Assembly (NCBI RefSeq): GCF_009796845.1
Contig: NZ_CP047025.1
Location: 1,736,001-1,800,000 of the forward strand
Direction: 5' to 3'
DNA length: 64,000 nt
Source of the DNA: Cobetia sp. L2A1
Lineage (GTDB): Bacteria; Pseudomonadota; Gammaproteobacteria; Pseudomonadales; Halomonadaceae
The position numbers and the translations under genes are program-made. Shown here in pieces: positions 1-64,000 of the stretch (position 1 is the stretch's first letter; the number at the start of each line of letters is the position of its first letter). Under the pieces are notes generated by a model. That model worked only from the letters and a program-made list of their open reading frames with translations, was not told the origin of the DNA and ran no database searches.

Positions 1-701
1 TCAAGAAGATCAGTCGTGAGTACGCTCCCGGCAGTCTGGATCGACTGGAATTGCTGCGTGTCGCTGAGGCGCGTGGCGTGCGCGTGTTCAGTCGCGCAGA
101 GAGCATGATTCGTCTGATCGATCGCCTGAGCTGCAGCGTGACGATGGCCAATGCCGGCATCCCGATGCCGGCCACGTTGGTGACGGAAGACATCACTGCA
201 GCCTGTGCCGCCGTCAAGCGCTACGGTGCTGCGGTATTCAAGCCCTTGTTCTCCACCAAGGCGCGCGGCATGTGCATCATCGAGGACACGGGTGATGACC
301 TGGCGCTGGAAGCTGCCGTCCGTGATTTCTCGGCCTTGCACCCGATGATGTATCTGCAGCAGCGTCTGAATCTGCCGGGGCAGGATTACGGCATGGTATT
401 CGTGGGCGGCCGCTACCTGTGCAGTTATGCACGCATGAGTGGTGGCGACGCATGGAATACCACCATCCATGCGGGAGGCAAGTACGCACCCTTCACGCCC
501 TCGGATGACCTGATCGCGCTGGCAGAACGCGCGCAGGCGCCATTCAATCTTGATTTCACCACGGTAGATGTCGCTTTGACCGATGATGGTCCAATCGTCT
601 TCGAAGTCTCAGCCTTCGGTGGTTTTCGCGGGGCGTTGGAGGGGGCAGGGGTGGATGCCGCCGCAGCCTATCTGGATCACGTGCTAGAGGTACTGTCATG
701 A
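1..701 (+). CDS. ATP-grasp enzyme of GAK type (5' partial)
   Basis: The frame is open from base 3 to the stop at 699-701, so the start lies outside the window and about 233 residues are visible. The visible part has an ATP-grasp look: an AVFKPLFSTKARG nucleotide-binding loop, an acidic strand IVFEVSAFGGFRG with the metal-binding Glu, and a preceding LQQRLNLPGQDYGMVFVGG segment as in RimK/LysX-type ligases. ATP-grasp ligases activate a carboxylate as acyl phosphate and join it to an amine. The next gene overlaps by ATGA and encodes an HprK-related kinase, and an amphi-Trp gene lies 4.5 kb downstream. That trio is the GAK set described in TIGRFAMs. The substrate is unknown. The family call rests on motif and neighbourhood, not on a search. 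Confidence 0.75.
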   Translation, partial: KKISREYAPGSLDRLELLRVAEARGVRVFSRAESMIRLIDRLSCSVTMANAGIPMPATLVTEDITAACAAVKRYGAAVFKPLFSTKARGMCIIEDTGDDLALEAAVRDFSALHPMMYLQQRLNLPGQDYGMVFVGGRYLCSYARMSGGDAWNTTIHAGGKYAPFTPSDDLIALAERAQAPFNLDFTTVDVALTDDGPIVFEVSAFGGFRGALEGAGVDAAAAYLDHVLEVLS

Positions 702-1978
702 ATGCCTCGCTACGCGAATCGATCACGACTCTGGGCAGCAGACCTTTCGCGCAATGGCGGGCAGACGAGTGCTTCGGCGCGTTGTCGCAAGGGACGGCGT
801 TGCTGGACGATGTCCTGTATTTCAAGGCGGAGGGCTTCCGTCTATGCCTGAAGACCGATCACCCTGAACTGCTCACGCGTCTTGCGGACTACTTCCGACA
901 TTGCGCGCAGATCCTGCCATCGACGAGGCTTCATGAGGTGGCCGGTCAGGATGTGCCGATCATGCATGCGCTGAGTGCACCACGACTGGAAGATTCCCCG
1001 CGGGCTGAAGCGTTGGGACTGGTGCCCGAGGCATTTGTTGATTGGCAGCCGGAGCCGGGCAAGACGCGACGCAAGGATGCGATCATCGAGCTTGTTGATG
1101 CTCGCCTGATCTTCAAGGTGCGCACCGGCATGTGCTTCTTGCGCAGCCGTGAACACAATCTCGCCTTTGGTCCCTGTGCTGACAACGAGAGCCAGATCAT
1201 CAATTTTCTACTGACGCAGCACATGTCTTACCTGCAGCATCAGGGCGGGTTGATCTGTCATGCCTCGGCGATTGCCAAGGGGGATCGCGCGGTCGCGATC
1301 GCCGCGTTCTCCGGCGGGGGAAAGTCCACCACCATGGTGGCAGCGCTGGAGCATCCCGCGCTTGATTTCATCAGCAATGACCGCGTCTTCATCATGCCGG
1401 CGTTGTCTGAGGAGTCGCTGGAAGAAGAGGTGCCGCAAGGCCATTTGCCATCAGACCTTTTGCTAGCAGGTCAGTCGCTGACAGGTCAGCCACCAAGAGT
1501 CTGCGGCATTGCCAAGTTGCCCCGTATCAATCCAGGTACCATGCTGAACAATCCCAGGTTGCGCCCCTTGTTGACGCCTGAGTGCGTTGCGGCATGTGAA
1601 GCCATGCCCATCGATGAGCTCTGGGATCTGGAAGACAAGCACGATCTCATCATTCCCGATGTCTATGGGCCGGATCGCATTCGTCCCAGCGGCATATTGT
1701 CTGCCGTGCTGATTCTCAATTGGACACGTGGCAGTCAGGCGCCTCTGGAGGTCAAGGAGGTGGACGTCATGGCGAATGCCTCACTGATGCGCGCCGTGAT
1801 GAAAACGCCGGGGCCTTTCCATCAGCTGTCAGACGGACGTTTCATCGCCAATGGCACTCTGCTGGATCCTGTCCCCTATCTGGCTCGCTTGAAGCAGGTG
1901 CGTGTCCTTGAGGTAACGGGTGGCGTGGATTTTGCCAGACTGATTGATGGTCATCTCAACCCCTTGCTGGAGGTATGA
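698..1978 (+). CDS. HprK-related kinase (GAK system, kinase B type)
   Basis: A 426-residue protein with a C-terminal P-loop kinase domain like HPr kinase: a CHAS motif near 187-190, a Walker A loop FSGGGKST at about 204-211, and SNDRV at 226-230, as in HprK-family proteins that phosphorylate protein Ser. It is longer than true HprK (about 310 residues) and has an unrecognised N-terminal region of some 180 residues. No HPr or PTS gene is near. The start overlaps the ATP-grasp stop in an ATGA, so the two are translationally coupled. In GAK loci a kinase of this type accompanies the ATP-grasp and amphi-Trp proteins. Whether it phosphorylates protein, peptide or a small molecule is not known. Confidence 0.8.
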   Translation: MNASLRESITTLGSRPFAQWRADECFGALSQGTALLDDVLYFKAEGFRLCLKTDHPELLTRLADYFRHCAQILPSTRLHEVAGQDVPIMHALSAPRLEDSPRAEALGLVPEAFVDWQPEPGKTRRKDAIIELVDARLIFKVRTGMCFLRSREHNLAFGPCADNESQIINFLLTQHMSYLQHQGGLICHASAIAKGDRAVAIAAFSGGGKSTTMVAALEHPALDFISNDRVFIMPALSEESLEEEVPQGHLPSDLLLAGQSLTGQPPRVCGIAKLPRINPGTMLNNPRLRPLLTPECVAACEAMPIDELWDLEDKHDLIIPDVYGPDRIRPSGILSAVLILNWTRGSQAPLEVKEVDVMANASLMRAVMKTPGPFHQLSDGRFIANGTLLDPVPYLARLKQVRVLEVTGGVDFARLIDGHLNPLLEV

Positions 1979-1980
1979 CC

Positions 1981-2955
1981 ATGCGCCATGAATTGCTGTT
2001 GATGCGCCATGGGAAATCCGATGGAACGGTAGCGACGGATGACTTTCACCGCCCCTTGAAAGAGCGTGGCAAGCGGGGTGCCCAACGCATGGGTGCCTGG
2101 CTGGCTCAGCAGGATCTCGTGCCTCAAGTCATCATGAGCTCGCCGGCACTGCGTGCGCGAGCGACTGCCGAAAAGTGTGTCAAATCGATGGGGCTGGGCG
2201 TCGATGTGATCGAGCTCAAGCCGGCGCTTTATTGCGAGGACGAAAAGCCGCTCTTGAAGACACTGAGGGCCTGCCCTGATAGCGTCACGCGCCTGATGGT
2301 GGTGTGTCACAACCCAGCGCTGGAAGATGCGGTGGTCTGGCTGACGGGCAAGCGTCCACGTCCGCCCAAGGCGACCAAGTTGGTGCCCACGGCAGCCGTC
2401 GTCAGGCTGAGCTTCGAGGGCAGCTGGGACTCACTGCGCTCCGGTCAGATGCAGCTTGAACTGATTCAGCGGGTGCGGTCCTTGCCGGAAGGATTTCCGT
2501 GGCCATTCCCGGGCGGTGATGAACGGCGTGAGCGTCCTGCCTATTACTACCAGCAATCTGCTGTCTTGCCGTGTCGCTGGGAGGATGGTCGCCTGGAAGT
2601 TCTGTTGATTGGTTCGTCTTCTGATCGTCATTGGAGCCTCCCCAAGGGCATTGTTGAGCCCGGTTTGAGTCCGCTGGCGTCTGCTCTCAAGGAAGCACAG
2701 GAGGAGGCGGGAATCGAGGGCGAGGCGCTTGAACACGCCCCTATCTACTTCACGTATGAGAAGTGGGGCGCGCCGGTCGAGGTCTGCCTGTTCGCGGTCG
2801 AGGTCGCGCGTGAGCTGGAAGAAAATGAGCGTGAAGAACCCCATCGGAGCCGTCGTTGGGTGTCCGCCGATGCAGCACCGGCGCTTCTTGGCAGACGCGA
2901 GCTTGGCGATGCGGTCAGTACCTTGGTGGGGTCGCTCGAGGCAAAAGCCTCATGA
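1981..2955 (+). CDS. SixA-type histidine phosphatase fused to Nudix hydrolase
   Basis: A 324-residue two-domain enzyme. Residues 1-150 are a SixA-like histidine phosphatase with catalytic RHG at 9-11 and the second His in VCHNP (H110). Residues 185-310 are a Nudix domain with a box at G223-I245. Catalytic E238, E241 and E242 are present, but the first Glu of the consensus is Leu (L229) and the Arg is Lys (K237). Mycobacterial MutT1 joins the same two domains in the opposite order and acts on diadenosine polyphosphates and oxidised nucleotides. Substrate here is open. The start at 1981 is preferred over the in-frame ATG at 1975 because GGAGGT sits six bases before it. The gene is coupled to the kinase upstream and overlaps the next gene. 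Confidence 0.85.
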   Translation: MRHELLLMRHGKSDGTVATDDFHRPLKERGKRGAQRMGAWLAQQDLVPQVIMSSPALRARATAEKCVKSMGLGVDVIELKPALYCEDEKPLLKTLRACPDSVTRLMVVCHNPALEDAVVWLTGKRPRPPKATKLVPTAAVVRLSFEGSWDSLRSGQMQLELIQRVRSLPEGFPWPFPGGDERRERPAYYYQQSAVLPCRWEDGRLEVLLIGSSSDRHWSLPKGIVEPGLSPLASALKEAQEEAGIEGEALEHAPIYFTYEKWGAPVEVCLFAVEVARELEENEREEPHRSRRWVSADAAPALLGRRELGDAVSTLVGSLEAKAS

Positions 2956-3725
2956 CAGGACCATTCCCTCGGCGTGTGGCATTGATACGCCATGGCGAAT
3001 ATCACCAACAGCCTGATACGCCGAGCGCCCATCAACCCCATCCATTGACTCGTGAGGGTGAGGTACATGCCGAAGCCGGAGCACAGGAGGTACTGGCGCT
3101 CTGTCATCTTCATGGTTGGCAGATCGAGGATTGCCTGCATAGCTCCACGCTACTTCGTGCATGGCAGACTGGGTCATTCATGGCTGCCACTCTCGAACGC
3201 GCGCTTGGGCAGCCTTTCAAACTCATCACACACGATGTGCTGTGCGAGCGGAGTCTTGGCAGTGCCGCTAATCTGACCGCCAGGCAGATTGAGCATGTCA
3301 TATCACAGGACCCGCGCATGTCGGCTCTGCCCAATGACTGGAAGTCGAACAGCCATTATCGTTTGCCCTTGCCAGGGGCCGAGTCACTGCTTCAGGCGGG
3401 AGAGCGTGTCGCAGCATATCTGCATGCCTTGCCGCTGCCTGCGTCATCCGCCTCACTGACATTGGTGATCGGTCACGGTGCGGCATTTCGGCATGCGGCG
3501 CATCTTCTTGGTGTGCTCGCGTTCGAGGAGATCGCACGTCTTAGCATGCATCATGGTCGTCCCGTGATCCTAGAAGAAGTGCTCCTGGAAGACGTATGCG
3601 AGGCTGAAGATGACAACGCACTTCAAGCTGCGAGTGCTCCTGAAGATGTGCGTACAACGACCCAGTGGCGTCATGTGGCGGGAGAGTGGAAACAACGCAA
3701 GTTACACGAATCTGCACGAGATTGA
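2952..3725 (+). CDS. histidine phosphatase family protein
   Basis: A 257-residue phosphoglycerate-mutase-like protein with the RHGE signature at 13-16 and a second conserved His in VIGHGAAF. It therefore should form a phosphohistidine intermediate and dephosphorylate a small molecule or phosphoprotein. The reading frame is open further upstream, but the ATG at 2952 overlaps the stop of the SixA-Nudix gene in an ATGA and directly precedes the family N-terminus, so it is the likely start. It is the second enzyme of this fold in the cassette; having two beside an HprK-like kinase suggests reversal or processing of phosphorylation. The last 50 residues are polar and unmatched to a known motif. 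Confidence 0.8.
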   Translation: MTGPFPRRVALIRHGEYHQQPDTPSAHQPHPLTREGEVHAEAGAQEVLALCHLHGWQIEDCLHSSTLLRAWQTGSFMAATLERALGQPFKLITHDVLCERSLGSAANLTARQIEHVISQDPRMSALPNDWKSNSHYRLPLPGAESLLQAGERVAAYLHALPLPASSASLTLVIGHGAAFRHAAHLLGVLAFEEIARLSMHHGRPVILEEVLLEDVCEAEDDNALQAASAPEDVRTTTQWRHVAGEWKQRKLHESARD

Positions 3726-3800
3726 GCCATGGCTCATCTGGTCAGAGGAGTCTTGTCATGGCTGGGGTGAGACACGATGCATGTATTGAGGAGCAAGTGA

Positions 3801-5111
3801 ATGACAGCCAATAGCCTGCGTCGTGCAGTGCCTCGTTATCGTGGCCCCGCTACCTACCTGGATGCCTTGCCGTCACGGGCTTGTGAATGGCCGCTCGAAC
3901 ACCAGCACACCAGCCCGAAGGATGAGACAGATGAATCTTCGAGAGATGCCAGTACTCGCCGTGGCACCTTTGGCAAGAAGGATTGGCCGTCTCGCGACAT
4001 CATCTTCATTTCGGATGCCCATGCAGATGCCGAAGCCTTCATTGCCTCACTCGTTGCCAGTGGGGGCGTTCATCTCACGTCCAAGGGCTCGCTGAAACTG
4101 ACAGTAAAGGGCAAGCAGTGCGTCTTCGTTATCGGCGGTGATTGTCTTGACAAGGGGCCGAGCAATATCGAGCTGCTGGAAGCACTTCGCTCACTCATGC
4201 TGAGTGGGGCACGTCTCAAGTTATTGGCCGGAAATCATGATATGCGCCTGATGCTGGCGCTGATGAGACTCAGCCATGACAACTCGGCACGTACCGATCA
4301 CTTGTTCGTGCGCATGGGCGCTAAGGGATTGGCGTTGCTGAAGGAGGTATTTGATCACTACCTGGTCGATAAACCGCGCGCCATGAAAAGTATTCCCTCA
4401 CGTGCCGAATGTCGGCGACGGCTATTTCCTGGCGCTGACTGGGCCGAAGATTTCCGGAAAACCGCGAAAGGCGTGTTGGAAGGGCATGCACTCGAAAAGG
4501 AAATAGCGCGGCTGGAATCCAAGATGTCGGGGTTCGAGAGAGCGTGTGAAAAACAGGGGCTGAGCTTGCGACAGACCTATGCCGCGGCCCTCAAGGCACA
4601 TGAGCTGTTTCTCAAGCCTGGCGGACGTTTTACCTGGTTTTTCGACGAAATGCGTCTGGCATATCGCAGTGGGGCCTTCCTGCATGTCCATGCGGGAGTC
4701 GATGATGCCTTTGCCAAGCGGCTCGGCCATCAGCGGGTTGCTGAGGTCAATCGCGAGTTTCAGCGCATTCTGCGTGAAGATCCCTTCGCCTTCTATTACG
4801 GTGAGTTGGCCAATGTGCTGAGAACCAAATACCGCAAGAGCGACATGCCGCTGACAGCAACAGGGGTGAAGCATCTGTCAAAGGTCGGCATACGCGCGGT
4901 GATGCACGGGCATGTGAATCATTGCAATGGGCAGCAACTGAACTGGCGGTGTGGACTTTTACACATAGAGGGCGATATCACGCTGGACCGCAATTCGCGC
5001 AGCAAGGAAGGTCTCAGTGGCGTGGGGATGGGCGCGACGTTGATCGAGGCTTGCGGTCGGATCATCGCTGTCAGCAATGACCATTGCGTGGTCAAGGTGT
5101 TCGTGCCCTGA
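3801..5111 (+). CDS. PPP-type metallophosphoesterase
   Basis: A 436-residue calcineurin-like phosphoesterase. Metal-ligand motifs appear in order: SDAH (D72, H74), GGDCLDKGP (113-120), GNHD (144-147) and a late MHGH. The GDxxDKGP and GNHD motifs are those of PPP-family Ser/Thr phosphatases and Ap4A hydrolases. An insert of about 150 residues separates GNHD from the last His motif, and the first 65 residues are polar and probably disordered. GAGGAG lies eight bases before the ATG. It sits 75 bases after the histidine phosphatase in the same direction, so it likely belongs to the same operon. Protein dephosphorylation and dinucleotide polyphosphate cleavage are both possible. Confidence 0.8.
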   Translation: MTANSLRRAVPRYRGPATYLDALPSRACEWPLEHQHTSPKDETDESSRDASTRRGTFGKKDWPSRDIIFISDAHADAEAFIASLVASGGVHLTSKGSLKLTVKGKQCVFVIGGDCLDKGPSNIELLEALRSLMLSGARLKLLAGNHDMRLMLALMRLSHDNSARTDHLFVRMGAKGLALLKEVFDHYLVDKPRAMKSIPSRAECRRRLFPGADWAEDFRKTAKGVLEGHALEKEIARLESKMSGFERACEKQGLSLRQTYAAALKAHELFLKPGGRFTWFFDEMRLAYRSGAFLHVHAGVDDAFAKRLGHQRVAEVNREFQRILREDPFAFYYGELANVLRTKYRKSDMPLTATGVKHLSKVGIRAVMHGHVNHCNGQQLNWRCGLLHIEGDITLDRNSRSKEGLSGVGMGATLIEACGRIIAVSNDHCVVKVFVP

Positions 5112-5181
5112 CATCACGCACCGGTGGCCAGTTGTGAAGCACGAGTCATGTATAAAGAGACGGGTGTGAAAGGAGGCGAGC

Positions 5182-5472
5182 GTGAAAGGCGATAAGCAGG
5201 AAAAGTCACTATTCCGACATGAATCACTGCAGTCCATCGAAGGTGTACAGGATATTCTCAAGGCCATCATCAAGGGCCTCGGCAAGGGACTTCTGTCATT
5301 CAGGGACGAAGATGGTGATATTCGGCTCACGCCACGCGGACTGCTCACACTCAAGGTGACAGCTCGGCGAGAGGATGACTATCATCGTATGGATATACGG
5401 CTATCGTGGCACGCACGGCCCGGGGCCAAGCGGAACAAGACGCTGAAGATTTCCGATGATGATTCACATTGA
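5182..5472 (+). CDS. amphi-Trp domain protein (GAK system)
   Basis: A 96-residue protein. Its C-terminal half alternates polar and hydrophobic residues in a strand ending in Trp (DIRLSW, W76), and it has RLTPRGLLTLKV before it. This is the pattern of the amphi-Trp domain, the small third partner of the GAK set; its role is not established. The start codon is GTG with a strong AGGAGG five bases upstream (5171-5176). The first 45 residues carry a predicted amphipathic helix. The gene lies 70 bases after the phosphoesterase. Small size and conserved company suggest a carrier, scaffold or substrate protein, but this is inference only. Confidence 0.75.
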   Translation: MKGDKQEKSLFRHESLQSIEGVQDILKAIIKGLGKGLLSFRDEDGDIRLTPRGLLTLKVTARREDDYHRMDIRLSWHARPGAKRNKTLKISDDDSH

Positions 5473-5552
5473 ATTCGTCACTCAAGGCGTCCGTCACGAC
5501 AGTATTGGTTAGATATCCACGTATTGTGGGCACGCTGAAGGGAGAGACAGTA

Positions 5553-6497
5553 GTGAATATCATCATGGATGTGGCCACCCACACGAAGCCTGATGCGAGC
5601 GGTTTTTCGCGAAGACTGACGCGTCGATTGTTCACACGTCTTGTGATGCTGGGGTCTATGACGCTGCTATCGGCACACGCCATTGCAGAGGTTCCTGCGG
5701 CGCTTTCACAAGACTCGGTTCGCACGATTGAGCAAGAAGTGGATGCCCGTATGGGTGTTGCCGTACTGGATACCGCTGATGGAACGCGCTTCACCTACCG
5801 TGGCGATGAACGTTTCCCGATGAGTAGTACGTTCAAGGCACTGGCGTGCGGGAGTATGCTGGCCTTGGTTGATGCCGAGCAAGAGTCATTGCAGCGTAAA
5901 GTGAAGATCAAGCCGGAAGCCGTTGTGACCTACTCTCCGGTAACGGAGACGCAAACCGAGGGTGATGGCTTGACCCTCTCCGAACTGTGTAATGCGGCCG
6001 TGACGATCAGTGATAACACCGCAGGTAATTTGATTCTCGATGCCGTGGGCGGGCCAGCAGGACTGACTGCGTATCTTCGCTCACTGGGAGATGACACAAC
6101 GCGTTTAGACCGCACCGAAACCTCGCTCAATGAAGCAACGCCTGGCGATGTGCGGGATACCACGACACCCAATGCCATGGTGACAACGCTGCAGAAGTTG
6201 CTATTGGGAGATGCGCTGTCGGAAGACTCGCGCATTAAACTGCAAAGCTGGTTGCTGGCGAACACGACGGGTGAAGGCAAGCTGCGAGATGCCTTGCCGG
6301 CGGGCTGGCAGATAGGCGATAAAACCGGTGGTGGTGGGCACGGCACCAATAATGATGTTGCGATTATTTGGCCGCCTGGTCACGCTCCGCTGATTGTTGC
6401 CGTCTATCTCACTGAGAGTGACGCGAGTTTGGCACAACGCAATGCCGCGATTGCGGGCATAGGACGTCTACTGGTGACTCAGGCGGGGCAGCGCTGA
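5553..6497 (+). CDS. class A beta-lactamase
   Basis: A 314-residue serine beta-lactamase. All class A motifs are visible: S92-T-F-K95 (Ambler 70-73), S153-D-N155 (130-132), E189-T-S-L-N193 (166-170) and K257-T-G (234-236). Cys99 and Cys146 fall at Ambler 77 and 123, so the usual disulfide can form. The N-terminus has a twin-arginine-like TRRLFTR followed by a hydrophobic stretch and AHA-IAE, so export to the periplasm, perhaps by Tat, is likely. The frame opens at 5469, but GTG at 5553 has GGGAGA eight bases upstream and is preferred; ATG at 5565 is also possible. It follows the amphi-Trp gene closely but nothing links their functions. The spectrum cannot be told from sequence alone. Confidence 0.9.
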   Translation: MNIIMDVATHTKPDASGFSRRLTRRLFTRLVMLGSMTLLSAHAIAEVPAALSQDSVRTIEQEVDARMGVAVLDTADGTRFTYRGDERFPMSSTFKALACGSMLALVDAEQESLQRKVKIKPEAVVTYSPVTETQTEGDGLTLSELCNAAVTISDNTAGNLILDAVGGPAGLTAYLRSLGDDTTRLDRTETSLNEATPGDVRDTTTPNAMVTTLQKLLLGDALSEDSRIKLQSWLLANTTGEGKLRDALPAGWQIGDKTGGGGHGTNNDVAIIWPPGHAPLIVAVYLTESDASLAQRNAAIAGIGRLLVTQAGQR

Positions 6498-6708
6498 GGA
6501 GTCGTCTCAGCAAGTTCGTATCGGGTAGGCAACGGTGAGTTGCCAATCGGGCGCGAACGGTACCTTGTGGGATGCCATGTGCGCCCACACCTAGTGGTTA
6601 CGCATCAAGAAACGGGGATGGCGATGGATGCCATCCCCGTTGTCGTTCAGATGGCTGGTGATGCCAGCGTCGTCGTTCATTCTGATCCGCCACCTCCAGG
6701 GATTTATC

Positions 6709-7815
6709 ATGTCTACACTGTTCTCTCCGCTTCGTCTAGGGCCTGTCACGCTCGAAAACCGCATCATCATTGCACCCATGTGTCAGTACTCTGCTGAAGA
6801 CGGACGTATGCAGGCTTGGCATGACCAGCACCTGGGGAGCTTGGCTCAGTCCGGTGCGGGGCTGTTGATTTTTGAAGCTAGCGCCGTGGCACCTGAAGGA
6901 CGCATCACCTACGGTGATGCTGGGTTATGGGATGATGCGAGTCGCGATGCCATGAAAGCTGTCGTCGATCACATCCGTCCCTATTCACCGATGCCATTGG
7001 CGGTCCAGATTGGTCATGCGGGGCGCAAGGCCTCCTGCGAGAAGCCGTGGGATGGCGGCAAGGCCATCGCGCCCGGCGAATCCAATGGCTGGCAGGCACT
7101 GGCCCCCAGTGCGATTCCCTTCAGTGAGGGCGGTCCGCTACCAGAGGCCATGACGACACAGCAGATTGCCCAGACGATTGAAGACTTTGTGCTGGCGGCA
7201 CGTCGTGCTGTAGAGGCAGGCTTGCAAGGCATAGAGCTGCATGCCGCACATGGTTATCTTCTGCATCAGTTCCTCTCACCTCTGAGCAATCAGCGTGAAG
7301 ATGCCTATGGGGGTACGCTTGCCAATCGCATGCGCTTGACGCTGGATATCTTCGATGCCGTGCGTGCCTCGATCCCTGACGACATCGTATTGGGTGTACG
7401 TATCAGTGCGACCGACTGGGCAGAAGGTGGGTGGGACCTGGCGCAAAGCATTGAGCTTGCCAAACAGCTGGATACTCGCGGCTGCCATTATCTCCATGTC
7501 TCCAGCGGTGGGTTGAGCGAGCATCAGCAGATTCCGGTCGAGCCCAATTACCAGGTGCCACATGCCGAAGCGCTCAAGTCCCATGTCGTCATGCCGGTCA
7601 TCGCTGTCGGCCTGATTACTGACCCGCAGCAGGCAGAGGATATCGTGACAAATGAGCACGCAGATGCCATCGCTCTGGCACGCGGGATTCTCTACGATCC
7701 GCGTTGGCCGTGGCATGCTGCAGCGGCGCTGGGTGAGACGATCAAGGTGTCGCCCCAGTATCTGCGCTGCCAGCCTCATGGGTTGAAACAGCTGCTGGAA
7801 AACCAGGAGGGCTGA
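6709..7815 (+). CDS. NADH:flavin oxidoreductase (Old Yellow Enzyme, YqjM/XenA type)
   Basis: A 368-residue FMN-dependent ene-reductase that would reduce activated C=C bonds in enones or related electrophiles. The N-terminus LFSPLRLGPVTLENRI, the flavin-contacting MCQYSA motif with the Cys typical of YqjM-type enzymes, the ELHAAHGYLLHQFLSP active-site segment and ALARGILYDPRWP near the end are all diagnostic. The frame is open 27 codons further upstream, but ATG at 6709 with AGGGA before it matches the family start. It stands alone, ended by the hairpin at 7897-7944. It probably serves detoxification rather than a dedicated pathway. Confidence 0.93.
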   Translation: MSTLFSPLRLGPVTLENRIIIAPMCQYSAEDGRMQAWHDQHLGSLAQSGAGLLIFEASAVAPEGRITYGDAGLWDDASRDAMKAVVDHIRPYSPMPLAVQIGHAGRKASCEKPWDGGKAIAPGESNGWQALAPSAIPFSEGGPLPEAMTTQQIAQTIEDFVLAARRAVEAGLQGIELHAAHGYLLHQFLSPLSNQREDAYGGTLANRMRLTLDIFDAVRASIPDDIVLGVRISATDWAEGGWDLAQSIELAKQLDTRGCHYLHVSSGGLSEHQQIPVEPNYQVPHAEALKSHVVMPVIAVGLITDPQQAEDIVTNEHADAIALARGILYDPRWPWHAAAALGETIKVSPQYLRCQPHGLKQLLENQEG

Positions 7816-7896
7816 TACCTCTTGATCCTTGCTGGCAGCGCTGGTTCATATCCATGACTTGAGGACAGCGACTGGCGCGCATTCACGTCAAAAGAA

Positions 7897-7944
7897 ACAA
7901 AACGCCCGCAAGCCTGACGATGTTTCAGGCTTGCGGGCGTTTTC
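7897..7944. terminator. bidirectional terminator hairpin
   Basis: A long stem formed by AACGCCCGCAAGCCTGA and its complement, flanked by A-run and T-run. It lies between the converging OYE and Trp-rich genes and could stop transcription from both sides. Confidence 0.85.
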
Positions 7945-7945
7945 G

Positions 7946-8001
7946 TGTCGGTCTTCAAGTGTCGGTCTTCAAGTGTCGGTCTTCAAGTGTCGGTCATCAA
8001 G
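7946..8001. repeat. four tandem 14-bp repeats
   Basis: Three identical copies of TGTCGGTCTTCAAG and a fourth with one change (TGTCGGTCATCAAG) stand head to tail directly beside the terminator and just past the stop codon of the minus-strand Trp-rich gene. They are noncoding. Copy number could vary between strains by slippage. Confidence 0.95.
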
Positions 8002-8013
8002 GGGAGGGTGGCG

Positions 8014-8232
8014 TCATTTCCAGCCCATCTGCCACACGGTATCGTCCGCCAGGTCACGCCAGGCGAGCATGTAATCATTGTGAGTCATGACAGCCTGCAG
8101 AGTGACCTTGACGACATGTTCATTCTCTTCATCGCGGTGCAGTGTCGTGACGATGAAGTGGCGTTCGCGATTCTGTGGAGCAATGGCAGTCCATTTGCTC
8201 CGCAGCAGTTTCTCAGGGTTGATACGGTGCAT
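8014..8232 (-). CDS. TIGR02450-type small Trp-rich protein
   Basis: A 72-residue protein with the family pattern NPEKLLRSKWTA, then HFIVT, then WRDL and a terminal WQMGW. The function of this family is unknown; it is found across marine gammaproteobacteria. The frame runs 24 codons further upstream, but the ATG at 8232 has AGGAG seven bases ahead and starts where the family starts. It lies just downstream of the LysR gene on the same strand, 35 bases away, so both may be on one transcript. No signal peptide or membrane segment is seen. Confidence 0.8.
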   Translation of the reverse strand: MHRINPEKLLRSKWTAIAPQNRERHFIVTTLHRDEENEHVVKVTLQAVMTHNDYMLAWRDLADDTVWQMGWK

Positions 8233-8267
8233 GGTGGCTCCTGAAGCGGTATGAGTGCGCGGTTGGC

Positions 8268-9176
8268 TCATATCGAGGGGGGGGACTGATTGAGCAAGCC
8301 CCAAAGTAACTTGGCGGACTTGGTACCCTTGTCACAATGCCGATAGCAGGCGACTTCCAGTGTCGGGCTCCCTAGTTCATCCAGCAGGGATACCAGCTTG
8401 CCACTTTCGAGGTCATCCTCGATCAGGCCATGGGGAAGCCAGCCTATGCCCAAGCCAGCCATGACCAGCTCACGGATTCCGAGGGTAAAGGATGTCTCGC
8501 AGATGATATCGATATCCTTGGCGCGCTGTAGATCGATGAGGAAGGGCGAGGCCAGTATCTGTCCCATGAAGCTCTCCGGATCGTAGGCGATGAGCGGCAG
8601 GCGCTGATGCTCGCTGGGTACGTACATGGCGCGGCCGGACTCATCCGAGGCGCAAACGGGCAGTAGTTGTTCAAGTCCGAGTGAGATGCGTTCGATGCCA
8701 GTATTACTGTCGCTGAAGATAGGAGCGCCCTTGAGTTCGGAGCACAGCAGTAGATCCGCCTGATTGCGCTCGAAGAGCTCGATGCATTCATAGCGATCCA
8801 GTGACTTTACCTGCAACCCTGATTCCGGTGAATTATGGCGGAAGTAACGCAGCAACCTCGGCAGATAGCTGACCGTCAACGTGTGCTGGGTAGTGATGAT
8901 AGCCTTGGGCCCTTGCCGAGCTTCACTGCGCAGGCGGCTCCGCAATGTGTATAGCCGTGTCAGCCATTCACGTAATTCAGGTTCATATTCCAGAGCATGC
9001 TGTGTCAGGATCATTCGCTGTGACTGTCGATATACCAGCTCTACCCCAAGCCATTCCTCCAGCTGACGAATTCTTCGTGAGAAGGCTGGCTGTGTCACAT
9101 TCCGCCGTTCTGCGGCCAACGAGAATGTGCCTGCTTCGATCAATGCAAGAAAATCTTCTATCCATTCGATTTTCAT
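8268..9176 (-). CDS. LysR-family transcriptional regulator
   Basis: A 302-residue regulator with the N-terminal winged helix-turn-helix (FSLAAERRNVTQPAFSRRIRQLEEWLGVELV) and a type 2 periplasmic-binding-like effector domain after residue 90. It is divergent from the DMT carrier at 9503, which is the usual arrangement between a LysR protein and its target, so it may control that carrier. The ligand cannot be read from the sequence. The start is the first ATG of the frame and begins two residues before the first helix, as is common in the family. Confidence 0.92.
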   Translation of the reverse strand: MKIEWIEDFLALIEAGTFSLAAERRNVTQPAFSRRIRQLEEWLGVELVYRQSQRMILTQHALEYEPELREWLTRLYTLRSRLRSEARQGPKAIITTQHTLTVSYLPRLLRYFRHNSPESGLQVKSLDRYECIELFERNQADLLLCSELKGAPIFSDSNTGIERISLGLEQLLPVCASDESGRAMYVPSEHQRLPLIAYDPESFMGQILASPFLIDLQRAKDIDIICETSFTLGIRELVMAGLGIGWLPHGLIEDDLESGKLVSLLDELGSPTLEVACYRHCDKGTKSAKLLWGLLNQSPPSI

Positions 9177-9502
9177 GAGTCTCTTGGGCTACCCCTTGAT
9201 GCGTTTGATCTTGGTATAAAAAGTAACAATGTACTGGAAATATGCCATTGCTCTTGGATAAAGTCTTCACTCAGGAGCGAATTTCCTGGATGCAACATCA
9301 TGATACTCTAATGCAATATCTGTCTAGCGAAGATTGGTGGAGTAAAATTGGGGTTCAAGAAATTTGACGCACTGATTCACTATGGGGCTTGGCTGGAGTC
9401 ATTATTATCGTAACGTAATTGACGGGTGATAATCTGATAAGACCAGTCAGTATATAAATACACGTCACAGTTTATACACTAGTGAGATGGGAGGCGATTC
9501 GA
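9177..9502. other. AT-rich divergent intergenic region
   Basis: 326 bases between the LysR gene and the DMT carrier, distinctly richer in A and T than the surrounding genes. It must hold the two promoters and any LysR site. I see no gene, no strong hairpin and no unambiguous T-N11-A site. Confidence 0.6.
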
Positions 9503-10402
9503 TTGGATAATACGCGCGGTAGTATATTCATGATCTTGGCAATGGCTGCATTTTCCGTTGAGGATATGCTGTTCAAGTTGGCAGCGAATCATGCCTCGAT
9601 TGGAATACTCCTCATCATATTTGGTCTAGGTGGCATGTCGATTTTCATGATGTTGACGTGGCGTCGAGGAGAGGACTTTGTCCCGCCCGCTATTTTTTCT
9701 CTTCCTATCTTCATTCGTGTGACGTGTGAGATAACCGCTCGATTATGTTTCGCATTGGCTATCACGCTGACACCCTTGTCCAGTGCGTCCGCCATCTTGC
9801 AAGCGACGCCACTTGTCGTGGTATTGGGAGCAGCCCTGATCTTTGGTGAAGTGGTCAGTGTGAAGCGATGGCTGGCCATTGGTGTCGGCTTCATCGGAGT
9901 GTTGATGATCGTGCGTCCAGGCCTCGATAGCTTCAGTGCGGCATCATTGTTTGCCGTGATCAGCACATTGGGCTTTGCGGGGCGGGATCTGGCGACACGC
10001 GCAGCGTCTTCGTCCATCTCCAATGTACAGTTGGGGATCTATGGTTTTCTCGCCTTGATTCCAGCAGGTATTCTGTTCGAGGTTTACCAACCGACATCGT
10101 TTTATTTTTCATCCGATGCAAGCTGGTTGATCCTCGGTGTCGTCATTTTTGGTGTTGTCGCCTATAACGCTTTGACAATTGCCATGCGTAAAGGGGCAGT
10201 ATCGGTAGTGACCCCCTTCCGCTATACACGGTTATTGTTCGCATTGGCATTGGGAGTCGTAGTATTCAAAGAAACACCTGATGTCATGACCCTCTTGGGG
10301 GCGGGTGTGATTGTCTTGAGTGGAATTTATATTATGACTCAGAAAAAGGAAAATATCGCGATTGTATCACCGAGTCTCGGTGTCAATATCAAGAAGTCAT
10401 AG
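9503..10402 (+). CDS. DMT (EamA) family transporter
   Basis: A ten-helix inner-membrane carrier of the drug/metabolite superfamily with two EamA repeats. The second repeat ends in FKETPDVMTLLGAGVIVLSGIYI. Members export amino acids, purines or other metabolites; the substrate here is unknown. The frame opens with GTG at 9482, but TTG at 9503 is preferred because GGGAGG lies eight bases before it and the protein then begins DNTRGS, a common start for this subgroup. It is divergent from a LysR regulator. Codon use and base composition are AT-richer than in nearby genes, which may reflect later acquisition. Confidence 0.88.
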   Translation: MDNTRGSIFMILAMAAFSVEDMLFKLAANHASIGILLIIFGLGGMSIFMMLTWRRGEDFVPPAIFSLPIFIRVTCEITARLCFALAITLTPLSSASAILQATPLVVVLGAALIFGEVVSVKRWLAIGVGFIGVLMIVRPGLDSFSAASLFAVISTLGFAGRDLATRAASSSISNVQLGIYGFLALIPAGILFEVYQPTSFYFSSDASWLILGVVIFGVVAYNALTIAMRKGAVSVVTPFRYTRLLFALALGVVVFKETPDVMTLLGAGVIVLSGIYIMTQKKENIAIVSPSLGVNIKKS

Positions 10403-10433
10403 TTGCCACTGCATGATTTCATGGTATCCAATA

Positions 10434-10460
10434 ATTATCCCGCTTGAAGTGCGGGATAAT
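10434..10460. terminator. hairpin after the DMT carrier
   Basis: ATTATCCCGC and GCGGGATAAT form a ten-base stem with a seven-base loop. It lacks a T tract, so termination is plausible but not certain. Confidence 0.5.
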
Positions 10461-10468
10461 GGTATGTC

Positions 10469-10705
10469 ATGAACGCTACGTTTCAGGATATCAATAATGG
10501 TAATTCTTCTGAAGCCTCGTTATCTGGCCTGCAGCATCCCTCGTTGATCACGTCTCTTCATCATTTCATGGCTCAACCCTGTCAAGGTACGACAGCGTAT
10601 TGGCAGGACGAGCGTGCGGTGAAGGTTGATGCACTTCAGGACGTACTGCCTGACGGCATCCTTGTAGGCCCTCATGATGGATCGCCTTTCTCTATAGAAT
10701 CTTGA
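10469..10705 (+). CDS. small hypothetical ORF, doubtful
   Basis: An open frame of 78 codons. The protein is polar, with no signal peptide, helix-turn-helix or membrane segment, and I recognise no family. There is no convincing ribosome binding site before the ATG, and it begins nine bases after a hairpin. It could be a decayed or orphan small gene. The 256 bases after it, up to the cuyA start, are AT-rich and appear to hold only the promoter of the sulfonate operon. Confidence 0.25.
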   Translation: MNATFQDINNGNSSEASLSGLQHPSLITSLHHFMAQPCQGTTAYWQDERAVKVDALQDVLPDGILVGPHDGSPFSIES

Positions 10706-10961
10706 TGAGCAAAGTGGCAGTGAATGTCACTGATATTTTTTGTATTAGCGATAAAAGATTCTTAGTGAAAGCTAGCGGATAGTGTTTTCATGATGCTATG
10801 CAAAAAAGTAATAAACTTTGAGAAACATGGCATTGGGCGGAGATCCTCAACACCATTAGGTTTGAGTCACAGCTAGGCGAGATGCCGAAGTGAGGTCGTA
10901 TATCCAATGACCGACTGTTGAGAGTAACCCTATGACAACAATTACCCGTTTGGAGGCTCGT

Positions 10962-11975
10962 ATGCATCTGTCCCGTTTCCCCCGTGTTCGCCTTGGTCAC
11001 CTTTCGACTCCGCTGGAGCCGATGGACAACCTGAGCAAGCTGTTGGGTGGGCCGCGCCTCTGGATCAAGCGTGACGATTGCACCGGCCTTTCTACCGGCG
11101 GCAACAAGACCCGCAAACTCGAATTCCTGATGGCAGACGCACTGGAGCAGGGTGCCGATACCATCATTACCCAAGGCGCTACCCAATCGAATCATGCGCG
11201 CCAGACTGCGGCAGCTTCCTGCAAGCTTGGCCTTGAGTGCCACATCCTGCTGGAAGATCGTACTGGCAGTGATGACCGTAGCTACAACTACAACGGCAAC
11301 GTCTTCCTGGATCAGCTGCATGGTGCGACTGTCGCCAAGCGTCCGGGTGGTGCCGACATGGCTGCCGAGATGGAAGCGCTGGCAGACAAGCTGATCGGAC
11401 AGGGCAAGAAGCCCTACATCATTCCGGGTGGCGGCTCCAACGAGATCGGTGCACTGGGGTATGTGAATGCGGCACTCGAACTGCTTTCTCAGGCCAATGA
11501 CATGGGCCTCAAGATCGATCACCTTGTGCATGCCACCGGCAGTGCGGGTACTCAAGCCGGGCTTGTGACTGGTCTCACCGCCTGCAACTCTGGTATTCCC
11601 GTGCTCGGTATCGGCGTTCGTGCTCCGAAAGACAAGCAAGAAGCCAATGTTTTCGCGCTGGCGCAGAAGACAGAAGCCAAGCTGGGTCTTTCCGGTGTCG
11701 TCAAGCGTGAAGATGTGGTCGCCAACTGTGACTACGTCGGCGAAGGCTATGGCATCCCGACCGCCAGCATGGTTGAAGCGGTGACGCTGCTGGCGCAGCA
11801 GGAAGGCATCCTGCTGGACCCGGTCTACTCCGGTAAAGGTATGGCAGGGTTGATCGATCTGGTCCGCAAGGGCCACTTCAAGGAAGGCGAGAACGTTGTA
11901 TTCCTGCATACCGGTGGTGCAGTGGCACTGTTCGGTTACCCGGACGCTTTCAACTTTGAAGACTACAAGGCCTGA
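10962..11975 (+). CDS. cuyA: CuyA-like L-cysteate sulfo-lyase / D-cysteine desulfhydrase
   Basis: A 337-residue PLP enzyme of the ACC deaminase/D-cysteine desulfhydrase group; Lys49 in [12 protein letters not shown] should hold PLP. The segment [28 protein letters not shown] resembles, from memory, the L-cysteate sulfo-lyase of Ruegeria more than enteric DcyD. CuyA splits cysteate into pyruvate, sulfite and ammonia. The frame opens at 10932, but ATG at 10962 with GGAGG five bases upstream gives the MHLSRFPR start expected for CuyA. Its neighbours (HpsN-like dehydrogenase, TRAP transporter, racemase) favour sulfonate use over sulfide release from D-cysteine. No sulfite exporter or oxidase is nearby. 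Confidence 0.78.
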
Positions 11976-12052
11976 TCCGCATCTGATGGTATCAGGAGGT
12001 TCCCTGTGACTTTCTGACGGCAAAGACCCGAGAGACGATCACAGCTTGCCAA

Positions 12053-12086
12053 CGCGCTTCCCCATCTATTCGGGTGGGGAAGCGCG
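12053..12086. promoter_or_regulatory. GC-rich stem-loop upstream of the hpsN-like gene
   Basis: CGCGCTTCCCCA and TGGGGAAGCGCG form a perfect twelve-base stem with a ten-base loop, 30 bases before the start codon at 12117. No T tract follows, so it is more likely an mRNA stabiliser, processing site or operator than a terminator. Confidence 0.7.
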
Positions 12087-12116
12087 ATGATTACAGCAGT
12101 TTCCGAGGACACCATA

Positions 12117-13433
12117 ATGACAATCAGACACCTCAAGCTGGCTGAAGCAGCCGATGGCGTAGCAGAAGAAGATCAGCGGACAACCGCTATTGTCCAGGAC
12201 ATGCTGCAGGACATTCGCGCCCGTGGTGAAGACGCCGTGCGCATGTACGCCGAGAAATTTGATAACTGGACTGGCGATTTCGTGCTGACTGACGAAAAGC
12301 TGGCACGTTTGATCGAAAGCGTACCGCAAAGTGTCAAGGACGACATTGATTTCGCCCACCGTCAGATCAGTCGTTTTGCGATTGCCCAACGCGATAGCAT
12401 GACCTCATTTGAAATCGAGACAGAGCCGGGTGTCGTGCTGGGTCAGCGCATCTTGCCGATTGATTCAGCGGGCTGTTATGTGCCGGGCGGGCGCTATGCC
12501 CACGCCGCTTCTGCCCTGATGAGTGTTGCGACGGCCAAGGCTGCCGGAGTGAAGTATATTACTGCCTGCTCTCCGCCCCGTGGTGACAGCATCAATCCTG
12601 CCGTCGCCTATGCGATGCATGTGGCAGGCGCTGATCGTATTCTGGAGATGGGTGGCGTTCACGCTGTCGCCAGCATGGCGTTTGGTCTGTTCGGCGGACG
12701 CGAAGCAGATATTCTTGTCGGTCCGGGCAATGCCTTCGTGGCAGAAGCCAAGCGGTTGTTGTTCGGTCAGGTCGGCATCGATGTCTTCGCAGGCCCTACG
12801 GAATCAGCTGTGATCGCCGATCACACCGCTGATCCCATGACAATCGCCGTAGATCTGGTTTCTCAAGCTGAGCATGGCCCCAACTCTCCGGTCTGGTTGT
12901 TCTCGACCAGTGAAGAAGTGGCACGCCGTGTGATCGAGCTGATGCCACAGGTCGCAAATGACATGCCTAATGCAGATATCATCCATGCGGCATGGCGTGA
13001 CTTTGGTGAAGTGATTCTGTGTGATACGCGTGAAGAAGTGGTCGAAGTCAGTGATCAATACGCGTGTGAGCACCTGCAAGTCCTTTGCGAAGATCTTGAT
13101 TGGTGGAAAGAACATTTGAGCAACTACGGTTCTCTGTTCCTCGGTGAAGGCAGCACAGTCACTCACGGCGACAAGTGTTCGGGGACTAACCATATCTTGC
13201 CGACCAAGCGTGCCGGGCGTTATTCCGGTGGTTTGAACGTTCATAAATTCATGAAAATTCTCACCACACAGCAACTCAGCAAAGAAGCCAATCTCAAATT
13301 CAGTGCTATCGGTTCACGCATTTCGCGTACCGAAGGCATGGAAGGTCATGCGCGTGCGTGTGACTGGCGCCTGACCAAGTACTTCTCCGAGCAAGACTGG
13401 GACTTCCCGGTCTACGCTCAGAAGCGTTATTGA
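12117..13433 (+). CDS. HpsN/HisD-like NAD-dependent alcohol dehydrogenase
   Basis: A 438-residue member of the histidinol dehydrogenase family, of the branch that includes sulfopropanediol 3-dehydrogenase HpsN. HisD-like zinc and catalytic motifs are seen: SQAEHGPNSPVW, YACEHLQV with the Glu-His pair, SGTNHILPT, and EGMEGHARA near the end. Such enzymes oxidise a primary alcohol in two NAD-linked steps to a carboxylate. HpsN makes sulfolactate from dihydroxypropanesulfonate, and HisD acts on an amino alcohol. No his genes surround it. Start at 12117 is chosen over ATG 12087 because GAGGA precedes it and 12087 abuts the stem-loop. It would supply cysteate or sulfolactate to CuyA. Confidence 0.82.
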   Translation: MTIRHLKLAEAADGVAEEDQRTTAIVQDMLQDIRARGEDAVRMYAEKFDNWTGDFVLTDEKLARLIESVPQSVKDDIDFAHRQISRFAIAQRDSMTSFEIETEPGVVLGQRILPIDSAGCYVPGGRYAHAASALMSVATAKAAGVKYITACSPPRGDSINPAVAYAMHVAGADRILEMGGVHAVASMAFGLFGGREADILVGPGNAFVAEAKRLLFGQVGIDVFAGPTESAVIADHTADPMTIAVDLVSQAEHGPNSPVWLFSTSEEVARRVIELMPQVANDMPNADIIHAAWRDFGEVILCDTREEVVEVSDQYACEHLQVLCEDLDWWKEHLSNYGSLFLGEGSTVTHGDKCSGTNHILPTKRAGRYSGGLNVHKFMKILTTQQLSKEANLKFSAIGSRISRTEGMEGHARACDWRLTKYFSEQDWDFPVYAQKRY

Positions 13434-13445
13434 GGAGAGGTCGAT

Positions 13446-14657
13446 ATGCGCCGTTTTTCCAAGTCATTTACCCAGCAGGAAGCTATCCCTGATACCGCTA
13501 TTGATGCTGCTGTTGCGGTAATGCGTTCAGGCCGCCTTCATCGTTACAACCTGGCAGAGGGAGAGCAGGGCGAGACAGCCCTGCTCGAACAGGAATTCGC
13601 CGCCAGTCTCGGTGTGCCCTATGCCATGGCCTGCGCCTCGGGCGGCTATGCCTTGCAGCTGGCGCTGCGCGCCTGTGGTCTGGAAGCTGGTGACAAGGTG
13701 CTGTGCAATGCCTTTACCCTGTCGCCGGTGCCGGGAAGCATCGTGGCAGCGGGAGGGGAGCCGATACTGGTCGACATTCTCGATGACACCACCGTCGACC
13801 CGGCCGATCTCGCGCGTGCCGCAGACGAGAGCGGGGCGCGCTTCTTCATGCTCTCCCACATGCGTGGCCATATCGGTGACATGTCCGCGATCATGCAGGT
13901 CTGTGACAGTCGCGACATCACGGTGATTGAGGATTGTGCCCATACCATGGGGGCTTCCTATGACGGCAAACCCAGCGGAACCTTCGGCAAGGTCGGGTGC
14001 TTCAGTACCCAGACTTACAAGCACATCAACTCCGGCGAGGGCGGTTTGTTGGCCTGCTCGGATGATGAGGTAATGCGTCGAGCGATCATCCTGTCTGGCT
14101 CCTACATGTTGTATGACCGCCACCTGGCAGCACCGGATGCCGCAAGCTTCGATGTCACTCGACTCATGACACCCAACATGAGCGGGCGGATGGATAACCT
14201 GCGGGCTGCCATTCTTCGTCCTCAACTTGCCGATTTGCAACAGCGAAAAAGTCGCTGGAATGCACTGTATTCCTCTATGGAAGCGGGTTTGAAGGGCTTG
14301 AGGGGAGTGTCGCTGATAGCGCGATTCCCGCAGGAAGATTTCGTGGGGAGCTCCATTCAGTTCGGCCTTGAAGGCTGGGGCAAGGAAAAGATTTCCCACT
14401 TCATTGCGGGCTGTGAAGCACGTGGTCTACCCGTCAAGTGGTATGGAAAGCCGCTACCGGAAGACTACACCAGCCGTTACGATAGTTGGTCTTATTTGGA
14501 CAACAATCGCCCGCTCCCGAATGCAGATCGTGTGTTATCGACGTTATGCGATTTGCGACTACCACTCACATTCGACGTTGATGATTGTGGCGATATTGTA
14601 ATATTGATTAAAGACGCATTGCATGACTCGCGTACTCTACTATCGGTTGCATCTTGA
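13446..14657 (+). CDS. DegT/DnrJ/EryC1/StrS-type aminotransferase
   Basis: A 403-residue PLP-dependent fold-type I enzyme. Lys192 in TYKHINSGEGG is the PLP lysine and D163 in IEDCAH should contact the pyridine nitrogen. Family members usually aminate keto groups of nucleotide sugars or inososes, using Glu or Gln. No nucleotide-sugar gene is nearby, so a role on a small keto-sulfonate or its amino form is inferred from the operon. GGAGAGG lies just before the ATG, 12 bases after the dehydrogenase stop, so it is firmly in the same transcript. It is the least expected member of this locus. Confidence 0.88.
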   Translation: MRRFSKSFTQQEAIPDTAIDAAVAVMRSGRLHRYNLAEGEQGETALLEQEFAASLGVPYAMACASGGYALQLALRACGLEAGDKVLCNAFTLSPVPGSIVAAGGEPILVDILDDTTVDPADLARAADESGARFFMLSHMRGHIGDMSAIMQVCDSRDITVIEDCAHTMGASYDGKPSGTFGKVGCFSTQTYKHINSGEGGLLACSDDEVMRRAIILSGSYMLYDRHLAAPDAASFDVTRLMTPNMSGRMDNLRAAILRPQLADLQQRKSRWNALYSSMEAGLKGLRGVSLIARFPQEDFVGSSIQFGLEGWGKEKISHFIAGCEARGLPVKWYGKPLPEDYTSRYDSWSYLDNNRPLPNADRVLSTLCDLRLPLTFDVDDCGDIVILIKDALHDSRTLLSVAS

Positions 14658-14781
14658 AGAGAGATGGTCGGAAATAGGATCGCAGGTTCATATAATATAA
14701 ATGTAGTTTATCTGCATTCATTTCTAGAATATCGTCTCCTGAATATTGGAGAGAAGGTCCGCAACCACTGGAGTGATAACA

Positions 14782-15762
14782 ATGTTCAATAAAACTCTCC
14801 TGGCTACAGCAATGATGCTGGTCATGACATCCACTGCTCAGGCCAAGACCTTCAAGGTTGGCCTGGGGGATCCTGCTGATTCGGATCAAGGGGCATATGC
14901 CCAACGCTTTGAACAGCTCGTGGAAGAGCTGTCTGGTGGCGAGATGCAGGTGGAGCTGTTCCCGGGTGGTCAGTTAGGTACCGAGACCGGCATGATTCAG
15001 GACGCGCGCATCGGTAAACTGGATTTTGTCATGGCGGGTATCGGGAATCTTACCCCTTACGCACCACGTCTGGGTGCCTTGACCATGCCTTACGTACTTC
15101 GTAGTCATGCGGACGCCGTCAAGGCAACGACAGGTCCTCTGGCGGACAAATGGAATGCCATTGCCGAGAAAGAGGCTGGTGTCCATATTCTGGGCTGGCA
15201 TTATTCAAACTTCCGCTATCTGACCAACTCCAAGCGACCAGTGACATCGCTTGAAGATCTGCAGGGTCTGAAGATTCGCGTGCCACAGAACAAGATCATG
15301 CTGGCGACCTATGAAGCCTGGGGCGCCAATCCCATCAGCATGTCATGGCCAGAAGTCTTCACGGGTCTGCAGCAAGGTGTGATTGATGGTCAGGATAATC
15401 CGGATATCGTCAACTACACGATGAAATTCCAGGAAGTGCAGAAGTATCTGACAGAGATTCACTACCAGTATTCTCTGCAGCCGATCATGATGGGAGTTCG
15501 CACCTACAACAAGCTGTCAGATGAAGAGCGCGAGATCATTGGTCGTGCGGGTCTTGAAGCTCAGTTGTATGGTCTGCAATTCCAACTGACTAAGGCATCC
15601 GAGGCACGTGCCGGCATGGAAGCCGAAGGCGTCGAGTCCGTAGCACTCACGGATGAAGACAAGTGGATCAGCATTGCCAAGGAAAAGGTGTGGCCGCAGT
15701 TCTATGACGAAATAGGCGGTAAGGAATCCTTCGATGAGTTGCAGAAGGCGTTAGGCCATTGA
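14782..15762 (+). CDS. dctP: TRAP transporter solute-binding protein DctP
   Basis: A 326-residue periplasmic binding protein with an N-terminal signal peptide ending near TAQA-KTF. DctP features include LFPGGQLGTE, LKIRVPQNKIMLATYEAWGANPISMSWPEVFTGLQQGVIDGQDNP and a conserved Arg in IRVP that binds the substrate's anionic group. It would capture an organic acid or sulfonate and hand it to DctQM. The frame begins at 14746, but ATG at 14782 with GGAG upstream starts the signal peptide. It is followed by the membrane genes after a 127-base gap with a strong hairpin, which fits higher expression of the binding protein. Confidence 0.92.
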   Translation: MFNKTLLATAMMLVMTSTAQAKTFKVGLGDPADSDQGAYAQRFEQLVEELSGGEMQVELFPGGQLGTETGMIQDARIGKLDFVMAGIGNLTPYAPRLGALTMPYVLRSHADAVKATTGPLADKWNAIAEKEAGVHILGWHYSNFRYLTNSKRPVTSLEDLQGLKIRVPQNKIMLATYEAWGANPISMSWPEVFTGLQQGVIDGQDNPDIVNYTMKFQEVQKYLTEIHYQYSLQPIMMGVRTYNKLSDEEREIIGRAGLEAQLYGLQFQLTKASEARAGMEAEGVESVALTDEDKWISIAKEKVWPQFYDEIGGKESFDELQKALGH

Positions 15763-15827
15763 GTCTTATGAAATGTCAGCCAGTCACTGGCAATTGACAT
15801 GATTCAACAACCTGTTTGAACGCTCGA

Positions 15828-15864
15828 GAATGAGGCATCAGGGCGCTGCTCTGGTGCCTCATTC
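15828..15864. promoter_or_regulatory. intercistronic hairpin between dctP and dctQ
   Basis: GAATGAGGCATCAG pairs with CTGGTGCCTCATTC (one G-U) around a nine-base loop. No T tract follows. It may protect the dctP message or attenuate dctQM. Confidence 0.7.
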
Positions 15865-15889
15865 AATGCAAAATACGAAGGAGGCTGCC

Positions 15890-16447
15890 ATGTTGGCCAG
15901 ATTGAACAATATTGAAGATTACGCCTGTCGGTTCCTGTTGGGTGTTTTCGTGCTGTTGTTGTTTGCACAAGTCGTGCTGCGTGTCGTCTTCGGTATCGGT
16001 TATTCCTGGATGGAAGAGTTGGCTAGATATGCCTTTATCTGGTTCGTCTTTCTGGGTGCTGCACATGCCGCCCATCTCGGCGCACATAACCGCCTTCAAA
16101 CTCATATTAACCTGTTGCCACGCAAGGTGGCCTTGGGCCTGTTGCTGTTTGTCGACCTCATCTGGGTCGGTTTCTGCCTTATTCTCGCGTACAAGAGTCT
16201 CGATCTGATCAGTCTATTGACCGAATTCCCCTATGCATCTCCTGCGCTGGGGTGGTCACTGGCCTATGTCTATTACATCTTCCCGATCGCCTTCACGTTG
16301 ATGGCTTTTCGTGTTCTGCAGGTGCAGTACATGAAGTTGGTACATGGCGTGGAGCCGGGCGATGTCGATGCACAGGAAGTGGAGAAGATCACTCAGAAGT
16401 CTCCGCGTGACGACGATACTGTTTACACCATCAAGGCGGAGAGCTGA
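15890..16447 (+). CDS. dctQ: TRAP transporter small permease DctQ
   Basis: A 185-residue membrane protein with four predicted helices. It carries the family features YSWMEELARYAFIWFVFLGAA in the second helix and a conserved R/H pair after it. DctQ pairs with DctM to form the Na+-coupled importer. The start at 15890 has AAGGAGG six bases upstream; the longer frame from 15830 would run through the hairpin. The tail after the last helix is about 40 residues, acidic and polar, longer than usual. It ends five bases before dctM, so the two are coupled. Confidence 0.9.
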   Translation: MLARLNNIEDYACRFLLGVFVLLLFAQVVLRVVFGIGYSWMEELARYAFIWFVFLGAAHAAHLGAHNRLQTHINLLPRKVALGLLLFVDLIWVGFCLILAYKSLDLISLLTEFPYASPALGWSLAYVYYIFPIAFTLMAFRVLQVQYMKLVHGVEPGDVDAQEVEKITQKSPRDDDTVYTIKAES

Positions 16448-16452
16448 TCACC

Positions 16453-17733
16453 ATGGCCGCTACTATTCTCTTTTCCTTGTTTGGAGCCTTGCTGTTTCTA
16501 GGCTCTCCCATTGTGGTCGCCTTGGGTGTTGCGTCTCTGGCGGTCTATGTCGTCAATGGCGATGACATCACTTCTCTTGTTGAACTTGCGTTTTCAGCCA
16601 TCAACTCCTTTCCCTTGATGGCGCTGCCATCCTTCATTCTGGCCGGTGCCTTGATGGGCGACGCGGGTATCGCACGGCGTCTGATTCGTATCGCGGAAGA
16701 GTTGGCTGGGCCTGCAGCTGGTGGCCTTGGTGCTGCAGCGGTAATGGCCTGTATGTTCTTCGGCGCTATTTCTGGCTCTGGTCCCGCGACCACGGCAGCA
16801 GTGGGCATGCTGGTGATTCCCGCAATGATCGAGCGCGGCTATGGTAGAAGCTATCCAGCGGCGATCACGGCAACGGCCGGCGGCCTGGGGGTGGTGATTC
16901 CGCCCAGCATGCCACTGGTCATCTATGGTGTGACGGCGAATGAGTCGATTTCCGCGCTGTTCATGGCAGGCGTGATTCCCGGCATTATGCTGGGGGCGGC
17001 GCTGATGATCGCCAATTACATCACTGCCAAGCGCAATGGCTATCAGACGCAAGGCGTTCCTTATGATAAGGCACGTGTCTTCAAGGTGCTCAAAGAAGGC
17101 TTCTGGTCGCTGATGGCGCCGGTTGTGATCCTGGGCGGCATCTATAGCGGACTGTTCACACCAACGGAAGCGGCAGTCGTATCCATCTTCTATGCATTGT
17201 TCGTGGGCGTGTTCATTCACAAGGAATCTTCATTGCTGGGCCTGAATGAAGCCTTCCAGAACACGACCTGGCTGACCGGCCGTGTGCTCATCATCATGTT
17301 CACCGCCACGGCTTTCGGCCGGATTCTGGTGGAGCATCATATTCCGGCCATGATCGCGCAGGGTATCTTGAACATTACCGATAGCCTGTGGCTGGTATGG
17401 ATTCTTGTAATCGCCTTCCTGCTCATCGTCGGCATGTTCATCGAGATTCTGGCCACCATCATGATCATCACCCCGGTATTGCTACCGGTGATGGTCGAGC
17501 TTGGAGTCGACCCGGTGCACTTCGGTATCGTGCTGGTCGTCAGTCTTGGGATTGGTTTCTCGACGCCACCGCTGGGTGAGAACATGTTCATCAGCTCCAG
17601 TATCGCCAACGTGTCCATCGAGAAGATTTCGGTGCGTGCCTTACCGCTGGTGGGCACCATGGTGCTGATTGCCTTGCTGTTGGCTTTCGTGCCGCAGTTG
17701 ACGATGTGGCTGCCAGAGCTGATGGGCTTCTAG
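16453..17733 (+). CDS. dctM: TRAP transporter large permease DctM
   Basis: A 426-residue polytopic protein with twelve or so helices. It shows the typical DctM stretches GAISGSGPATTAAVG, PPSMPLVIYGV, LFTPTEAAVVS and GFSTPPLGENMFI. It forms the translocation path and uses the sodium gradient to bring in the ligand held by DctP. A PPLGENMF motif near the end marks it as DctM rather than a short-chain fatty acid carrier. With DctP and DctQ it makes a complete tripartite system, and it ends ahead of a hairpin that separates it from the racemase gene. Confidence 0.93.
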   Translation: MAATILFSLFGALLFLGSPIVVALGVASLAVYVVNGDDITSLVELAFSAINSFPLMALPSFILAGALMGDAGIARRLIRIAEELAGPAAGGLGAAAVMACMFFGAISGSGPATTAAVGMLVIPAMIERGYGRSYPAAITATAGGLGVVIPPSMPLVIYGVTANESISALFMAGVIPGIMLGAALMIANYITAKRNGYQTQGVPYDKARVFKVLKEGFWSLMAPVVILGGIYSGLFTPTEAAVVSIFYALFVGVFIHKESSLLGLNEAFQNTTWLTGRVLIIMFTATAFGRILVEHHIPAMIAQGILNITDSLWLVWILVIAFLLIVGMFIEILATIMIITPVLLPVMVELGVDPVHFGIVLVVSLGIGFSTPPLGENMFISSSIANVSIEKISVRALPLVGTMVLIALLLAFVPQLTMWLPELMGF

Positions 17734-17755
17734 AGTCCGCATGAATCTCACAACA

Positions 17756-17790
17756 TCGAGAGGGGGGCGCCAACCTCGCCTCCCTCTCGA
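17756..17790. terminator. hairpin between dctM and the racemase gene
   Basis: TCGAGAGGG and CCCTCTCGA plus five further pairs form a long stem with a seven-base loop. The T tract is weak (CTTTC), so partial termination or message stabilisation is likely. Confidence 0.6.
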
Positions 17791-17831
17791 CTTTCATCCT
17801 TCAGAAACATTCGTGCCGGAGACAATGACCC

Positions 17832-18551
17832 ATGAGAAGTTCGCATGACGCCTCAGGGACAGAGCATGTTGCGGTTGGCGTGCTGGGAGGGATGGGCCCT
17901 GAGGCAACCATCACTTTCATGCAACGCGTACTCGATGCCACCCCGGTCGAGGATGATATCGACCATGTGCACATGGTGGTCGACAACAATCCCAAGGTGC
18001 CATCACGCATCAAGGCCTTGCTGGAAGGGGGAAATGAAACACCGGGGCCGGCAATTGCGGAAATGGCGCAGCGACTGGAGCAGTCGGGCTGTGATTTCCT
18101 GGTGATGCCGTGCAATACCGCGCATTACTACTGGCAGGATGCGCAGGATGCTGTCTCCATCCCGGTCTGGCATATCGTCGAGCGTACGCTGGATGGCGTG
18201 GCGGAACAGTGGCCGGGAGCACGCATCGGCATGCTATGTTCCCCGGCACTGCGCAAGATCGGTCTCTATGAAGGTTTCATTGAAGCGCGTGACCTGTCAT
18301 TGGCCTACCCACAGGATGAGCCGGCGATGCTGGAGGTGATCCGCAACGTCAAGAAGGGCCAGGTGAGTGATGAGGTCGTCGGTAATGCATTCCGCCGGGC
18401 AGCAGAGGACCTGGCCTCTCAAGGTGCCGATGTACTGGTGCTGGCCTGCACCGAACTTTCCATCATCAGTCACATGCTCGATGACGCCTTGCCTGTCGTG
18501 GACTCTGTCGAAGTTCTGGCGCGCAGTGTCGTGAAGGCGGCAACGCAGTAA
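17832..18551 (+). CDS. aspartate/glutamate racemase family protein
   Basis: A 239-residue cofactor-free racemase with the two catalytic Cys: C94 in MPCNTAH and C206 in LACTELS. The GGMGPEAT N-terminus is that of the YgeA/aspartate racemase branch. These enzymes invert the alpha carbon of acidic amino acids by two-base thiol chemistry. Cysteate is a close analogue of aspartate, so a cysteate racemase feeding CuyA is an attractive inference. GGAG lies about ten bases before the ATG. The gene follows the TRAP operon in the same direction and ends in a clear terminator. Confidence 0.88.
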   Translation: MRSSHDASGTEHVAVGVLGGMGPEATITFMQRVLDATPVEDDIDHVHMVVDNNPKVPSRIKALLEGGNETPGPAIAEMAQRLEQSGCDFLVMPCNTAHYYWQDAQDAVSIPVWHIVERTLDGVAEQWPGARIGMLCSPALRKIGLYEGFIEARDLSLAYPQDEPAMLEVIRNVKKGQVSDEVVGNAFRRAAEDLASQGADVLVLACTELSIISHMLDDALPVVDSVEVLARSVVKAATQ

Positions 18552-18572
18552 GCCTGGATATCGACGGACAAA

Positions 18573-18606
18573 GCCCTTCCTCGCACTCTGCGGGGAAGGG
18601 TTTTTT
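18573..18606 (+). terminator. rho-independent terminator
   Basis: GCCCTTCC and GGGAAGGG stem followed by six T; it ends the sulfonate island. Confidence 0.9.
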
Positions 18607-18624
18607 ACTTTCGTGTCTTGACGA

Positions 18625-19452
18625 TCATTTGAGTCGTCGTCCCTGACGATTCTCGAGATAGCGCGCCGGTGTGGTGCCCAGCAATTTCTTGAACATGCTG
18701 ATGAAGGCATTGACGGATTGATAACCGACTGCGTCCGACACACGTTGAACCGTCATGCCTTCGGCAAGAAGACGGATCGCGACGACAAGATGCAGTTGCT
18801 GTCGCCAGCGGCTGAAGGTCAGGCCGGTATCGCGCTGTATCAGTCGGGCGAGGGTACGTTCACTCATGGCCAGCTCGTCCGCCCAGTGCTTGAGCGTACG
18901 TCGGTCGTCGGGGGCCTCGATCAGGGCATCGCTGATACGGGTGAGGCGGCGGTCGACCGGCAGTGGCAGATGAAGTCGTTCTCCTGGCATGTTGGCCAGT
19001 TCCTCCAGCAACACCTGGACCAGGCGTGCGGTGGAGCTGTCATCGGCGTAATCCAGTGGCATCTGGGCCAGGCGCAGTACCAGTTCACGCAGCAGTGGCG
19101 AAATGGAGAGGGTGCAACTGTGGGCGGGCATCTGAAGTGCACCAGGTTCAATGAACAGGTGGCACATGCGGCCGCCACGAGTCAGCTGATTGCTATGGGG
19201 CAGACCGCCGGGAATCCAGACCCCACTCTGGGGAGGCACCATCCACAGCCCTTCGGCGACACGGCAGGTCACGACACCGTGAAGTGCGATCACCAACTGG
19301 CCCTTGCGGTGTTGATGATAGGGAATCTCGAGAGCTTGCTGGCCGAGATCGACGTGCAGCGCGCTTGCCGGACGGTCAGTGATGTCCGGGTCATACTGGC
19401 AGGCCATGGCCAGTGCAGCCGTACTCATCGGTGAAAATGAGGTCAGTGACAT
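18625..19452 (-). CDS. nimR: AraC-family regulator, NimR-like
   Basis: A 275-residue regulator with an N-terminal cupin-like sensor domain (IPYHQHRKGQLVIALHG) and a C-terminal AraC double helix-turn-helix (MSERTLARLIQRDTGLTFSRWRQQL, then VSDAVGYQSVNAFISMFKKLLGTTPARY). It is divergent from a CynX/NimT-type exporter, exactly as nimR (yeaM) and nimT (yeaN) are in E. coli, where NimR represses the 2-nitroimidazole exporter. A near-perfect palindrome lies between the two genes. The name rests on this arrangement and general likeness; the true inducer here is not known. Confidence 0.82.
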   Translation of the reverse strand: MSLTSFSPMSTAALAMACQYDPDITDRPASALHVDLGQQALEIPYHQHRKGQLVIALHGVVTCRVAEGLWMVPPQSGVWIPGGLPHSNQLTRGGRMCHLFIEPGALQMPAHSCTLSISPLLRELVLRLAQMPLDYADDSSTARLVQVLLEELANMPGERLHLPLPVDRRLTRISDALIEAPDDRRTLKHWADELAMSERTLARLIQRDTGLTFSRWRQQLHLVVAIRLLAEGMTVQRVSDAVGYQSVNAFISMFKKLLGTTPARYLENRQGRRLK

Positions 19453-19485
19453 GGTTCACACTCAGATTGTCAGTTTGCAGGTATC

Positions 19486-19504
19486 TGAAGTCATAATGGC
19501 TTCA
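19486..19504. promoter_or_regulatory. palindrome in the nimR-nimT intergenic region
   Basis: TGAAGTCATAATGGCTTCA is a 19-base dyad with a single mismatch, lying between the divergent starts at 19452 and 19608. It is a candidate operator for the AraC-type regulator. Confidence 0.55.
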
Positions 19505-19607
19505 TTCTGCAGCCGCGAAGTTGATTAAGCTATCGGTAATCTGTGCGAAGAGTCACCCCAGTCGTGACTGATCGCTGTCATCCAGTTCACTCGCTGCGAG
19601 CCCCCAC

Positions 19608-20807
19608 ATGACTGAACTCTGTCATTCTTCCTCTGTGCGCCGACTGAGTCAGCCTGCCGTTCTGATCGCCGGTATCTTGCTGATCGCCATGAATCTGCGG
19701 GCGCCATTCACCAGTGTGGCCACGCTGCTTGAAAGCCTGCGGCAATCGTTGGGCTTCAATGCCACGGCGGCGGGCATGCTGATGATTCTGCCTCTGTTGG
19801 CGTTCGTGATCGTATCGCCCTGTGTCCCAGCATTGGCCAGACGTCTGGGGCTTGAACGCAGTCTCGGCCTTGCCCTGGTCACCATCGCGGCCGGTGTCGT
19901 GGTACGGGCACAAGGCACGATGCTGGCGCTCTATCTCGGGATCGCGCTGATAGGCGCCGGGATCGCCGTCGGCAATGTCTTGCTGCCAAGTCTGGTCAAG
20001 CGTGCCTTCCCGCAGCATATCGCGCTGCTGACATCGTGCTATGTACTCACCATGGGCATCATGGCGGCGATTGCCTCGACTGCCATGGTACCGCTTGAGC
20101 AGTCGAGCCCGCTGGGCTGGCGCTTTGCCTTCGCCGTGATGGTCGTGCTGCCTGTGCTGACATTGCTGGTGTGGTGGCCGCAGTTGTCCAGCAAGACGGC
20201 CCCTGTCATCACCGAGGCTGCCACGCATCTGGAGACACCACTATGGAAGGTGCCGCTGGCGTGGCAAGTGACCTGTTACATGGGGCTGAATTCATTGCTG
20301 TTCTATACCATCAACAGCTGGCTGCCGAGCATTCTTGCCGACAATGGTTTTGCGCTTGGGCAGGCGGGCTCCCTGCATGGACTATTGCAGCTGGCCTCTG
20401 CCTTGCCGGGTCTGGTGCTGGTGCCATTGATGCCCAGGCTCAAGGATCAGCGACTGATCGCGATGCTGGCGCCCTGCATGACCATTGCGGGACTGCTGGG
20501 ACTCTGGATGGTGCCGCAATGGGCCATCATCTGGGTCGCGCTGATCGGCGGAGGGACGGGAGCTACCTTCATTCTGGCGTTATCCTTTGTCGGTCTGCGG
20601 GCGCGTCATTCCTTGCAGGCGGCATCACTCTCCAGCATGGCGCAGACGCTGGGATACCTGTTGGCTGCTCTCGGGCCTCCCATCATCGGGCGCCTGTATG
20701 ACTGGCAGGGTAACTGGCAGATGGCACTGTTGAGCTGCGCCGCCATCGGTATCGTCATGGCTGGTATCGGGGGGCTGGCGGGGCGAGATATCCAGCTGCC
20801 ACGCTAG
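19608..20807 (+). CDS. nimT: CynX/NimT-family MFS exporter
   Basis: A 399-residue major facilitator carrier with about twelve helices. The N-terminus [19 protein letters not shown] and the [11 protein letters not shown] segment mark the cyanate/2-nitroimidazole transporter branch. No cyanase or other cyanate gene is close, so the NimT assignment is preferred over CynX. It would export a small toxic heteroaromatic or similar compound across the inner membrane. It is controlled by the divergent NimR-like protein, probably through the palindrome at 19486-19504. Confidence 0.82.
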
Positions 20808-20863
20808 GCGCTGCCACGCCTCGCGTTTCTCCAGACATTTTATCTTTCACAAGGATGTGTCAC

Positions 20864-22948
20864 ATGTCATCACTTCCGGGCCGATCAGGCACCGCAACGC
20901 GCCTTGTCTCAGCACGGCCTCCTGTGTCCGCACTGGCGTTCGCAGGGCTGCCCTTCAAAGGACTTCCATCTACAGGACTGCCATCTGAAGGGCTGCGATC
21001 TATAGCGCTTGCTGTCGTCGGGCTAGCGGCTGCGATGTCGCTGAGCCTCCCCGTAAGTGCCGCGACCCTTTCGTTGCGCGTGATCGAGACGACGGACATT
21101 CATGCCAATGTCATGGACTACGACTACTACAAGGATCGTCCCAGTGTTCGCATCGGTCTGGTGCGCGCGGCGAGTCTGATCAAGCAGGCACGTACCGAGG
21201 TGGCCAACAGTGTGCTGCTGGACAATGGCGATCTGATCCAGGGCAGTCCGATGGGCGACTACATGGCGAACAAGGGTCTGGAGGAGGGCGAGGTCTTCCC
21301 AGCCTACAAGATCATGAATCAGCTCGACTATGATGTCGGCAACATCGGCAATCACGAGTTCAATTACGGGCTTGAGTATCTCAAGCGCGCACTTTCGGGG
21401 GCTCAATTCCCCTATGTGAATGCCAACCTGCTGGATGCCGGCACGGGCAAGCCATACTTCACTCCCTATCGCATCATCAAGCATGCCTTCACTGATGATC
21501 AGGGGCAGCCTCATGAGCTGAAGGTCGGTTATATCGGCTTTGTACCGCCGCAGGTCATGACCTGGGACAGCAAACATCTCAAGGGGCGTTTGACCGCCCA
21601 GGACATCACGGCCAGTGCACGGTACTGGGTGCCGAAGATGCGCAAGGCCGGTGCTGATGTCGTGATCGCCATCCCGCATTCGGGGCTCTCGACAGACCCC
21701 TATCACGTGATGGCCGAGAATTCGGTCTATTACCTGTCACAGATAGACGGTATCGATGGCATTGCCTTTGGTCATGCCCATGCCGTCTTTCCCAGTGACG
21801 AGTTCGCCAGTGTCCCCGGAGCGGATATCGCCAAGGGCACACTCAATGGCGTAGCGGCGATGATGCCCGGCCACTGGGGCAGTCATGTGGGAGTGATGGA
21901 CCTGACATTGAGTGATGCTTCCGGACAATGGCAGGTCATTGATGGCAAGGCGCAGGCACGTCCCATCCAGGTGGCGGGCGAACCTCAGGTGGAAGAGGAC
22001 GCGGCGCTGGCAGCGCTGGTAACGCCAGAACACGATGCCACGCGTGAGTACGTCAATCAGAATATCGGTCGAGCGAGTGCTGCCATGAAAAGCTATCTCG
22101 CTCTCGTGCAGGATGACCCGACCATCCAGATCGTCAATCGTGCCCAGGCGGACTACGTCAGACGCTTCATCCAGGGTGACCCGGATCTCGCCGACCTGCC
22201 GGTCCTGTCAGCAGCAGCGCCCTTCAAGGTGGGAGGCCGACACAACGACCCGACCCAGTTCACGGAAATGGACGCCGGGGAGCTGAGCTTCCGCAATGCA
22301 GCAGATCTCTACCTGTACCCCAATACCTTGGTGGCGCTGAAGGTCACTGGCAAGGAAGTGCGCGAATGGCTGGAGTGCAGTGCAGGTCAGTTCAACCGCA
22401 TTGACCCGCAACGCCGTGAGCCGCAGATGCTGATCAATTGGGAGGGCTTTCGCAGCTACAACTTCGATGTCATCGATGGCGTCAATTATGAAGTGGATGT
22501 CACCCAGCCTGCGCGGTATGACGGTGACTGCAAGCTGATCAACCCCGAGGCGAAGCGAATCACCGACTTGACTCGCGATGGACAGCCCGTCAGTGATGAT
22601 GAGGTCTTCCTGTTAGCCACCAACAACTACCGTGCCTACGGCGAGGCCTTCCCCGGCACAGGTGAGTCACATGTCGCCTTCGCGTCACCGGACGAGAATC
22701 GCAGCATCCTGGCGCAGTACATCCAGCAGCAGACACAGGAAAAGGGGGCGGTTGACCCGGCGGCTGACCACAACTGGCAGCTGGCCTCCATCGACAGTGG
22801 TGTGCCGCTGGATATCCGTTTCACGACCGCCAGTGGCGAGCAGCCCGCCGAGTTCATCAAGGCCAACGCCGTGTATCCCATGACACGGGTTGGTGAAGAT
22901 GAGGCAGGTTTTGCTCTCTATCGCGTCGGACTGGACAAGCTGCGCTAG
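20864..22948 (+). CDS. cpdB: 2',3'-cyclic-nucleotide 2'-phosphodiesterase / 3'-nucleotidase
   Basis: A 694-residue periplasmic enzyme that splits 2',3'-cyclic nucleotides and 3'-nucleotides to release nucleosides and phosphate. An N-terminal metallophosphoesterase domain has [25 protein letters not shown] and FGHAH; the C-terminal 5'-nucleotidase domain has [23 protein letters not shown] and [11 protein letters not shown] at 20864 with AAGGA upstream is the likely start. Before the signal peptide ([21 protein letters not shown]) lies an unusual 45-residue leader with GLPxx repeats. It stands alone and ends in a strong terminator. Confidence 0.95.
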
Positions 22949-22970
22949 TTTTCAAGGACAAGCCTGTGTC

Positions 22971-23005
22971 AAAAACGCCAGTCAGCTCATGCTGACTGGC
23001 GTTTT
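22971..23005. terminator. bidirectional terminator
   Basis: AAAAACGCCAGTCAGC and its exact complement with a TCAT loop, flanked by A and T runs. It serves cpdB and the converging 2OG oxygenase gene. Confidence 0.93.
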
Positions 23006-23045
23006 TGTATGTAGCGGCTGACAAACACATCGTCGTCCATGCGCT

Positions 23046-23351
23046 TCAGCGCCAGGGCGCATGCAGGGCAATGCTGAGCAGCACCCGCTTGCCCTGTTCA
23101 ATGCGACTGACGCTGTGCTCGTGAAGGTCGGGGCGAAAGAGCACGATACGATCAAAGAGGGTGAAGAGGGTGCCATCGGCCTCAAAGACGCCACCTTGGC
23201 GGGGCTTCTTGAGCACGATATTGAGCTTGTAATAGCGTCCACTGCCCATCGGGTCATTGTGACGCATCACGCGATGGCCTTGCGGGTAGGTCACCAGATT
23301 GATGGTCAGGCGACGAACATCGAGCAGACTGCGGTTGATGACGCGGGCCAT
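23046..23351 (-). CDS. minimal 2OG-Fe(II) oxygenase-like protein
   Basis: A 101-residue protein that looks like the C-terminal core of a 2-oxoglutarate and Fe(II) dependent oxygenase. The iron facial triad fits H31-x-D33 (MRHNDP) and H79 (HEHSV), with R89 ten residues later to hold the 2-oxoglutarate carboxylate. Prolyl hydroxylase-like families normally need about 180 residues, so this one lacks the N-terminal strands. AAGGGGAG precedes the ATG, which supports a real gene. The frame on the opposite strand is only a shadow. Substrate unknown. Confidence 0.7.
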   Translation of the reverse strand: MARVINRSLLDVRRLTINLVTYPQGHRVMRHNDPMGSGRYYKLNIVLKKPRQGGVFEADGTLFTLFDRIVLFRPDLHEHSVSRIEQGKRVLLSIALHAPWR

Positions 23352-23393
23352 GAGCGCTCCCCTTGAATTTGGTGGGCAGTATTAAACCCTAAA

Positions 23394-23433
23394 TTGAGTG
23401 ATTGATCAAAATCTTGCTTGAGTGATCACTCAA
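23394..23433. promoter_or_regulatory. TetR-type operator pair
   Basis: A perfect 16-base palindrome TTGAGTGATCACTCAA at 23418-23433 is preceded 24 bases upstream by a partial copy, TTGAGTGATTGATCAA. This form is typical of TetR-family operators. It sits between the divergent 2OG oxygenase and alpha/beta hydrolase genes; no TetR gene is next to it. Confidence 0.8.
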
Positions 23434-23529
23434 TGATGCGTAAGGTGGCTCCATGTTCACGGCGAAAGGGCGATATCTTCACTCATCGTCATGCCGTGAT
23501 TGAGTTTCTTCCAAGCAAAGAGGTCAGCA

Positions 23530-24372
23530 ATGAGCCACGACAACATGACAATGGAAGCCCTGGAAACCCGTTATGCGATGATTGAAGGTCACCGCATCGC
23601 TTACAAGGAAATGGGGGAAGGGCAGCCATTGTTGTTGATTCACGGCATTCCGACCAACAAGCTGATGTGGCGCGATGTGATGCCGGAACTTGCCAAGCAT
23701 TATCGTGTCATTGCACCGGACATGCTCAACTATGGTGAGTCGGACATGCCGCTGGATGCCGATGTTTCCATCAATGCTCAGACGCGTATTTTCATCAAAT
23801 TGATGGATGCGCTGGGCGTGGCAAGCGCTGATGTCGTATCACATGACATCGGCGGCGGCATTGGTCAGCTCATGGCCGTCAATCACCCCGAGCGCGTTCG
23901 TCGTCAGGTACTGATCGACAGCGTGTGTTTCGATTCCTGGCCGATCCCGGAATTCAAGCAATTATTGGAGCCGGGTGTAGAGGAAGCGACCAGTGTCGAG
24001 GAGTTCATCAGCACCATGCGCGGCTTCATGCCCAGCGGTGTACATGATCCGGCTGTGGCCACGGAAGAAATGGTAGAGCGCTATGTCGCGCCCTGGAACA
24101 GCGCCGAAGGCAAGGCAGCCTTCTTCCGCAACATGCGCCGTCTCAACAAGGAATACACTGAAGCGATCGCGGGTGACCTCAAGAATATCGAGATTGATAC
24201 CTTGGTACTGTGGGGCGACAAGGACAGCTTTCAGAAGCCGGATTATGCCCCCATGCTGACAGCTGCTATCCCGGGTGCTGAGCTTGTCTGGGTCAAGGAT
24301 GCTGGCCACTGGGTGACGGATGAAAAGCCGCAAGAAACGACCCGCTATATTCTTGAATTCCTGGCACATTGA
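23530..24372 (+). CDS. alpha/beta hydrolase, haloalkane dehalogenase/epoxide hydrolase type
   Basis: A 280-residue alpha/beta hydrolase. The nucleophile elbow reads SHDIGGG, so Asp106 rather than Ser is the nucleophile. That points to dehalogenase, fluoroacetate dehalogenase or epoxide hydrolase chemistry. The oxyanion region HGIPTNKLMW, the WGDKD acid and the GHWVTDEKP histidine complete the catalytic set. Start at 23530 has AAAGAGGT upstream; the frame is open ten codons further. The TetR-like operator 100 bases upstream suggests induction by its substrate. It is transcribed alone and ends in a strong terminator. Confidence 0.88.
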   Translation: MSHDNMTMEALETRYAMIEGHRIAYKEMGEGQPLLLIHGIPTNKLMWRDVMPELAKHYRVIAPDMLNYGESDMPLDADVSINAQTRIFIKLMDALGVASADVVSHDIGGGIGQLMAVNHPERVRRQVLIDSVCFDSWPIPEFKQLLEPGVEEATSVEEFISTMRGFMPSGVHDPAVATEEMVERYVAPWNSAEGKAAFFRNMRRLNKEYTEAIAGDLKNIEIDTLVLWGDKDSFQKPDYAPMLTAAIPGAELVWVKDAGHWVTDEKPQETTRYILEFLAH

Positions 24373-24433
24373 TCGAGTCGCAATGTTCAGGTCAATGATC
24401 TAGAGGGCGTGTAATTATTACTCGCTCATCATG

Positions 24434-24474
24434 AACATCAACGCCCAGTCAATTGACTGGGCGTTGATGTTTTA
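24434..24474. terminator. terminator hairpin
   Basis: ACATCAACGCCCAGTC and its complement around AATT, followed by TTTT. It separates the hydrolase from the converging GNAT gene. Confidence 0.9.
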
Positions 24475-24557
24475 TAGGTATCACTAATGACTACTGGATC
24501 ATTGAATTACGTCCGTGTGCGCAGCGATACAGTCTTTTTCCCTCTCACTAGACCTTC

Positions 24558-25211
24558 TTATTGAAGAGAGTGATGACGCTGTTGCGCGTATATTCCAGAC
24601 AGGCTATGTGAAACCAATGTTGCTTGTGCCACGGCAGCCTTCACATCGCTGTCAGCATGAAGAGTGCTATCCGCCATGGCATGAGTCGAGACAGTTGAGT
24701 GAGGGTTATGCTGCAGTGCGAGGATGCCACCGGCTCGAGTCGGTGTGCATTGCTCGCTGACCTGCTCAAAGCCATGGCGTTCATAAAGCGCTAACGCGGA
24801 GCTATCAGAAAAGACTCGCAATCGCAGTGCTCTGAGGTGTTTCTGTATTTTCATTTCATGAGTATCTGCTGTTTGCAGACTGATCTCTGGCTGGCGAGCA
24901 AGGGAAATTAGCCATTCCAGGCATGCTGAACCAATGCCACGCTGTTGCCAGTCTGGCAAGAGCTGCAGATCACGTAGATATAGCATATCAGTCAGGACTT
25001 TCAGGCTAAGAAAGCCGACCCACTCGCCATTGACGCGTATCGCAAAATTCTTGTTGTCCTGCCATTTCTCCTTGAACTGATCCTCGTTCCAGTGGAAACC
25101 ATGCCGTTTGTAGGTTGCGAGCATGTTGCCACAACACAGGCGCTGTGCCGCATCGATTAGATAGCGATTGGCCGGTGTGTCGTTGATTGGGGTAATGCTG
25201 AGATCATCCAT
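24558..25211 (-). CDS. GNAT-family N-acetyltransferase
   Basis: A 217-residue protein with a GNAT core: YLRDLQLLPDWQQRGIGSACLEWLI is the acetyl-CoA pyrophosphate loop (Q/R-x-x-G-x-G/A), followed by LRVFSDSSALALYERHGFEQ, the usual C-terminal strand and helix. The acceptor is unknown. The last 45 residues are polar and unlike the family. ATG at 25211 with GGAGGG ahead is preferred over the frame start at 25256. It is transcribed away from the ABC operon. Confidence 0.87.
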   Translation of the reverse strand: MDDLSITPINDTPANRYLIDAAQRLCCGNMLATYKRHGFHWNEDQFKEKWQDNKNFAIRVNGEWVGFLSLKVLTDMLYLRDLQLLPDWQQRGIGSACLEWLISLARQPEISLQTADTHEMKIQKHLRALRLRVFSDSSALALYERHGFEQVSEQCTPTRAGGILALQHNPHSTVSTHAMADSTLHADSDVKAAVAQATLVSHSLSGIYAQQRHHSLQ

Positions 25212-25392
25212 GATCCCTCCGTTTTCATTGGTGTTTGCAAGGGGAATATTGTCCAACGCAATATTTATGATGCAGCCTGACTCTCTAGTCAGTTAGTACA
25301 CCCTAATTTAAGCACACCATCTTCAGGTTTTGTGGAAAGTCTGACAAGTGAATGTCTGTCCAGTACCCGAAGTGAAGTCGATGGTTGCTAGA

Positions 25393-25420
25393 ATGCAATG
25401 GTTATACTATAACATTGCAT
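25393..25420. promoter_or_regulatory. Zur-like box
   Basis: A 28-base dyad whose core GTTATACTATAAC (25401-25413) matches the gammaproteobacterial Zur pattern, with outer arms ATGCAAT and ATTGCAT. It lies about 60-90 bases before the first gene of the ABC importer and so would repress it when zinc is plentiful. Confidence 0.75.
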
Positions 25421-25481
25421 CTCTTGACTGGCGTTCCTCGAGCGGCAGCGGTGAAGCTCATTTTCAGGATACGCGATATAG

Positions 25482-27224
25482 ATGCTCAACAGTCTTTCAA
25501 GGTTACGGTGTCGTCACCGTGGGCGACTTTCTGGTCGGCCGTTAGCCCTGCCCACGCGTCTCCTCGCTGGATCAGTCCAGCCCGATCACGCCCGTATTCT
25601 GCTGAAAAACAGCCTGCGTCAGACGTTACTCAGCAAGATTTTTCGGGGGTCATGGCTGACAGTGATGACACTGAGTCTTGGTCTAACATCGGTGGTGCAT
25701 GCAACGGAAGGGGTGGCACTCTCGTCACAGGAAAGTGCTTCGCGGAGACTGGAGATCGTCGCGCCCTTTGATATCAAGGGAGCAGACCCGCTGCTGAGTG
25801 GCATCCTGTTTCAGCGCATGCAGGTAGTGGAAACACTGGTGGATGTAGATGCCAAGGGGGAATTGCGTCCCGGGCTCGCCACGGACTGGACGGTCACGGA
25901 TGACGGCCTGGAGTGGCGTTTCACGATGCGCGCGGATGTGCATTTTCATGATGGCAGCCTGTTGACGGCAGAGGTCGCGCGTCAGGCGCTGGAGATCGCG
26001 CGTGGCAAGCCGGGTCTGCTCAAGTCAGTACCGGTCGAGGAGATTCTGGCTCAGGACGATGCCTCCACCGGCAAGGCGACCCTCGTGATTCACTTGAGTG
26101 AGCCATTCGCAGCGCTCCCTGCGTATTTAGCCGATTACCGTCAACAGATATTGGCACCATCTGCCTATGACGACTCAGGGACTGCGCTTGCCGTAATCGG
26201 CACCGGGCCTTATCGCATGATGAGCATGTCACCGCCATTGAGTCTTGAGGTGGCTGCTTTTGTAGATTACTGGGGTGAGCAGCCCGACATACGGCGCGCA
26301 CGCTATCAGGCGGTGAGTCGTGCCGAAGGCCGGGCACTGATGACAGAAAGTGGTGATGCCGATTTCACCTATTCGCTCGATCCCGCCAGTCGCCAGCGTC
26401 TGAGGGATTCACCTCGTGTCTCGCTGGCCTCTGCGCCGACCCCGCGTACCTTGCTGCTCAAGGTCAATGCCAATCATGCGGCATTCAACTCATCAGACGT
26501 ACGTCGGGCATTGAGTCTGGCGATTGACCGAACTGCCATCGCGCAGGTGGTGCTGCGCTACCCCGAAGGCGCAAGCCAGCTATTTCCGCCGATGATCGAA
26601 GGCTGGCACAACGCGGCGCTGCCGGCGTTGCATCAGGATGTCATCAAGGCGCGTGAGTTACTGGAGGCTGACGGTTGGCAGGTAGGAGAGGACGGTATTC
26701 GCCATAAGGGTGACCAGCGCCTCGCCGTCACGCTGATCACCTTCTCTGATCGCCCTGAATTGCCGCTGGTGGCCACAGTGCTTGAGCGTCAATTTCATGC
26801 CATCGGCATCGCGACACGTCTCGATATCACCAACTTCTCCGCGATTCCTGCGGGCCATCATGATGGCAGTCTTGAACTTGCCCTGTTCGCACGCAATCTG
26901 GCCCTGGTGCCAGACCCCATCGGCACCTTGCTGAGTGACTATGCCGGGACGGTCGAGGCGCCGGGTGGCGATTGGGGTGCGATGGGGTGGCATGATGTGG
27001 ACTTCTCGGCTGAACTTGCCCGAATGGCACGCGAAGGCCATGCCGCCTCCGACAATGGCCGCGACCCGCGCCGCGAGGCCAGTCGCGTATTGCAGGATGC
27101 ACTACCCGTAATTCCGATTGCCTGGTATTACCAGAATCTGGCGATCTCAAATCGTCTTGAAAGCGCTCAGGTAGACCCCTGGGAGCGTAGCTTCGGTCTT
27201 TCTGACCTGCGGTGGGCACCATGA
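25482..27224 (+). CDS. ABC importer solute-binding protein, family 5
   Basis: An extracytoplasmic binding protein of the dipeptide/nickel class. Family features are LVDVDAKGELRPGLATDWTVTDDGLEWRFTMRADVHFHDG and DVRRALSLAIDRTAI. A hydrophobic stretch (SWLTVMTLSLGLTSVVHATEG) is the signal peptide, but about 55 Arg-rich residues precede it if ATG 25482 is used. No start has a good ribosome site; ATG 25665 gives a signal without positive charge. The Zur-like box upstream suggests zinc control, so a zinc-chelate (opine metallophore), peptide or nickel ligand should be considered. It overlaps the next gene by ATGA. Confidence 0.87.
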   Translation: MLNSLSRLRCRHRGRLSGRPLALPTRLLAGSVQPDHARILLKNSLRQTLLSKIFRGSWLTVMTLSLGLTSVVHATEGVALSSQESASRRLEIVAPFDIKGADPLLSGILFQRMQVVETLVDVDAKGELRPGLATDWTVTDDGLEWRFTMRADVHFHDGSLLTAEVARQALEIARGKPGLLKSVPVEEILAQDDASTGKATLVIHLSEPFAALPAYLADYRQQILAPSAYDDSGTALAVIGTGPYRMMSMSPPLSLEVAAFVDYWGEQPDIRRARYQAVSRAEGRALMTESGDADFTYSLDPASRQRLRDSPRVSLASAPTPRTLLLKVNANHAAFNSSDVRRALSLAIDRTAIAQVVLRYPEGASQLFPPMIEGWHNAALPALHQDVIKARELLEADGWQVGEDGIRHKGDQRLAVTLITFSDRPELPLVATVLERQFHAIGIATRLDITNFSAIPAGHHDGSLELALFARNLALVPDPIGTLLSDYAGTVEAPGGDWGAMGWHDVDFSAELARMAREGHAASDNGRDPRREASRVLQDALPVIPIAWYYQNLAISNRLESAQVDPWERSFGLSDLRWAP

Positions 27225-28147
27225 ATATTTCTTCACGCCTGTTGCAGCTAGTGATGGTGGTGCTGATGGTTGGCGGCGCTAGCTTTCTGATGATGCAGAG
27301 CCTGCCGGGTGATGCCTCGTGGCGGATCGCCGCTGGGCGATATGGCTATGATGCTTTGGATGCGGCAGCCGCAGCTTCGGTGCGCGCGGAGATGGGGATG
27401 GAGGCTTCCGGCGGGTTGAGCTTCCTTTACTGGCTGGGCGATATCCTGCGCCTGGAACTTGGTACCTCGTTGATTACCGGTGAGCCGGTCTGGAACGAAA
27501 TACGCCACCAGTTGGGTAATTCGCTGTCACTGGCAGGTGCAGCGCTTGGTTTGTCATTCTTGATCGGCCCTCCGCTGGGTTTGCTGGCAGGGCTGCGTGC
27601 TGGGGGCCTGCTGGACCGCAGTCTGTTGGCAATCTGCAGTCTACTGCGCGCCATCCCTCAGTTTTTGCTCGCATTGGTATTGATCCTGTTGATTGCGGTG
27701 GAGATGGGTCTGTTACCTGCCGCAGGACATGGCGAGGCAAAGCACTTCATCCTCCCTGCGCTGACGTTGGCACTCGGGCTTGCGGCGGTATCAGCTCGCC
27801 TGGCGCGAGATGCCATGGCGGCAGTGACGCAAACCGCCTTTCACGATTTCGCGCGCTGGAAGGGGCTCAGCAACGCACAGACCTTCTGGCGGCATGGCCT
27901 GCGGCATGTCGCGCTGCCTCTGGTGACCTATCTTGGCCTGCAGTTCGTGACGTTGGTGGAGGGAGTCGTCGTGATCGAGAGCATCTTCGGCTGGCCAGGC
28001 ATTGGACACGCACTGGTGCATGCCATCTTCTCGCGTGATGTACCGATGGTGCAGGGCACCGCGCTGGTACTAGGTATCGGTTTTGTGGTGATCAATCTGC
28101 TTGTTGATCTGCTGGGCCGCCAACTGGACCCGCGAGGTGTGAAATGA
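27221..28147 (+). CDS. ABC importer permease (NikB/DppB type)
   Basis: A 308-residue inner-membrane subunit with the BPD_transp_1 fold. The N-terminal helix is followed by the expected QSLPGD loop, and the EAA contact loop lies near ARLARDAMAAVTQTAFHDFARWKGLSNAQTFWRHGLRH. The C-terminus VVIESIFGWPGIGHALVHAIFSRDVPMVQG is diagnostic of the DppB/NikB half. It pairs with the next permease. ATG 27221 overlaps the stop of the binding protein gene and gives the correct family start, rather than GTG 27212. Confidence 0.92.
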   Translation: MNISSRLLQLVMVVLMVGGASFLMMQSLPGDASWRIAAGRYGYDALDAAAAASVRAEMGMEASGGLSFLYWLGDILRLELGTSLITGEPVWNEIRHQLGNSLSLAGAALGLSFLIGPPLGLLAGLRAGGLLDRSLLAICSLLRAIPQFLLALVLILLIAVEMGLLPAAGHGEAKHFILPALTLALGLAAVSARLARDAMAAVTQTAFHDFARWKGLSNAQTFWRHGLRHVALPLVTYLGLQFVTLVEGVVVIESIFGWPGIGHALVHAIFSRDVPMVQGTALVLGIGFVVINLLVDLLGRQLDPRGVK

Positions 28148-29043
28148 ACGTGCTTGAACGAGTTTCCGTGCGCCATGCACCGCAAGCCATCTCTCGCCCG
28201 CGCTGGCCATTGCGTCGCGTGATCGGTGCGAGTCTGGTTGGCAGCCTCGTATCACTGGCGTTGTTGGGCCTCTGGATACTTCCGGGCGACCCGCTTGAAC
28301 AGCATCTGTACCTGGCACTGCAGGGCATGCACGCCACATATGCGGATGGAAACCTGGCGTCTGCCCCGCTGGGTTACGACCATCTTGGACGCTCGTTGTA
28401 TCACCGTCTGGTGGCAGCGCTTGGTCTGTCATTGTCCATCGCGGCTGGGGCGGTGATCTGCGCTACGCTAGCGGGTATCTCGCTGGGGGTGTTGGCCGCC
28501 GGGCGTGGCGGCTGGGTGGAGCGTCTTCTGACTTTGGTGGCCGATAGTCTGTTGGCGTTACCGGGGCTGCTGCTGGTGCTGATGGTCAGTGTCATCTTGC
28601 CCTCCACGCCAGTCGCGTTGTGGCTGGGTCTCTCGCTGGTGTTATGGGTTGAGTTCTTCCGACTGTCGCGGGCCACTGGTCGTAGTGCACTGGCCAGCCC
28701 TGGTATTGAAGCCAGCCGCTTGTTGGGATTCGGTGTGCTCTATCGTTTCCGTCATCATCTTTGGCCAACGATGGCTCCTGTCATGTTGACGGCGATGGCT
28801 TTCGGCATGGCCAATGCGTTGATGGCGATTGCTGCGCTGGGGTTCGTGCATGTCGGTATTCCAGAGCCGACTCCGGAACTTGGGACAATGATGGTCGAGT
28901 TATTACCGTACTGGCGTGAAGCCCCGCTGGCGCTGCTGACCCCTGTTCTGGTCACCTTCCTGTTACTGCTGGGGTTGTTGTTGATGTCCGGTGGCGATGC
29001 CAAGGCATCCACCGCAGGCAATATTGCAGGAGCGCGCGCATGA
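28144..29043 (+). CDS. ABC importer permease (NikC/DppC type)
   Basis: A 299-residue permease of the DppC/NikC half. It has GYDHLGRSLYHRLVAALGLSLSIAAGAV after the periplasmic loop, and the EAA region FRLSRATGRSALASPGIEASRLLGFG. The C-terminus GFVHVGIPEPTPELGTMMVE matches the conserved end of this subunit. Some six helices are predicted. It is coupled to the upstream permease and to the downstream ATPase by ATGA overlaps, so all four genes form one translational unit. Confidence 0.92.
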   Translation: MNVLERVSVRHAPQAISRPRWPLRRVIGASLVGSLVSLALLGLWILPGDPLEQHLYLALQGMHATYADGNLASAPLGYDHLGRSLYHRLVAALGLSLSIAAGAVICATLAGISLGVLAAGRGGWVERLLTLVADSLLALPGLLLVLMVSVILPSTPVALWLGLSLVLWVEFFRLSRATGRSALASPGIEASRLLGFGVLYRFRHHLWPTMAPVMLTAMAFGMANALMAIAALGFVHVGIPEPTPELGTMMVELLPYWREAPLALLTPVLVTFLLLLGLLLMSGGDAKASTAGNIAGARA

Positions 29044-30557
29044 ATGCCGTGATAGAGCATGTGAAGCCAGCAGACGCATCCGAGACGGCCATCGTGCTGG
29101 AAGCGGAGGCAGTCAGTGTGATGCTACGGGGCGCAGTACCAACTCAACCCCCCTTGTTATCGCCGCTGTCGCTTTCACTACAGGCGGGTGAGCCGCTGGT
29201 GGTGATCGGCGAGACGGGATCCGGCAAGAGCCTCCTGGCCCAGGCGCTATTGGGCACTTTGCCACGTGAACTGGCCGCCTCTGGCAGTTTGTGGCTCGAC
29301 GGAGTTGAGTATCCGTTGCACACGCCGGCCAATCGACAGCCGCTGTGGGGGCGTCGCCTGGCGGTGCTCCCGCAGGAGCCGTGGCTTGCGTTGGATCCTT
29401 TGATGAAAGTGGTCAAGCAAGTCGGAGAGGCTTATCGGCTGGTGGCAAGGCGTGGAGTGCAGGACGCTCGGCAAGCTGCTCATACGGATCTCGTACAGCT
29501 CGGGGTTGCCGCAGCCAGTGACCAGCTACCTGGCAAGCTCTCTGGCGGCATGGCGCAGCGTGTGGCCTTTGCTGCTGCACGTGCGGGTGGCGCGCCGTTA
29601 TTGATTGCCGATGAGCCGACCAAGGGGTTGGACGCCGCGCGTGTCAGCGAGATTGGCGACATGCTGCTCAAGTCACTGGCAGAAATGCCACGAGCAGGAC
29701 TGATGGTGATCACGCATGACATGACGTTGGCACGCCAGATTGGTGGGCGTCTCATGGTGGTTCGCAAGGGGGAGATCATTGAGCAGGGGGATACGCGCAA
29801 GATCATGGCGGCGCCGGCGCACCCCTATACGCGTCGACTACTTGCGGCTGCACCCGAGGCATGGCCTGAAGTACCACCCTCAGTGAGCACGGCATCACCT
29901 TCGTCTGGCTCGCGCAAGCCCATCATCCGTGCCCAGGGGCTGACGATAGCGAGGGGTGATCACCCGCTGCTGCGTGACGTGAATATCAGTATGAGCCATG
30001 GTGAGATCGTCGGCATTCAGGGCGCATCCGGCTGCGGCAAGTCATCACTGGGAGATGCGCTGCTGGGTCTGCTCGCACCTCGTGAAGGGCAGGTGTTGCG
30101 TGATGATGTGGCAATGCATTACCAGAAGCTGTATCAAGATCCTGTCGCGATCTTTCCGCCGCATCGCGCCTTGGGACGCTTGCTGAAAGATGTCATTACA
30201 CGCCACCGGCTCGATGAGGGTAGATTGTCCGGGCTGATGGAGCGACTGGCCTTGGCGCCAGAGCTGTTGGCGCGATTGCCCGGACAGGTGTCTGGAGGTG
30301 AGCTGCAACGCTTTGCACTGTTGCAGTTGATGCTGATCAAACCGCGCTTCATCTTCGCCGACGAACCGACATCACGACTGGATCCACTCGTGCAGCAGGA
30401 AGTGATCACTCTGATGGTCGCGATGGTTCGCGAGCAGGGGATGGCGTTGATGCTGGTCAGTCACGACACGGAACTGCTGCGCAAGGTAGCGGATCGCGTG
30501 CTGGTCGTTGAAGACGGTCGATTGCGAGAATTACCACACCCCCTGAAGTCAGGATAG
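29040..30557 (+). CDS. ABC importer ATPase with two nucleotide-binding domains
   Basis: A 505-residue fusion of DppD-like and DppF-like ATPases. Domain 1 has Walker A GETGSGKS, signature LSGGMAQR and Walker B LLIADEPTKGLD. Domain 2 has Walker A GASGCGKS, signature VSGGELQR and Walker B FIFADEPTSRLD. A linker of about 30 residues joins them. It drives import through the two permeases. Both domains keep their catalytic Glu, so both sites should be active. A hairpin 44 bases later ends the operon. Confidence 0.93.
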   Translation: MNAVIEHVKPADASETAIVLEAEAVSVMLRGAVPTQPPLLSPLSLSLQAGEPLVVIGETGSGKSLLAQALLGTLPRELAASGSLWLDGVEYPLHTPANRQPLWGRRLAVLPQEPWLALDPLMKVVKQVGEAYRLVARRGVQDARQAAHTDLVQLGVAAASDQLPGKLSGGMAQRVAFAAARAGGAPLLIADEPTKGLDAARVSEIGDMLLKSLAEMPRAGLMVITHDMTLARQIGGRLMVVRKGEIIEQGDTRKIMAAPAHPYTRRLLAAAPEAWPEVPPSVSTASPSSGSRKPIIRAQGLTIARGDHPLLRDVNISMSHGEIVGIQGASGCGKSSLGDALLGLLAPREGQVLRDDVAMHYQKLYQDPVAIFPPHRALGRLLKDVITRHRLDEGRLSGLMERLALAPELLARLPGQVSGGELQRFALLQLMLIKPRFIFADEPTSRLDPLVQQEVITLMVAMVREQGMALMLVSHDTELLRKVADRVLVVEDGRLRELPHPLKSG

Positions 30558-30600
30558 ATGCCATGAGTGTTCTTCAATCATGAGGACACGCTGTCATGGA

Positions 30601-30633
30601 CGAGATAGCCCAGCCAATGGCTGGGCTATCTCG
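30601..30633. terminator. terminator-like hairpin
   Basis: CGAGATAGCCCAGCC pairs with its exact complement across a three-base loop. The T tract is short. It lies between the ABC operon and the converging tspO. Confidence 0.75.
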
Positions 30634-30657
30634 TTATGGAAGAAGGCGAGATGACTC

Positions 30658-31182
30658 TCACCCAAGCAGGGCGGGGTTGGCCTGCCACACTGACCATGTC
30701 AGTGCGCTTGCGAGCGTCACCCATAGCAGATACGGCACCATCAGCAGACCCGCGAGGCGATCGATGCGCCAGAATGCCACCAGTGTGATGGCGATCAGTG
30801 CCCACAGCAGCAGGACATCGGCGAAGGCCGCAGCGCCCATCTGCCACGCAAAGAACAGCCAGCTCCACAGCGCATTGATGACCAGCTGAACAACGAATAA
30901 TCCCAACGCTATACGGCGAGCTGTTTGCATGCCATCACAGGCCTGTTTACTTTCGCGCGCGACCCGCCAGGCCGCTATCGCCATCATCACGAAAAGCGTC
31001 GTCCACACTGGCCCGAAAGCCCCTGCAGGAGGCGCCCAGCCGGGTTGAGTGAGGCTGGAATAGAACGACTTGGCCTCGACCGAGGCGATGGCACCAATGG
31101 CGGCCGTGGCAAAGCACAAGCCGAACCAGAGCACCATCTGGCCCAGTGAACGAGCGGGTGAGGACGATGGAAGAGAAGACAT
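30658..31182 (-). CDS. tspO: TspO/MBR family protein
   Basis: A 174-residue membrane protein with five predicted helices and the TspO signatures SLTQPGWAPPAGAFGPVWTTLFVMMAIAAW and LFVVQLVINALWSWLFF. TspO proteins bind porphyrins and cholesterol-like ligands and affect tetrapyrrole and stress responses. ATG at 31182 with AGGAG seven bases upstream is preferred; the frame is open 16 codons earlier. The first 15 residues are Ser-rich, longer than usual. It is monocistronic. No haem or photosynthesis gene is near. Confidence 0.92.
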   Translation of the reverse strand: MSSLPSSSPARSLGQMVLWFGLCFATAAIGAIASVEAKSFYSSLTQPGWAPPAGAFGPVWTTLFVMMAIAAWRVARESKQACDGMQTARRIALGLFVVQLVINALWSWLFFAWQMGAAAFADVLLLWALIAITLVAFWRIDRLAGLLMVPYLLWVTLASALTWSVWQANPALLG

Positions 31183-31295
31183 TTGACGACTCCTGAGGCA
31201 GGGAGAAAACCTGAGAGTACCATCAGTCATCGCTGATGAATGCGCGCGGGCATCAGATGCACCAACGCGTCAATGATACGGGCAGTTGCCATGTG

Positions 31296-32189
31296 TCAGT
31301 CGGGGACTGGCGCTTCGATGATATCCGACGCCTTGCCGGTCAGTGTGGTGCCCACCGACGCCGTGATCACCAGACCAATGGCCAACCATTGCAGTGTGCC
31401 CAGCGATTGGCCGAGGAAAAGCAGTCCCGAGACCGCTGCAACTGCAGGCTCCAGGCTCATCAACGTGCCAAAGGTGTGAGTCGGCAGTTTGGGCATGGCA
31501 GCCATTTCCAGCGTATAGGGCAGGGCGGTGGAAAGCACCGCTACGGCAAGTGCCAGTGGCAGGACATCCAGACTAAAGAGCGCCGTCCCCGCTTCCATCA
31601 ATCCTATCGGCGCCACGCAAAGTGCTGCGATCGTGATACCAAGCGCCGCACTCTGTGTACCATTACCGGCCCCGGCCTTCTGTCCAAACAGAATATAGAG
31701 TGCCCAACAGACGCCAGCCCCCAGAGCGAAAGCTGCTCCAATGGGATCGATCGGCGCAGCAGTCTCCTCTCCCAGCAACAGCAGCAACACCAGACCCACG
31801 ATTGCCAGCGCCACCCAGCCAAGATCCAGCCAACGACGTGAGCTTAACAGGGCGACTGCCAGTGGCCCCGTGAATTCGAGTGCCACGGCAATCCCCAGCG
31901 GCACTGTCTGGATCGCCTGATAGAACAGCAGGTTCATCACGCCCAGTGCCACGCCATATATTGCGATCGACTTCCATGCCTTGCGTGTCACGGCCTTGCG
32001 CCACGGGCGCAGGATGACCAGTAACAGGGCTGAGGCTATCATCAGGCGTATGGCCGTGGCCCCGGCAGCACCCACCATCGGGAAAAGTAAGGTCGCAAGC
32101 GACGCACCACTCTGAATCGAACACATCGCGACCAACAGCATCGCTATTGGCCATAGACGAGAAGGTGACGCTACAGCGGCAACGGACAT
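31296..32189 (-). CDS. rhtA: EamA family exporter, RhtA-like
   Basis: A 297-residue carrier of ten helices with two EamA repeats, most like the threonine/homoserine exporter RhtA: MNLLFYQAIQTVPLGIAVALEFTGPLAVAL and STALPYTLEMAAMPKLPTHTFGTLMSLEPAVAA are conserved there. It would export hydrophilic amino acids such as threonine or homoserine. Start at 32189 has AAGGAG six bases ahead. It is divergent from an XRE-cupin regulator, which probably controls it. Confidence 0.88.
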   Translation of the reverse strand: MSVAAVASPSRLWPIAMLLVAMCSIQSGASLATLLFPMVGAAGATAIRLMIASALLLVILRPWRKAVTRKAWKSIAIYGVALGVMNLLFYQAIQTVPLGIAVALEFTGPLAVALLSSRRWLDLGWVALAIVGLVLLLLLGEETAAPIDPIGAAFALGAGVCWALYILFGQKAGAGNGTQSAALGITIAALCVAPIGLMEAGTALFSLDVLPLALAVAVLSTALPYTLEMAAMPKLPTHTFGTLMSLEPAVAAVSGLLFLGQSLGTLQWLAIGLVITASVGTTLTGKASDIIEAPVPD

Positions 32190-32323
32190 GTTGGTCTCCT
32201 TGATGGCGTGGGCATGGCCAGTGCCAGGCACATGCGGCATGATTCATGAGGTATGCAAGGAGCAAGAGCGCCCGGTGCAGTACTGAATGAGCCGGGGCTC
32301 TTATCGTCAGCCGAATTGTACGG

Positions 32324-32896
32324 ATGCGCATTATATTGCACAATAGTAAAGATCGACCCGACGTCCTGATACATGTCGCGACCAATGTTCGTCGTCTGCG
32401 CCAGGCAGCTGAGCTCAGTCAGCAGTCGCTGGCGGAGCAAGCGGGCGTCAGTCGTCGCATGCTGGTCAATATCGAGAAGGGTGACGTCAATGTCAGCCTC
32501 AGCACGCTTGATAAACTGGCTGAGGCGCTGGGGGTACTGTTCTACGCACTGGTACAACCACCAGAGAGTCAGGACTCTGCGCGCATCAATGAAGTTGCGT
32601 GGGTAGGGAGCACTCCCGAGAGTCGCGCGGTACTTCTGGCGAGCAAGCCCGCGACCCAGGAAGTCGAGCTGTGGGCCTGGACGCTAGCGCCTGACGAGGA
32701 ATACTTCTGTGCAGCCGACGGTGCGGGCTGGCACGAGATGCTGGTGGTCACCGAAGGCGAGCTGACGCTTGAGCTTGCATCGGGTACCCATGTGATTGCG
32801 CAGGGTGACTTCCATGTCTACCCCAGCGATCAACCCTATCGCTATCACAATGCGGGTATCGGCACGCTGCGCTTCATTCGCAATGTACTGTACTGA
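32324..32896 (+). CDS. XRE-family regulator with C-terminal cupin
   Basis: A 190-residue regulator. Residues 20-70 form a Cro/CI-type helix-turn-helix (VRRLRQAAELSQQSLAEQAGVSRRMLVNIEKGDVNVSLSTL), and residues 95-190 form a cupin beta-barrel (GWHEMLVVTEGELTLELASG, FHVYPSDQPYRYHNAG). Such proteins usually repress a neighbouring transporter or catabolic gene and sense a small ligand in the cupin. It is divergent from the RhtA-like exporter. No ribosome site is clear at 32324, and a palindrome overlaps the start of the frame, so the true start may be later, for example a weak codon near 32366. Confidence 0.85.
   Translation: MRIILHNSKDRPDVLIHVATNVRRLRQAAELSQQSLAEQAGVSRRMLVNIEKGDVNVSLSTLDKLAEALGVLFYALVQPPESQDSARINEVAWVGSTPESRAVLLASKPATQEVELWAWTLAPDEEYFCAADGAGWHEMLVVTEGELTLELASGTHVIAQGDFHVYPSDQPYRYHNAGIGTLRFIRNVLY
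32334..32345. promoter_or_regulatory. TATTG-N2-CAATA dyad
   Basis: A 12-base palindrome TATTGCACAATA ten bases into the annotated XRE-cupin frame, with a related half ATTGTAC some 15 bases upstream. It is a candidate autoregulatory operator, and argues for a later start codon. Confidence 0.45.
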
Positions 32897-33399
32897 AGGG
32901 CGGATCAGGACTCTCCCGCACATGATCGTGCGTGTCGAAATGTAAAGCGGCTTTCTCCGTTCACGCCTCACCAGTGCACTTCATCGATGCACTGGTGAGC
33001 GCCCTCTGTCCGCTTCCTGCCTTTTCTTTCCACAGATATTTTTTGCTGGCGCTGTCTTGGCGCTGTCTTGGCGCTGGCCACAGGCGTGTCCGCCCAGTCC
33101 GAGTCAGCATTAGAGAGTGCTATTTCCTTCTATACCGCCACAAGAAGCACTGCCATTTTTGATCTTAATATTGCTAATTAACTGTGTTTCTAATGCTTTG
33201 CAGCGTTATTGCTCGGTCATGTCGAAAGCTAATGAGTTGCGCAACATTTTGGCATTGGTCGCAAGGCGGCTTGCTCACATAGCCTGACGATGCCTGCAAA
33301 TTGGAGCCTTTTGCCGGTCGCTCGTCACCTGGCGCAACGGCAAGATCCTTAGCGACGAGTGATATCCAATAACAAGACGACACCTCAAGGTGCATTCAT
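32897..33399. other. intergenic region with hairpin and direct repeat
   Basis: 503 bases between the XRE-cupin gene and nhaC. A 12-base stem (CTCACCAGTGCA and complement, 32967-32999) probably ends the regulator transcript. A short direct repeat of TTGGCGCTGTC lies near 33056-33075. The rest is AT-rich and probably carries the nhaC promoter. Short frames on both strands lack ribosome sites and family likeness. Confidence 0.55.
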
Positions 33400-34860
33400 A
33401 TGACTCAGACAGAAACGAAAGAACTTCAATTCCGTGGTGGTGTGATGGGGGCGCTCATGCCGCTGTTGGTTCTGGTGTCGGGTCTTATCTATCTCTCTGT
33501 CATGGAGCGTGCCGGTACCAAACCGTTCTGGGCCTGTGCCTGGGTAGCGATGGGCGTAGGACTGTTTCTGTGTCGCAATCGATCGGCCTATTGTGAAAGC
33601 TTGCTGCGCGGAATGGGTAACCAGACCGCGACGGCCATCATTGCCCTCTGGCTGCTGGCGGGAGTTTTTGGCAAGTTGATGACGGCGGGAGGTTTGATAG
33701 AAGGCCTGCAGTGGGTAGGAGCCTCGTTGGGCGCTACCGGTGGTGGCTTCGTATTATTGGCCTTCGTCATCTGCATGGTGTTCTCGCTGGGGACAGGCAC
33801 CAGTGTCGGGACTGTCATCGGTCTCGGCCCCGTTCTCTACCCGGCGGGTGTGATGCTGGGCGCAGACCCGACCGTGCTGGCCGTAGCGCTGCTGTCCGGT
33901 GCGGCCTTCGGCGACAATCTCTCGCCGGTGTCGGATACCACCATCGTGTCGTCCTTGACTCAAGGTGCCCAGGTCGCCGATGTCATTCGAACGCGCTTGC
34001 CACTCTCGCTGTCCGCTGCGGGCATCTGCGTCGTCATCTTTCTCTTCTTTGGCGGCAGCGATGAAGCGCTCAGAGAAGTGTCCCGCTTGAGCCAGGGCGA
34101 CATCAGCGGGCTCATCATGCTGTTGCCACTGATATTGGTGGTCGCACTTGCGCTCAAGCGGCGCCATATCGTCGAGGCCATGTTCTTCGGCAATCTGGCG
34201 GCGATGATCTGTGGCTGGCTGACGGGGGCGATCACGTTCGGCGATATCTTCTCGTTGCCAGCAGAACGTGGTGTCAGTACCGGGTTGATCGAGAACGGCA
34301 TCGCCTCCGTCACCGGCGCGGTACTGTTCGCGCTGATGGTACTCGCGCTGACGCAAGTGATGTTGGATGCCGGCTTGATGCGTCGCCTGCTCGACAAGGC
34401 CAACGAGAGTCTGATCAAGACACGCACGGGTGCCGAGACCGGTATTGTCGCCGTGACGATCGCTGCTTCCATCCCATTGTCTGCCAACGCGCCGGCGCTA
34501 CTGCTGGTCGGGCCGGGACTGGTGCGCAAGCTGGCCGAGAAGTTCGGGATTGCGCCAGAGCGCAGTGCCAACCTGATGGATTGTGCCGTGTGCACCGTCT
34601 TCTTCCTGTTGCCGTGGCACATTGCGGTGGCGGTCTGGCAGCAGGTGATCGCCGCCAGTGCAGCCGAGACGGGTGTGGCGGCACCCAGCGCGATGGCGTC
34701 CTTCTTTACGCCGTATCCCTGGGCCATGCTAGTGGTGTTGGCCATCTCCATCTACTGGCGTTCGCGCAACCAGAATGACCAGGACCTCCGCACAGAACAT
34801 GGCGCGGCCGCTGGCCACTCCTCTGATGCCGTGCCGGCAAGCCCGGTAAAGCCTGTCTGA
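33400..34860 (+). CDS. nhaC: NhaC-family Na+/H+ antiporter
   Basis: A 486-residue polytopic membrane protein. The family signature FGDNLSPVSDTTIVSS is present near residues 169-184, preceded by SLGTGTSVGTVIGLGP. NhaC-type antiporters exchange sodium for protons, and some relatives exchange organic acids or tyrosine/tyramine. AAGGTG lies seven bases before the ATG. The last 40 residues are polar and low in complexity. It stands alone with its own terminator. A sodium-extrusion role fits a salt-adapted organism. Confidence 0.88.
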   Translation: MTQTETKELQFRGGVMGALMPLLVLVSGLIYLSVMERAGTKPFWACAWVAMGVGLFLCRNRSAYCESLLRGMGNQTATAIIALWLLAGVFGKLMTAGGLIEGLQWVGASLGATGGGFVLLAFVICMVFSLGTGTSVGTVIGLGPVLYPAGVMLGADPTVLAVALLSGAAFGDNLSPVSDTTIVSSLTQGAQVADVIRTRLPLSLSAAGICVVIFLFFGGSDEALREVSRLSQGDISGLIMLLPLILVVALALKRRHIVEAMFFGNLAAMICGWLTGAITFGDIFSLPAERGVSTGLIENGIASVTGAVLFALMVLALTQVMLDAGLMRRLLDKANESLIKTRTGAETGIVAVTIAASIPLSANAPALLLVGPGLVRKLAEKFGIAPERSANLMDCAVCTVFFLLPWHIAVAVWQQVIAASAAETGVAAPSAMASFFTPYPWAMLVVLAISIYWRSRNQNDQDLRTEHGAAAGHSSDAVPASPVKPV

Positions 34861-34930
34861 TAGCGGATGAAACGGCAGACCAATGTTCTGTATCGCATTC
34901 GCATGGATGGCCACGCACGCAAGACTGACA

Positions 34931-34972
34931 AACGCCTCGTCCCCGCTCGATGATGAGCAGGGGCGAGGCGTT
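34931..34972. terminator. terminator hairpin after nhaC
   Basis: AACGCCTCG and CGAGGCGTT with a further CCCC/GGGG pairing inside; a short T run follows. Confidence 0.75.
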
Positions 34973-35012
34973 CTGGTATCTAAAGCCGCGTGTTCTCGAG
35001 CTTGTTAATTGC

Positions 35013-35066
35013 TATCACAATACATACTCCGTCGTGCTGCGTTTCATCCGTAACGTGCTGTATTGA
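35013..35066 (+). pseudogene. remnant of an XRE-cupin gene 3' end
   Basis: In the frame starting at 35013 the DNA reads YHN, six unmatched residues, then LRFIRNVLY and a stop. The XRE-cupin protein at 32324-32896 ends in YHNAGIG-T-LRFIRNVLY and a stop. Likeness continues past the stop (TGAAGGGCGG then TTCAGG against ATCAGG). So this is a short leftover of a second copy, about 17 codons long, placed on the other side of nhaC. The rest of the gene is gone. Confidence 0.75.
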
Positions 35067-35084
35067 AGGGCGGTTCAGGGTTAT

Positions 35085-35885
35085 TCAGGGCTGTTCCTGC
35101 CAGAAGCGAGAAAACAGCTCGGCCTGTGTATTAATTCCCAGCTTGGAATACAGATGCTTCTTGTGAGCGCGTACTGTTTCAATGGAAATGCCCAGCCGGC
35201 GGGCAATTTCCTTGGTCGAGCAACCTCCGAGCATCAACTGGCTCACCTCTCGTTCACGCTCGGTCAGGCCATGACGTGAGGTGCCTGGCAGTTGTTGATC
35301 ACCCATTGGGTGCCAAGGATGTACGCGAGGAGGATGGCTTCGTGAGGTTTCATAGGCAATGCGTAGTCGCATCAACTCGCAAAGCCATGGCTGGATCAAT
35401 TGCAACAAGCCGAGTGCAGCCGTATTGAAGGTTTCAACCGACCCTAGTGAGAGACACAAGAGACTGCCATTTTCCAACGGCTGATTTAGTTGCACTTCAT
35501 CCGCGACAATATTGCGCCTGAAATAGCGTTGGTAATATTCGGTCTGCGTAAACTGCTCGGGGGCGACATCGTCCAGAGTGACCAATGTACAGACGGGGGC
35601 CGCTCGCGCTGCAACATAGAAGGGATCCAATAAATACAACCCCTTCTGATAATCCTGGAAGAGCATCTCATCTGCACCGTCATCTTCATCACTGTCTGCC
35701 AGGATCGTGGGCGGATGATCACGGTGGAATACCAGGGCGACCCATGTGTTGAAACACAGATGACGTGAAAGCACGCGACTCGTCGAGCGCCAGAATGTTT
35801 CCTTTTCAAGCTCGCGCAGGAGTAGCGAGAAGTCTCTGTGCCATCCGAGCGAGGTCAGCACGTCTGCTGATTCTTCGGTGCTCAT
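35085..35885 (-). CDS. LuxR-family transcriptional regulator
   Basis: A 266-residue protein with a C-terminal LuxR helix-turn-helix: LTEREREVSQLMLGGCSTKEIARRLGISIETVRAHKKHLYSKLGI. The N-terminal 180 residues show no receiver-domain Asp pattern and no clear acyl-homoserine-lactone pocket, so the signal is unknown. It is divergent from the nitrilase/APC pair and is the obvious candidate to control it. The frame opens at 35909; MSTEES at 35885 is the more family-like start, though no ribosome site decides it. Confidence 0.85.
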   Translation of the reverse strand: MSTEESADVLTSLGWHRDFSLLLRELEKETFWRSTSRVLSRHLCFNTWVALVFHRDHPPTILADSDEDDGADEMLFQDYQKGLYLLDPFYVAARAAPVCTLVTLDDVAPEQFTQTEYYQRYFRRNIVADEVQLNQPLENGSLLCLSLGSVETFNTAALGLLQLIQPWLCELMRLRIAYETSRSHPPRVHPWHPMGDQQLPGTSRHGLTEREREVSQLMLGGCSTKEIARRLGISIETVRAHKKHLYSKLGINTQAELFSRFWQEQP

Positions 35886-36090
35886 GGTGAAGCATGTCCC
35901 CTTCATCAAGAATCTTGTGGCAGCTCACATGATGCACATGGCAGAGGAGCTGTGTCTGTAGGCTGTTGGCAGGCCCCTTTCTGGGGTAACCCTGTCAGGT
36001 AATTGGCAACTGCTGTGAAATGCGGATACTCGATCTCACTCTCCTTCAATCCCCCGTCATGCCTTTGGATATGAGGCACTGGAGTTCTGC

Positions 36091-36942
36091 ATGAAGATAG
36101 CGTTAGCACAAGTTCCGAGTGTCGAGGGTGATATCGCACGTAACCTTACCACGGCGCTTGATGCCATCACTCGTCATGGTGACGCAGTCTCCTTGATGAT
36201 ATTCCCCGAGACACACCTCAGTGGATTTGCCGAAATAGGGCACGTGGCAGACCGCGCACTGTCTCTGGACGGGCCTGAAATCGAGATGTTGTGCGACGCG
36301 AGCCGTCATCATGACTGTGCGCTTGCCATTGGGCTGTTGGAAGAAGGCGAGCAAGAAACCTACAACACGACGTTATTGATCACGCCTGAATCGGGTGTCG
36401 CGCTGAGCTATCGCAAGACACACCTGTGGCCAGACGAGCGAAACCTGGTGGTTCCCGGCGACCGCATGGCCGTTATGGAATGGCGTGGGCTGACCTTGGG
36501 GTTGATGATCTGCTACGACATCGAATTCCCGGAGACCTCACGCGCGCTAGCGCAGTTGGGCGTCGATGTCATCGTGGTAACCAATGGCAACATGGACCCC
36601 TATGGCCCGACACATCATCGTGCCGCGCAAGCACGTGCTCAGGATAATCAGTGTTTTCTTGCGATGAGCAACCGATGTGGCGAGGGGGCAGGACTGACCT
36701 TCGCGGGCGAGAGCGGCGTATTTTCACCGTCAGGAGAGACCGTGTTTCAGGCAGAGCGGGAAGAAGGTATCTATCTCGTCACACTGGATATTGCGTTGCT
36801 TTCACGCGCGCGCAAGGACTACGACTATCTCGCCGATCGTCGGATGGCACTCGCGGGAGAGTCGAGTGCTCCGCTTCCTACCTCGTCTCAGGATCCTCTC
36901 AGCCAGGCGAGCACTTCCAACAGCACTGCCTGGCGCTTCTGA
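36091..36942 (+). CDS. nitrilase-superfamily amidohydrolase
   Basis: A 283-residue carbon-nitrogen hydrolase. The Glu-Lys-Cys triad is E40 (IFPET), K109 (YRKTH) and C141 (MICYDIEFPE). The pattern fits aliphatic amidases and N-carbamoyl or omega-amidase types that free ammonia or a carboxylate from an amide. The final 30 residues are Ser-rich and dispensable-looking. An APC permease follows 98 bases later and a LuxR regulator is divergent, so import and hydrolysis of an amide, polyamine derivative or amino acid analogue is likely. Confidence 0.9.
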   Translation: MKIALAQVPSVEGDIARNLTTALDAITRHGDAVSLMIFPETHLSGFAEIGHVADRALSLDGPEIEMLCDASRHHDCALAIGLLEEGEQETYNTTLLITPESGVALSYRKTHLWPDERNLVVPGDRMAVMEWRGLTLGLMICYDIEFPETSRALAQLGVDVIVVTNGNMDPYGPTHHRAAQARAQDNQCFLAMSNRCGEGAGLTFAGESGVFSPSGETVFQAEREEGIYLVTLDIALLSRARKDYDYLADRRMALAGESSAPLPTSSQDPLSQASTSNSTAWRF

Positions 36943-37040
36943 ATAGAGCGTCGACGGGATTCAGTGCAACATTTCTCGGGCTGATGCCTTTGCCGGGAAA
37001 GGTAGTCAATAAAGATCAATAATTATAAAAGGTAATGAAG

Positions 37041-38375
37041 ATGTCTCGACAGAAAAACTTGCTCTCCTTGAGTCAGGTCGTCATGTTCGGCTTGGCGTAC
37101 ATGACGCCGATTATCGTATTGGGCACCTTTGGCGTATTGGCAATGGTGACTTCAGGCGCCGTATCAGGTGCCTATGCGGTAGCGCTGCTTGCGATGTTGT
37201 TCACGGCGCATAGTTATGGGCGCATGGCCTGTGCCTACCCTGTGGCGGGCTCCGCCTATGCCTATGTTCGGCATGCCATTGATGAGCGTCTCGGGTTCAT
37301 CGCCGGTTGGGCAATCATCCTGGATTACTTGTTCTTGCCAATGGTTATCTGGCTGATTGGGGCGGCTTACCTCAACTCGGCTTTTCCGGCAATTCCCGTT
37401 GCCGCGTGGTTGATTGCCTTCATCATTGTCACGACACTCATCAATATTGTCGGGCTGAGATTGGCGAGTGCCATCAATGGCGTGATGATGTTGATACAGA
37501 TGTTGGTGATCGTGGCATTTGTGGCATTGGCCATTCGCTACATCGTCGGCGATGTCTCGCAGCCGTTGTTCAGCCTCGTACCCTTTACTGGTATGGGAGA
37601 AGCATCAGGGACGCTACCGATGTTGATGGCCGGTGCTGCCATTGCCTGTTACTCCTTCCTCGGGTTTGATGCAGTGACGACCCTGACGGAGGAGACGCGT
37701 GATCCTCAGCGTACTTTGCCGCGTGCCATCTTGTTGATCACGTTGATTGGCGGTCTCATCTTCGTTGTCGTGTCTTATTTCGTGCAATTGGCAGCACCTG
37801 GAGGGGTCTTTGAAAATCCTGATGCAGCAGCGTATGAGATAGCACGCAATATCGGTGGAGACCTCTTCGTCAGCATCTTCCTGATTGGCCTTGTGGTGGG
37901 ACAGTTTGCCTCCGGTATAGCAGCACAGGCGAGTGGCGCGCGTTTACTGTATGCAATGGGACGTGATGGACTCCTTCCCAAGCGGCTTCTTGGTCAGCTG
38001 GGGCGCTATGGAACACCTGTCGGAGGGCTAGTGTTGAGTGGGATGGTGGCGCTGTTGGCACTGACCATGGACGTCCTCTCTGCCGCATCCTTCATTAACT
38101 TCGGGGCCTTTGTCGCCTTCGCCTTGGTCAATATTGCAGTGATGGCTCATTACTATGTTCGAGAGAAACGTAGAGGCCTGCACGGAGCTGTCTTCTTTTT
38201 ACTTTTCCCCTTGATTGGCTTGTTTGCCATCGTATGGCTGATGGTCAGTCTCGATGCGCGGGCGCTGTTGCTAGGTGGCGTCTGGCTTGCCATCGGTATG
38301 CTCTGGCTGTGTTGGTTGACGCGAGGCTTCAGGCAGCCCATGCCTGAACTGGCCAGCCTGACGGCTGCGCAATAG
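37041..38375 (+). CDS. APC-family amino acid/polyamine permease
   Basis: A 444-residue permease with twelve helices. N-terminal MTPIIVLGTFGVL, AYPVAGSAYAYVRH and the FLGFDAVTTLTEETRDPQRTLPRAIL stretch are those of the PuuP/YeeF amino acid-polyamine-organocation branch. It probably brings in the substrate of the nitrilase-type enzyme upstream. Two ATGs stand six bases apart; 37041 is chosen because AAAAGG lies eight bases before it, too close for 37035. A strong terminator follows. Confidence 0.9.
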   Translation: MSRQKNLLSLSQVVMFGLAYMTPIIVLGTFGVLAMVTSGAVSGAYAVALLAMLFTAHSYGRMACAYPVAGSAYAYVRHAIDERLGFIAGWAIILDYLFLPMVIWLIGAAYLNSAFPAIPVAAWLIAFIIVTTLINIVGLRLASAINGVMMLIQMLVIVAFVALAIRYIVGDVSQPLFSLVPFTGMGEASGTLPMLMAGAAIACYSFLGFDAVTTLTEETRDPQRTLPRAILLITLIGGLIFVVVSYFVQLAAPGGVFENPDAAAYEIARNIGGDLFVSIFLIGLVVGQFASGIAAQASGARLLYAMGRDGLLPKRLLGQLGRYGTPVGGLVLSGMVALLALTMDVLSAASFINFGAFVAFALVNIAVMAHYYVREKRRGLHGAVFFLLFPLIGLFAIVWLMVSLDARALLLGGVWLAIGMLWLCWLTRGFRQPMPELASLTAAQ

Positions 38376-38401
38376 GCCGATAAGATAGCGCTGGAAAAAT
38401 G

Positions 38402-38443
38402 ATACAACGATGCCCCGCCCGTCATGGTGGGGCATCGTTGTAT
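38402..38443 (+). terminator. terminator hairpin
   Basis: ATACAACGATGCCCC pairs with GGGGCATCGTTGTAT. It closes the nitrilase-permease unit. Confidence 0.85.
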
Positions 38444-38675
38444 TGGGCGCTTAAAACTGACTGACAGAAGCTGGCATCCTGCTTCTCGGCACAAGCTGGA
38501 TCTTGCCCCATTGTGTCGGTGCTGCTTGGTAGGTCGCGCCACGGCTGGAGCCCCAGAAATGGCGACTATCAGAGTGTGTCCATGACAATGCGAACTCCGC
38601 TACTCATCGCCTGTCCCATCTGCTATCGAGATAAAACGTTCCAAGACTTATTCTCTTCACGACAGGGAGCAACGC

Positions 38676-39713
38676 ATGGCTCGAGTCCATATCACGCAAC
38701 AGGGTACGATCCATTGCTTCCCGGCAGGCTTGAAGGATGCATCAGGAAAGCTGGTCAATGCCGAGATATCTGCCGTGGCCTACGATGGCGAGCGGCTGTT
38801 GATGGCAAGTGACAAGCCGATTCCGGGAGAGGGACGATCGGCGGTCTTCACGCTGCCGCTGAATTCACACGGGCCTGACGACAGCCAGCTCGAGTATCTG
38901 ACCGCCCCGCGTATTCGTCAGGCGGTCAAGTATGAGGATTTCGCACTGACGACCGATGGTCGGCACATGCTGGCAACGACAGGTTTTGATCGTATCGACA
39001 GCGAGAGTCATGAGCTCAATGATTACAACCATCTGCTGATCTGGCCGGTAGGCGAGCCAGACAAGGTGCAGGTCGTGGACCCTGATCCGCGCGATGGCGT
39101 CGAGGGGTCACTGGAGTTTCGTCAAAAGCTTGAGGCGGCCATCGGTGAACCCTATTACAAGATCGAAGGGCTGGCGGTGATTCCCAGCGATAGAGGAGAT
39201 GGGCTGTTGTTGTTCGGGATACGCGAGCAAGGCAATGCACATGATGATTTCGTCTATGTGCGCCGTGTCATCGGCGCGCGTTATGCCCTGACCGACAATG
39301 ACAACATCGAGTTCATCGAGGACCTGCATGATGTCTTCAGCTTCGATCCTGCCGACTATGCGGGAGTGCAGCACGAATGCGGCTTATCCAGTCTGGAATA
39401 TGATCCTTATCATGCACGGCTTTATCTGGTCACGAGTTTCGAGACCGAGCAGGCGGGTAAAGAGGTGATCGGCGGTTATCTATGGGTGCTGTCTCTGGAA
39501 GCGTTTCATGCGGGAAAGGCACCTGTACTGGTGACCGATGAGAAGGGTGAAGTGCTGGAGTTTGAGCACAAGGCCGAGGGCCTGGCAGTACTGGACCGTG
39601 ATCGCTTGTTCATCGTTTATGACAATGATCGCAATCACGCACTGGGCAGTATCGATGCACGCGATGAACGTCACTCGTGTGAAGCCCCCTATACCCTGCT
39701 GACACTGGTATGA
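38676..39713 (+). CDS. hypothetical protein, possible beta-propeller
   Basis: A 345-residue protein with repeated strand-rich segments containing YKIEGLAVIP, HKAEGLAVLDRDRLFIVYDND and CGLSSLEYDPYHARLYLVTSF. This spacing resembles phytase-like or esterase-like beta-propellers (DUF3616 type). No signal peptide is seen, so it should be cytoplasmic. I cannot name a substrate or catalytic residue. It is transcribed alone, 232 bases after the previous terminator, and ends in its own terminator. Confidence 0.7.
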   Translation: MARVHITQQGTIHCFPAGLKDASGKLVNAEISAVAYDGERLLMASDKPIPGEGRSAVFTLPLNSHGPDDSQLEYLTAPRIRQAVKYEDFALTTDGRHMLATTGFDRIDSESHELNDYNHLLIWPVGEPDKVQVVDPDPRDGVEGSLEFRQKLEAAIGEPYYKIEGLAVIPSDRGDGLLLFGIREQGNAHDDFVYVRRVIGARYALTDNDNIEFIEDLHDVFSFDPADYAGVQHECGLSSLEYDPYHARLYLVTSFETEQAGKEVIGGYLWVLSLEAFHAGKAPVLVTDEKGEVLEFEHKAEGLAVLDRDRLFIVYDNDRNHALGSIDARDERHSCEAPYTLLTLV

Positions 39714-39771
39714 GATAGCTCAGAAGGAGAGTGTTGGTAGCGGGCTGTCATTGAAGATTGTCCATCAATGA

Positions 39772-39805
39772 AAAAGCCCGGCACACAGGTGTGTGCCGGG
39801 CTTTT
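39772..39805. terminator. terminator hairpin
   Basis: AAAGCCCGGCACAC and GTGTGCCGGGCTTTT around AGGT, with T run. It lies between two converging genes. Confidence 0.92.
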
Positions 39806-39892
39806 CGCTTTCATGCATGACTCGGTGATGTCTGATGATTCAAGCCATCAGGAGATAGCGATGCATGAGCGGGTAATGCAGGACGTGTCGTC

Positions 39893-40408
39893 TTACATGG
39901 CCTTGTAGAAGAGATAGTCGGCCTGATACGTGACGATTTCGACCTTGTCCTTGTGCGCTTCATCACAGGCCATGGCCGGTGCTGCGCCACCCTGGGTGTT
40001 GAGGCGCTGAACGTAGGTCACCCCCATCATGTGGCCTTCGCCTTCAGCAGGATTGGCCTGCACCAGCTGCAGCGGAATGTTGCCATCGCCGTTGGGCTCG
40101 ACACCCAGCTGCTTGCCAGTGATCTTGGAACCATCCATGGCTTCCCAGGTGGCGGGCGGGCCATAGTACTTGCCGACCTGTTCGCCATCGGCATCGTTGA
40201 GTGCTGCGTCCGGACCCTTGAAGACCCAACCCATGGTGCCATCGTCCTTGGTTTCACAGGCCCACTTGATCTCACCGACGCCAACGGTTTCCATGGCGAC
40301 CTTGTTACCTTCCGGTACCGCGACACTTTTCGGTACGTCCATTGCCAGTGCCATCGGGCTCAGCGCGAGGGCGGCCAGTAGGCCAGTCATGCAGACAGTT
40401 GTTTTCAT
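39893..40408 (-). CDS. DUF3455-type exported protein
   Basis: A 171-residue protein with a clear Sec signal peptide (cleavage near SPMALA-MDV). The mature part has IKWACETKDDGTMGWVFKGPDAALNDADGEQVGKYYGPPATWEAMDGSKITGKQ, a pattern seen in DUF3455 proteins. Three Cys are present in all, one in the signal and two (CET, CDE) in the mature domain that could form a disulfide. Function unknown; probably periplasmic. Confidence 0.8.
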   Translation of the reverse strand: MKTTVCMTGLLAALALSPMALAMDVPKSVAVPEGNKVAMETVGVGEIKWACETKDDGTMGWVFKGPDAALNDADGEQVGKYYGPPATWEAMDGSKITGKQLGVEPNGDGNIPLQLVQANPAEGEGHMMGVTYVQRLNTQGGAAPAMACDEAHKDKVEIVTYQADYLFYKAM

Positions 40409-40574
40409 TGTGTCGACTCCATAGACAGAAAAGGATAAAGCGATCAGTTGCAGATATGTCGTTGTCCCGTTGCATGATTGTTAACGCCAACGCTGAATGT
40501 CTGGATGTCGAGAATGAAAAACTTTTTTCATATTTTGTTGGTGAAACGAGGGATGGCTGACGTTTTTCCAATGA

Positions 40575-40609
40575 AAACGCCCCGTCACACAAGGTGCGAC
40601 GGGGCGTTT
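40575..40609 (-). terminator. terminator hairpin
   Basis: AAACGCCCCGTC and GACGGGGCGTTT stem with a T run on the minus strand. It follows the peroxiredoxin-like gene. Confidence 0.88.
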
Positions 40610-40640
40610 GAAGTCTAGCGAACGTTGTCAGATCCAGCGC

Positions 40641-41180
40641 TCATTCGTACTGCTTGGTACCCCGGATCGGGTAGTGGTTGTCCGGTTTGCGGACGAATTC
40701 TATTCCGCCGACAAGCGTGTCCAGATCAGGGCGCACGAAGGGCGCATTGGCCACTTCCTCTATCTGCACCTTGCCCTCGGCATTGACGATGAAGAAGGCC
40801 GGTTCCGGGAAGTCGTGATCGGTCTCTTTCTCGCTGCGTGGCTCCGAAATGAACAATCCCAGCGTCTGCATCTGTTCCAGGCTCAGCCCGCTGGCGAGCG
40901 GGAAGTTGAGATCCAGTGATTCCATGTGTTCACTCAACTGCTGCTGGCTGTCAGCAGAAACAGCGACGAGATCAACGCCTTGGGCGCTGAAGCGTTCGCG
41001 ATAGCTCTCCAGCTTGTTGAGGAACTTGGTACAGATCGGGCAATGCTTGCCGCGATACACGATGACCAACTGCCAATCATGCTCACCTTGCGGCTTGCCC
41101 AGTGTCAGTGTCTCGCCGTCGCTGCGTGTGACGTCAAGCGCGGGAAAATCGCTGCCGGGATGTAGTTTACGGGTATACAT
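40641..41180 (-). CDS. peroxiredoxin-like AhpC/TSA protein
   Basis: A 179-residue thioredoxin-fold protein of the AhpC/TSA group. The active site reads HCPICTKFLNKL, a CxxC rather than the TxxC of classic peroxiredoxins, so it belongs to the peroxiredoxin-like family of uncertain activity (reductase or peroxidase). The N-terminal GSDFPALDV and VIVYRGKHCPIC strands fit the fold. It has no signal peptide. It lies upstream of its own terminator and is not clearly co-transcribed with mntP (123 bases apart). Confidence 0.87.
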   Translation of the reverse strand: MYTRKLHPGSDFPALDVTRSDGETLTLGKPQGEHDWQLVIVYRGKHCPICTKFLNKLESYRERFSAQGVDLVAVSADSQQQLSEHMESLDLNFPLASGLSLEQMQTLGLFISEPRSEKETDHDFPEPAFFIVNAEGKVQIEEVANAPFVRPDLDTLVGGIEFVRKPDNHYPIRGTKQYE

Positions 41181-41303
41181 GCCATTGACTCCCTGATGAT
41201 GAAGCGCGTCGTGGAGAGTAGCTCTGCCACGTTCCTGATCCGCGGACTGACGTGAACCGCTTGCTCAATAGATGCAGGCGGTGACGCTCATTTCAAGGGG
41301 GGC

Positions 41304-41876
41304 TCAGCCCAGATACCCAGTGTGCTCGAGCAGAATGGTCGTCCCGATGCCGATCAACACGATGCCGCCGATGATCTCGGCGCGTTTACCGACCATCTTG
41401 CCGAGTGCGCCACCCAGCATGACGCCGATAGTCGCCATCAGGAACGTTGCCGCGCCGATCGAGAGCGCGGTGGTAATGATATTGACTCCGGCGAAGGCAA
41501 GCCCGGCACCGACTGCCATGGCATCGATACTGGTGGAAAAGCCAGTCAGCACCAGGCGAGGGAGAGAGAGCTGAGCATTGCAATCCGTCTCGTCTTCCTC
41601 ATCCTTGGAAAGCCCTTCATGAATCATGTGCAGGCCGAGCAACAGCAGCAAGCCAAAGGCGATCCAGTGGTCCCATTGTTCCACGTAGGCGGCGACGGAT
41701 CGGCCAATCAGCCATCCGATCATGGGAGTGATGCTTTCGATGACACCAAAGATAAGACCGATACGCAGCGCGTCTGACAAGGTGGGTCGCCGAATGGCAG
41801 CCCCCTTACACAGCGCGGCCGCGAAGGCATCGCAGGACATGGAGAAGGAGAGCAGGAAGATAGAGAATACGGGCAT
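41304..41876 (-). CDS. mntP: manganese efflux pump MntP
   Basis: A 190-residue membrane protein of six helices. SMSCDAFAAALCKGA in the first helix and GFSTSIDAMAVGAGLAFAGVNI in the fourth are the two MntP signatures with their metal-binding Asp. It exports Mn(II) to prevent toxicity. The identification is strengthened by a yybP-ykoY manganese riboswitch in its leader, the same pairing as in E. coli. A cytoplasmic loop (SKDEEDETDCNA) is acidic and may take part in metal handling. Confidence 0.95.
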   Translation of the reverse strand: MPVFSIFLLSFSMSCDAFAAALCKGAAIRRPTLSDALRIGLIFGVIESITPMIGWLIGRSVAAYVEQWDHWIAFGLLLLLGLHMIHEGLSKDEEDETDCNAQLSLPRLVLTGFSTSIDAMAVGAGLAFAGVNIITTALSIGAATFLMATIGVMLGGALGKMVGKRAEIIGGIVLIGIGTTILLEHTGYLG

Positions 41877-41917
41877 GTGTCAGGAGTTCCAGGCCGGTTA
41901 CGAGTCAATAACAGAAA

Positions 41918-42098
41918 GACGCCACCGGCCAGGAGCGTCTCTTCTGTCATTGGTCTCGCCGAACCGTATCCTGTCAGATCATGGGCGTGATCTGGTGGTG
42001 GGTCCTCGGTGCCACGGCAATGCCTGCCGACTGTGTTGACATCCGAGACTCTCATCTGAGCGATAAGAGCGGGCTACTCCCCAAAAACTGGTGGCATC
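41918..42098 (-). promoter_or_regulatory. yybP-ykoY manganese riboswitch
   Basis: On the minus strand the mntP leader holds GGGGAGTAGC (42074-42082), then GATGTCAACACAGTCGGCAG and GAGACCAATGAC, the conserved blocks of this motif in the right order. GATGCCACC at the 5' end and GGTGGCGTC at the 3' end pair to close the basal stem. It would raise mntP expression when Mn(II) is bound. Confidence 0.88.
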
Positions 42099-42306
42099 TT
42101 AGCAACAAACTTTCGCCATTTCATCCCCTTGTGATACGTAGTGCTTGCCGTCATAACTGTTGGCACACGACAACGAGACAGGTCTTGCGGTCTGACGGCT
42201 TTTTCACGCGTCCGTCCGTCGGTAGCAGTTAGCGACGAGTCGTACATACCGAGAAGCCCCCACTGGTTGTCACTAGCGCGAATTTACCGTTCCAAGGAGT
42301 CAATCA

Positions 42307-43170
42307 ATGTCCGATAGTTATCAGCCACCCAAGGTATGGACATGGGAAAACGAGAGCGGCGGCAAGTTTGCCAGTACCAACCGTCCGATTGCTGGTCCGA
42401 CTCATGACAAGGAGCTCCCGGTTGGCGAGCATCCCTTCCAGCTGTATTCCATGGCGACACCGAACGGCGTGAAAGCCACCATCATGTTCGAGGAGCTGCT
42501 GGCGCTGGGTCACAAGGGTGCGGAATACGATGCTTGGCCGATCCGTATCGGCGATGGTGACCAGTTCGGCAGCGGGTTTGTCGCGATCAATCCGAACTCC
42601 AAGATCCCGGCCCTCGTCGATAACACGGGTGACGCACCTTTGAGAGTGTTCGAGTCGGGCTCCATCCTGCTGCACCTTGCGGACAAGTTCGGTGCCCTGA
42701 TGCCGAAGGATCCGGCACAGCGTGTTGAGGTGATGAACTGGCTGTTCTGGCAGATGGGCTCCGCGCCGTATTTGGGCGGCGGTTTCGGTCACTTCTACAA
42801 CTACGCACCAGAGAAGCTTGAGTACCCGATCAATCGCTTCACCATGGAGACCAAGCGTCAGCTCGACGTGCTTGATCGCCAGTTGGCTGATAATGCCTAT
42901 ATCGCGGGAGATGAGTACACCATCGCCGATATTGCCATCTACGCCTGGTATGGCTCTCTGGTGGAAGGCAAGCTCTATGACGCAGCCGAGTTCCTGGCGG
43001 TGCAGGACTACACCCACGTGCAACGCTGGGCGAAGTCGATTGCCGAGCGTCCTGCAGTCAAGCGAGGTCGCATGGTCAATCGTTTCTGGGGTGAGCCTGA
43101 AGAGCAGTTGATCGAGCGACATTCGGCGAGTGACTTCGAGACCAATACCGAAGACAAGCGCGCGCAATAA
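42307..43170 (+). CDS. yghU: YghU-type glutathione S-transferase / disulfide reductase
   Basis: A 287-residue protein of the YghU/YfcG class. The start YQPPKVWTWENESGGKFASTNRPIAGPTHDKELPVGEHPFQLYSMATPNGVKATIM has the Asn and Thr-Pro-Asn motif used by Nu-class enzymes to bind two glutathiones and reduce disulfides. SNSK-like NPNSKIPALVD and ESGSILLHLADKF complete the glutathione site. The C-terminal helical domain is full length. AAGGAG lies eight bases before the ATG. It is monocistronic with its own terminator. Confidence 0.93.
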   Translation: MSDSYQPPKVWTWENESGGKFASTNRPIAGPTHDKELPVGEHPFQLYSMATPNGVKATIMFEELLALGHKGAEYDAWPIRIGDGDQFGSGFVAINPNSKIPALVDNTGDAPLRVFESGSILLHLADKFGALMPKDPAQRVEVMNWLFWQMGSAPYLGGGFGHFYNYAPEKLEYPINRFTMETKRQLDVLDRQLADNAYIAGDEYTIADIAIYAWYGSLVEGKLYDAAEFLAVQDYTHVQRWAKSIAERPAVKRGRMVNRFWGEPEEQLIERHSASDFETNTEDKRAQ

Positions 43171-43190
43171 GCGCCAGCATCTCTCAGTGG

Positions 43191-43227
43191 CATGAAAAGG
43201 GCTACCCATCGGGTAGCCCTTTTCATG
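43191..43227. terminator. bidirectional terminator
   Basis: CATGAAAAGGGCTACCC and its exact complement across ATC. It serves yghU and the converging oxidoreductase gene. Confidence 0.92.
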
Positions 43228-43300
43228 TGTCACGTCTGAAGTGCCAGATCCGCGGTATATGATCGTCGACCACGTCGGCGCTTCGGTCAGTCGCGGGAGC

Positions 43301-44365
43301 TCAGTCAGTCTGGCTGACGCTCAGGACGATCTTCCCCACATGACTCTTCTGTTGGAACATTTCCTGAGCCTTGGCGATATCCTCAAGCGGGAACGTCTCA
43401 GCGACCAGTGGCACGATATTGCCTTGCTCGATATGGCGGATCAGGTTTGGAAACACTTCGGGTGCCAGTACCGTGCAACCGAAGAAGCTCAAGTCCTTGA
43501 GATACAGCGTGCGCAGGTCAAGCTCCACCACTGGCCCTGCAATCGCGCCAGATACGGCGTAGCGGCCCCCTTGGCGTAGCAGCTCAAGCAGCTGAGGCCA
43601 TTGAGGGCCCCCGGCCAGATCAATGACCACATCCACACTGTTGCCTGCCAACGCCGTCGTCAGTGGCTGGTCTCTCAACACGACCTGATCGGCCCCCAAT
43701 TCACGCAGTGTCTGCGCCTTGGCCTGGCTGGTTACGGCAATGACATGCGCGCCGCGCGCCCTGGCAAGCTGGACGGCCGCTGAGCCGACGCCGCCAGAGG
43801 CGCCCGTGATCAGAACGCTTTCTCCCTGAGCAAGGCTGGCGCGGGTAAGCAGGTTTTCAGCCGTCGAGTAGGAGCAGGGGAAGGAGGCGAGTTCAATATC
43901 GCTCAAGGGACTGTTGATGCAATGTGCCTGGCTGGCGGCGACTGTCGTGTACTCGGCAAAGCCACCACTGCATTCGGCGCCGAAGTACCACGGCGGGGAG
44001 AGGGCGACGCCGTCATGCTCGAACAGACAAGGGTCGATCAACACGCGCTCACCTACTCGTGACGGGTCCACGTCGCGGCCCACGGCGGTGATCTCGCCGC
44101 AGACGTCAGCGCCTTGAATGCGGGGGAACTCCATCGGCTTGCCAGACCAGCTGGCATCTTCATCGTCGGCATTGCCCTTGGAGTACCAGGCCAGACGAAT
44201 GTTGACGTCAGTATTGTTGACGCCTGCCGCGCCGACGCGAATGAGTACCTCGCGATCGCCCGGGGCCGGGCGGGGGATGTCATCGCGTACGTCCAGCATC
44301 TCGGGACCGCCATGTCCCGTCAGGTAAACGCCACGCATGGTCTCGTTCGTTGCTGACTCGTTCAT
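43301..44365 (-). CDS. MDR-family zinc-type/quinone oxidoreductase
   Basis: A 354-residue medium-chain dehydrogenase/reductase. The N-terminal GroES-like domain has IQGADVCGEITAVG, and the Rossmann domain has ITGASGGVGSAAVQLARARGAHVIAV. Structural zinc Cys clusters are absent, which favours a quinone oxidoreductase-type NADPH reductase. Its ATG overlaps the stop of the TetR gene, so the two are one unit and the regulator probably responds to its substrate. The compound itself is unknown; reactive aldehydes or quinones are usual. Confidence 0.88.
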   Translation of the reverse strand: MNESATNETMRGVYLTGHGGPEMLDVRDDIPRPAPGDREVLIRVGAAGVNNTDVNIRLAWYSKGNADDEDASWSGKPMEFPRIQGADVCGEITAVGRDVDPSRVGERVLIDPCLFEHDGVALSPPWYFGAECSGGFAEYTTVAASQAHCINSPLSDIELASFPCSYSTAENLLTRASLAQGESVLITGASGGVGSAAVQLARARGAHVIAVTSQAKAQTLRELGADQVVLRDQPLTTALAGNSVDVVIDLAGGPQWPQLLELLRQGGRYAVSGAIAGPVVELDLRTLYLKDLSFFGCTVLAPEVFPNLIRHIEQGNIVPLVAETFPLEDIAKAQEMFQQKSHVGKIVLSVSQTD

Positions 44366-44919
44366 GTACCTGATTCTCCCAGGAGTGTGAGGGTCGCCGA
44401 GCGTGCGGCATCGATGGCGTCTCTGCCCAGTACCAGCCAGGCCGAGGATGCGCCTTCGTGGATCAAAAACAGCTCAGTGGCGAGAGTCGGTTGGCCGCTT
44501 CGATCCCCCAGCCATTGGAGGATTTCCCGCTTGTGGCGCAGAACCGTGTCGCGAACATCGGTGTTGTCCGGAAAGGCGGCCAGTGCGTTGACCGACATGC
44601 AGCCATTGGGAGCCTCGTGTTGCATCCAATGCGCCAGACGTTGATAGAGGTGAGAGAGCGCACCTGCGCCTTGTGCCGGCACGTCGTCCTCCAGAAAGGC
44701 CAGATAACGCTCGTGCCGATGCTGGAGTGCCCCGATCACCATGCTTTCCTTGGAAGGAAAGTGGCGATACAGAGTGCGCAAGCTGACGTCTGCTGCTGCT
44801 TTCAGCTCGGAGACGCTGGGTTCTGCAAAGCCGCGCTGGCTGAACAGCGCTTCCAGCCGTGCCGCGATATCGTGCGTGAGCATGTCGTGACCATTGGCGA
44901 AAACAAGGGGGGAGAGCAT
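44362..44919 (-). CDS. TetR-family regulator
   Basis: A 185-residue regulator. The N-terminal helix-turn-helix is IAARLEALFSQRGFAEPSVSELKAAADVSLRTLYRHFPSKESMV, and the rest is an all-helical ligand-binding domain. The frame opens with TTG at 44964, but that would place a direct repeat inside the coding region. ATG at 44919 has AGGT a suitable distance ahead and is preferred; ATG 44883 is another option. It is coupled to the MDR oxidoreductase and likely represses itself and that gene. Confidence 0.87.
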   Translation of the reverse strand: MLSPLVFANGHDMLTHDIAARLEALFSQRGFAEPSVSELKAAADVSLRTLYRHFPSKESMVIGALQHRHERYLAFLEDDVPAQGAGALSHLYQRLAHWMQHEAPNGCMSVNALAAFPDNTDVRDTVLRHKREILQWLGDRSGQPTLATELFLIHEGASSAWLVLGRDAIDAARSATLTLLGESGT

Positions 44920-44953
44920 TCGTTCTACCTGCAAAGGGTAGAGCGTTCGTTCT
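44914..44953. promoter_or_regulatory. direct repeat at the TetR gene start
   Basis: GAGCATTCGTTCT (44914-44926) and GAGCGTTCGTTCT (44941-44953) are 27 bases apart start to start, with CTACC/GGTAG dyad bases between. Candidate operator for the TetR protein. Confidence 0.55.
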
Positions 44954-45126
44954 CCCTGTGTCAATGCCCTTCCAGTAACTGCGGCTCACGGCAATCGATT
45001 CTCTGCTTCCTATCCGACATGTCTTGTGACGGATGCTGCGCGTATCTCTGGTGCGTAAACCGTAAATGTGACGGCATCAATGGCACTTTGGGGAAGGAAT
45101 GCGCACATTGTGTTGCGGTTGTTATT

Positions 45127-45145
45127 GATAAGAATTAGCATTCGC
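45127..45145. promoter_or_regulatory. Fur-like box
   Basis: GATAAGAATTAGCATTCGC agrees with the 19-base Fur consensus at 13 positions by my count. It lies about 80 bases before the TonB receptor gene and fits iron repression. Confidence 0.65.
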
Positions 45146-45224
45146 GACTAATTCGCTGGCGCGGGGGGCGTCAGCCATGGCCACTTCTTGCTCATGAAGC
45201 GAGAAAAGATGTCGAATCAGCAGG

Positions 45225-47405
45225 ATGCTGTCGCATCGCGTATCAAAGGGTTTTCAGGTGCCAAGTCATTCTCGGGATAGCGCAGCAAACACGTACAAGG
45301 GACATTTTTCCTGCCTGATCTTCAGCCTCATGGCACTGCCGACGGCCGCAATGGCGGAAGAAGACGCGACGAACAGTTCAGGTGTCGCAAGCTCAGTGAT
45401 CGTGGTGACGGGGGAGCGTGAAACGGAAGTCGCACCCGGCAGCTATCGGGCAGAGGCCTCCAGTATTGCCAACAAGCAGTCGGTCGATTTTCTCGAGCAG
45501 GCGCGCACCATCAATGTCGTGACGCAGCAGGTCATCCACGATTTCAATCTGGATGACCTTGAAGAAGCGCTGCAACCTGTCGCCGGAATCCAACTGGGCA
45601 ACACGCTCGGGGGCACCGAGGATGGCTTCGTCAAGCGGGGCTTCGGCAGCAACAGTGATGGCTCGATGTTGATTGATGGCATTCGCCAGCCGCGCCGCAC
45701 CTATTCCACCGCGACGGTGGACCGGGTCGAGGTCCTCAAGGGACCATCATCGCTCTTCCAGGGTCAGCAGAATCCGGGCGGCGTGATCAACATGGTCACC
45801 AAGCGCCCGCAGTACGAGACGCATACAGAGCTCAGTGGTGAGGTGAGTTCATTCGGCGGTGGCAATACCAGTCTGGATACCACCGGGGCCATCGGGGATA
45901 CGGGGCTTGCCTATCGCTTGATCCTGTCGCATGAAGATGAAGACTCCTGGCGTGAGTACGGCAATGATCGGCGTACCATCATTGCGCCTTCGCTGCGCTG
46001 GGAAGGTGAACACAGCAGTGCGCAGATCAGCTATGAATATCAGGATTACGATATTGATATCGATCGTGGCACCATCTTCTACAACGGCAGCGCTGCCGAT
46101 GTGTCGAGTAGTACGCGCTTTGATGAGACGTGGAATCGCGTCTATGGACACGATGAGTCGCTCAATGCCTGGTGGAAGCAGGACATCACCGACAATTGGG
46201 ATCTCAAGCTGACCTATGGCTGGACGCGTCGCCAGTATAGTGATGCGCGAGCCAATGTCACCGATGTCAGCGATAGCGGCGATGTGACGGTACGTGCCGA
46301 AGAGAACAAGGGCTATGAGCGCAGCGAGCATTACACGGCACTGGACGCCACGGGGGAGGTAGAGATTGCGGGTCAGCGACATGATGTGGTGATCGGTGCA
46401 GATTATGAAACCACTCGCGACTACCTGGATGAGCGTTATTTCGGTGATTCCGTCACCGTCTCGACTGTGAATGATGTCACCCATGGTCAGCTCTCCCAGG
46501 TAACCTCCGATGACATCAATACCTCGCGCAGCAATCGTCTTGATGAGACACAGGCACTCGGGGTCTATGTCAGTGATCGTTGGCATCTGAATGACAAGTG
46601 GATTCTGGGACTAGGCGGGCGCTACACCTGGTTTGAACAGCAAAGTGGTGAGGGCGAGGACTTCGTGTCCGATCCTGATTACAGCGACAGCCTCTTCCTG
46701 CCTTCCGTCAACCTGCTGTATCGCATTGATGATGCCAGCTCTACCTATATCAGTTATAGCGAATCGTTCGTGGCCAACGGCACCGACAGCGATAGCGGTG
46801 AAAGCCTTGATCCAGAGGTCGGCAAGGGCTATGAGATTGGCTACAAGCGTCAATGGAATCCGCGCCTGGCGACGTCTGTCGCGCTCTATCGCATTCGCAA
46901 GGAAAACGTGGCGGTCACCGACAATGGCGTGACGCGTACCATCGGCGAAGCGGGCTCTGAAGGGCTTGAGTTCAGCTTGGACGGCGCACTGACAGACCGT
47001 ACCTCCTTGCTGTTCAGCTATGCCTATACCGATACCGAAGTGATCGAGGATACCGAGGGAACGGAAGGCAATCGTCTGCCGAATGCGGCGCTCAATGCCG
47101 CGAGCCTCTATCTTGCGCATGATCTCGCCATCGACCCGGCCTACGGTGCCTGGCGTATCGGAGGTGGTGTGCGCTATGTCGGCGAGCGCGAAGGCGATGA
47201 TGACAACAGCTTCTCGATGGATGCCTATACTGTCGCGGATGCCTTCGTGGGCTGGCGTCACCACTTCTTCGGCCCGGACACCGAGTTCAAGCTGAACGCG
47301 AAGAATCTCTTCGATACGACGTATTACTACGGTAGTGGCGGTGATACGCGTGTATTGGTGGGAGACCCGCTGGAAGTGACACTGTCTGCCAGTGTCGGCT
47401 GGTAA
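45225..47405 (+). CDS. TonB-dependent siderophore receptor
   Basis: A 726-residue outer-membrane receptor. After a signal peptide (LIFSLMALPTAAMA-EED) and a TonB-box-like SSVIVVTGE come a plug domain (INVVTQQVIHDFNLDDLEEALQPVAGIQLG, VDRVEVLKGPSSLFQGQQNPGGVINMVTKRP) and a beta-barrel ending in aromatic W. The plug signature is that of ferric hydroxamate/catecholate siderophore receptors. The Fur-like box upstream supports iron uptake. ATG 45225 is used; GTG 45258 is another possible start. No siderophore synthesis gene is in the window. Confidence 0.92.
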   Translation: MLSHRVSKGFQVPSHSRDSAANTYKGHFSCLIFSLMALPTAAMAEEDATNSSGVASSVIVVTGERETEVAPGSYRAEASSIANKQSVDFLEQARTINVVTQQVIHDFNLDDLEEALQPVAGIQLGNTLGGTEDGFVKRGFGSNSDGSMLIDGIRQPRRTYSTATVDRVEVLKGPSSLFQGQQNPGGVINMVTKRPQYETHTELSGEVSSFGGGNTSLDTTGAIGDTGLAYRLILSHEDEDSWREYGNDRRTIIAPSLRWEGEHSSAQISYEYQDYDIDIDRGTIFYNGSAADVSSSTRFDETWNRVYGHDESLNAWWKQDITDNWDLKLTYGWTRRQYSDARANVTDVSDSGDVTVRAEENKGYERSEHYTALDATGEVEIAGQRHDVVIGADYETTRDYLDERYFGDSVTVSTVNDVTHGQLSQVTSDDINTSRSNRLDETQALGVYVSDRWHLNDKWILGLGGRYTWFEQQSGEGEDFVSDPDYSDSLFLPSVNLLYRIDDASSTYISYSESFVANGTDSDSGESLDPEVGKGYEIGYKRQWNPRLATSVALYRIRKENVAVTDNGVTRTIGEAGSEGLEFSLDGALTDRTSLLFSYAYTDTEVIEDTEGTEGNRLPNAALNAASLYLAHDLAIDPAYGAWRIGGGVRYVGEREGDDDNSFSMDAYTVADAFVGWRHHFFGPDTEFKLNAKNLFDTTYYYGSGGDTRVLVGDPLEVTLSASVGW

Positions 47406-47726
47406 TACCATCTCTTTTGAAGGCCATGTCGCAAGCGAGATGAAAAAAGTGGGGTATAACGAGAGGTATAGATAATCGGTTATTTAGTACTTTGGTATTG
47501 AATAGCCGGTTCATGAGCAGATGGCTTTTCTGATGTCTAACAATGCATCAAGAATGTCTCTAGACTAGTACATTACTGCTAGCTGATTGAGTGATGTGCG
47601 GTTACGTCTCGTCTCATCCTATGTGCCAACGCTGCACGACCCCGCGTTGGCCATCATCAACTGTTCAGTCGTCGTAGTGTCAATAAAGGGCTTTTACGCC
47701 CGCATTCTATGAAGCAGGGAGCTTCA
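47406..47726. other. intergenic region
   Basis: 321 bases between the TonB receptor and the HD-GYP gene. It holds a weak inverted repeat around 47474-47512 (AATCGGTTATT against AATAGCCGGTT, with mismatches). The rest is AT-rich promoter-like DNA without a gene. Confidence 0.5.
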
Positions 47727-48491
47727 ATGAACCCCATATTGTCCATGTCTCTGATGCCTGTATCAGGGGATGGCGCGGCAAGGGCAGTTGCCGTTCAGTC
47801 CAGTTCCCCGATGAACTCGTTTGATGATCGATTACCTGATTACATCAAGTCTTCTCCACCGGGCTTGAAGCCGTTGGAACCGGCGGTGCTGACCCTGGTG
47901 ATGGCCATCTATCGGCATGATCCCGATACGTTGGCGCACTCTTGGCGGGTCGCCGGTCTTTGCGTTTATCTGTATAGGCGCTTGTTGGCGGAGGGGCAGC
48001 GCAAGGTGCCACTGGATGATCTCTACAGCGCTGCATTGCTGCATGATATCGGCAAGGTGACGGTACCAAGTGATTTGTTGCAGGCCCCGCGCTCATTGCA
48101 AGCGGAGGAACGTACGCTGGTGCAGAAGCATGCTGCTGAAGGGGGGAGAATGCTGCAATCCTTGCGTGGTCCACTCAAGGCGTTGGCATGCTCGTTGGCG
48201 GTATCTCATCATGAATGCTGGAATGGCTCGGGATATCCCGTAGGGTTGCCATCGCGGCTGTTGCCGCTGCATTGTCGTATCGCGGGGCTGATGGATGTCT
48301 TCGATGCGCTTGCGTCTCCCCGCGCTTACAAGCCCGGCTGGCCGCTGGATAAATTGGTGGCGTTGTTCGTGGCGCAGGCAGGCAAGCAGTTTGATCCCAA
48401 ACTGATCAATAGACTGGCACCCTACTGGACGTCCTTGCTGCAAGAGCACGGTCGATTGATGGACATCACCCTCGATACCCCATCTTCCTGA
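47727..48491 (+). CDS. HD-GYP domain protein
   Basis: A 254-residue protein with one HD-GYP domain: a His in LAHSWRVA, LLHDIGKVTVP, QKHAAEGGRML and SHHECWNGSGYP. HD-GYP enzymes split cyclic di-GMP. The conserved Asp of HHExxDGxGYP is Asn here. No receiver or other sensor domain precedes it. The start at 47727 has AGGGAG six bases ahead. Activity should be treated as probable rather than certain. Confidence 0.85.
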   Translation: MNPILSMSLMPVSGDGAARAVAVQSSSPMNSFDDRLPDYIKSSPPGLKPLEPAVLTLVMAIYRHDPDTLAHSWRVAGLCVYLYRRLLAEGQRKVPLDDLYSAALLHDIGKVTVPSDLLQAPRSLQAEERTLVQKHAAEGGRMLQSLRGPLKALACSLAVSHHECWNGSGYPVGLPSRLLPLHCRIAGLMDVFDALASPRAYKPGWPLDKLVALFVAQAGKQFDPKLINRLAPYWTSLLQEHGRLMDITLDTPSS

Positions 48492-48577
48492 CGCCAGACT
48501 GATGGAAGATTCAGGGCCCATGGGGCGTGCCGCAATGGCAAGTACCTCATCCTGAATCCTCCAGTACAGTGATCAAA

Positions 48578-48619
48578 CGACAAGGCCCCAACCTGAATAT
48601 TCAGGTTGGGGCCTTGTCG
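48578..48619. terminator. palindromic terminator
   Basis: A perfect 42-base palindrome centred on AATATT with arms containing AAGGCCCCAACCTG. It lies between the HD-GYP gene and the converging DUF1989 gene. Confidence 0.85.
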
Positions 48620-48731
48620 TATTGTCGTCGTGCTTCACTCACTTCATTTCAGTTCACGCTCATACCTCATCGCTCCGATAGAGCTGGAGGCAACTAGCTG
48701 GGGGCGACTAGCAGGGGACAACTAGCAGGGC

Positions 48732-49601
48732 TCAGCTACAGCGCTCGCGCTTGATGGCTGCCCAGTCAGTCGTCGGGTTCTGGCGGCCGTGATTACCAGC
48801 ATATGGCGCCACCTTGGGTGATTCCCAACCATCCAGCGCATTGTCTTCCAGGCGGTAGATCTCCACACCCAGCGGGTTGCAGGTCTCGAGCGGATCGCGT
48901 GCATCCGGCCCCCAGAGATCCACCGACAGATCACCACCCGGGCAGCAGGACATCGCGCACAGCAGGTCCGTCTCGGCGAAGAACTCCAGATAGTCACCCT
49001 TGCGTGCCGGGCAGGCCTTCATGAAGTACTTGTCGTCATTGTTGAGGCCGGTGCACTGGAAGATGTTGAGCACGTCGTGAACATCAAATTCGGTCAGGCC
49101 CCAAGGCGCGACTGCTCGCACCAGATTGGAGTGGCAGTGATGATCGAAATCCTCGCCGGTCAGCAGACGATTGACGTAAGGGTCGCAGCGAGTGCCCAGC
49201 AGGTCATGCACGCGGCCGCCGTCCTCGTCGACGCCGTAATCTGCCAGGGTGTCGTCGATGATGGTCGCCATGGGACGCAGGTAAGGTAGCGTCGACCACA
49301 GGCGGTCATAGGTGCTGACATGCGCGCGTTGCAGCTGGCGAGTCCGGGAAGCCCACATGCGTTCGCGCGGATTGTGCAGATTCCACATGTTGAAATCACC
49401 GACCTGTGAGCCTTCGGTGATCTTGATGCGCAGCACGTGGCCCGCCGGCACTTCCCACGCCAGACCATTGCGCAGCGGCACGGTATGGGTCGCGATCAGT
49501 GTGCGCTCGGCCTTGCCTTCGGTGAGGCTGTCGTAGAAGTCATGATCGACATCCAGGATCGAGCCCTTGGTCGCTTGATAGGCGGCAGAAACATTACTCA
49601 T
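48732..49601 (-). CDS. DUF1989 (urea carboxylase-associated) family protein
   Basis: A 289-residue protein. GLAWEVPAGHVLRIKITEGSQVGDFNMWNLHNPRERM, CHSNL and VLNIFQCTGLNNDDKYFMKACPARKGDYLEFFAETDLLCAMSCCPGGDLS match the DUF1989 pattern. Its relatives are the urea-amidolyase-associated proteins now known as carboxyguanidine deiminase subunits. Those work as two subunits of about 200-240 residues; this is a single longer chain with no urea carboxylase nearby. A PutP-like carrier is 96 bases upstream on the same strand, so a nitrogen-rich substrate is possible. His and Cys residues could bind metal. Confidence 0.8.
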   Translation of the reverse strand: MSNVSAAYQATKGSILDVDHDFYDSLTEGKAERTLIATHTVPLRNGLAWEVPAGHVLRIKITEGSQVGDFNMWNLHNPRERMWASRTRQLQRAHVSTYDRLWSTLPYLRPMATIIDDTLADYGVDEDGGRVHDLLGTRCDPYVNRLLTGEDFDHHCHSNLVRAVAPWGLTEFDVHDVLNIFQCTGLNNDDKYFMKACPARKGDYLEFFAETDLLCAMSCCPGGDLSVDLWGPDARDPLETCNPLGVEIYRLEDNALDGWESPKVAPYAGNHGRQNPTTDWAAIKRERCS

Positions 49602-49697
49602 GGCAAGACTCCTCGTGAAATGAAACAGGGGCAGTATGGTGATTCATGCGGTCGCTTGGCAGACCGTGGGAGATGGGCGTATCACTCATGGACTTGC

Positions 49698-51197
49698 TCA
49701 TGCCTCCTCACGGTGCCAATGCTTCATCAGGCGATCAAAGCAGGCGCTGGCCGTCGGCTGAGTACTCATGCGACTGACGATGATCACCGCCATCAGGGCG
49801 AACAGGAAGCCGGGCACGACCTCGAACATGTCGAAGATCTCCAGTGGGCCACCGCTCAGCGGCTTCCAGATCGCGACGGTGAGTGCCCCCACCAGCAGGC
49901 CAGCGATAGCCCCGTTGCGCGTCATGCCACGCCAGAACAGCGACAGCAGGATGACAGGGCCGAAGGCGGCGCCGAATCCGCCCCAGGCATAGGACACCAG
50001 GTCGAGAATGCTGCTGTCGCGGTCGGTACCCATCACGGTGGCGAGCAGAGCGATGGCGATCACGCTGGCACGACTCAGCCACACCAGTTCTTTTTGTGAG
50101 GCCTTGGGGCGGATCAGACCACGATAGATATCCTCGGCAATCGCACTGGAGCAGACCAGCAATTGGGAATCGACGGTGCTCATGATGGCCGCCAGCACGC
50201 CGGCGAGAATGAAGCCTGCCACCCACGGGTTGAGCATGATCTGGCTGAGGGTGATGAAGACACGCTCACTGTCCTTGAGCCCATCGCCCAGCTCGCCGCC
50301 GAACCAGTAGTAGCCCAATACGCCGACCGACACGGCCGCCGCCATCGTCACGGCGGACCACAGCAGGGCAATCCGACGAGCTACCCTTATGTCCTCGCGC
50401 TTGCGAACGGCCATGAAGCGCACCACGACATGGGGTTGGCCACAGTAGCCAATCGCCCAGCCTGCCAGTGACAGCATGCCCAGCAAAGTCACGTCTTCCA
50501 GCATGCCGCCGATCGGGGCGACATCCATCGTCCCGGCTGGCGCCGCAGCGGGATCACTGAACAGCGCCACTGCCGTCATGGCTGCCACGGCACAAAGTGA
50601 GGCTGCCATCATCAGGCCCTGAATGAGGTCGGTCCACGAGGCGGCGAGAAAACCGCCGAGGAAGGTATATCCGACGATGACCAGGGCACCCAACCACAGC
50701 GCGACGCGATAATCGATCTCGAAGATGCCCTCGAACAGTACCGCGCCACCGACCAGTCCGGCTGAGACGTAGAAGGTGAAGAACACCAGCATGACGACGG
50801 ATGACAGGGTGCGCAGTACACGAGAGCGGTCCTCGAAGCGTGCTTCCAGATAATCCGGAACGGTCAGCGCATTGCCCGCCGCCTCAGTGAAGACACGGAG
50901 TCGCTCGGCAACCAATGTCCAGTTCAGATAGACGCCAACCAGTGTCCAGACTGCGATCCAGGCCTGCGAGAGGCCGCCACTGAAGATGGCGCCCGGCAGG
51001 CCCATCAACGCCCAACCACTGAGATCTGACGCGCCGGCACTCAAGGCCGCGACGCTGGGCGGCAAGCCGCGGCCACCGAGGATGTAATCCGACAGGTTGT
51101 GGGTGATGCGATAGAAGTAGATGCCGATGCCCAGCATCAGCAGCAGATAGAGTCCGAATGACAGCAGGACAGGTAGGTTCATCCAATATGGCCTCAT
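49698..51197 (-). CDS. putP: sodium:solute symporter, PutP-like
   Basis: A 499-residue SSS-family carrier of about thirteen helices. GGRGLPPSVAALSAGASDLSGWALMGLPGAIFSGG, GYCGQPHVVVRFMAVR and AAIMSTVDSQLLVCSSAIAEDIYR match the Na+/proline symporter PutP. The frame starts at 51278, but ATG 51197 or 51182 gives a family-like start; 51182 has AGG upstream. It is followed by the DUF1989 gene and divergent from a LysR regulator. Proline is the expected substrate, though the neighbours do not include proline dehydrogenase. Confidence 0.88.
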   Translation of the reverse strand: MRPYWMNLPVLLSFGLYLLLMLGIGIYFYRITHNLSDYILGGRGLPPSVAALSAGASDLSGWALMGLPGAIFSGGLSQAWIAVWTLVGVYLNWTLVAERLRVFTEAAGNALTVPDYLEARFEDRSRVLRTLSSVVMLVFFTFYVSAGLVGGAVLFEGIFEIDYRVALWLGALVIVGYTFLGGFLAASWTDLIQGLMMAASLCAVAAMTAVALFSDPAAAPAGTMDVAPIGGMLEDVTLLGMLSLAGWAIGYCGQPHVVVRFMAVRKREDIRVARRIALLWSAVTMAAAVSVGVLGYYWFGGELGDGLKDSERVFITLSQIMLNPWVAGFILAGVLAAIMSTVDSQLLVCSSAIAEDIYRGLIRPKASQKELVWLSRASVIAIALLATVMGTDRDSSILDLVSYAWGGFGAAFGPVILLSLFWRGMTRNGAIAGLLVGALTVAIWKPLSGGPLEIFDMFEVVPGFLFALMAVIIVSRMSTQPTASACFDRLMKHWHREEA

Positions 51198-51365
51198 GAT
51201 GACGCAGGAGCGTCTTGTTCTTGTTGACGGTCGTCGGTCATGCCAGCAGAGAGACTGTACGGCCGACGCCAGTGACATCTACCTTACCCATGAGTAGAAT
51301 TTCTAAAAACTGATAAATAATGATCCGATAGATGATTTCATATCATGTATTGAAAGGACGACATC

Positions 51366-52292
51366 ATGCGGCCCAGCCTGTCTTCATTGAATACCTTCGA
51401 GGTCGTCTCACGACTGGGCAGCATTACTGCCGCGGCCGATGCGCTGAATATCACCCAGTCGGCCGTCAGCCATCAGATACGCCGCCTGGAGGCCGCGTTA
51501 GACGTCAGTCTGCTAGAGCGTGTCGGGCGCGGCGTGATGTTGTCAGAGGCCGGGCGCAGACTGGCGGATGGCCTGCAGGTCGGCTTTGCCAAGATCGAAC
51601 AGTCAGTCGCGGAATTCGACGGTCATCAACCGCATGGGCAGCGGCGTCGACAGTTGCGCGTCAGCTGCCTGCCATCGGTGGCGGTGCGCTGGTTGATTCC
51701 AAGGCTCAACAGCTTTCGCGAATGCTGCCCCGATATCGCGGTCAGTCTGCAATACGCGGGTATCAGTGCCCGTGGCTTGCTGCCGGAGGTTGATGTGATG
51801 ATCACCTGGCAGGACGAGCTGCCAGGCAAGGATGCGCAGGGATTCCGGTTGTTTTCCGGGGCCACCCAACCGGTGGCCAGCCCGCTGTACCTGGAATATC
51901 ACCGCCGCCCGACCCAGCCGGCAGACCTGCTCAAGCTCGAGCTGATCCATGATCAATCGCGTCAGCCGTGGCATGACTGGTTCAACAACTGCAGCCTGTA
52001 TCCCTCTCAGCTCGACAAGGGCGATCTCTATCAGGACTTCAGTCTGCTGAGTGCCGCGGTGGTTGCGGGCCAAGGCGTTGCTCTCTGCCCGCCACGCCTG
52101 ATTCGCAAGGAGCTGGAAGACGGCACCCTTGAGTGCCTGTTCGACATGGCCGCCAATCAACAGCGCGCCTATTGGCTGTTCCATCACGCGCAGCCAGCTC
52201 AGCACGTGCAGCAGTTCTGTGACTGGATGCGTGAGCAGATCGCGGCCGAGGGCGAGGAGGTGGATAGAGGCGTCATCACCCTCAGCCGCTAG
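51366..52292 (+). CDS. LysR-family regulator (GcvA-like)
   Basis: A 308-residue LysR protein. The winged helix-turn-helix reads LGSITAAADALNITQSAVSHQIRRLEAALDVSLLERVGRGVMLSEAG, followed by an effector domain with RLRVSCLPSVAVRWLIPRL-like sequence, as in GcvA-type regulators of amino acid metabolism. It is divergent from the PutP-like carrier gene, with the promoters in the 168 bases between them, so it likely controls the carrier and DUF1989 gene. A terminator follows. Confidence 0.9.
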   Translation: MRPSLSSLNTFEVVSRLGSITAAADALNITQSAVSHQIRRLEAALDVSLLERVGRGVMLSEAGRRLADGLQVGFAKIEQSVAEFDGHQPHGQRRRQLRVSCLPSVAVRWLIPRLNSFRECCPDIAVSLQYAGISARGLLPEVDVMITWQDELPGKDAQGFRLFSGATQPVASPLYLEYHRRPTQPADLLKLELIHDQSRQPWHDWFNNCSLYPSQLDKGDLYQDFSLLSAAVVAGQGVALCPPRLIRKELEDGTLECLFDMAANQQRAYWLFHHAQPAQHVQQFCDWMREQIAAEGEEVDRGVITLSR

Positions 52293-52330
52293 CCACTGAC
52301 ATCGCACTTGAGCCATCGTCGAAAGAGACG

Positions 52331-52364
52331 AAAAAGCCCCACCGAGAGACTCGGCAGGGCTTTT
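52331..52364. terminator. terminator hairpin
   Basis: AAAAGCCC and GGGCTTTT with an inner ACCGAG/CTCGG stem. It separates the LysR gene from the converging ars operon. Confidence 0.88.
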
Positions 52365-52425
52365 ATTCAGCAAGGCATCAGGTCGTAACCTGTGTCGTGA
52401 TCTGCGACGCGAACTGGCGAGACCG

Positions 52426-53739
52426 TCAGCCGTTGAGTATCCCCAGCCAGCCCCATAATCCCAGTAGCGCCGCCAGCAGCACCGGCGGTGTCAGTATCAG
52501 GCCGACCTTCATGTACTGCCCCCAGCTGATGTGGTGGCCTTTCTGATCGAGCACATGCAGCCACAGCAGCGTGGCAAGACTGCCGATCGGGGTGAACTTG
52601 GGGCCCAGATCATTGCCGATCACGTTGGCGTAGACCATCAGCTCCCGCGTCGTGTCACTGACCTGCTGTGCACTCAGGTGATCAATGGCGAGTGCGCCGA
52701 TCAGCGTGGCAGGCATATTGTTCATCACCGAGGCGGTGATAGCCGCCAGTACACCGGTGCCGAGAGTGGCGATCAGGCTGCCTTGACTCGCAAGCCAGGC
52801 AAGAATGTCGCTGGCGTGGTCGGTCAGGCCGGCATTGCCCAGCCCGTAGACCACCAGATACATGCCCACCGAGAACAGCACGATCTGCCACGGTGCCCCG
52901 CGCAGTACTGGTCCGAGGGCTATGACTGCGTCGCCCGAGCCCAGCCAGCGCCCGGCAATGGCCAGCAGTATCAAGGCAGCGCTGCCCGTGACGACGCACA
53001 ATGGTACGCCCAGCGGGGCAGTGACGAAGTAGGCGATCAACAGCACGCCCAGCAGCGGGAAGGCCGCGCGGAACACCTGGGGGTCCTTGATGGCGCTCGA
53101 CGGTGCCTCGAGCTTCTCAAGCGTATAGTGCGAGGGCAACTCCTTGCGGAACATCAGCCACAGCACGATCAGCGTGGCGGCCAGCGCGATCAGATCGACC
53201 GGCACCATCACGGCGGCGTAATGCGTGAAGGAGATATCGAAATAGTTGGCGCTGACGATGTTGACCAGATTCGAGATCACCAGTGGCAGACTGGTGGAAT
53301 CGGCGACGAAACCGGTGGCGATGATGAAGGCTAGCGATGTGGCAGCGCTGAACTCCAGACGCACCAGAATCGCGATCACGATCGGCGTGAGAAGCAGGGC
53401 CGCGCCATCATTGGCGAAGAAGGCTGCGATCACCGCACCCAGTAGCACGATCAGTGGGAACAGCTTGCGTCCATTGCCGCCGCCCCAACGCGCGACATGC
53501 AGTGCCGCCCAGCTGAAGAAGCCCGCCTCATCGAGGATCAGCGAGATGATGATCAGCGCCACGAAGGTGAAGGTGGCGTCCCACACGATATCCCACACCA
53601 CCAGTACATCCGGCAGATTGACCACGCCACAGGCCAGCGCGACCACGGCGCCGCCCAGGGCGCTGGTGCCGATCCCCAGCCCACGTGGCTGCCAGATCAC
53701 CAATGCCAGCGTGATGGCGAAGATTGTCAGGGCAAGCAT
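52426..53739 (-). CDS. arsB: ArsB arsenite efflux transporter
   Basis: A 437-residue membrane protein of the ArsB/NhaD group. [18 protein letters not shown] and [21 protein letters not shown] are diagnostic, as are [13 protein letters not shown] and [21 protein letters not shown] near the end. It expels arsenite or antimonite by the proton gradient, or with ArsA, which is absent here. It is the last gene of arsRCHB, 40 bases after arsH. Full length for the family. Confidence 0.94.
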
Positions 53740-53779
53740 GACGTTTCCTTGTCGAGAGTGGAGGAAGAACTCGAGGGCA

Positions 53780-54562
53780 TCAGATCGCGGATTGATTGAC
53801 GCGTTTCGAGACGTCTTCGGCGCTCTCGACCCGCTCCGAATAGCGCTCGGTCAGGTAGGGCGCGCGTTCACGGTTGAGCCATGTAAACTTCATCAGCTCT
53901 TCGCAGACATCGACGATGCGAAGATAAAGAGGAGACATGCGCATGCGGCCCGTCTCATCGAACTCATTGAAAGCCTTGGGCACCGAGGACTGATTGGGGA
54001 TGGTCAGCATGCGCATCCAGCGACCCAGAATGCGCATCTGATTGACGCTGTTGAAGCTCTGGCTGCCGCCACTGACCTGCATGATCGCCAGTGTCTTGCC
54101 CTGCGTGGGGCGCACGCCGCCCAGTGACAGGGGAATCCAGTCGATCTGCGCCTTCATGATCGAGGTCATGGCGCCGTGGCGCTCCGGGCTGACCCACAGC
54201 ATGCCTTCTGACCACTGGGCCAGTTCGCGCAGCTCCTGCACCTTGGGGTGATCGGCGTCGCAGTCATCCGGCAGTGGCAGTCCGGCGGGCGAGTAAAGGC
54301 GTACCTCGGCACCGAATGCCGTCAGCAGACGGGCGGCTTCCTCGGCGCAGAAGCGCGAGAAGGAGTGCTCACGCAGTGACCCGTAAAGCACCAGAATGCG
54401 CGGTGCATGGTGCGGGGCTTCCGGCCCGACCAGGCGATCGATCTCCAGCGGGCGCCAGTGTTCGGCATCGATGTTGGGCAGGTCGGCCAGCGCCGCTGTC
54501 ATCTCATCTGTCATCGTTTCTCTCGCTTGCCAATGCATGTGCTCAGGGATGTGTGCGTTCAT
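53780..54562 (-). CDS. arsH: ArsH NADPH-dependent FMN reductase
   Basis: A 260-residue flavodoxin-like enzyme. [25 protein letters not shown] is the FMN phosphate loop, [22 protein letters not shown] the isoalloxazine site, and [32 protein letters not shown] a family block. ArsH reduces flavin or quinones and oxidises trivalent organoarsenicals to less toxic forms. It begins three bases after arsC ends and sits in the arsenic operon, which settles the name. Confidence 0.94.
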
Positions 54563-54565
54563 TGC

Positions 54566-54985
54566 TCACGCCTTGGAGGCATGAACGACGTCGCCGTCTT
54601 CCTTGGTGTACTCCGCGACGGGATTGTCCAGCAGCGCCAGTACGACTTCAGATGGGCGGCAAAGTCGGGTAACGGTGGGGGTCACCACGACTGGGCGATT
54701 GATCAGGATCGGATGTGCCAGCATGGCGTCGATCAGCTCGGCGTCGCTGAGAGCGGAGTTTTCTAGCCCAAGTTCATCAAAGGGCGTGCCCTTGCGGCGC
54801 AGCAGCGGGCGTGGGCCGCCCCCCATGGCGGTGATCAAGGCCTCAAGCGTTTCACGCGTCGGCGGCGTGACCAGATACTCGATGACCTCCGGTGTCTCAC
54901 CGGAGGCCTTGAGCATGGCCAGCACATTGCGCGACGTGCCACAGGCCGGGTTGTGATAGAGAGTGATGCGGGTGCTATCAGTCAT
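54566..54985 (-). CDS. arsC: ArsC glutaredoxin-type arsenate reductase
   Basis: A 139-residue enzyme reducing arsenate to arsenite with glutathione and glutaredoxin. YHNPACGTSRNVLAML carries the catalytic Cys15, and the Arg residues INRPVVVTPTVTRLCRPSE match the oxyanion site of the E. coli plasmid R773 type. ATG at 54985 is the family start, overlapping arsR by eight bases; the frame is open earlier with GTG. Its arsenite product is the substrate of ArsB. Confidence 0.94.
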   Translation of the reverse strand: MTDSTRITLYHNPACGTSRNVLAMLKASGETPEVIEYLVTPPTRETLEALITAMGGGPRPLLRRKGTPFDELGLENSALSDAELIDAMLAHPILINRPVVVTPTVTRLCRPSEVVLALLDNPVAEYTKEDGDVVHASKA

Positions 54986-55382
54986 GGTCTTGAGGCTCCT
55001 GAGATGCCTGGGATGTACAGGCGGAGGTGCAATCGGGGGTAGTGAGCGACGCCAGTAACGGATCACAGACTTCCGGCGAGCCCGCGCAACATTCGCGCAG
55101 CAGAAATTGCACGGTGGTCAGCATGTGGGACAGGTTGGCGCGATAGATCAGTGAGCGCCCCTTGCGCTGGGAGTGGATCAGCCCGGCGCGGCTCAATACA
55201 CCCAGATGCGTCGAGAGGGTGTTGTGCGGTACCTCTAGCACTCGAGCAATATCTCCCGCGGGCAGGCCTGACGGTTCGTGGCGTACCAGCAAGCGAAAGG
55301 CCTCGAGCCGCGTTGCCTGAGACAGAGCGGCAAAGGTCTCGAGCGTGGCCTGGGGATCGGACGGCATGTCTGGAGTGCTCAT
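54978..55382 (-). CDS. arsR: ArsR-family arsenic-responsive repressor
   Basis: A 134-residue winged-helix repressor: ALSQATRLEAFRLLVRHEPSGLPAGDIARVLEVPHNTLSTHLGVLSRAGLIHSQRKGRSLIYRANLS. The helix 3 CxC of R773 ArsR is missing. Instead the C-terminus is rich in Cys (ECCAGSPEVCD and CTSACTS), so metal-binding is likely there, as in other atypical ArsR proteins. ATG at 55382 starts the family sequence. The DNA just upstream has a partial TTTCGA/TCGACA dyad that may be its operator. It heads the operon. Confidence 0.9.
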   Translation of the reverse strand: MSTPDMPSDPQATLETFAALSQATRLEAFRLLVRHEPSGLPAGDIARVLEVPHNTLSTHLGVLSRAGLIHSQRKGRSLIYRANLSHMLTTVQFLLRECCAGSPEVCDPLLASLTTPDCTSACTSQASQEPQDHD

Positions 55383-55587
55383 TATTCTGTCCATATGTCG
55401 AGACTTTTCGAAATGAAGATTGTGCCATGGTAGAACAGCCATGGCTGACAGGAAAGTCCTTGTCACTCATGGCGTTTTGTCGAGAGGCAAAATGAATGCA
55501 AGAAATCCATGACCGAAGTGATGGAAAAGGAACAATCCGGGGCGTGAGCTTGGGTGTGAGCAGGAGCAGGAGCGGCTAGTGAAAACG

Positions 55588-56508
55588 TCAGGGCAGCTCG
55601 TGGCTGATGGCGCTGAGGAAGCTGTCCGAGTCCTCGAGGCGCGACACGATGAGGTCGCGAAGTGCCATGACACGTGCTGGCACCAGTTGTCGGTCCGCCC
55701 ATACCAAATGGATAGTGCCTGCTGGACAGACGACATCCGGCAGCAGGGCTTCAAGCTCGCCGCGTGCCAGAAAGGGTGCAAGCGTCAGGCGCGGGGCCAG
55801 ACAGATTCCCATGCCCTGGCAGGCTGCCTTGATCGAGAGCCGGAGGCTGTTGACGCTGTAGCGAGGTGACAAGGCGAGACACAGGTTCTCGCCGTTCTGA
55901 GTGAGCTCCCATGCCGTCATGGTATTGCCCGAGAGCAAGTCATGCCCTGCCAGGTCATGGATGCTCTCAGGTCGGCCCTGCTGATCCAGATATTCGGGCG
56001 CGGCCGCCAACATCAGATGGGAGTCGAACAACCGCCGCTGGATCAATTGCGGCGCCGTGGCAGGAGAGGACACTACGGCCAAATCCACCTGATCATCGAA
56101 GAAGTGACTGATGTCCGAGCCGAAGCTGATGCGGATGGTCACCTCGGGATGCTGGCGCATGAACTCGATGGCGGTGGCTTGCAGGAAGTGATCGGCGAAG
56201 GGCTCGGGGCAGGAGACGTGGATGGCACCGCTCAATGTCGGTTGCGTATTCATCTTGGCCAGCCATGCGTGATCGACCTGCTCCAGCAGCTGTGCAAAGC
56301 GCTGGTAGCACTCTTCGCCGCTGGCGGTCAGCTGGAATTGCTTGGCCGAGCGATGGATCAGCTTTTCCCCGAGCGTCTGCTCCAGGCGCGTTACCGCACG
56401 CGACAGCGTCGGAGCGGATGTCTGGTGATGTCGTGACGCCGCGGCATAGCCACCATGATGGACGGCCTGACAGAACCAATGCAGATCGGTGAGATTCTTC
56501 GCATTCAT
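55588..56508 (-). CDS. LysR-family regulator
   Basis: A 306-residue LysR protein with helix-turn-helix GGYAAASRHHQTSAPTLSRAVTRLEQTLGEKLIHRSAKQFQLTASG and a CysB-like effector domain. It is divergent from the DUF2798 gene at 56612 with about 100 bases between, so it may control that membrane protein. Inducer unknown. Confidence 0.9.
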   Translation of the reverse strand: MNAKNLTDLHWFCQAVHHGGYAAASRHHQTSAPTLSRAVTRLEQTLGEKLIHRSAKQFQLTASGEECYQRFAQLLEQVDHAWLAKMNTQPTLSGAIHVSCPEPFADHFLQATAIEFMRQHPEVTIRISFGSDISHFFDDQVDLAVVSSPATAPQLIQRRLFDSHLMLAAAPEYLDQQGRPESIHDLAGHDLLSGNTMTAWELTQNGENLCLALSPRYSVNSLRLSIKAACQGMGICLAPRLTLAPFLARGELEALLPDVVCPAGTIHLVWADRQLVPARVMALRDLIVSRLEDSDSFLSAISHELP

Positions 56509-56611
56509 ATTTGCACGCTTGTATTGCGCTTCTGGTGATTAATACCGCGTGGGAAGGCTGCTATCGTCATGGGATGACCCCTAGCCCTATGCGCCCTGGA
56601 GAGAAGCATTC

Positions 56612-56983
56612 ATGCGCAAGATACCTGCCAGATATCAGTTTCCCGTCACCATGGCGTTGATGTTGCCCATCATGCTGTTGGGGATGCCGTTGTTGATACT
56701 CTCCCGCAGCATACCCGCCGAGGGTTCATTATTGAATGCTTGGCTGCGCTACCTGGCGGAAGGTTTGCCGCTGGCCCTGCCACTGGCACTGGTGGCCATC
56801 ATACTGGTACGTCTGCTCGTCACGCGTGTGTTGATGGCTCCGGCGGGTTTGCCCGTCGCTCAGCTCGACGATACCGGACATGAAGCACGATCGTCAGGTG
56901 TCCTGGTTTCAGAGAGACCGGCCGCTGAAGTGCCCAGTGCCCAAGCGCCAATGTCAGCAGTGTCGGGCGCTACCGAGCACTGA
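56612..56983 (+). CDS. DUF2798 membrane protein
   Basis: A 123-residue protein with two predicted helices: PVTMALMLPIMLLGMPLLILS and a second one after LRYLAEGLPLALPLALVAIILVRLLV. This is the DUF2798 layout: IPARY start, AWLRYLAEGLPLALPLAL second helix. The C-terminal 40 residues are Ala-, Ser- and Val-rich and outside the membrane, unlike the short usual members. Function unknown. A divergent LysR gene lies upstream. Confidence 0.75.
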   Translation: MRKIPARYQFPVTMALMLPIMLLGMPLLILSRSIPAEGSLLNAWLRYLAEGLPLALPLALVAIILVRLLVTRVLMAPAGLPVAQLDDTGHEARSSGVLVSERPAAEVPSAQAPMSAVSGATEH

Positions 56984-57046
56984 TGCGAGTAAGACGCCCG
57001 CCGTCTCTTGCTGCTGGCTCACGCCTTTCATGTCATACCTGCCAAC

Positions 57047-57961
57047 TCAGACCTGCTCATGCAGCCAGCTGGCCAATGCTGCCTGGCGAGGGTTCTGGCT
57101 CTCGAGACGCGCCGCAAGCCAGTAATCACAGCCGGAGGAATACTCCAGCGTCCCCAGCCGCACCAGCTGTCCCCGTGCCACCAATGCACTGACTTGCTGA
57201 TGACTGCCCAGCGCGACGCCTTGCCCGGCCAATGCGGCATCCAACACCAGGTGGTAGCTGGTGAATTGACGTTGCACATTGAGCGCCAGCCCCGGCTTGC
57301 CCATGCCGCTGAACCAGCGTGGCCAGTTGATCCAGTTGGGTTCGAGGCGCTCGTAGTCGAGCAGTGGCAGAGCCGCCAGCAGAGGTAGCTCCCGGCAGTC
57401 GCGGGCACCTTGTGGCAGCTCGGCGATGAAGTCGGGCGACGCCACCGGATAGAGCGTCTCGGTGAACAGAGGGGTCAATTGCCAGTCCGGATGCGGCGCC
57501 ATGTCATAGCAGATGGCGAGATCGACATCCTCGGTGAGGATGTCGCGATGATGATCTGCAGTGATCAGGCGCAGGCCACTGGCAAGCGTCGGCTGGGTGG
57601 CGCGAAGTCGATTCAACATCGGCCCCAGCCAAAGGTGCGAGATGGCGCTGTTGGCGGCCAGTGTCAGACGGGCATTGGGAGAAGGGCGGCTGACGCTCTC
57701 CAGCGCGTCGATCATGAAGTCGAAACTGGTCGCCAGGCGCTGGCTCAACTGCTGTCCTGCCGCGGTCAGAGAGACTCGTCTGCCGTGGCGATGAAACAGC
57801 TCGGTATCGATGTGACGCTCAAGGATGGCGATTTGCCGGCTGACCGCAGCCTGGGTGATATGCAATTCACTGGCGGCGCGCGTGAAGTTGGCGTGACGTG
57901 CGGCTGCCTCGAAGGTCAGCAGGCTGTTGAGAGGCGGCAGGCGATGACGAAAGCTCTTCAT
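57047..57961 (-). CDS. LysR-family regulator (GcvA-like)
   Basis: A 304-residue LysR protein. PPLNSLLTFEAAARHANFTRAASELHITQAAVSRQIAILERHI is the GcvA-type helix-turn-helix, and SHLWLGPMLNRLRATQP begins the effector domain. It is divergent from the M24 DddP-like gene at 58163 with about 200 bases between, making it the likely regulator of that gene and the BCCT carrier beyond it. Choline, glycine betaine or dimethylsulfoniopropionate type inducers are guesses only. Confidence 0.9.
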   Translation of the reverse strand: MKSFRHRLPPLNSLLTFEAAARHANFTRAASELHITQAAVSRQIAILERHIDTELFHRHGRRVSLTAAGQQLSQRLATSFDFMIDALESVSRPSPNARLTLAANSAISHLWLGPMLNRLRATQPTLASGLRLITADHHRDILTEDVDLAICYDMAPHPDWQLTPLFTETLYPVASPDFIAELPQGARDCRELPLLAALPLLDYERLEPNWINWPRWFSGMGKPGLALNVQRQFTSYHLVLDAALAGQGVALGSHQQVSALVARGQLVRLGTLEYSSGCDYWLAARLESQNPRQAALASWLHEQV

Positions 57962-58162
57962 GCAGGGCTCCGAGACGAGGAGGGTAAAGTCGGCTGATAG
58001 GCCAGTGCTTGATGACTTCAGGTTATCAAGGTTGATCAGGATTGACGCTATACACAGCAGGATTCATCAGGTTCACACTGATGTCATCGTAACATGCTTC
58101 GTATCCCGTAGATGATCACGGGCTATCAGCATGACACTCCGTGACCTGACTGGGTAGCAAAC

Positions 58163-59419
58163 ATGAACGAACTTGATTGGCATGCCGACCGTAGTGATCT
58201 ACATCCGCTGGAGCTTCAGGACAACGCCCCCGAAAGTGCAGGCATCGACCTGGTAGCCGTGCGTCGTTATCGACAGAATCGGCTGCGCGAAGAAATGAGT
58301 ACCCAGGGCGTTGATGCCTTGATCATCTCGGACCCGGTCAACATCCGCTATGCCAGTGGCGCACGCAACATGCAGGTTTTCAGCGCTCGTAATACCCCGG
58401 CGCGTTACCTGCTGCTGACCCAGCATCGCAGTGTGCTGTTCGAATTCACGGGCTGTGAGCATCTCGCCGATGGCCTGGAAACCATCGACGAAGTGCGCCC
58501 GGCAATGACCGCCAGTTTCGTCGCGGCAGGCCACGATATCGCAGAGCGTGAACAGCAATGGGCGCGCGAGATGCTGGCGACCATTACCGAGCTGTGCGGT
58601 CTGAAAGCGGTGATCGGCATGGAGCGCATGAATGCCGGGACCGCTATCGCCTTTGATCGTCTGGGCGCGCGAGTCGTCGATGCACAGGCACCGCTTGAAC
58701 GTGCGCGTGCCATCAAGTCTGACGAAGAACTCAAGTGTGTCGTGGCCTCGCTGCGTGCTACCGAGCGCGGCGTGGGGCGTCTGCGTGAGGCAATCCGTCC
58801 CGGCATTACCGAGAACGAGCTGTGGTCGGTACTGCATCAGTCCATCATCGCTGACAACGGCGACTACTGTGAGACTCGCCTGCTAAACTCAGGCCCGCGC
58901 ACCTATCCCTGGTTCCAGGAAACCGCATCCAAGCGACTGGCCGCCAACGAGCTGGTGGCACTGGATACCGATGTTGTCGGCTGCCACGGCTATTATTCCG
59001 ACTTCTCGCGCACCTTCCACGTCGGTCCTGACAAGCCGACCGAGACTCAGAAGCTGCTGTATCGCACCGCCCATGAGCAGGTACAGCACAATCTCGACAT
59101 CATGCGTCCCGGCATGAGCTTCCGTGAATATTCCGAGAAGGCCTGGAACATCCCTGAGCGCTTCCATGCCAACCGCTATTACCTCTCTGCCCATGGCTGT
59201 GGCATGACCGGCGAATATCCCTACCTGTATCACCATGCCGACTTTGCCGTCTCAGGCTACGACGGTGTGATCGAGCCGGGCATGGTGCTCTGCGTCGAGA
59301 GCTATATCGGCGACCCCGAAGCCGGGGAAGGCGTCAAGCTTGAGGAGCAGTGCGTGATGCGTGAAGACGGCCTCGAGATCCTGAGCAAGTTCCCGTTCGA
59401 GGAAGCCTTGTTGAACTGA
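58163..59419 (+). CDS. M24-family metalloenzyme, DddP-like
   Basis: A 418-residue pita-bread-fold protein with an N-terminal creatinase-like domain and a C-terminal M24 domain. It resembles the DMSP lyase DddP: CETRLLNSGPRTYPWFQE and ALDTDVVGCHGYYSDFSRTFHVG are close to the DddP stretches. All six DddP metal ligands are present as D268, D270, D280, H344, E379 and E394, a constant 27 less than in Ruegeria DddP by my recollection. The catalytic Asp377 of DddP falls at G350. So a true DMSP lyase is doubtful; a peptidase or lyase on a different compound is likelier. A BCCT carrier follows and a LysR gene is divergent. Confidence 0.8.
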   Translation: MNELDWHADRSDLHPLELQDNAPESAGIDLVAVRRYRQNRLREEMSTQGVDALIISDPVNIRYASGARNMQVFSARNTPARYLLLTQHRSVLFEFTGCEHLADGLETIDEVRPAMTASFVAAGHDIAEREQQWAREMLATITELCGLKAVIGMERMNAGTAIAFDRLGARVVDAQAPLERARAIKSDEELKCVVASLRATERGVGRLREAIRPGITENELWSVLHQSIIADNGDYCETRLLNSGPRTYPWFQETASKRLAANELVALDTDVVGCHGYYSDFSRTFHVGPDKPTETQKLLYRTAHEQVQHNLDIMRPGMSFREYSEKAWNIPERFHANRYYLSAHGCGMTGEYPYLYHHADFAVSGYDGVIEPGMVLCVESYIGDPEAGEGVKLEEQCVMREDGLEILSKFPFEEALLN

Positions 59420-59429
59420 TGATTTCAGG

Positions 59430-59456
59430 ATGGCGCTGCTGATCAAGCAGCGCCAT
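59430..59456. terminator. hairpin after the M24 gene
   Basis: TGGCGCTGCT and AGCAGCGCCA with a five-base loop; no T tract. It lies 10 bases after the stop of the DddP-like gene, so the BCCT carrier may have partly separate expression. Confidence 0.6.
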
Positions 59457-59700
59457 GGCACCCCCTTGGCCCGCAGTCTGCAGTCCGCAATGACGTTGTT
59501 GTTATACCCCGGGATATTCCGGTCGGGCAGTTGTCTGGTCGCAATCTCCTGACGCGTTTCGTAGTGACACAGATGTAGAGACACAGATCACCATAATTCC
59601 AATAAATGATCGTGCCGCCATCGTCTGCTTCCTTCATGTACCAGTGCTTATGGCGCGTGAGGGACGGCTGGCTGCGCGCCTACTGACGTGAGGTAAAGAC

Positions 59701-61332
59701 ATGTCGTCCGATTTGCATGAAAGCAGCATCAATATCACCTGCCAGAAAACGGGGTTATACCGAGGACTCAACATTCCGGTGACGCTGATCAGCAAACTGA
59801 TCATCACTCTTCTCGTGGTATTTGCCGTGGCCCTCCCTGATCGGGCTGTGGCGCTGTTGACCACGATCAATCAGACCATGCTTGAGCACTTCAACCTCTA
59901 TTACGTCTATGCTGTCGCCTTCTATCTGGTGTTCTGCACGGTGCTGTGTGTGTCGCCGTTGGGGCGCAAGCGACTCGGACGTGATGATGAAGTGCCTGAA
60001 TTTTCGCGTTTTGCCTGGTTTTCGATGATGTTCGGCGCCGGGATGGGCATCGGATTGCTGTTCTACTCCATCGGGGAGCCTGTCTCGCACTTCAATTTCA
60101 ATCCGGATATCGCGGCAGGCAAGGTGCAGGCGGGGTCCGAGCAGGCCATTGAAAGTGCCGTCAGCTATACCTTCCTGCACTGGGGACTGCATGCCTGGGC
60201 AATCTATGCCTCGGTGGCGCTGGCGCTGGGATATTTCGCCTACCGTCGTGGCTTGCCGTTGACCATTCGCAGTACCTTGATGCCCATCTTCGGCAAGCGG
60301 TTGCTGGATGGCCCCCTGGGTCACGCCGTGGATATCATTGCCGTGGTCGCGACCACTCTGGGTGTGGCCACCACCATGGGCGCCGGTGTCAGTCAGCTGG
60401 TGGCAGGGCTGGATTTCGTGATGCCGGGGACTGAACTTCTGGACTCCGCCGGTATTCCACGCCCTTGGCCGTTGATCCTGACACTCGTCGTGATAATGGG
60501 GCTTTCGACACTGTCCGCCGTGACCGGAGTGAAGCGAGGCGTCAACTGGCTCAGCCAGTTCAACATGCTGCTGTCCTTTGCCCTGCTGGCTGTCTTCATC
60601 TGGTTTGGAAGCCGTCTGTTTGCCAGTGAACTGCTGGTCTCTGCGACTTGGGATTATCTGAGAACCCTGCCGGAACGTAGCTTCCAGACCTGGCCGGTGA
60701 CGAGTGCGCTAGGCCAGTGGCAGGTGGACTGGACCATTCTGCAACGTGCCTGGTTCATTGCCTTTGCGCCATTCGTGGGGCTCTTCCTTGCGCGTATTTC
60801 ACGGGGCCGCACGATCCGTGAATTCGTGTTGGGCGCGGTCGTGGCTCCCAGTCTCATGTGCTTCGTGTGGATCTGCTTCATGGGCGGCAGCAGTCTGCAC
60901 ATGGAGACTAGCGGGCTGGCGCAAGGCGCGATTCTGGCAACCGTACGTGACAACATCGCCACCGTGCTGTTCGTGACGCTGGATTACCTGGATACCGGCG
61001 CCTTGATCAATGTCATTGTCGGCGGCACCTTGATCCTGATCATCACGTATCTGGTGACCAGTGCGGACTCCGGTGTGCTGGTACTCAACGCCATCATGGC
61101 CGGGGGCGAGGAAACCAACGAGAGCCGTCATCGCATCATCTGGGGTGTTCTGTTGACCCTGGTGGTGGGCTCATTGCTTCTGGCGGGTGGACTGGCAGCC
61201 ATACAGAAAGCGATGCTCATTGCCTCTCTGCCATTCTCGTTACTGATGATTCTGATGTGCATTGCCACGTTCATGTCATTGTTGCGTGAGCCTAGCGACC
61301 TGCGAGCGGTGAATGAGGCTGCGCCAAACTGA
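59701..61332 (+). CDS. BCCT-family transporter
   Basis: A 543-residue betaine/carnitine/choline-type carrier with twelve helices. FGAGMGIGLLFYSIGEP (about 111-127) is the first family signature, and RISRGRTIREFV follows helix 8. The helix-8 aromatic motif, normally WxxFYWAWWISWxPF, reads WTILQRAWFIAFAPF (344-358). The Trp matching BetP W373 is kept (W351), but those matching W374 and W377 are Phe. So it binds a trimethylammonium or sulfonium-like compound through a changed cage, or another substrate. GAGGT lies eight bases before the ATG. It follows the DddP-like gene in the same direction. Confidence 0.9.
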   Translation: MSSDLHESSINITCQKTGLYRGLNIPVTLISKLIITLLVVFAVALPDRAVALLTTINQTMLEHFNLYYVYAVAFYLVFCTVLCVSPLGRKRLGRDDEVPEFSRFAWFSMMFGAGMGIGLLFYSIGEPVSHFNFNPDIAAGKVQAGSEQAIESAVSYTFLHWGLHAWAIYASVALALGYFAYRRGLPLTIRSTLMPIFGKRLLDGPLGHAVDIIAVVATTLGVATTMGAGVSQLVAGLDFVMPGTELLDSAGIPRPWPLILTLVVIMGLSTLSAVTGVKRGVNWLSQFNMLLSFALLAVFIWFGSRLFASELLVSATWDYLRTLPERSFQTWPVTSALGQWQVDWTILQRAWFIAFAPFVGLFLARISRGRTIREFVLGAVVAPSLMCFVWICFMGGSSLHMETSGLAQGAILATVRDNIATVLFVTLDYLDTGALINVIVGGTLILIITYLVTSADSGVLVLNAIMAGGEETNESRHRIIWGVLLTLVVGSLLLAGGLAAIQKAMLIASLPFSLLMILMCIATFMSLLREPSDLRAVNEAAPN

Positions 61333-61414
61333 TGTTGGCGGCGTAAATCAGGCATTTGCGTGGCAGTGTTGGTAGCATGTGCGCCATTGGCTATACGACA
61401 AAGGAAATGGCGCG

Positions 61415-61804
61415 ATGACGATGATGATGGTGTTGCAGATAGTGGGTGGCTTCGTGCTGGCGGCGGGTGTATTGCTGGCAGCGGTGCCTGAGCTGGTCAA
61501 TCGCTTCAAAGGGCCGAATGACACGCCGTTGACCGTGCCCAAGGAGACCGGCGATGCGATTGCACGTCGCATTCGCTGGGGGTGGTTGATCGCGGTTGGG
61601 TATCTGTTGATGTATCCGCCGCTGGGTCTGGGCTGGTTGCCCGTGCTGGTCACGCTCGCCGTCGTCTCCGTCGCGGGTATCATGACGGCGCGCTTGATGG
61701 GGCTGATGCTGGATGGCCTTGATATGCGTCAACTGTTCCGCTTTGCCGCTGAATCGCTGATTCTGGGTGGTCTATGGGCCTGGTTCGTCAAGCTATCGGC
61801 TTGA
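61415..61804 (+). CDS. small hypothetical membrane protein
   Basis: A 129-residue protein with an N-terminal helix, a central pair of helices (GWLIAVGYLLMYPPLGLGWLPVLVTLAVVSVAGIMTARLMGLML) and a last helix (SLILGGLWAWFVKL). I do not recognise the family with certainty; DUF4345-type proteins have a similar size and plan. ATG 61415 is preferred over 61379 because AAGGA precedes it. It is transcribed alone, ending in a terminator. Confidence 0.65.
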   Translation: MTMMMVLQIVGGFVLAAGVLLAAVPELVNRFKGPNDTPLTVPKETGDAIARRIRWGWLIAVGYLLMYPPLGLGWLPVLVTLAVVSVAGIMTARLMGLMLDGLDMRQLFRFAAESLILGGLWAWFVKLSA

Positions 61805-61852
61805 CAGTGGGGGACCGCCGCTACCCATCAGTGGCGATGTGATGGCACTTTC

Positions 61853-61879
61853 AAGCCCTGGCACTCGCCGGGGCTTTTT
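61853..61879 (+). terminator. rho-independent terminator
   Basis: AAGCCCTGGC pairs with GCCGGGGCTT (one G-U) across ACTC, followed by T5. Confidence 0.85.
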
Positions 61880-61926
61880 GTTGATGCGAATATGGTGGCA
61901 GGCAACCCGCTACCTCACGGAGTCTC

Positions 61927-62997
61927 ATGACCTATCTCTCTGACAATGATCGCGAAGCACCGGTACTGGTAACGGGAGCGACCGGCTATGTAGCCGGCCA
62001 GCTGGTCCGTCGTCTATTGGAAGAAGGGCTTGACGTGCATGCCGCCGTGCGTGACCCGGATGACACGACGCGCGTGGCAGCACTCATTGCCCTGTCAGAA
62101 AGATTGCCTGGTACATTGCGGCTGTTTGCCAGTGATTTACTGTCTCCTGGCAGTTATGCCGAGGCGATGGTGGGGTGCCGTGTGGTCTTTCATACTGCAT
62201 CGCCTTTCACGCTGAACGTGAAAGACCCTGAGCGAGAGCTGGTACAACCAGCCGTGGAGGGCACCCGCAATGTGCTTCAAGAGGCCAATCGTCACGCGAG
62301 TGTCGAGCGGGTCGTGCTGACCAGTAGCTGTGCAGCCCTCTACAGCGACAATGCCGATGTACAGACCGCGCCAAAAGGCGTCTTCGATGAGGATGTCTGG
62401 AACGAGACGGCGTCTCTCAGCCATCAAGCCTATTCGCTGTCCAAGACGCTGGCGGAGCGAGAGGCCTGGAACATCGCTGAGCAACAGTCGCGCTGGCGAT
62501 TGGTGGTCATCAATCCGGCACTGGTGCTGGGCCCCGCGATTGACGAGCACGCCACATCACAATCGATGAATCTCATCACACAGCTATGTGATGGCACCTT
62601 GAAGATTGGCGTGCCTGACTATGGCGTGGGAATCGTCGACGTGAGAGATGTCGCTGAAGCGCATCTGGCGGCAGCCTTTTTGCCGAAAGCAAGGGGACGC
62701 CATCTGGTGGCAGGCCATTCCAGCAGCTTCATTGAGCTGGCGAGCCTGCTGCGGGCTCATGCGGGTCCGAGTTATCCCATCCCCACACGGCACTTGCCAA
62801 AATGGCTGGTCTGGCTGACTGGCCCGCTGGCAGACAAGGCTTTGACGCGCAAGATCGTCGCGCGCAACATCGGGCATGCTTTCCGCTTTGACAACACGCG
62901 TAGCCGCGAATGCCTCGGGCTTGAATATCGTCCGCTGGCCGAGACGCTCAATGACATGTTCGATCAGCTGGTCGCGAGTGGACGGTTATCGAAGTGA
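61927..62997 (+). CDS. extended SDR (dihydroflavonol reductase-like epimerase)
   Basis: A 356-residue NAD(P)-dependent enzyme. VLVTGATGYVAGQLVRRLLEEG is the Rossmann start (GxxGxxA), VVFHTASPF and VVLTSSCAAL hold the core, and YSLSK carries the catalytic Tyr and Lys. The type resembles plant-like dihydroflavonol or cinnamoyl reductases and 3-beta-HSD; in bacteria these reduce aldehydes or ketones of uncertain identity. It is monocistronic. ATG 61927 follows CGGAG. No pathway neighbour helps. Confidence 0.88.
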   Translation: MTYLSDNDREAPVLVTGATGYVAGQLVRRLLEEGLDVHAAVRDPDDTTRVAALIALSERLPGTLRLFASDLLSPGSYAEAMVGCRVVFHTASPFTLNVKDPERELVQPAVEGTRNVLQEANRHASVERVVLTSSCAALYSDNADVQTAPKGVFDEDVWNETASLSHQAYSLSKTLAEREAWNIAEQQSRWRLVVINPALVLGPAIDEHATSQSMNLITQLCDGTLKIGVPDYGVGIVDVRDVAEAHLAAAFLPKARGRHLVAGHSSSFIELASLLRAHAGPSYPIPTRHLPKWLVWLTGPLADKALTRKIVARNIGHAFRFDNTRSRECLGLEYRPLAETLNDMFDQLVASGRLSK

Positions 62998-63053
62998 GCT
63001 GACTCAGTCATCTGTCGTGCTCTCTATAGATCGGCGCAATTGAGGGGCGCCGT

Positions 63054-63266
63054 CTAGCGATGACGCAAGGGCTCGAGTAACGCATTCAGGCCGTTGTGAT
63101 CAATCTCGTGCATCAAGGCCAGCAGACGGCCAGCTTCGCCCTGCGGGAAGCCCTTGCGCGCAAACCAGCCAAGATAGTCGCCGGGCAGGTCGGCGTAATA
63201 GCGTCCAGCATATTTGCCATAGGGCATCTTCTGGGTAGTCAGTTTCTGCAGGTCTTCGGGGCGCAT
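63054..63266 (-). CDS. DUF3820 family protein
   Basis: A 70-residue protein: MPYGKYAGRYYADLPGDYLGWFARKGFPQGEAGRLLALMHEIDHNGL matches DUF3820, a small family once noted as quorum-sensing-regulated in Pseudomonas. The MPxGKYxG start of the core and the DLPxDYLxWF block are characteristic. Function unknown. It is read toward the SDR gene and its 5' end faces the copD gene 50 bases away, so the two may be co-transcribed. Confidence 0.85.
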   Translation of the reverse strand: MRPEDLQKLTTQKMPYGKYAGRYYADLPGDYLGWFARKGFPQGEAGRLLALMHEIDHNGLNALLEPLRHR

Positions 63267-63317
63267 GGCTTGTGTCTCATGGGCTGGGGGTCAAGGTGAC
63301 GTGGCATTATCGCGTAT

Positions 63318-64000
63318 TCAGTGCGGGTTCAGCATGGCAAAGCGTGCGACCAATGCGATCGCCAGTGTCGCCAACATGATTTCCAGCCATGACAAGCGGC
63401 TCAGCATCACACCTGCCTTTGCTTGTGGTGACAGCCTCGGTACCAGGTGATAGCGATTGAAGACCGCAATGCCGACCATCGTCAGCACGAGCAATATCTT
63501 GACGCTGAGCAGCCGCTGATAGTCGTGTGACCAGTCCAGCGGCAGTGCACCGACGATCAACCAGCTATTGAGTGCACCCGAGAGGATGACCACTGCGACG
63601 GCCACATGACCCACGCGCGAAAAGCGAATCAGCGCCGCGACGACGGTGTCGTGCCAGCGGGGCTGATGCAAGAGCCTCAGCGTCGTGATCATCGGGAAGA
63701 GGGCGCCTAGCCAGAAGCCACCCGCCAACAGATGCATCCATTGATTGCCGCGATGCAGCCATTTGAGCTCACCGCCATGCATGGCGGAGTGTCCAGAGAT
63801 CGTCAAAGATGCCAGCAACGCCATGCTGGACATCGCGATGATTTCCAAGCGTCTGCCGGGTGTCATGAGAAGTGCGATCAGACCTGCCAGTGCGATGATG
63901 GCCTTGCAAGACCATGCCAGACCTATCGTGGTCTGGGTCGCGACACGCCAGAGCAGAGAGGGTGCGAGCGCATCTAACCACCCCCTTCCCAGGATGGCCG
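63318..64000 (-). CDS. copD: CopD-family copper-related membrane protein (5' partial)
   Basis: The frame stays open to the right edge, so the N-terminus is missing; about 227 residues are visible. It is a multi-helix protein with SGHSAMHGGELKWLHRGNQWMHLLAGGFWLGALFP, LIRFSRVGHVAVAVVILSGALNSWLIVGALPL, and YQRLLSVKILLVLTMVGIAVFNRYHLVPRL, the His-rich CopD pattern. CopD helps copper cross the inner membrane. Its partner copC, if present, lies beyond the window. The listed ATG at 63866 is internal. Confidence 0.87.
   Translation of the reverse strand, partial: AILGRGWLDALAPSLLWRVATQTTIGLAWSCKAIIALAGLIALLMTPGRRLEIIAMSSMALLASLTISGHSAMHGGELKWLHRGNQWMHLLAGGFWLGALFPMITTLRLLHQPRWHDTVVAALIRFSRVGHVAVAVVILSGALNSWLIVGALPLDWSHDYQRLLSVKILLVLTMVGIAVFNRYHLVPRLSPQAKAGVMLSRLSWLEIMLATLAIALVARFAMLNPH

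Follow-up and report, generated by a model that had tools for sequence, protein, structure and literature searches.

GAK is a widespread bacterial system that NCBI has already named, and the name, a standing one in NCBI annotation, covers four families (TIGR04354-TIGR04357). A comparable set of parts occurs in Bacillus, where yvcI-yvcJ-yvcK-yvcL-crh together with HprK comprise a Nudix protein, a CofD/YvcK-like protein, the kinase itself and a small protein that serves as acceptor, all of which have counterparts in GAK. The GAK HprK-related kinase (HprK-B), however, matches no HPr kinase model proper, and the order of structural elements in HPr and Crh differs from the one helix and four strands predicted for the GAK amphi-Trp protein. 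In lasso peptide clusters, HPr kinase homologues phosphorylate a C-terminal serine of a peptide (PMC8498205), and there, as in GAK, the gene of an HprK-like kinase adjoins that of a small protein or peptide; the proteins scanned here, however, had no lasso-peptide family matches, and amphi-Trp has the predicted fold given above. Eukaryotic inositol pyrophosphate signalling shares fold classes with GAK (ATP-grasp, histidine phosphatase and a Nudix domain near Ap4A hydrolases and DIPP), along with hints of phosphate control. PPIP5K combines an ATP-grasp kinase with a histidine acid phosphatase which is assigned to branch 2 (PMC11836120), whereas the GAK ATP-grasp enzyme is RimK/LysX-like and the GAK histidine phosphatases belong to branch 1 (PF00300).

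The window analysed here is a stretch of 64,000 nucleotides from Cobetia sp. L2A1. Judged by its predicted proteins, the locus at the left end is a GAK system, consisting of a PhoU-APH fusion, an ATP-grasp enzyme, HprK-B, a SixA-like/Nudix fusion (SixA-Nudix), a histidine phosphatase (HP2), a PPP-type metallophosphoesterase (MPP) and amphi-Trp, with a CofD-like protein encoded elsewhere on the chromosome. As the preliminary description had it, six of these genes lie in one direction, on the plus strand between positions 1 and 5472, with overlapping or close starts. The ATP-grasp gene (1..701, TIGR04356, 426.4 bits, cut-off 300) is truncated by the window edge; its TTG start is 205 nt left of base 1, and the full gene is found at G000:C1:1735796-1736701. 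It is followed by HprK-B (698..1978, TIGR04355, 259.7 bits, cut-off 200), SixA-Nudix (1975..2955, PF00293, 48.1 bits), HP2 (2952..3725, PF00300, 50.7 bits), MPP of the calcineurin/PPP type (3801..5111, PF00149, 21.9 bits, barely above the cut-off of 21.5) and amphi-Trp (5182..5472, TIGR04354, 58.1 bits, cut-off 31). The naming of the GAK genes, including the placement of the first gene in ATP-grasp and the last in amphi-Trp, thus agrees with the NCBI models, all four of which were passed in this genome and three of them in this cluster. Direct reading of the DNA gave ATGA start/stop overlaps between ATP-grasp and HprK-B, HprK-B and SixA-Nudix, and SixA-Nudix and HP2, the start of HP2 being the ATG at 2952, which overlaps the SixA-Nudix stop, and not the TTG at 2856. 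Gaps of 75 and 70 nt precede MPP and amphi-Trp, respectively.

The DNA left of base 1, which the preliminary description had advised reading for the missing start and further members, contained both the TTG start and a seventh member, the PhoU-APH fusion (G000:C1:1733872-1735806, outside the window, likely start 1734028; PF01636, E 8.6e-10), which lies upstream of the ATP-grasp gene and overlaps it. The beta-lactamase gene downstream and the FMN dehydrogenase gene upstream are outside the GAK unit. A foreign origin of the block was rejected on composition, its GC content being 57.9 percent compared with 57.4 percent in the window.

The ATP-grasp protein also scored 123.2 bits to the tetrahydromethanopterin glutamate ligase MptN and 83.0 bits to the RimK family, and all 11 solved chains that it matched at E 0.01 were RimK/LysX-type or other ATP-grasp ligases; PPIP5K was absent among these 11. 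The Walker A P-loop of HprK-B, SGGGKST, was invariant in 30 sequences. Among NCBIfam models HprK-B matched only HprK_rel_B and HprK_rel_A, and it had no Pfam match at E 0.01. The domain that is fused to Nudix is SixA-like only, since the TIGR00249 cut-off of 74.5 bits was reached neither in Cobetia (59.0) nor in the relative L036 (39.7), while Ap4A hydrolases and DIPP were the closest solved chains to its Nudix half. A PhoU domain was detected in the PhoU-APH fusion of L036 (PF01895, E 5.4e-10) but not in Cobetia's own protein at E 0.01 with NCBIfam and Pfam. Amphi-Trp scored 23.3 bits against Pfam PF20068, under the cut-off of 27, and its C-terminus was variable in the alignment. The CofD-like protein matched CofD_rel_GAK (TIGR04357) at 523.3 bits (cut-off 340); its gene is unlinked to the cluster in Cobetia, lying at G000:C1:1505876-1507009, approximately 227 kb away.

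Joint conservation had been named beforehand as the test of the grouping. The GAK loci examined were from Pseudomonadota, and the 80 named loci were the best 80 of 198 relatives when ranked by likeness to the ATP-grasp protein of Cobetia, a choice which favours close layouts. After 19 of 81 loci had been dropped for insufficient flank, six core genes (PhoU-APH, ATP-grasp, HprK-B, HP2, MPP and amphi-Trp) were found together in 57 of the remaining 62, one of which (L098) was counted as complete with only fragments of HP2 and MPP, and in 55 of the 57 they had the same order and strand. PhoU-APH, HP2 and MPP thus appear to be as constant as the families named by NCBI, whereas SixA-Nudix, present at the same place in 27 of the 57 complete loci, and a small Nudix protein were frequent members; for the latter a single query, weak on its own, gave no match in Cobetia. 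The extra phosphate-removing genes are usual company of GAK. The set cannot be called enlarged, as had been proposed, since HP2 and MPP belong to the standard set and SixA-Nudix is often present. That no such layout had been described held for the literature searched, where full-text search found no paper on the GAK system, amphi-Trp or the HprK-related kinase, but not for annotation: two Rhodobacteraceae plasmids have the same gene order, annotated gene by gene with the NCBI names.

The block is inherited as one unit. In the Cobetia genome G057 all seven genes are absent while both flanks align, the distance between the flanks being approximately 465 nt compared with approximately 8,186 nt in G030. 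Five of the families had nearly identical distributions across 151 Halomonadaceae genomes. TIGR04356 matched 147 of these at E 0.001 through related ligases, and only the 19 over the cut-off were counted as carrying the GAK ATP-grasp enzyme; MPP occurred in exactly these 19, HprK-B and GAK amphi-Trp in an identical 18 of them, and the CofD-like protein in 18 of them and in 5 others. One genome (G002) has a short version, with ATP-grasp, MPP and PhoU-APH. It is hardly conceivable, given the 57 of 62 loci and the matching presence over 151 genomes, that functionally unrelated genes adjoin here by chance; no support for that reading was seen, and it is already refuted as far as sequence can do so.

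Among 398 Pseudomonadota genomes, 13 had both HprK-B and amphi-Trp, 3 the kinase only and 8 amphi-Trp only. Serine 15 of the amphi-Trp motif FRHESLQ was present in 77 of 79 GAK copies (70/70 in the main loci, 5/7 in L161-L167, of which L161 repeats L099, and 2/2 in further ones) compared with 0 of 8 amphi-Trp-only copies. The two exceptions, with alanine at this position, were G289 and G305, both with HprK-B.

The gene list is compatible with a phosphorylated intermediate which may be made and then unmade, as suggested in the preliminary description. We tentatively favour, at somewhat less than an even chance, the reading that GAK works in phosphate homeostasis, as a phosphate-status system in which a phosphorylated product is made and unmade and amphi-Trp is the protein on which HprK-B acts. 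PhoU-APH would read the phosphate status and phosphorylate a small molecule, and the ATP-grasp enzyme would link a carboxylate of the resulting compound to an amino acid or a comparable group. HprK-B would phosphorylate amphi-Trp, for which Ser15 is the best candidate site, and amphi-Trp would act as receiver or carrier; SixA-Nudix, HP2 and MPP would remove phosphate and so reset the system. Gene content, conservation, joint inheritance, co-occurrence and, in some relatives, Pho boxes and pst/pho neighbours are observed, whereas we infer which substrates are used, in which direction the chemistry runs and that the kinase targets amphi-Trp. Points against this reading are the lack of a convincing Pho box in Cobetia and of any at the chosen threshold in most loci, the small number of loci with pho, pst or ppk neighbours, the PhoU domain that went undetected in Cobetia's own protein, the alanine in G289 and G305, the failure of HprK-B to match HPr kinase families other than HprK_rel A/B, and the persistence of the CofD-like gene in genomes that lack the operon. 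Now that further members are recognised, that the block is seen to be inherited as a unit and that a link to phosphate is indicated, the anonymous cluster offers a hypothesis open to direct test. A bolder form, in which GAK is a convergent bacterial counterpart of the eukaryotic inositol-pyrophosphate messenger, with a Pho-regulated kinase/ATP-grasp pair making a highly phosphorylated messenger, the DIPP/Ap4A-like Nudix, histidine phosphatases and PPP-type enzyme degrading it, PhoU sensing phosphate and a phosphorylatable amphi-Trp receiving the signal, appears very improbable to us.

The same proteins could instead build a small cofactor or natural product, which is possible but doubtful: the CofD-like protein, the RimK/MptN-like ligase and the APH-like kinase would produce a phosphodiester- or phosphate-bearing compound decorated with amino acids, the phosphoesterases would recover side products, and HprK-B and amphi-Trp would regulate or carry. 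CofD and glutamate ligases perform comparable building steps for F420 and methanopterin. The MptN and RimK scores of the ATP-grasp protein, its nearest solved chains (RimK and LysX ligases), the match of the CofD-like protein to PF01933 at 134-135 bits and its company with ATP-grasp in 18 of 19 family genomes argue for such a role, but the CofD-like protein is nearer the YvcK type (TIGR01826, solved chains UPF0052), 5 of the 23 genomes that have it lack the operon, and G002 carries ATP-grasp in its short version but no CofD-like gene. Alternatively, amphi-Trp itself could be modified, HprK-B phosphorylating it, the ATP-grasp enzyme adding residues and the phosphatases erasing the mark, with no small molecule involved. 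The peptide phosphorylation in lasso clusters (PMC8498205) is in line with this, as are the shared 18 of 151 genomes of HprK-B and amphi-Trp and the marking of GAK-type amphi-Trp by Ser15. We nevertheless consider it unlikely, as the variable C-terminus of amphi-Trp and the alanine in two kinase-bearing genomes speak against it, and G002 lacks amphi-Trp while retaining ATP-grasp, MPP and PhoU-APH, so that the ligase is not tied to amphi-Trp.

A role in clean-up of wrong or toxic phospho- or arseno-metabolites at low phosphate and with arsenate, beside ArsJ efflux, seems quite improbable. ArsJ and its GAPDH adjoin the CofD-like gene in Cobetia, ArsJ adjoins the short version in G002, and ArsJ was present in 16 of 19 GAK genomes compared with 71 of 132 others (Fisher p 0.013, the genomes being related). 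ArsJ is, however, common anyway (87 of 151 genomes), it was found in 0 of 81 GAK flanks (E 1e-10), which led to rejection of arsenic as the main theme, and a clean-up role would leave the pair of kinases and the ligase unexplained. A defence system was also rejected, as PADLOC models matched 0 of 7 proteins at E 0.01.

The link to phosphate, on which the favoured phosphate-status reading draws, is new here and is hinted at by the PhoU domain of relatives, by Pho boxes and by pst/pho neighbours of some copies. If it is true, two kinases, a ligase and several phosphoesterases form an unstudied arm of phosphate management in marine bacteria. Pho boxes were scanned by a plain mismatch count, then by weighted scoring across a wider stretch and then by a narrower scan of the plus strand, and this refinement in three steps weakens the p-value. 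With the mismatch count, which covered both strands, 4 of 78 loci reached p <=0.05, the chance level and no excess. The wide weighted score gave 11 of 79 loci at the right spacing compared with 2-7 at ten other spacings. In the narrower scan 8 of 78 loci, whose number overstates the independent cases since close relatives are included, had a Pho box of the right spacing with a score of at least 11.5, compared with 0-4 at 12 other spacings and 0 on the minus strand; 70 of 78 were without one at this threshold. Decoys, made by permuting the columns of the half site, gave a mean of 0.64 loci, and random stretches 1.6 percent. Two of the 300 decoys reached the observed count and were kept in the set, and these may be copies of the motif, which permutation can recreate because two half-site columns are both T. 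The best match upstream of the Cobetia genes was 9 of 14 positions, at background, and L002 was not among the loci scoring at least 11. Two of 13 further stretches (L163 and L164, of one genus) had a Pho box. Phaeobacter and Marinomonas are among the genera in which such a box precedes the operon. Genes of the pho, pst or ppk type neighboured 6 of 81 loci, some of the matches being modest, whereas a control search with six E. coli genes from outside this group, some of them only partial, returned one locus, L092 (purM, purN). Genes for a PstS-family protein, PstC, PstA, PhoU and ArsJ lie alongside the GAK genes of G002, and in Ketobacter (L049) the locus is flanked by pstC-pstA-pstB-phoU and, at its opposite end, by phoR-phoB.

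The six same-direction genes of the preliminary description are present on the + strand in the first 5,472 bases of the window (G000:C1:1736001-1800000, chromosome of 4.12 Mb), and their assignment to the GAK system was confirmed with the NCBIfam models. The first gene scores 426.4 bits with grasp_GAK (cut-off 300), the second 259.7 bits with HprK_rel_B (cut-off 200) and the last 58.1 bits with amphi-Trp (cut-off 31). The three genes between HprK-B and amphi-Trp encode a fusion of SixA-like and Nudix domains, a histidine phosphatase of branch 1 (HP2) and a phosphoesterase of the PPP type (MPP), and ATGA overlaps were read directly from the sequence at three gene junctions. In a protein search with MPP the match ran upstream of the MPP start, with two TGA codons inside (window 3780-3800); the ORF itself (3801-5111) is open, with no internal stop. 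The Cobetia cluster is one more case of a named, functionally unsolved system, to which the analysis adds a fuller membership and a testable phosphate link.

The DNA left of base 1, where the missing start and further members had been expected, contains the start of the ATP-grasp gene, 205 nt upstream of base 1, and a gene of up to 644 codons which overlaps the ATP-grasp gene on its upstream side. The C-terminal half of the predicted protein, PhoU-APH, matches PF01636 (E 8.6e-10), the aminoglycoside phosphotransferase-type small-molecule kinases; no PhoU domain was reported in the Cobetia protein at E 0.01. PhoU was found in the N-terminal part of the fusion from a relative, L036 (PF01895, E 5.4e-10; TIGR02135, E 3.6e-10). 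A protein search with the L036 fusion scored 8,000 candidates and gave 1,711 clusters at E 1e-10; among the 120 matches listed 117 had both PhoU and APH and 3 had APH alone. An FMN-dependent dehydrogenase gene lies farther left, on the opposite strand.

Conservation was assessed in 81 loci, the best 80 of 198 ATP-grasp relatives from a species-genome collection and that of the window; the nearest named locus was that of Cobetia amphilecti (ATP-grasp 85 % identical). Profile searches found PhoU-APH in 79, HprK-B in 76, HP2 in 74, MPP in 72, amphi-Trp in 70 and SixA-Nudix in 47 of the 81 loci, some of the missing genes being due to contig ends. The proposed conservation of the genes together was borne out: among 62 loci with enough flank, 57 had all six core genes (PhoU-APH, ATP-grasp, HprK-B, HP2, MPP and amphi-Trp), in identical order and strand in 55 of the 57 and with SixA-Nudix at its Cobetia place in 27. 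HP2 and MPP were both absent from 4 of the 62 and amphi-Trp from 1. One locus, from an uncultured Tropicimonas, was counted as complete although its HP2 and MPP are mere fragments (L098:11952-12596); its other GAK genes are full length. Two Rhodobacteraceae plasmids with the same gene order, without SixA-Nudix, already carry the NCBI names. The earlier interpretation thus holds for the GAK genes and their conservation together and fails for a cassette enlarged by hydrolases, since these genes are common in the relatives' loci and are ordinary company. An additional downstream histidine phosphatase was seen in 4 loci and an additional Nudix gene in 4 (L103:8013-8729, L063:15609-16193 and relatives). 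One contig filed as a Halobacteria archaeon (L039) has the operon with an ATP-grasp 68 % identical to that of Cobetia, and is probably a misbinned proteobacterial contig.

The genes are inherited as a block. In another Cobetia genome, G057, the seven genes are missing while both flanks align to G000 and G030, with about 465 nt between them compared to about 8,186 nt in G030. ATP-grasp exceeded the cut-off in 4 of 6 Cobetia genomes and in 19 of 151 Halomonadaceae genomes; MPP was found in exactly these 19, and HprK-B and GAK-type amphi-Trp in the same 18 of them. At the locus of the exception, G002, the only GAK genes are those for PhoU-APH, ATP-grasp and MPP. One locus (L068) is split into PhoU-APH/ATP-grasp/HP2/MPP and HprK-B/SixA-Nudix/amphi-Trp. 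A chromosomal class A beta-lactamase gene (window 5469-6497, +; NF033103, 338.2 bits, cut-off 200) lies immediately 3' of the unit, and this stretch aligns in a genome without the unit.

Clustering of flanking genes revealed two further families, a small Nudix gene immediately upstream, present in 32 of the 81 loci, and a divergent gene, present in 40; both tested members of the divergent cluster were CofD_rel_GAK (524.0 and 552.6 bits, cut-off 340). This family occurred in 18 of the 19 Halomonadaceae genomes with grasp_GAK and in 5 of the Halomonadaceae genomes that lack the ATP-grasp, where no further GAK gene was found in the CofD surroundings. In three of the CofD-only genomes, of another genus (G011, G080, G088; L171-L173), the gene is 3' of one for a protein of ~1,050 residues. 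The Cobetia CofD-like gene is ~227 kb from the cluster (within L114, G000:C1:1497001-1516000). Near it, on one side, are arsJ, the gene for an ArsJ-associated GAPDH and a chromate transporter gene; on the other is an ABC-transporter operon that includes genes labelled by eye as HAD-like and phosphodiesterase-like.

The proteins are likely active enzymes, as judged from their conserved motifs: HGDFN.DN of APH, the HprK-like P-loop, RHG and GHGA of the histidine phosphatase and GDC.DKGP and GNHD of MPP. By its sequence the ATP-grasp is of the ligase type, nearest, after grasp_GAK, to the MptN and RimK models and, among solved chains, to RimK and LysX. For the Nudix half of SixA-Nudix the closest solved chains, with weak scores, were Ap4A hydrolases (Cobetia) and diphosphoinositol polyphosphate phosphohydrolases (L036). 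We therefore prefer to read the locus as a phosphate-status system in which HprK-B would target amphi-Trp, and for which we infer substrates and reaction direction; parts, conservation, linkage and regulatory hints are direct observations. The enzymes would build a phosphorylated, ligated product and would also remove it. Alternatively, GAK may synthesise a cofactor, modify the amphi-Trp protein itself, or clean up arseno- or phospho-metabolites.

In the favoured phosphate-status system, HprK-B would act on amphi-Trp. Among 398 Pseudomonadota genomes HprK-B was found in 16, amphi-Trp in 21 and both in 13. HprK-B alone was found in three genomes; in G183 it is cut by a contig end, and in G303 MPP runs off the contig, so that any amphi-Trp gene after it would be out of view. 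As control, the proteins of the 8 amphi-Trp-only genomes lacked the FRHESLQ motif and had no Ser at the place of its serine, Ser15. They represent a second kind of amphi-Trp (L153-L160), in genomes without HprK-B. Ser15 was present in 77 of 79 GAK copies (70/70 main loci, 5/7 from L161-L167, of which L161 repeats L099, and 2/2) and is the best candidate acceptor, not a proven one; Ala replaces it in G289 and G305, both with HprK-B. The predicted amphi-Trp structure has a single helix followed or accompanied by four strands (mean pLDDT of 81.7), and its comparison gave no telling match.

In its original definition the E. coli Pho box comprises two direct repeats of 7 nt with four nt between them, and CTGTCAT is its most conserved motif, according to PMC4415409. 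At each of 78 loci up to 500 nt around the first-gene start was scored for such a box. A score of at least 11.5, reached by 1.6 % of random stretches, was found at the proper spacing on the + strand in 8 loci (two Marinomonas, two Tropicimonas and one each of Marinobacterium, Phaeobacter, Fluviibacterium and Zhongshania). Twelve other spacings gave 0 to 4 loci each, the - strand at the proper spacing gave none, and permuted decoys gave a mean of 0.64 loci. The scan found none before the Cobetia operon, and a plain mismatch count across the loci gave no excess. Of 13 further stretches (L161 repeating L099), two from one genus reached this score, about 75 nt upstream (L163, 13.0; L164, 12.8).

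Phosphate genes were beside 6 of the 81 loci in all. The Ketobacter operon (L049) is flanked by pstC-pstA-pstB-phoU on one side and phoR-phoB on the other; phoU was at the flank in L036, L039 and L063, ppk in L051 and a phoR-like kinase gene in L052. The short G002 version is adjoined by genes for a PstS-family protein (135.3 bits, under the cut-off of 206.6), PstC, PstA, PhoU and ArsJ, and PstB-like and GAPDH-like frames were recognised by eye between these pst/ArsJ-type neighbours.
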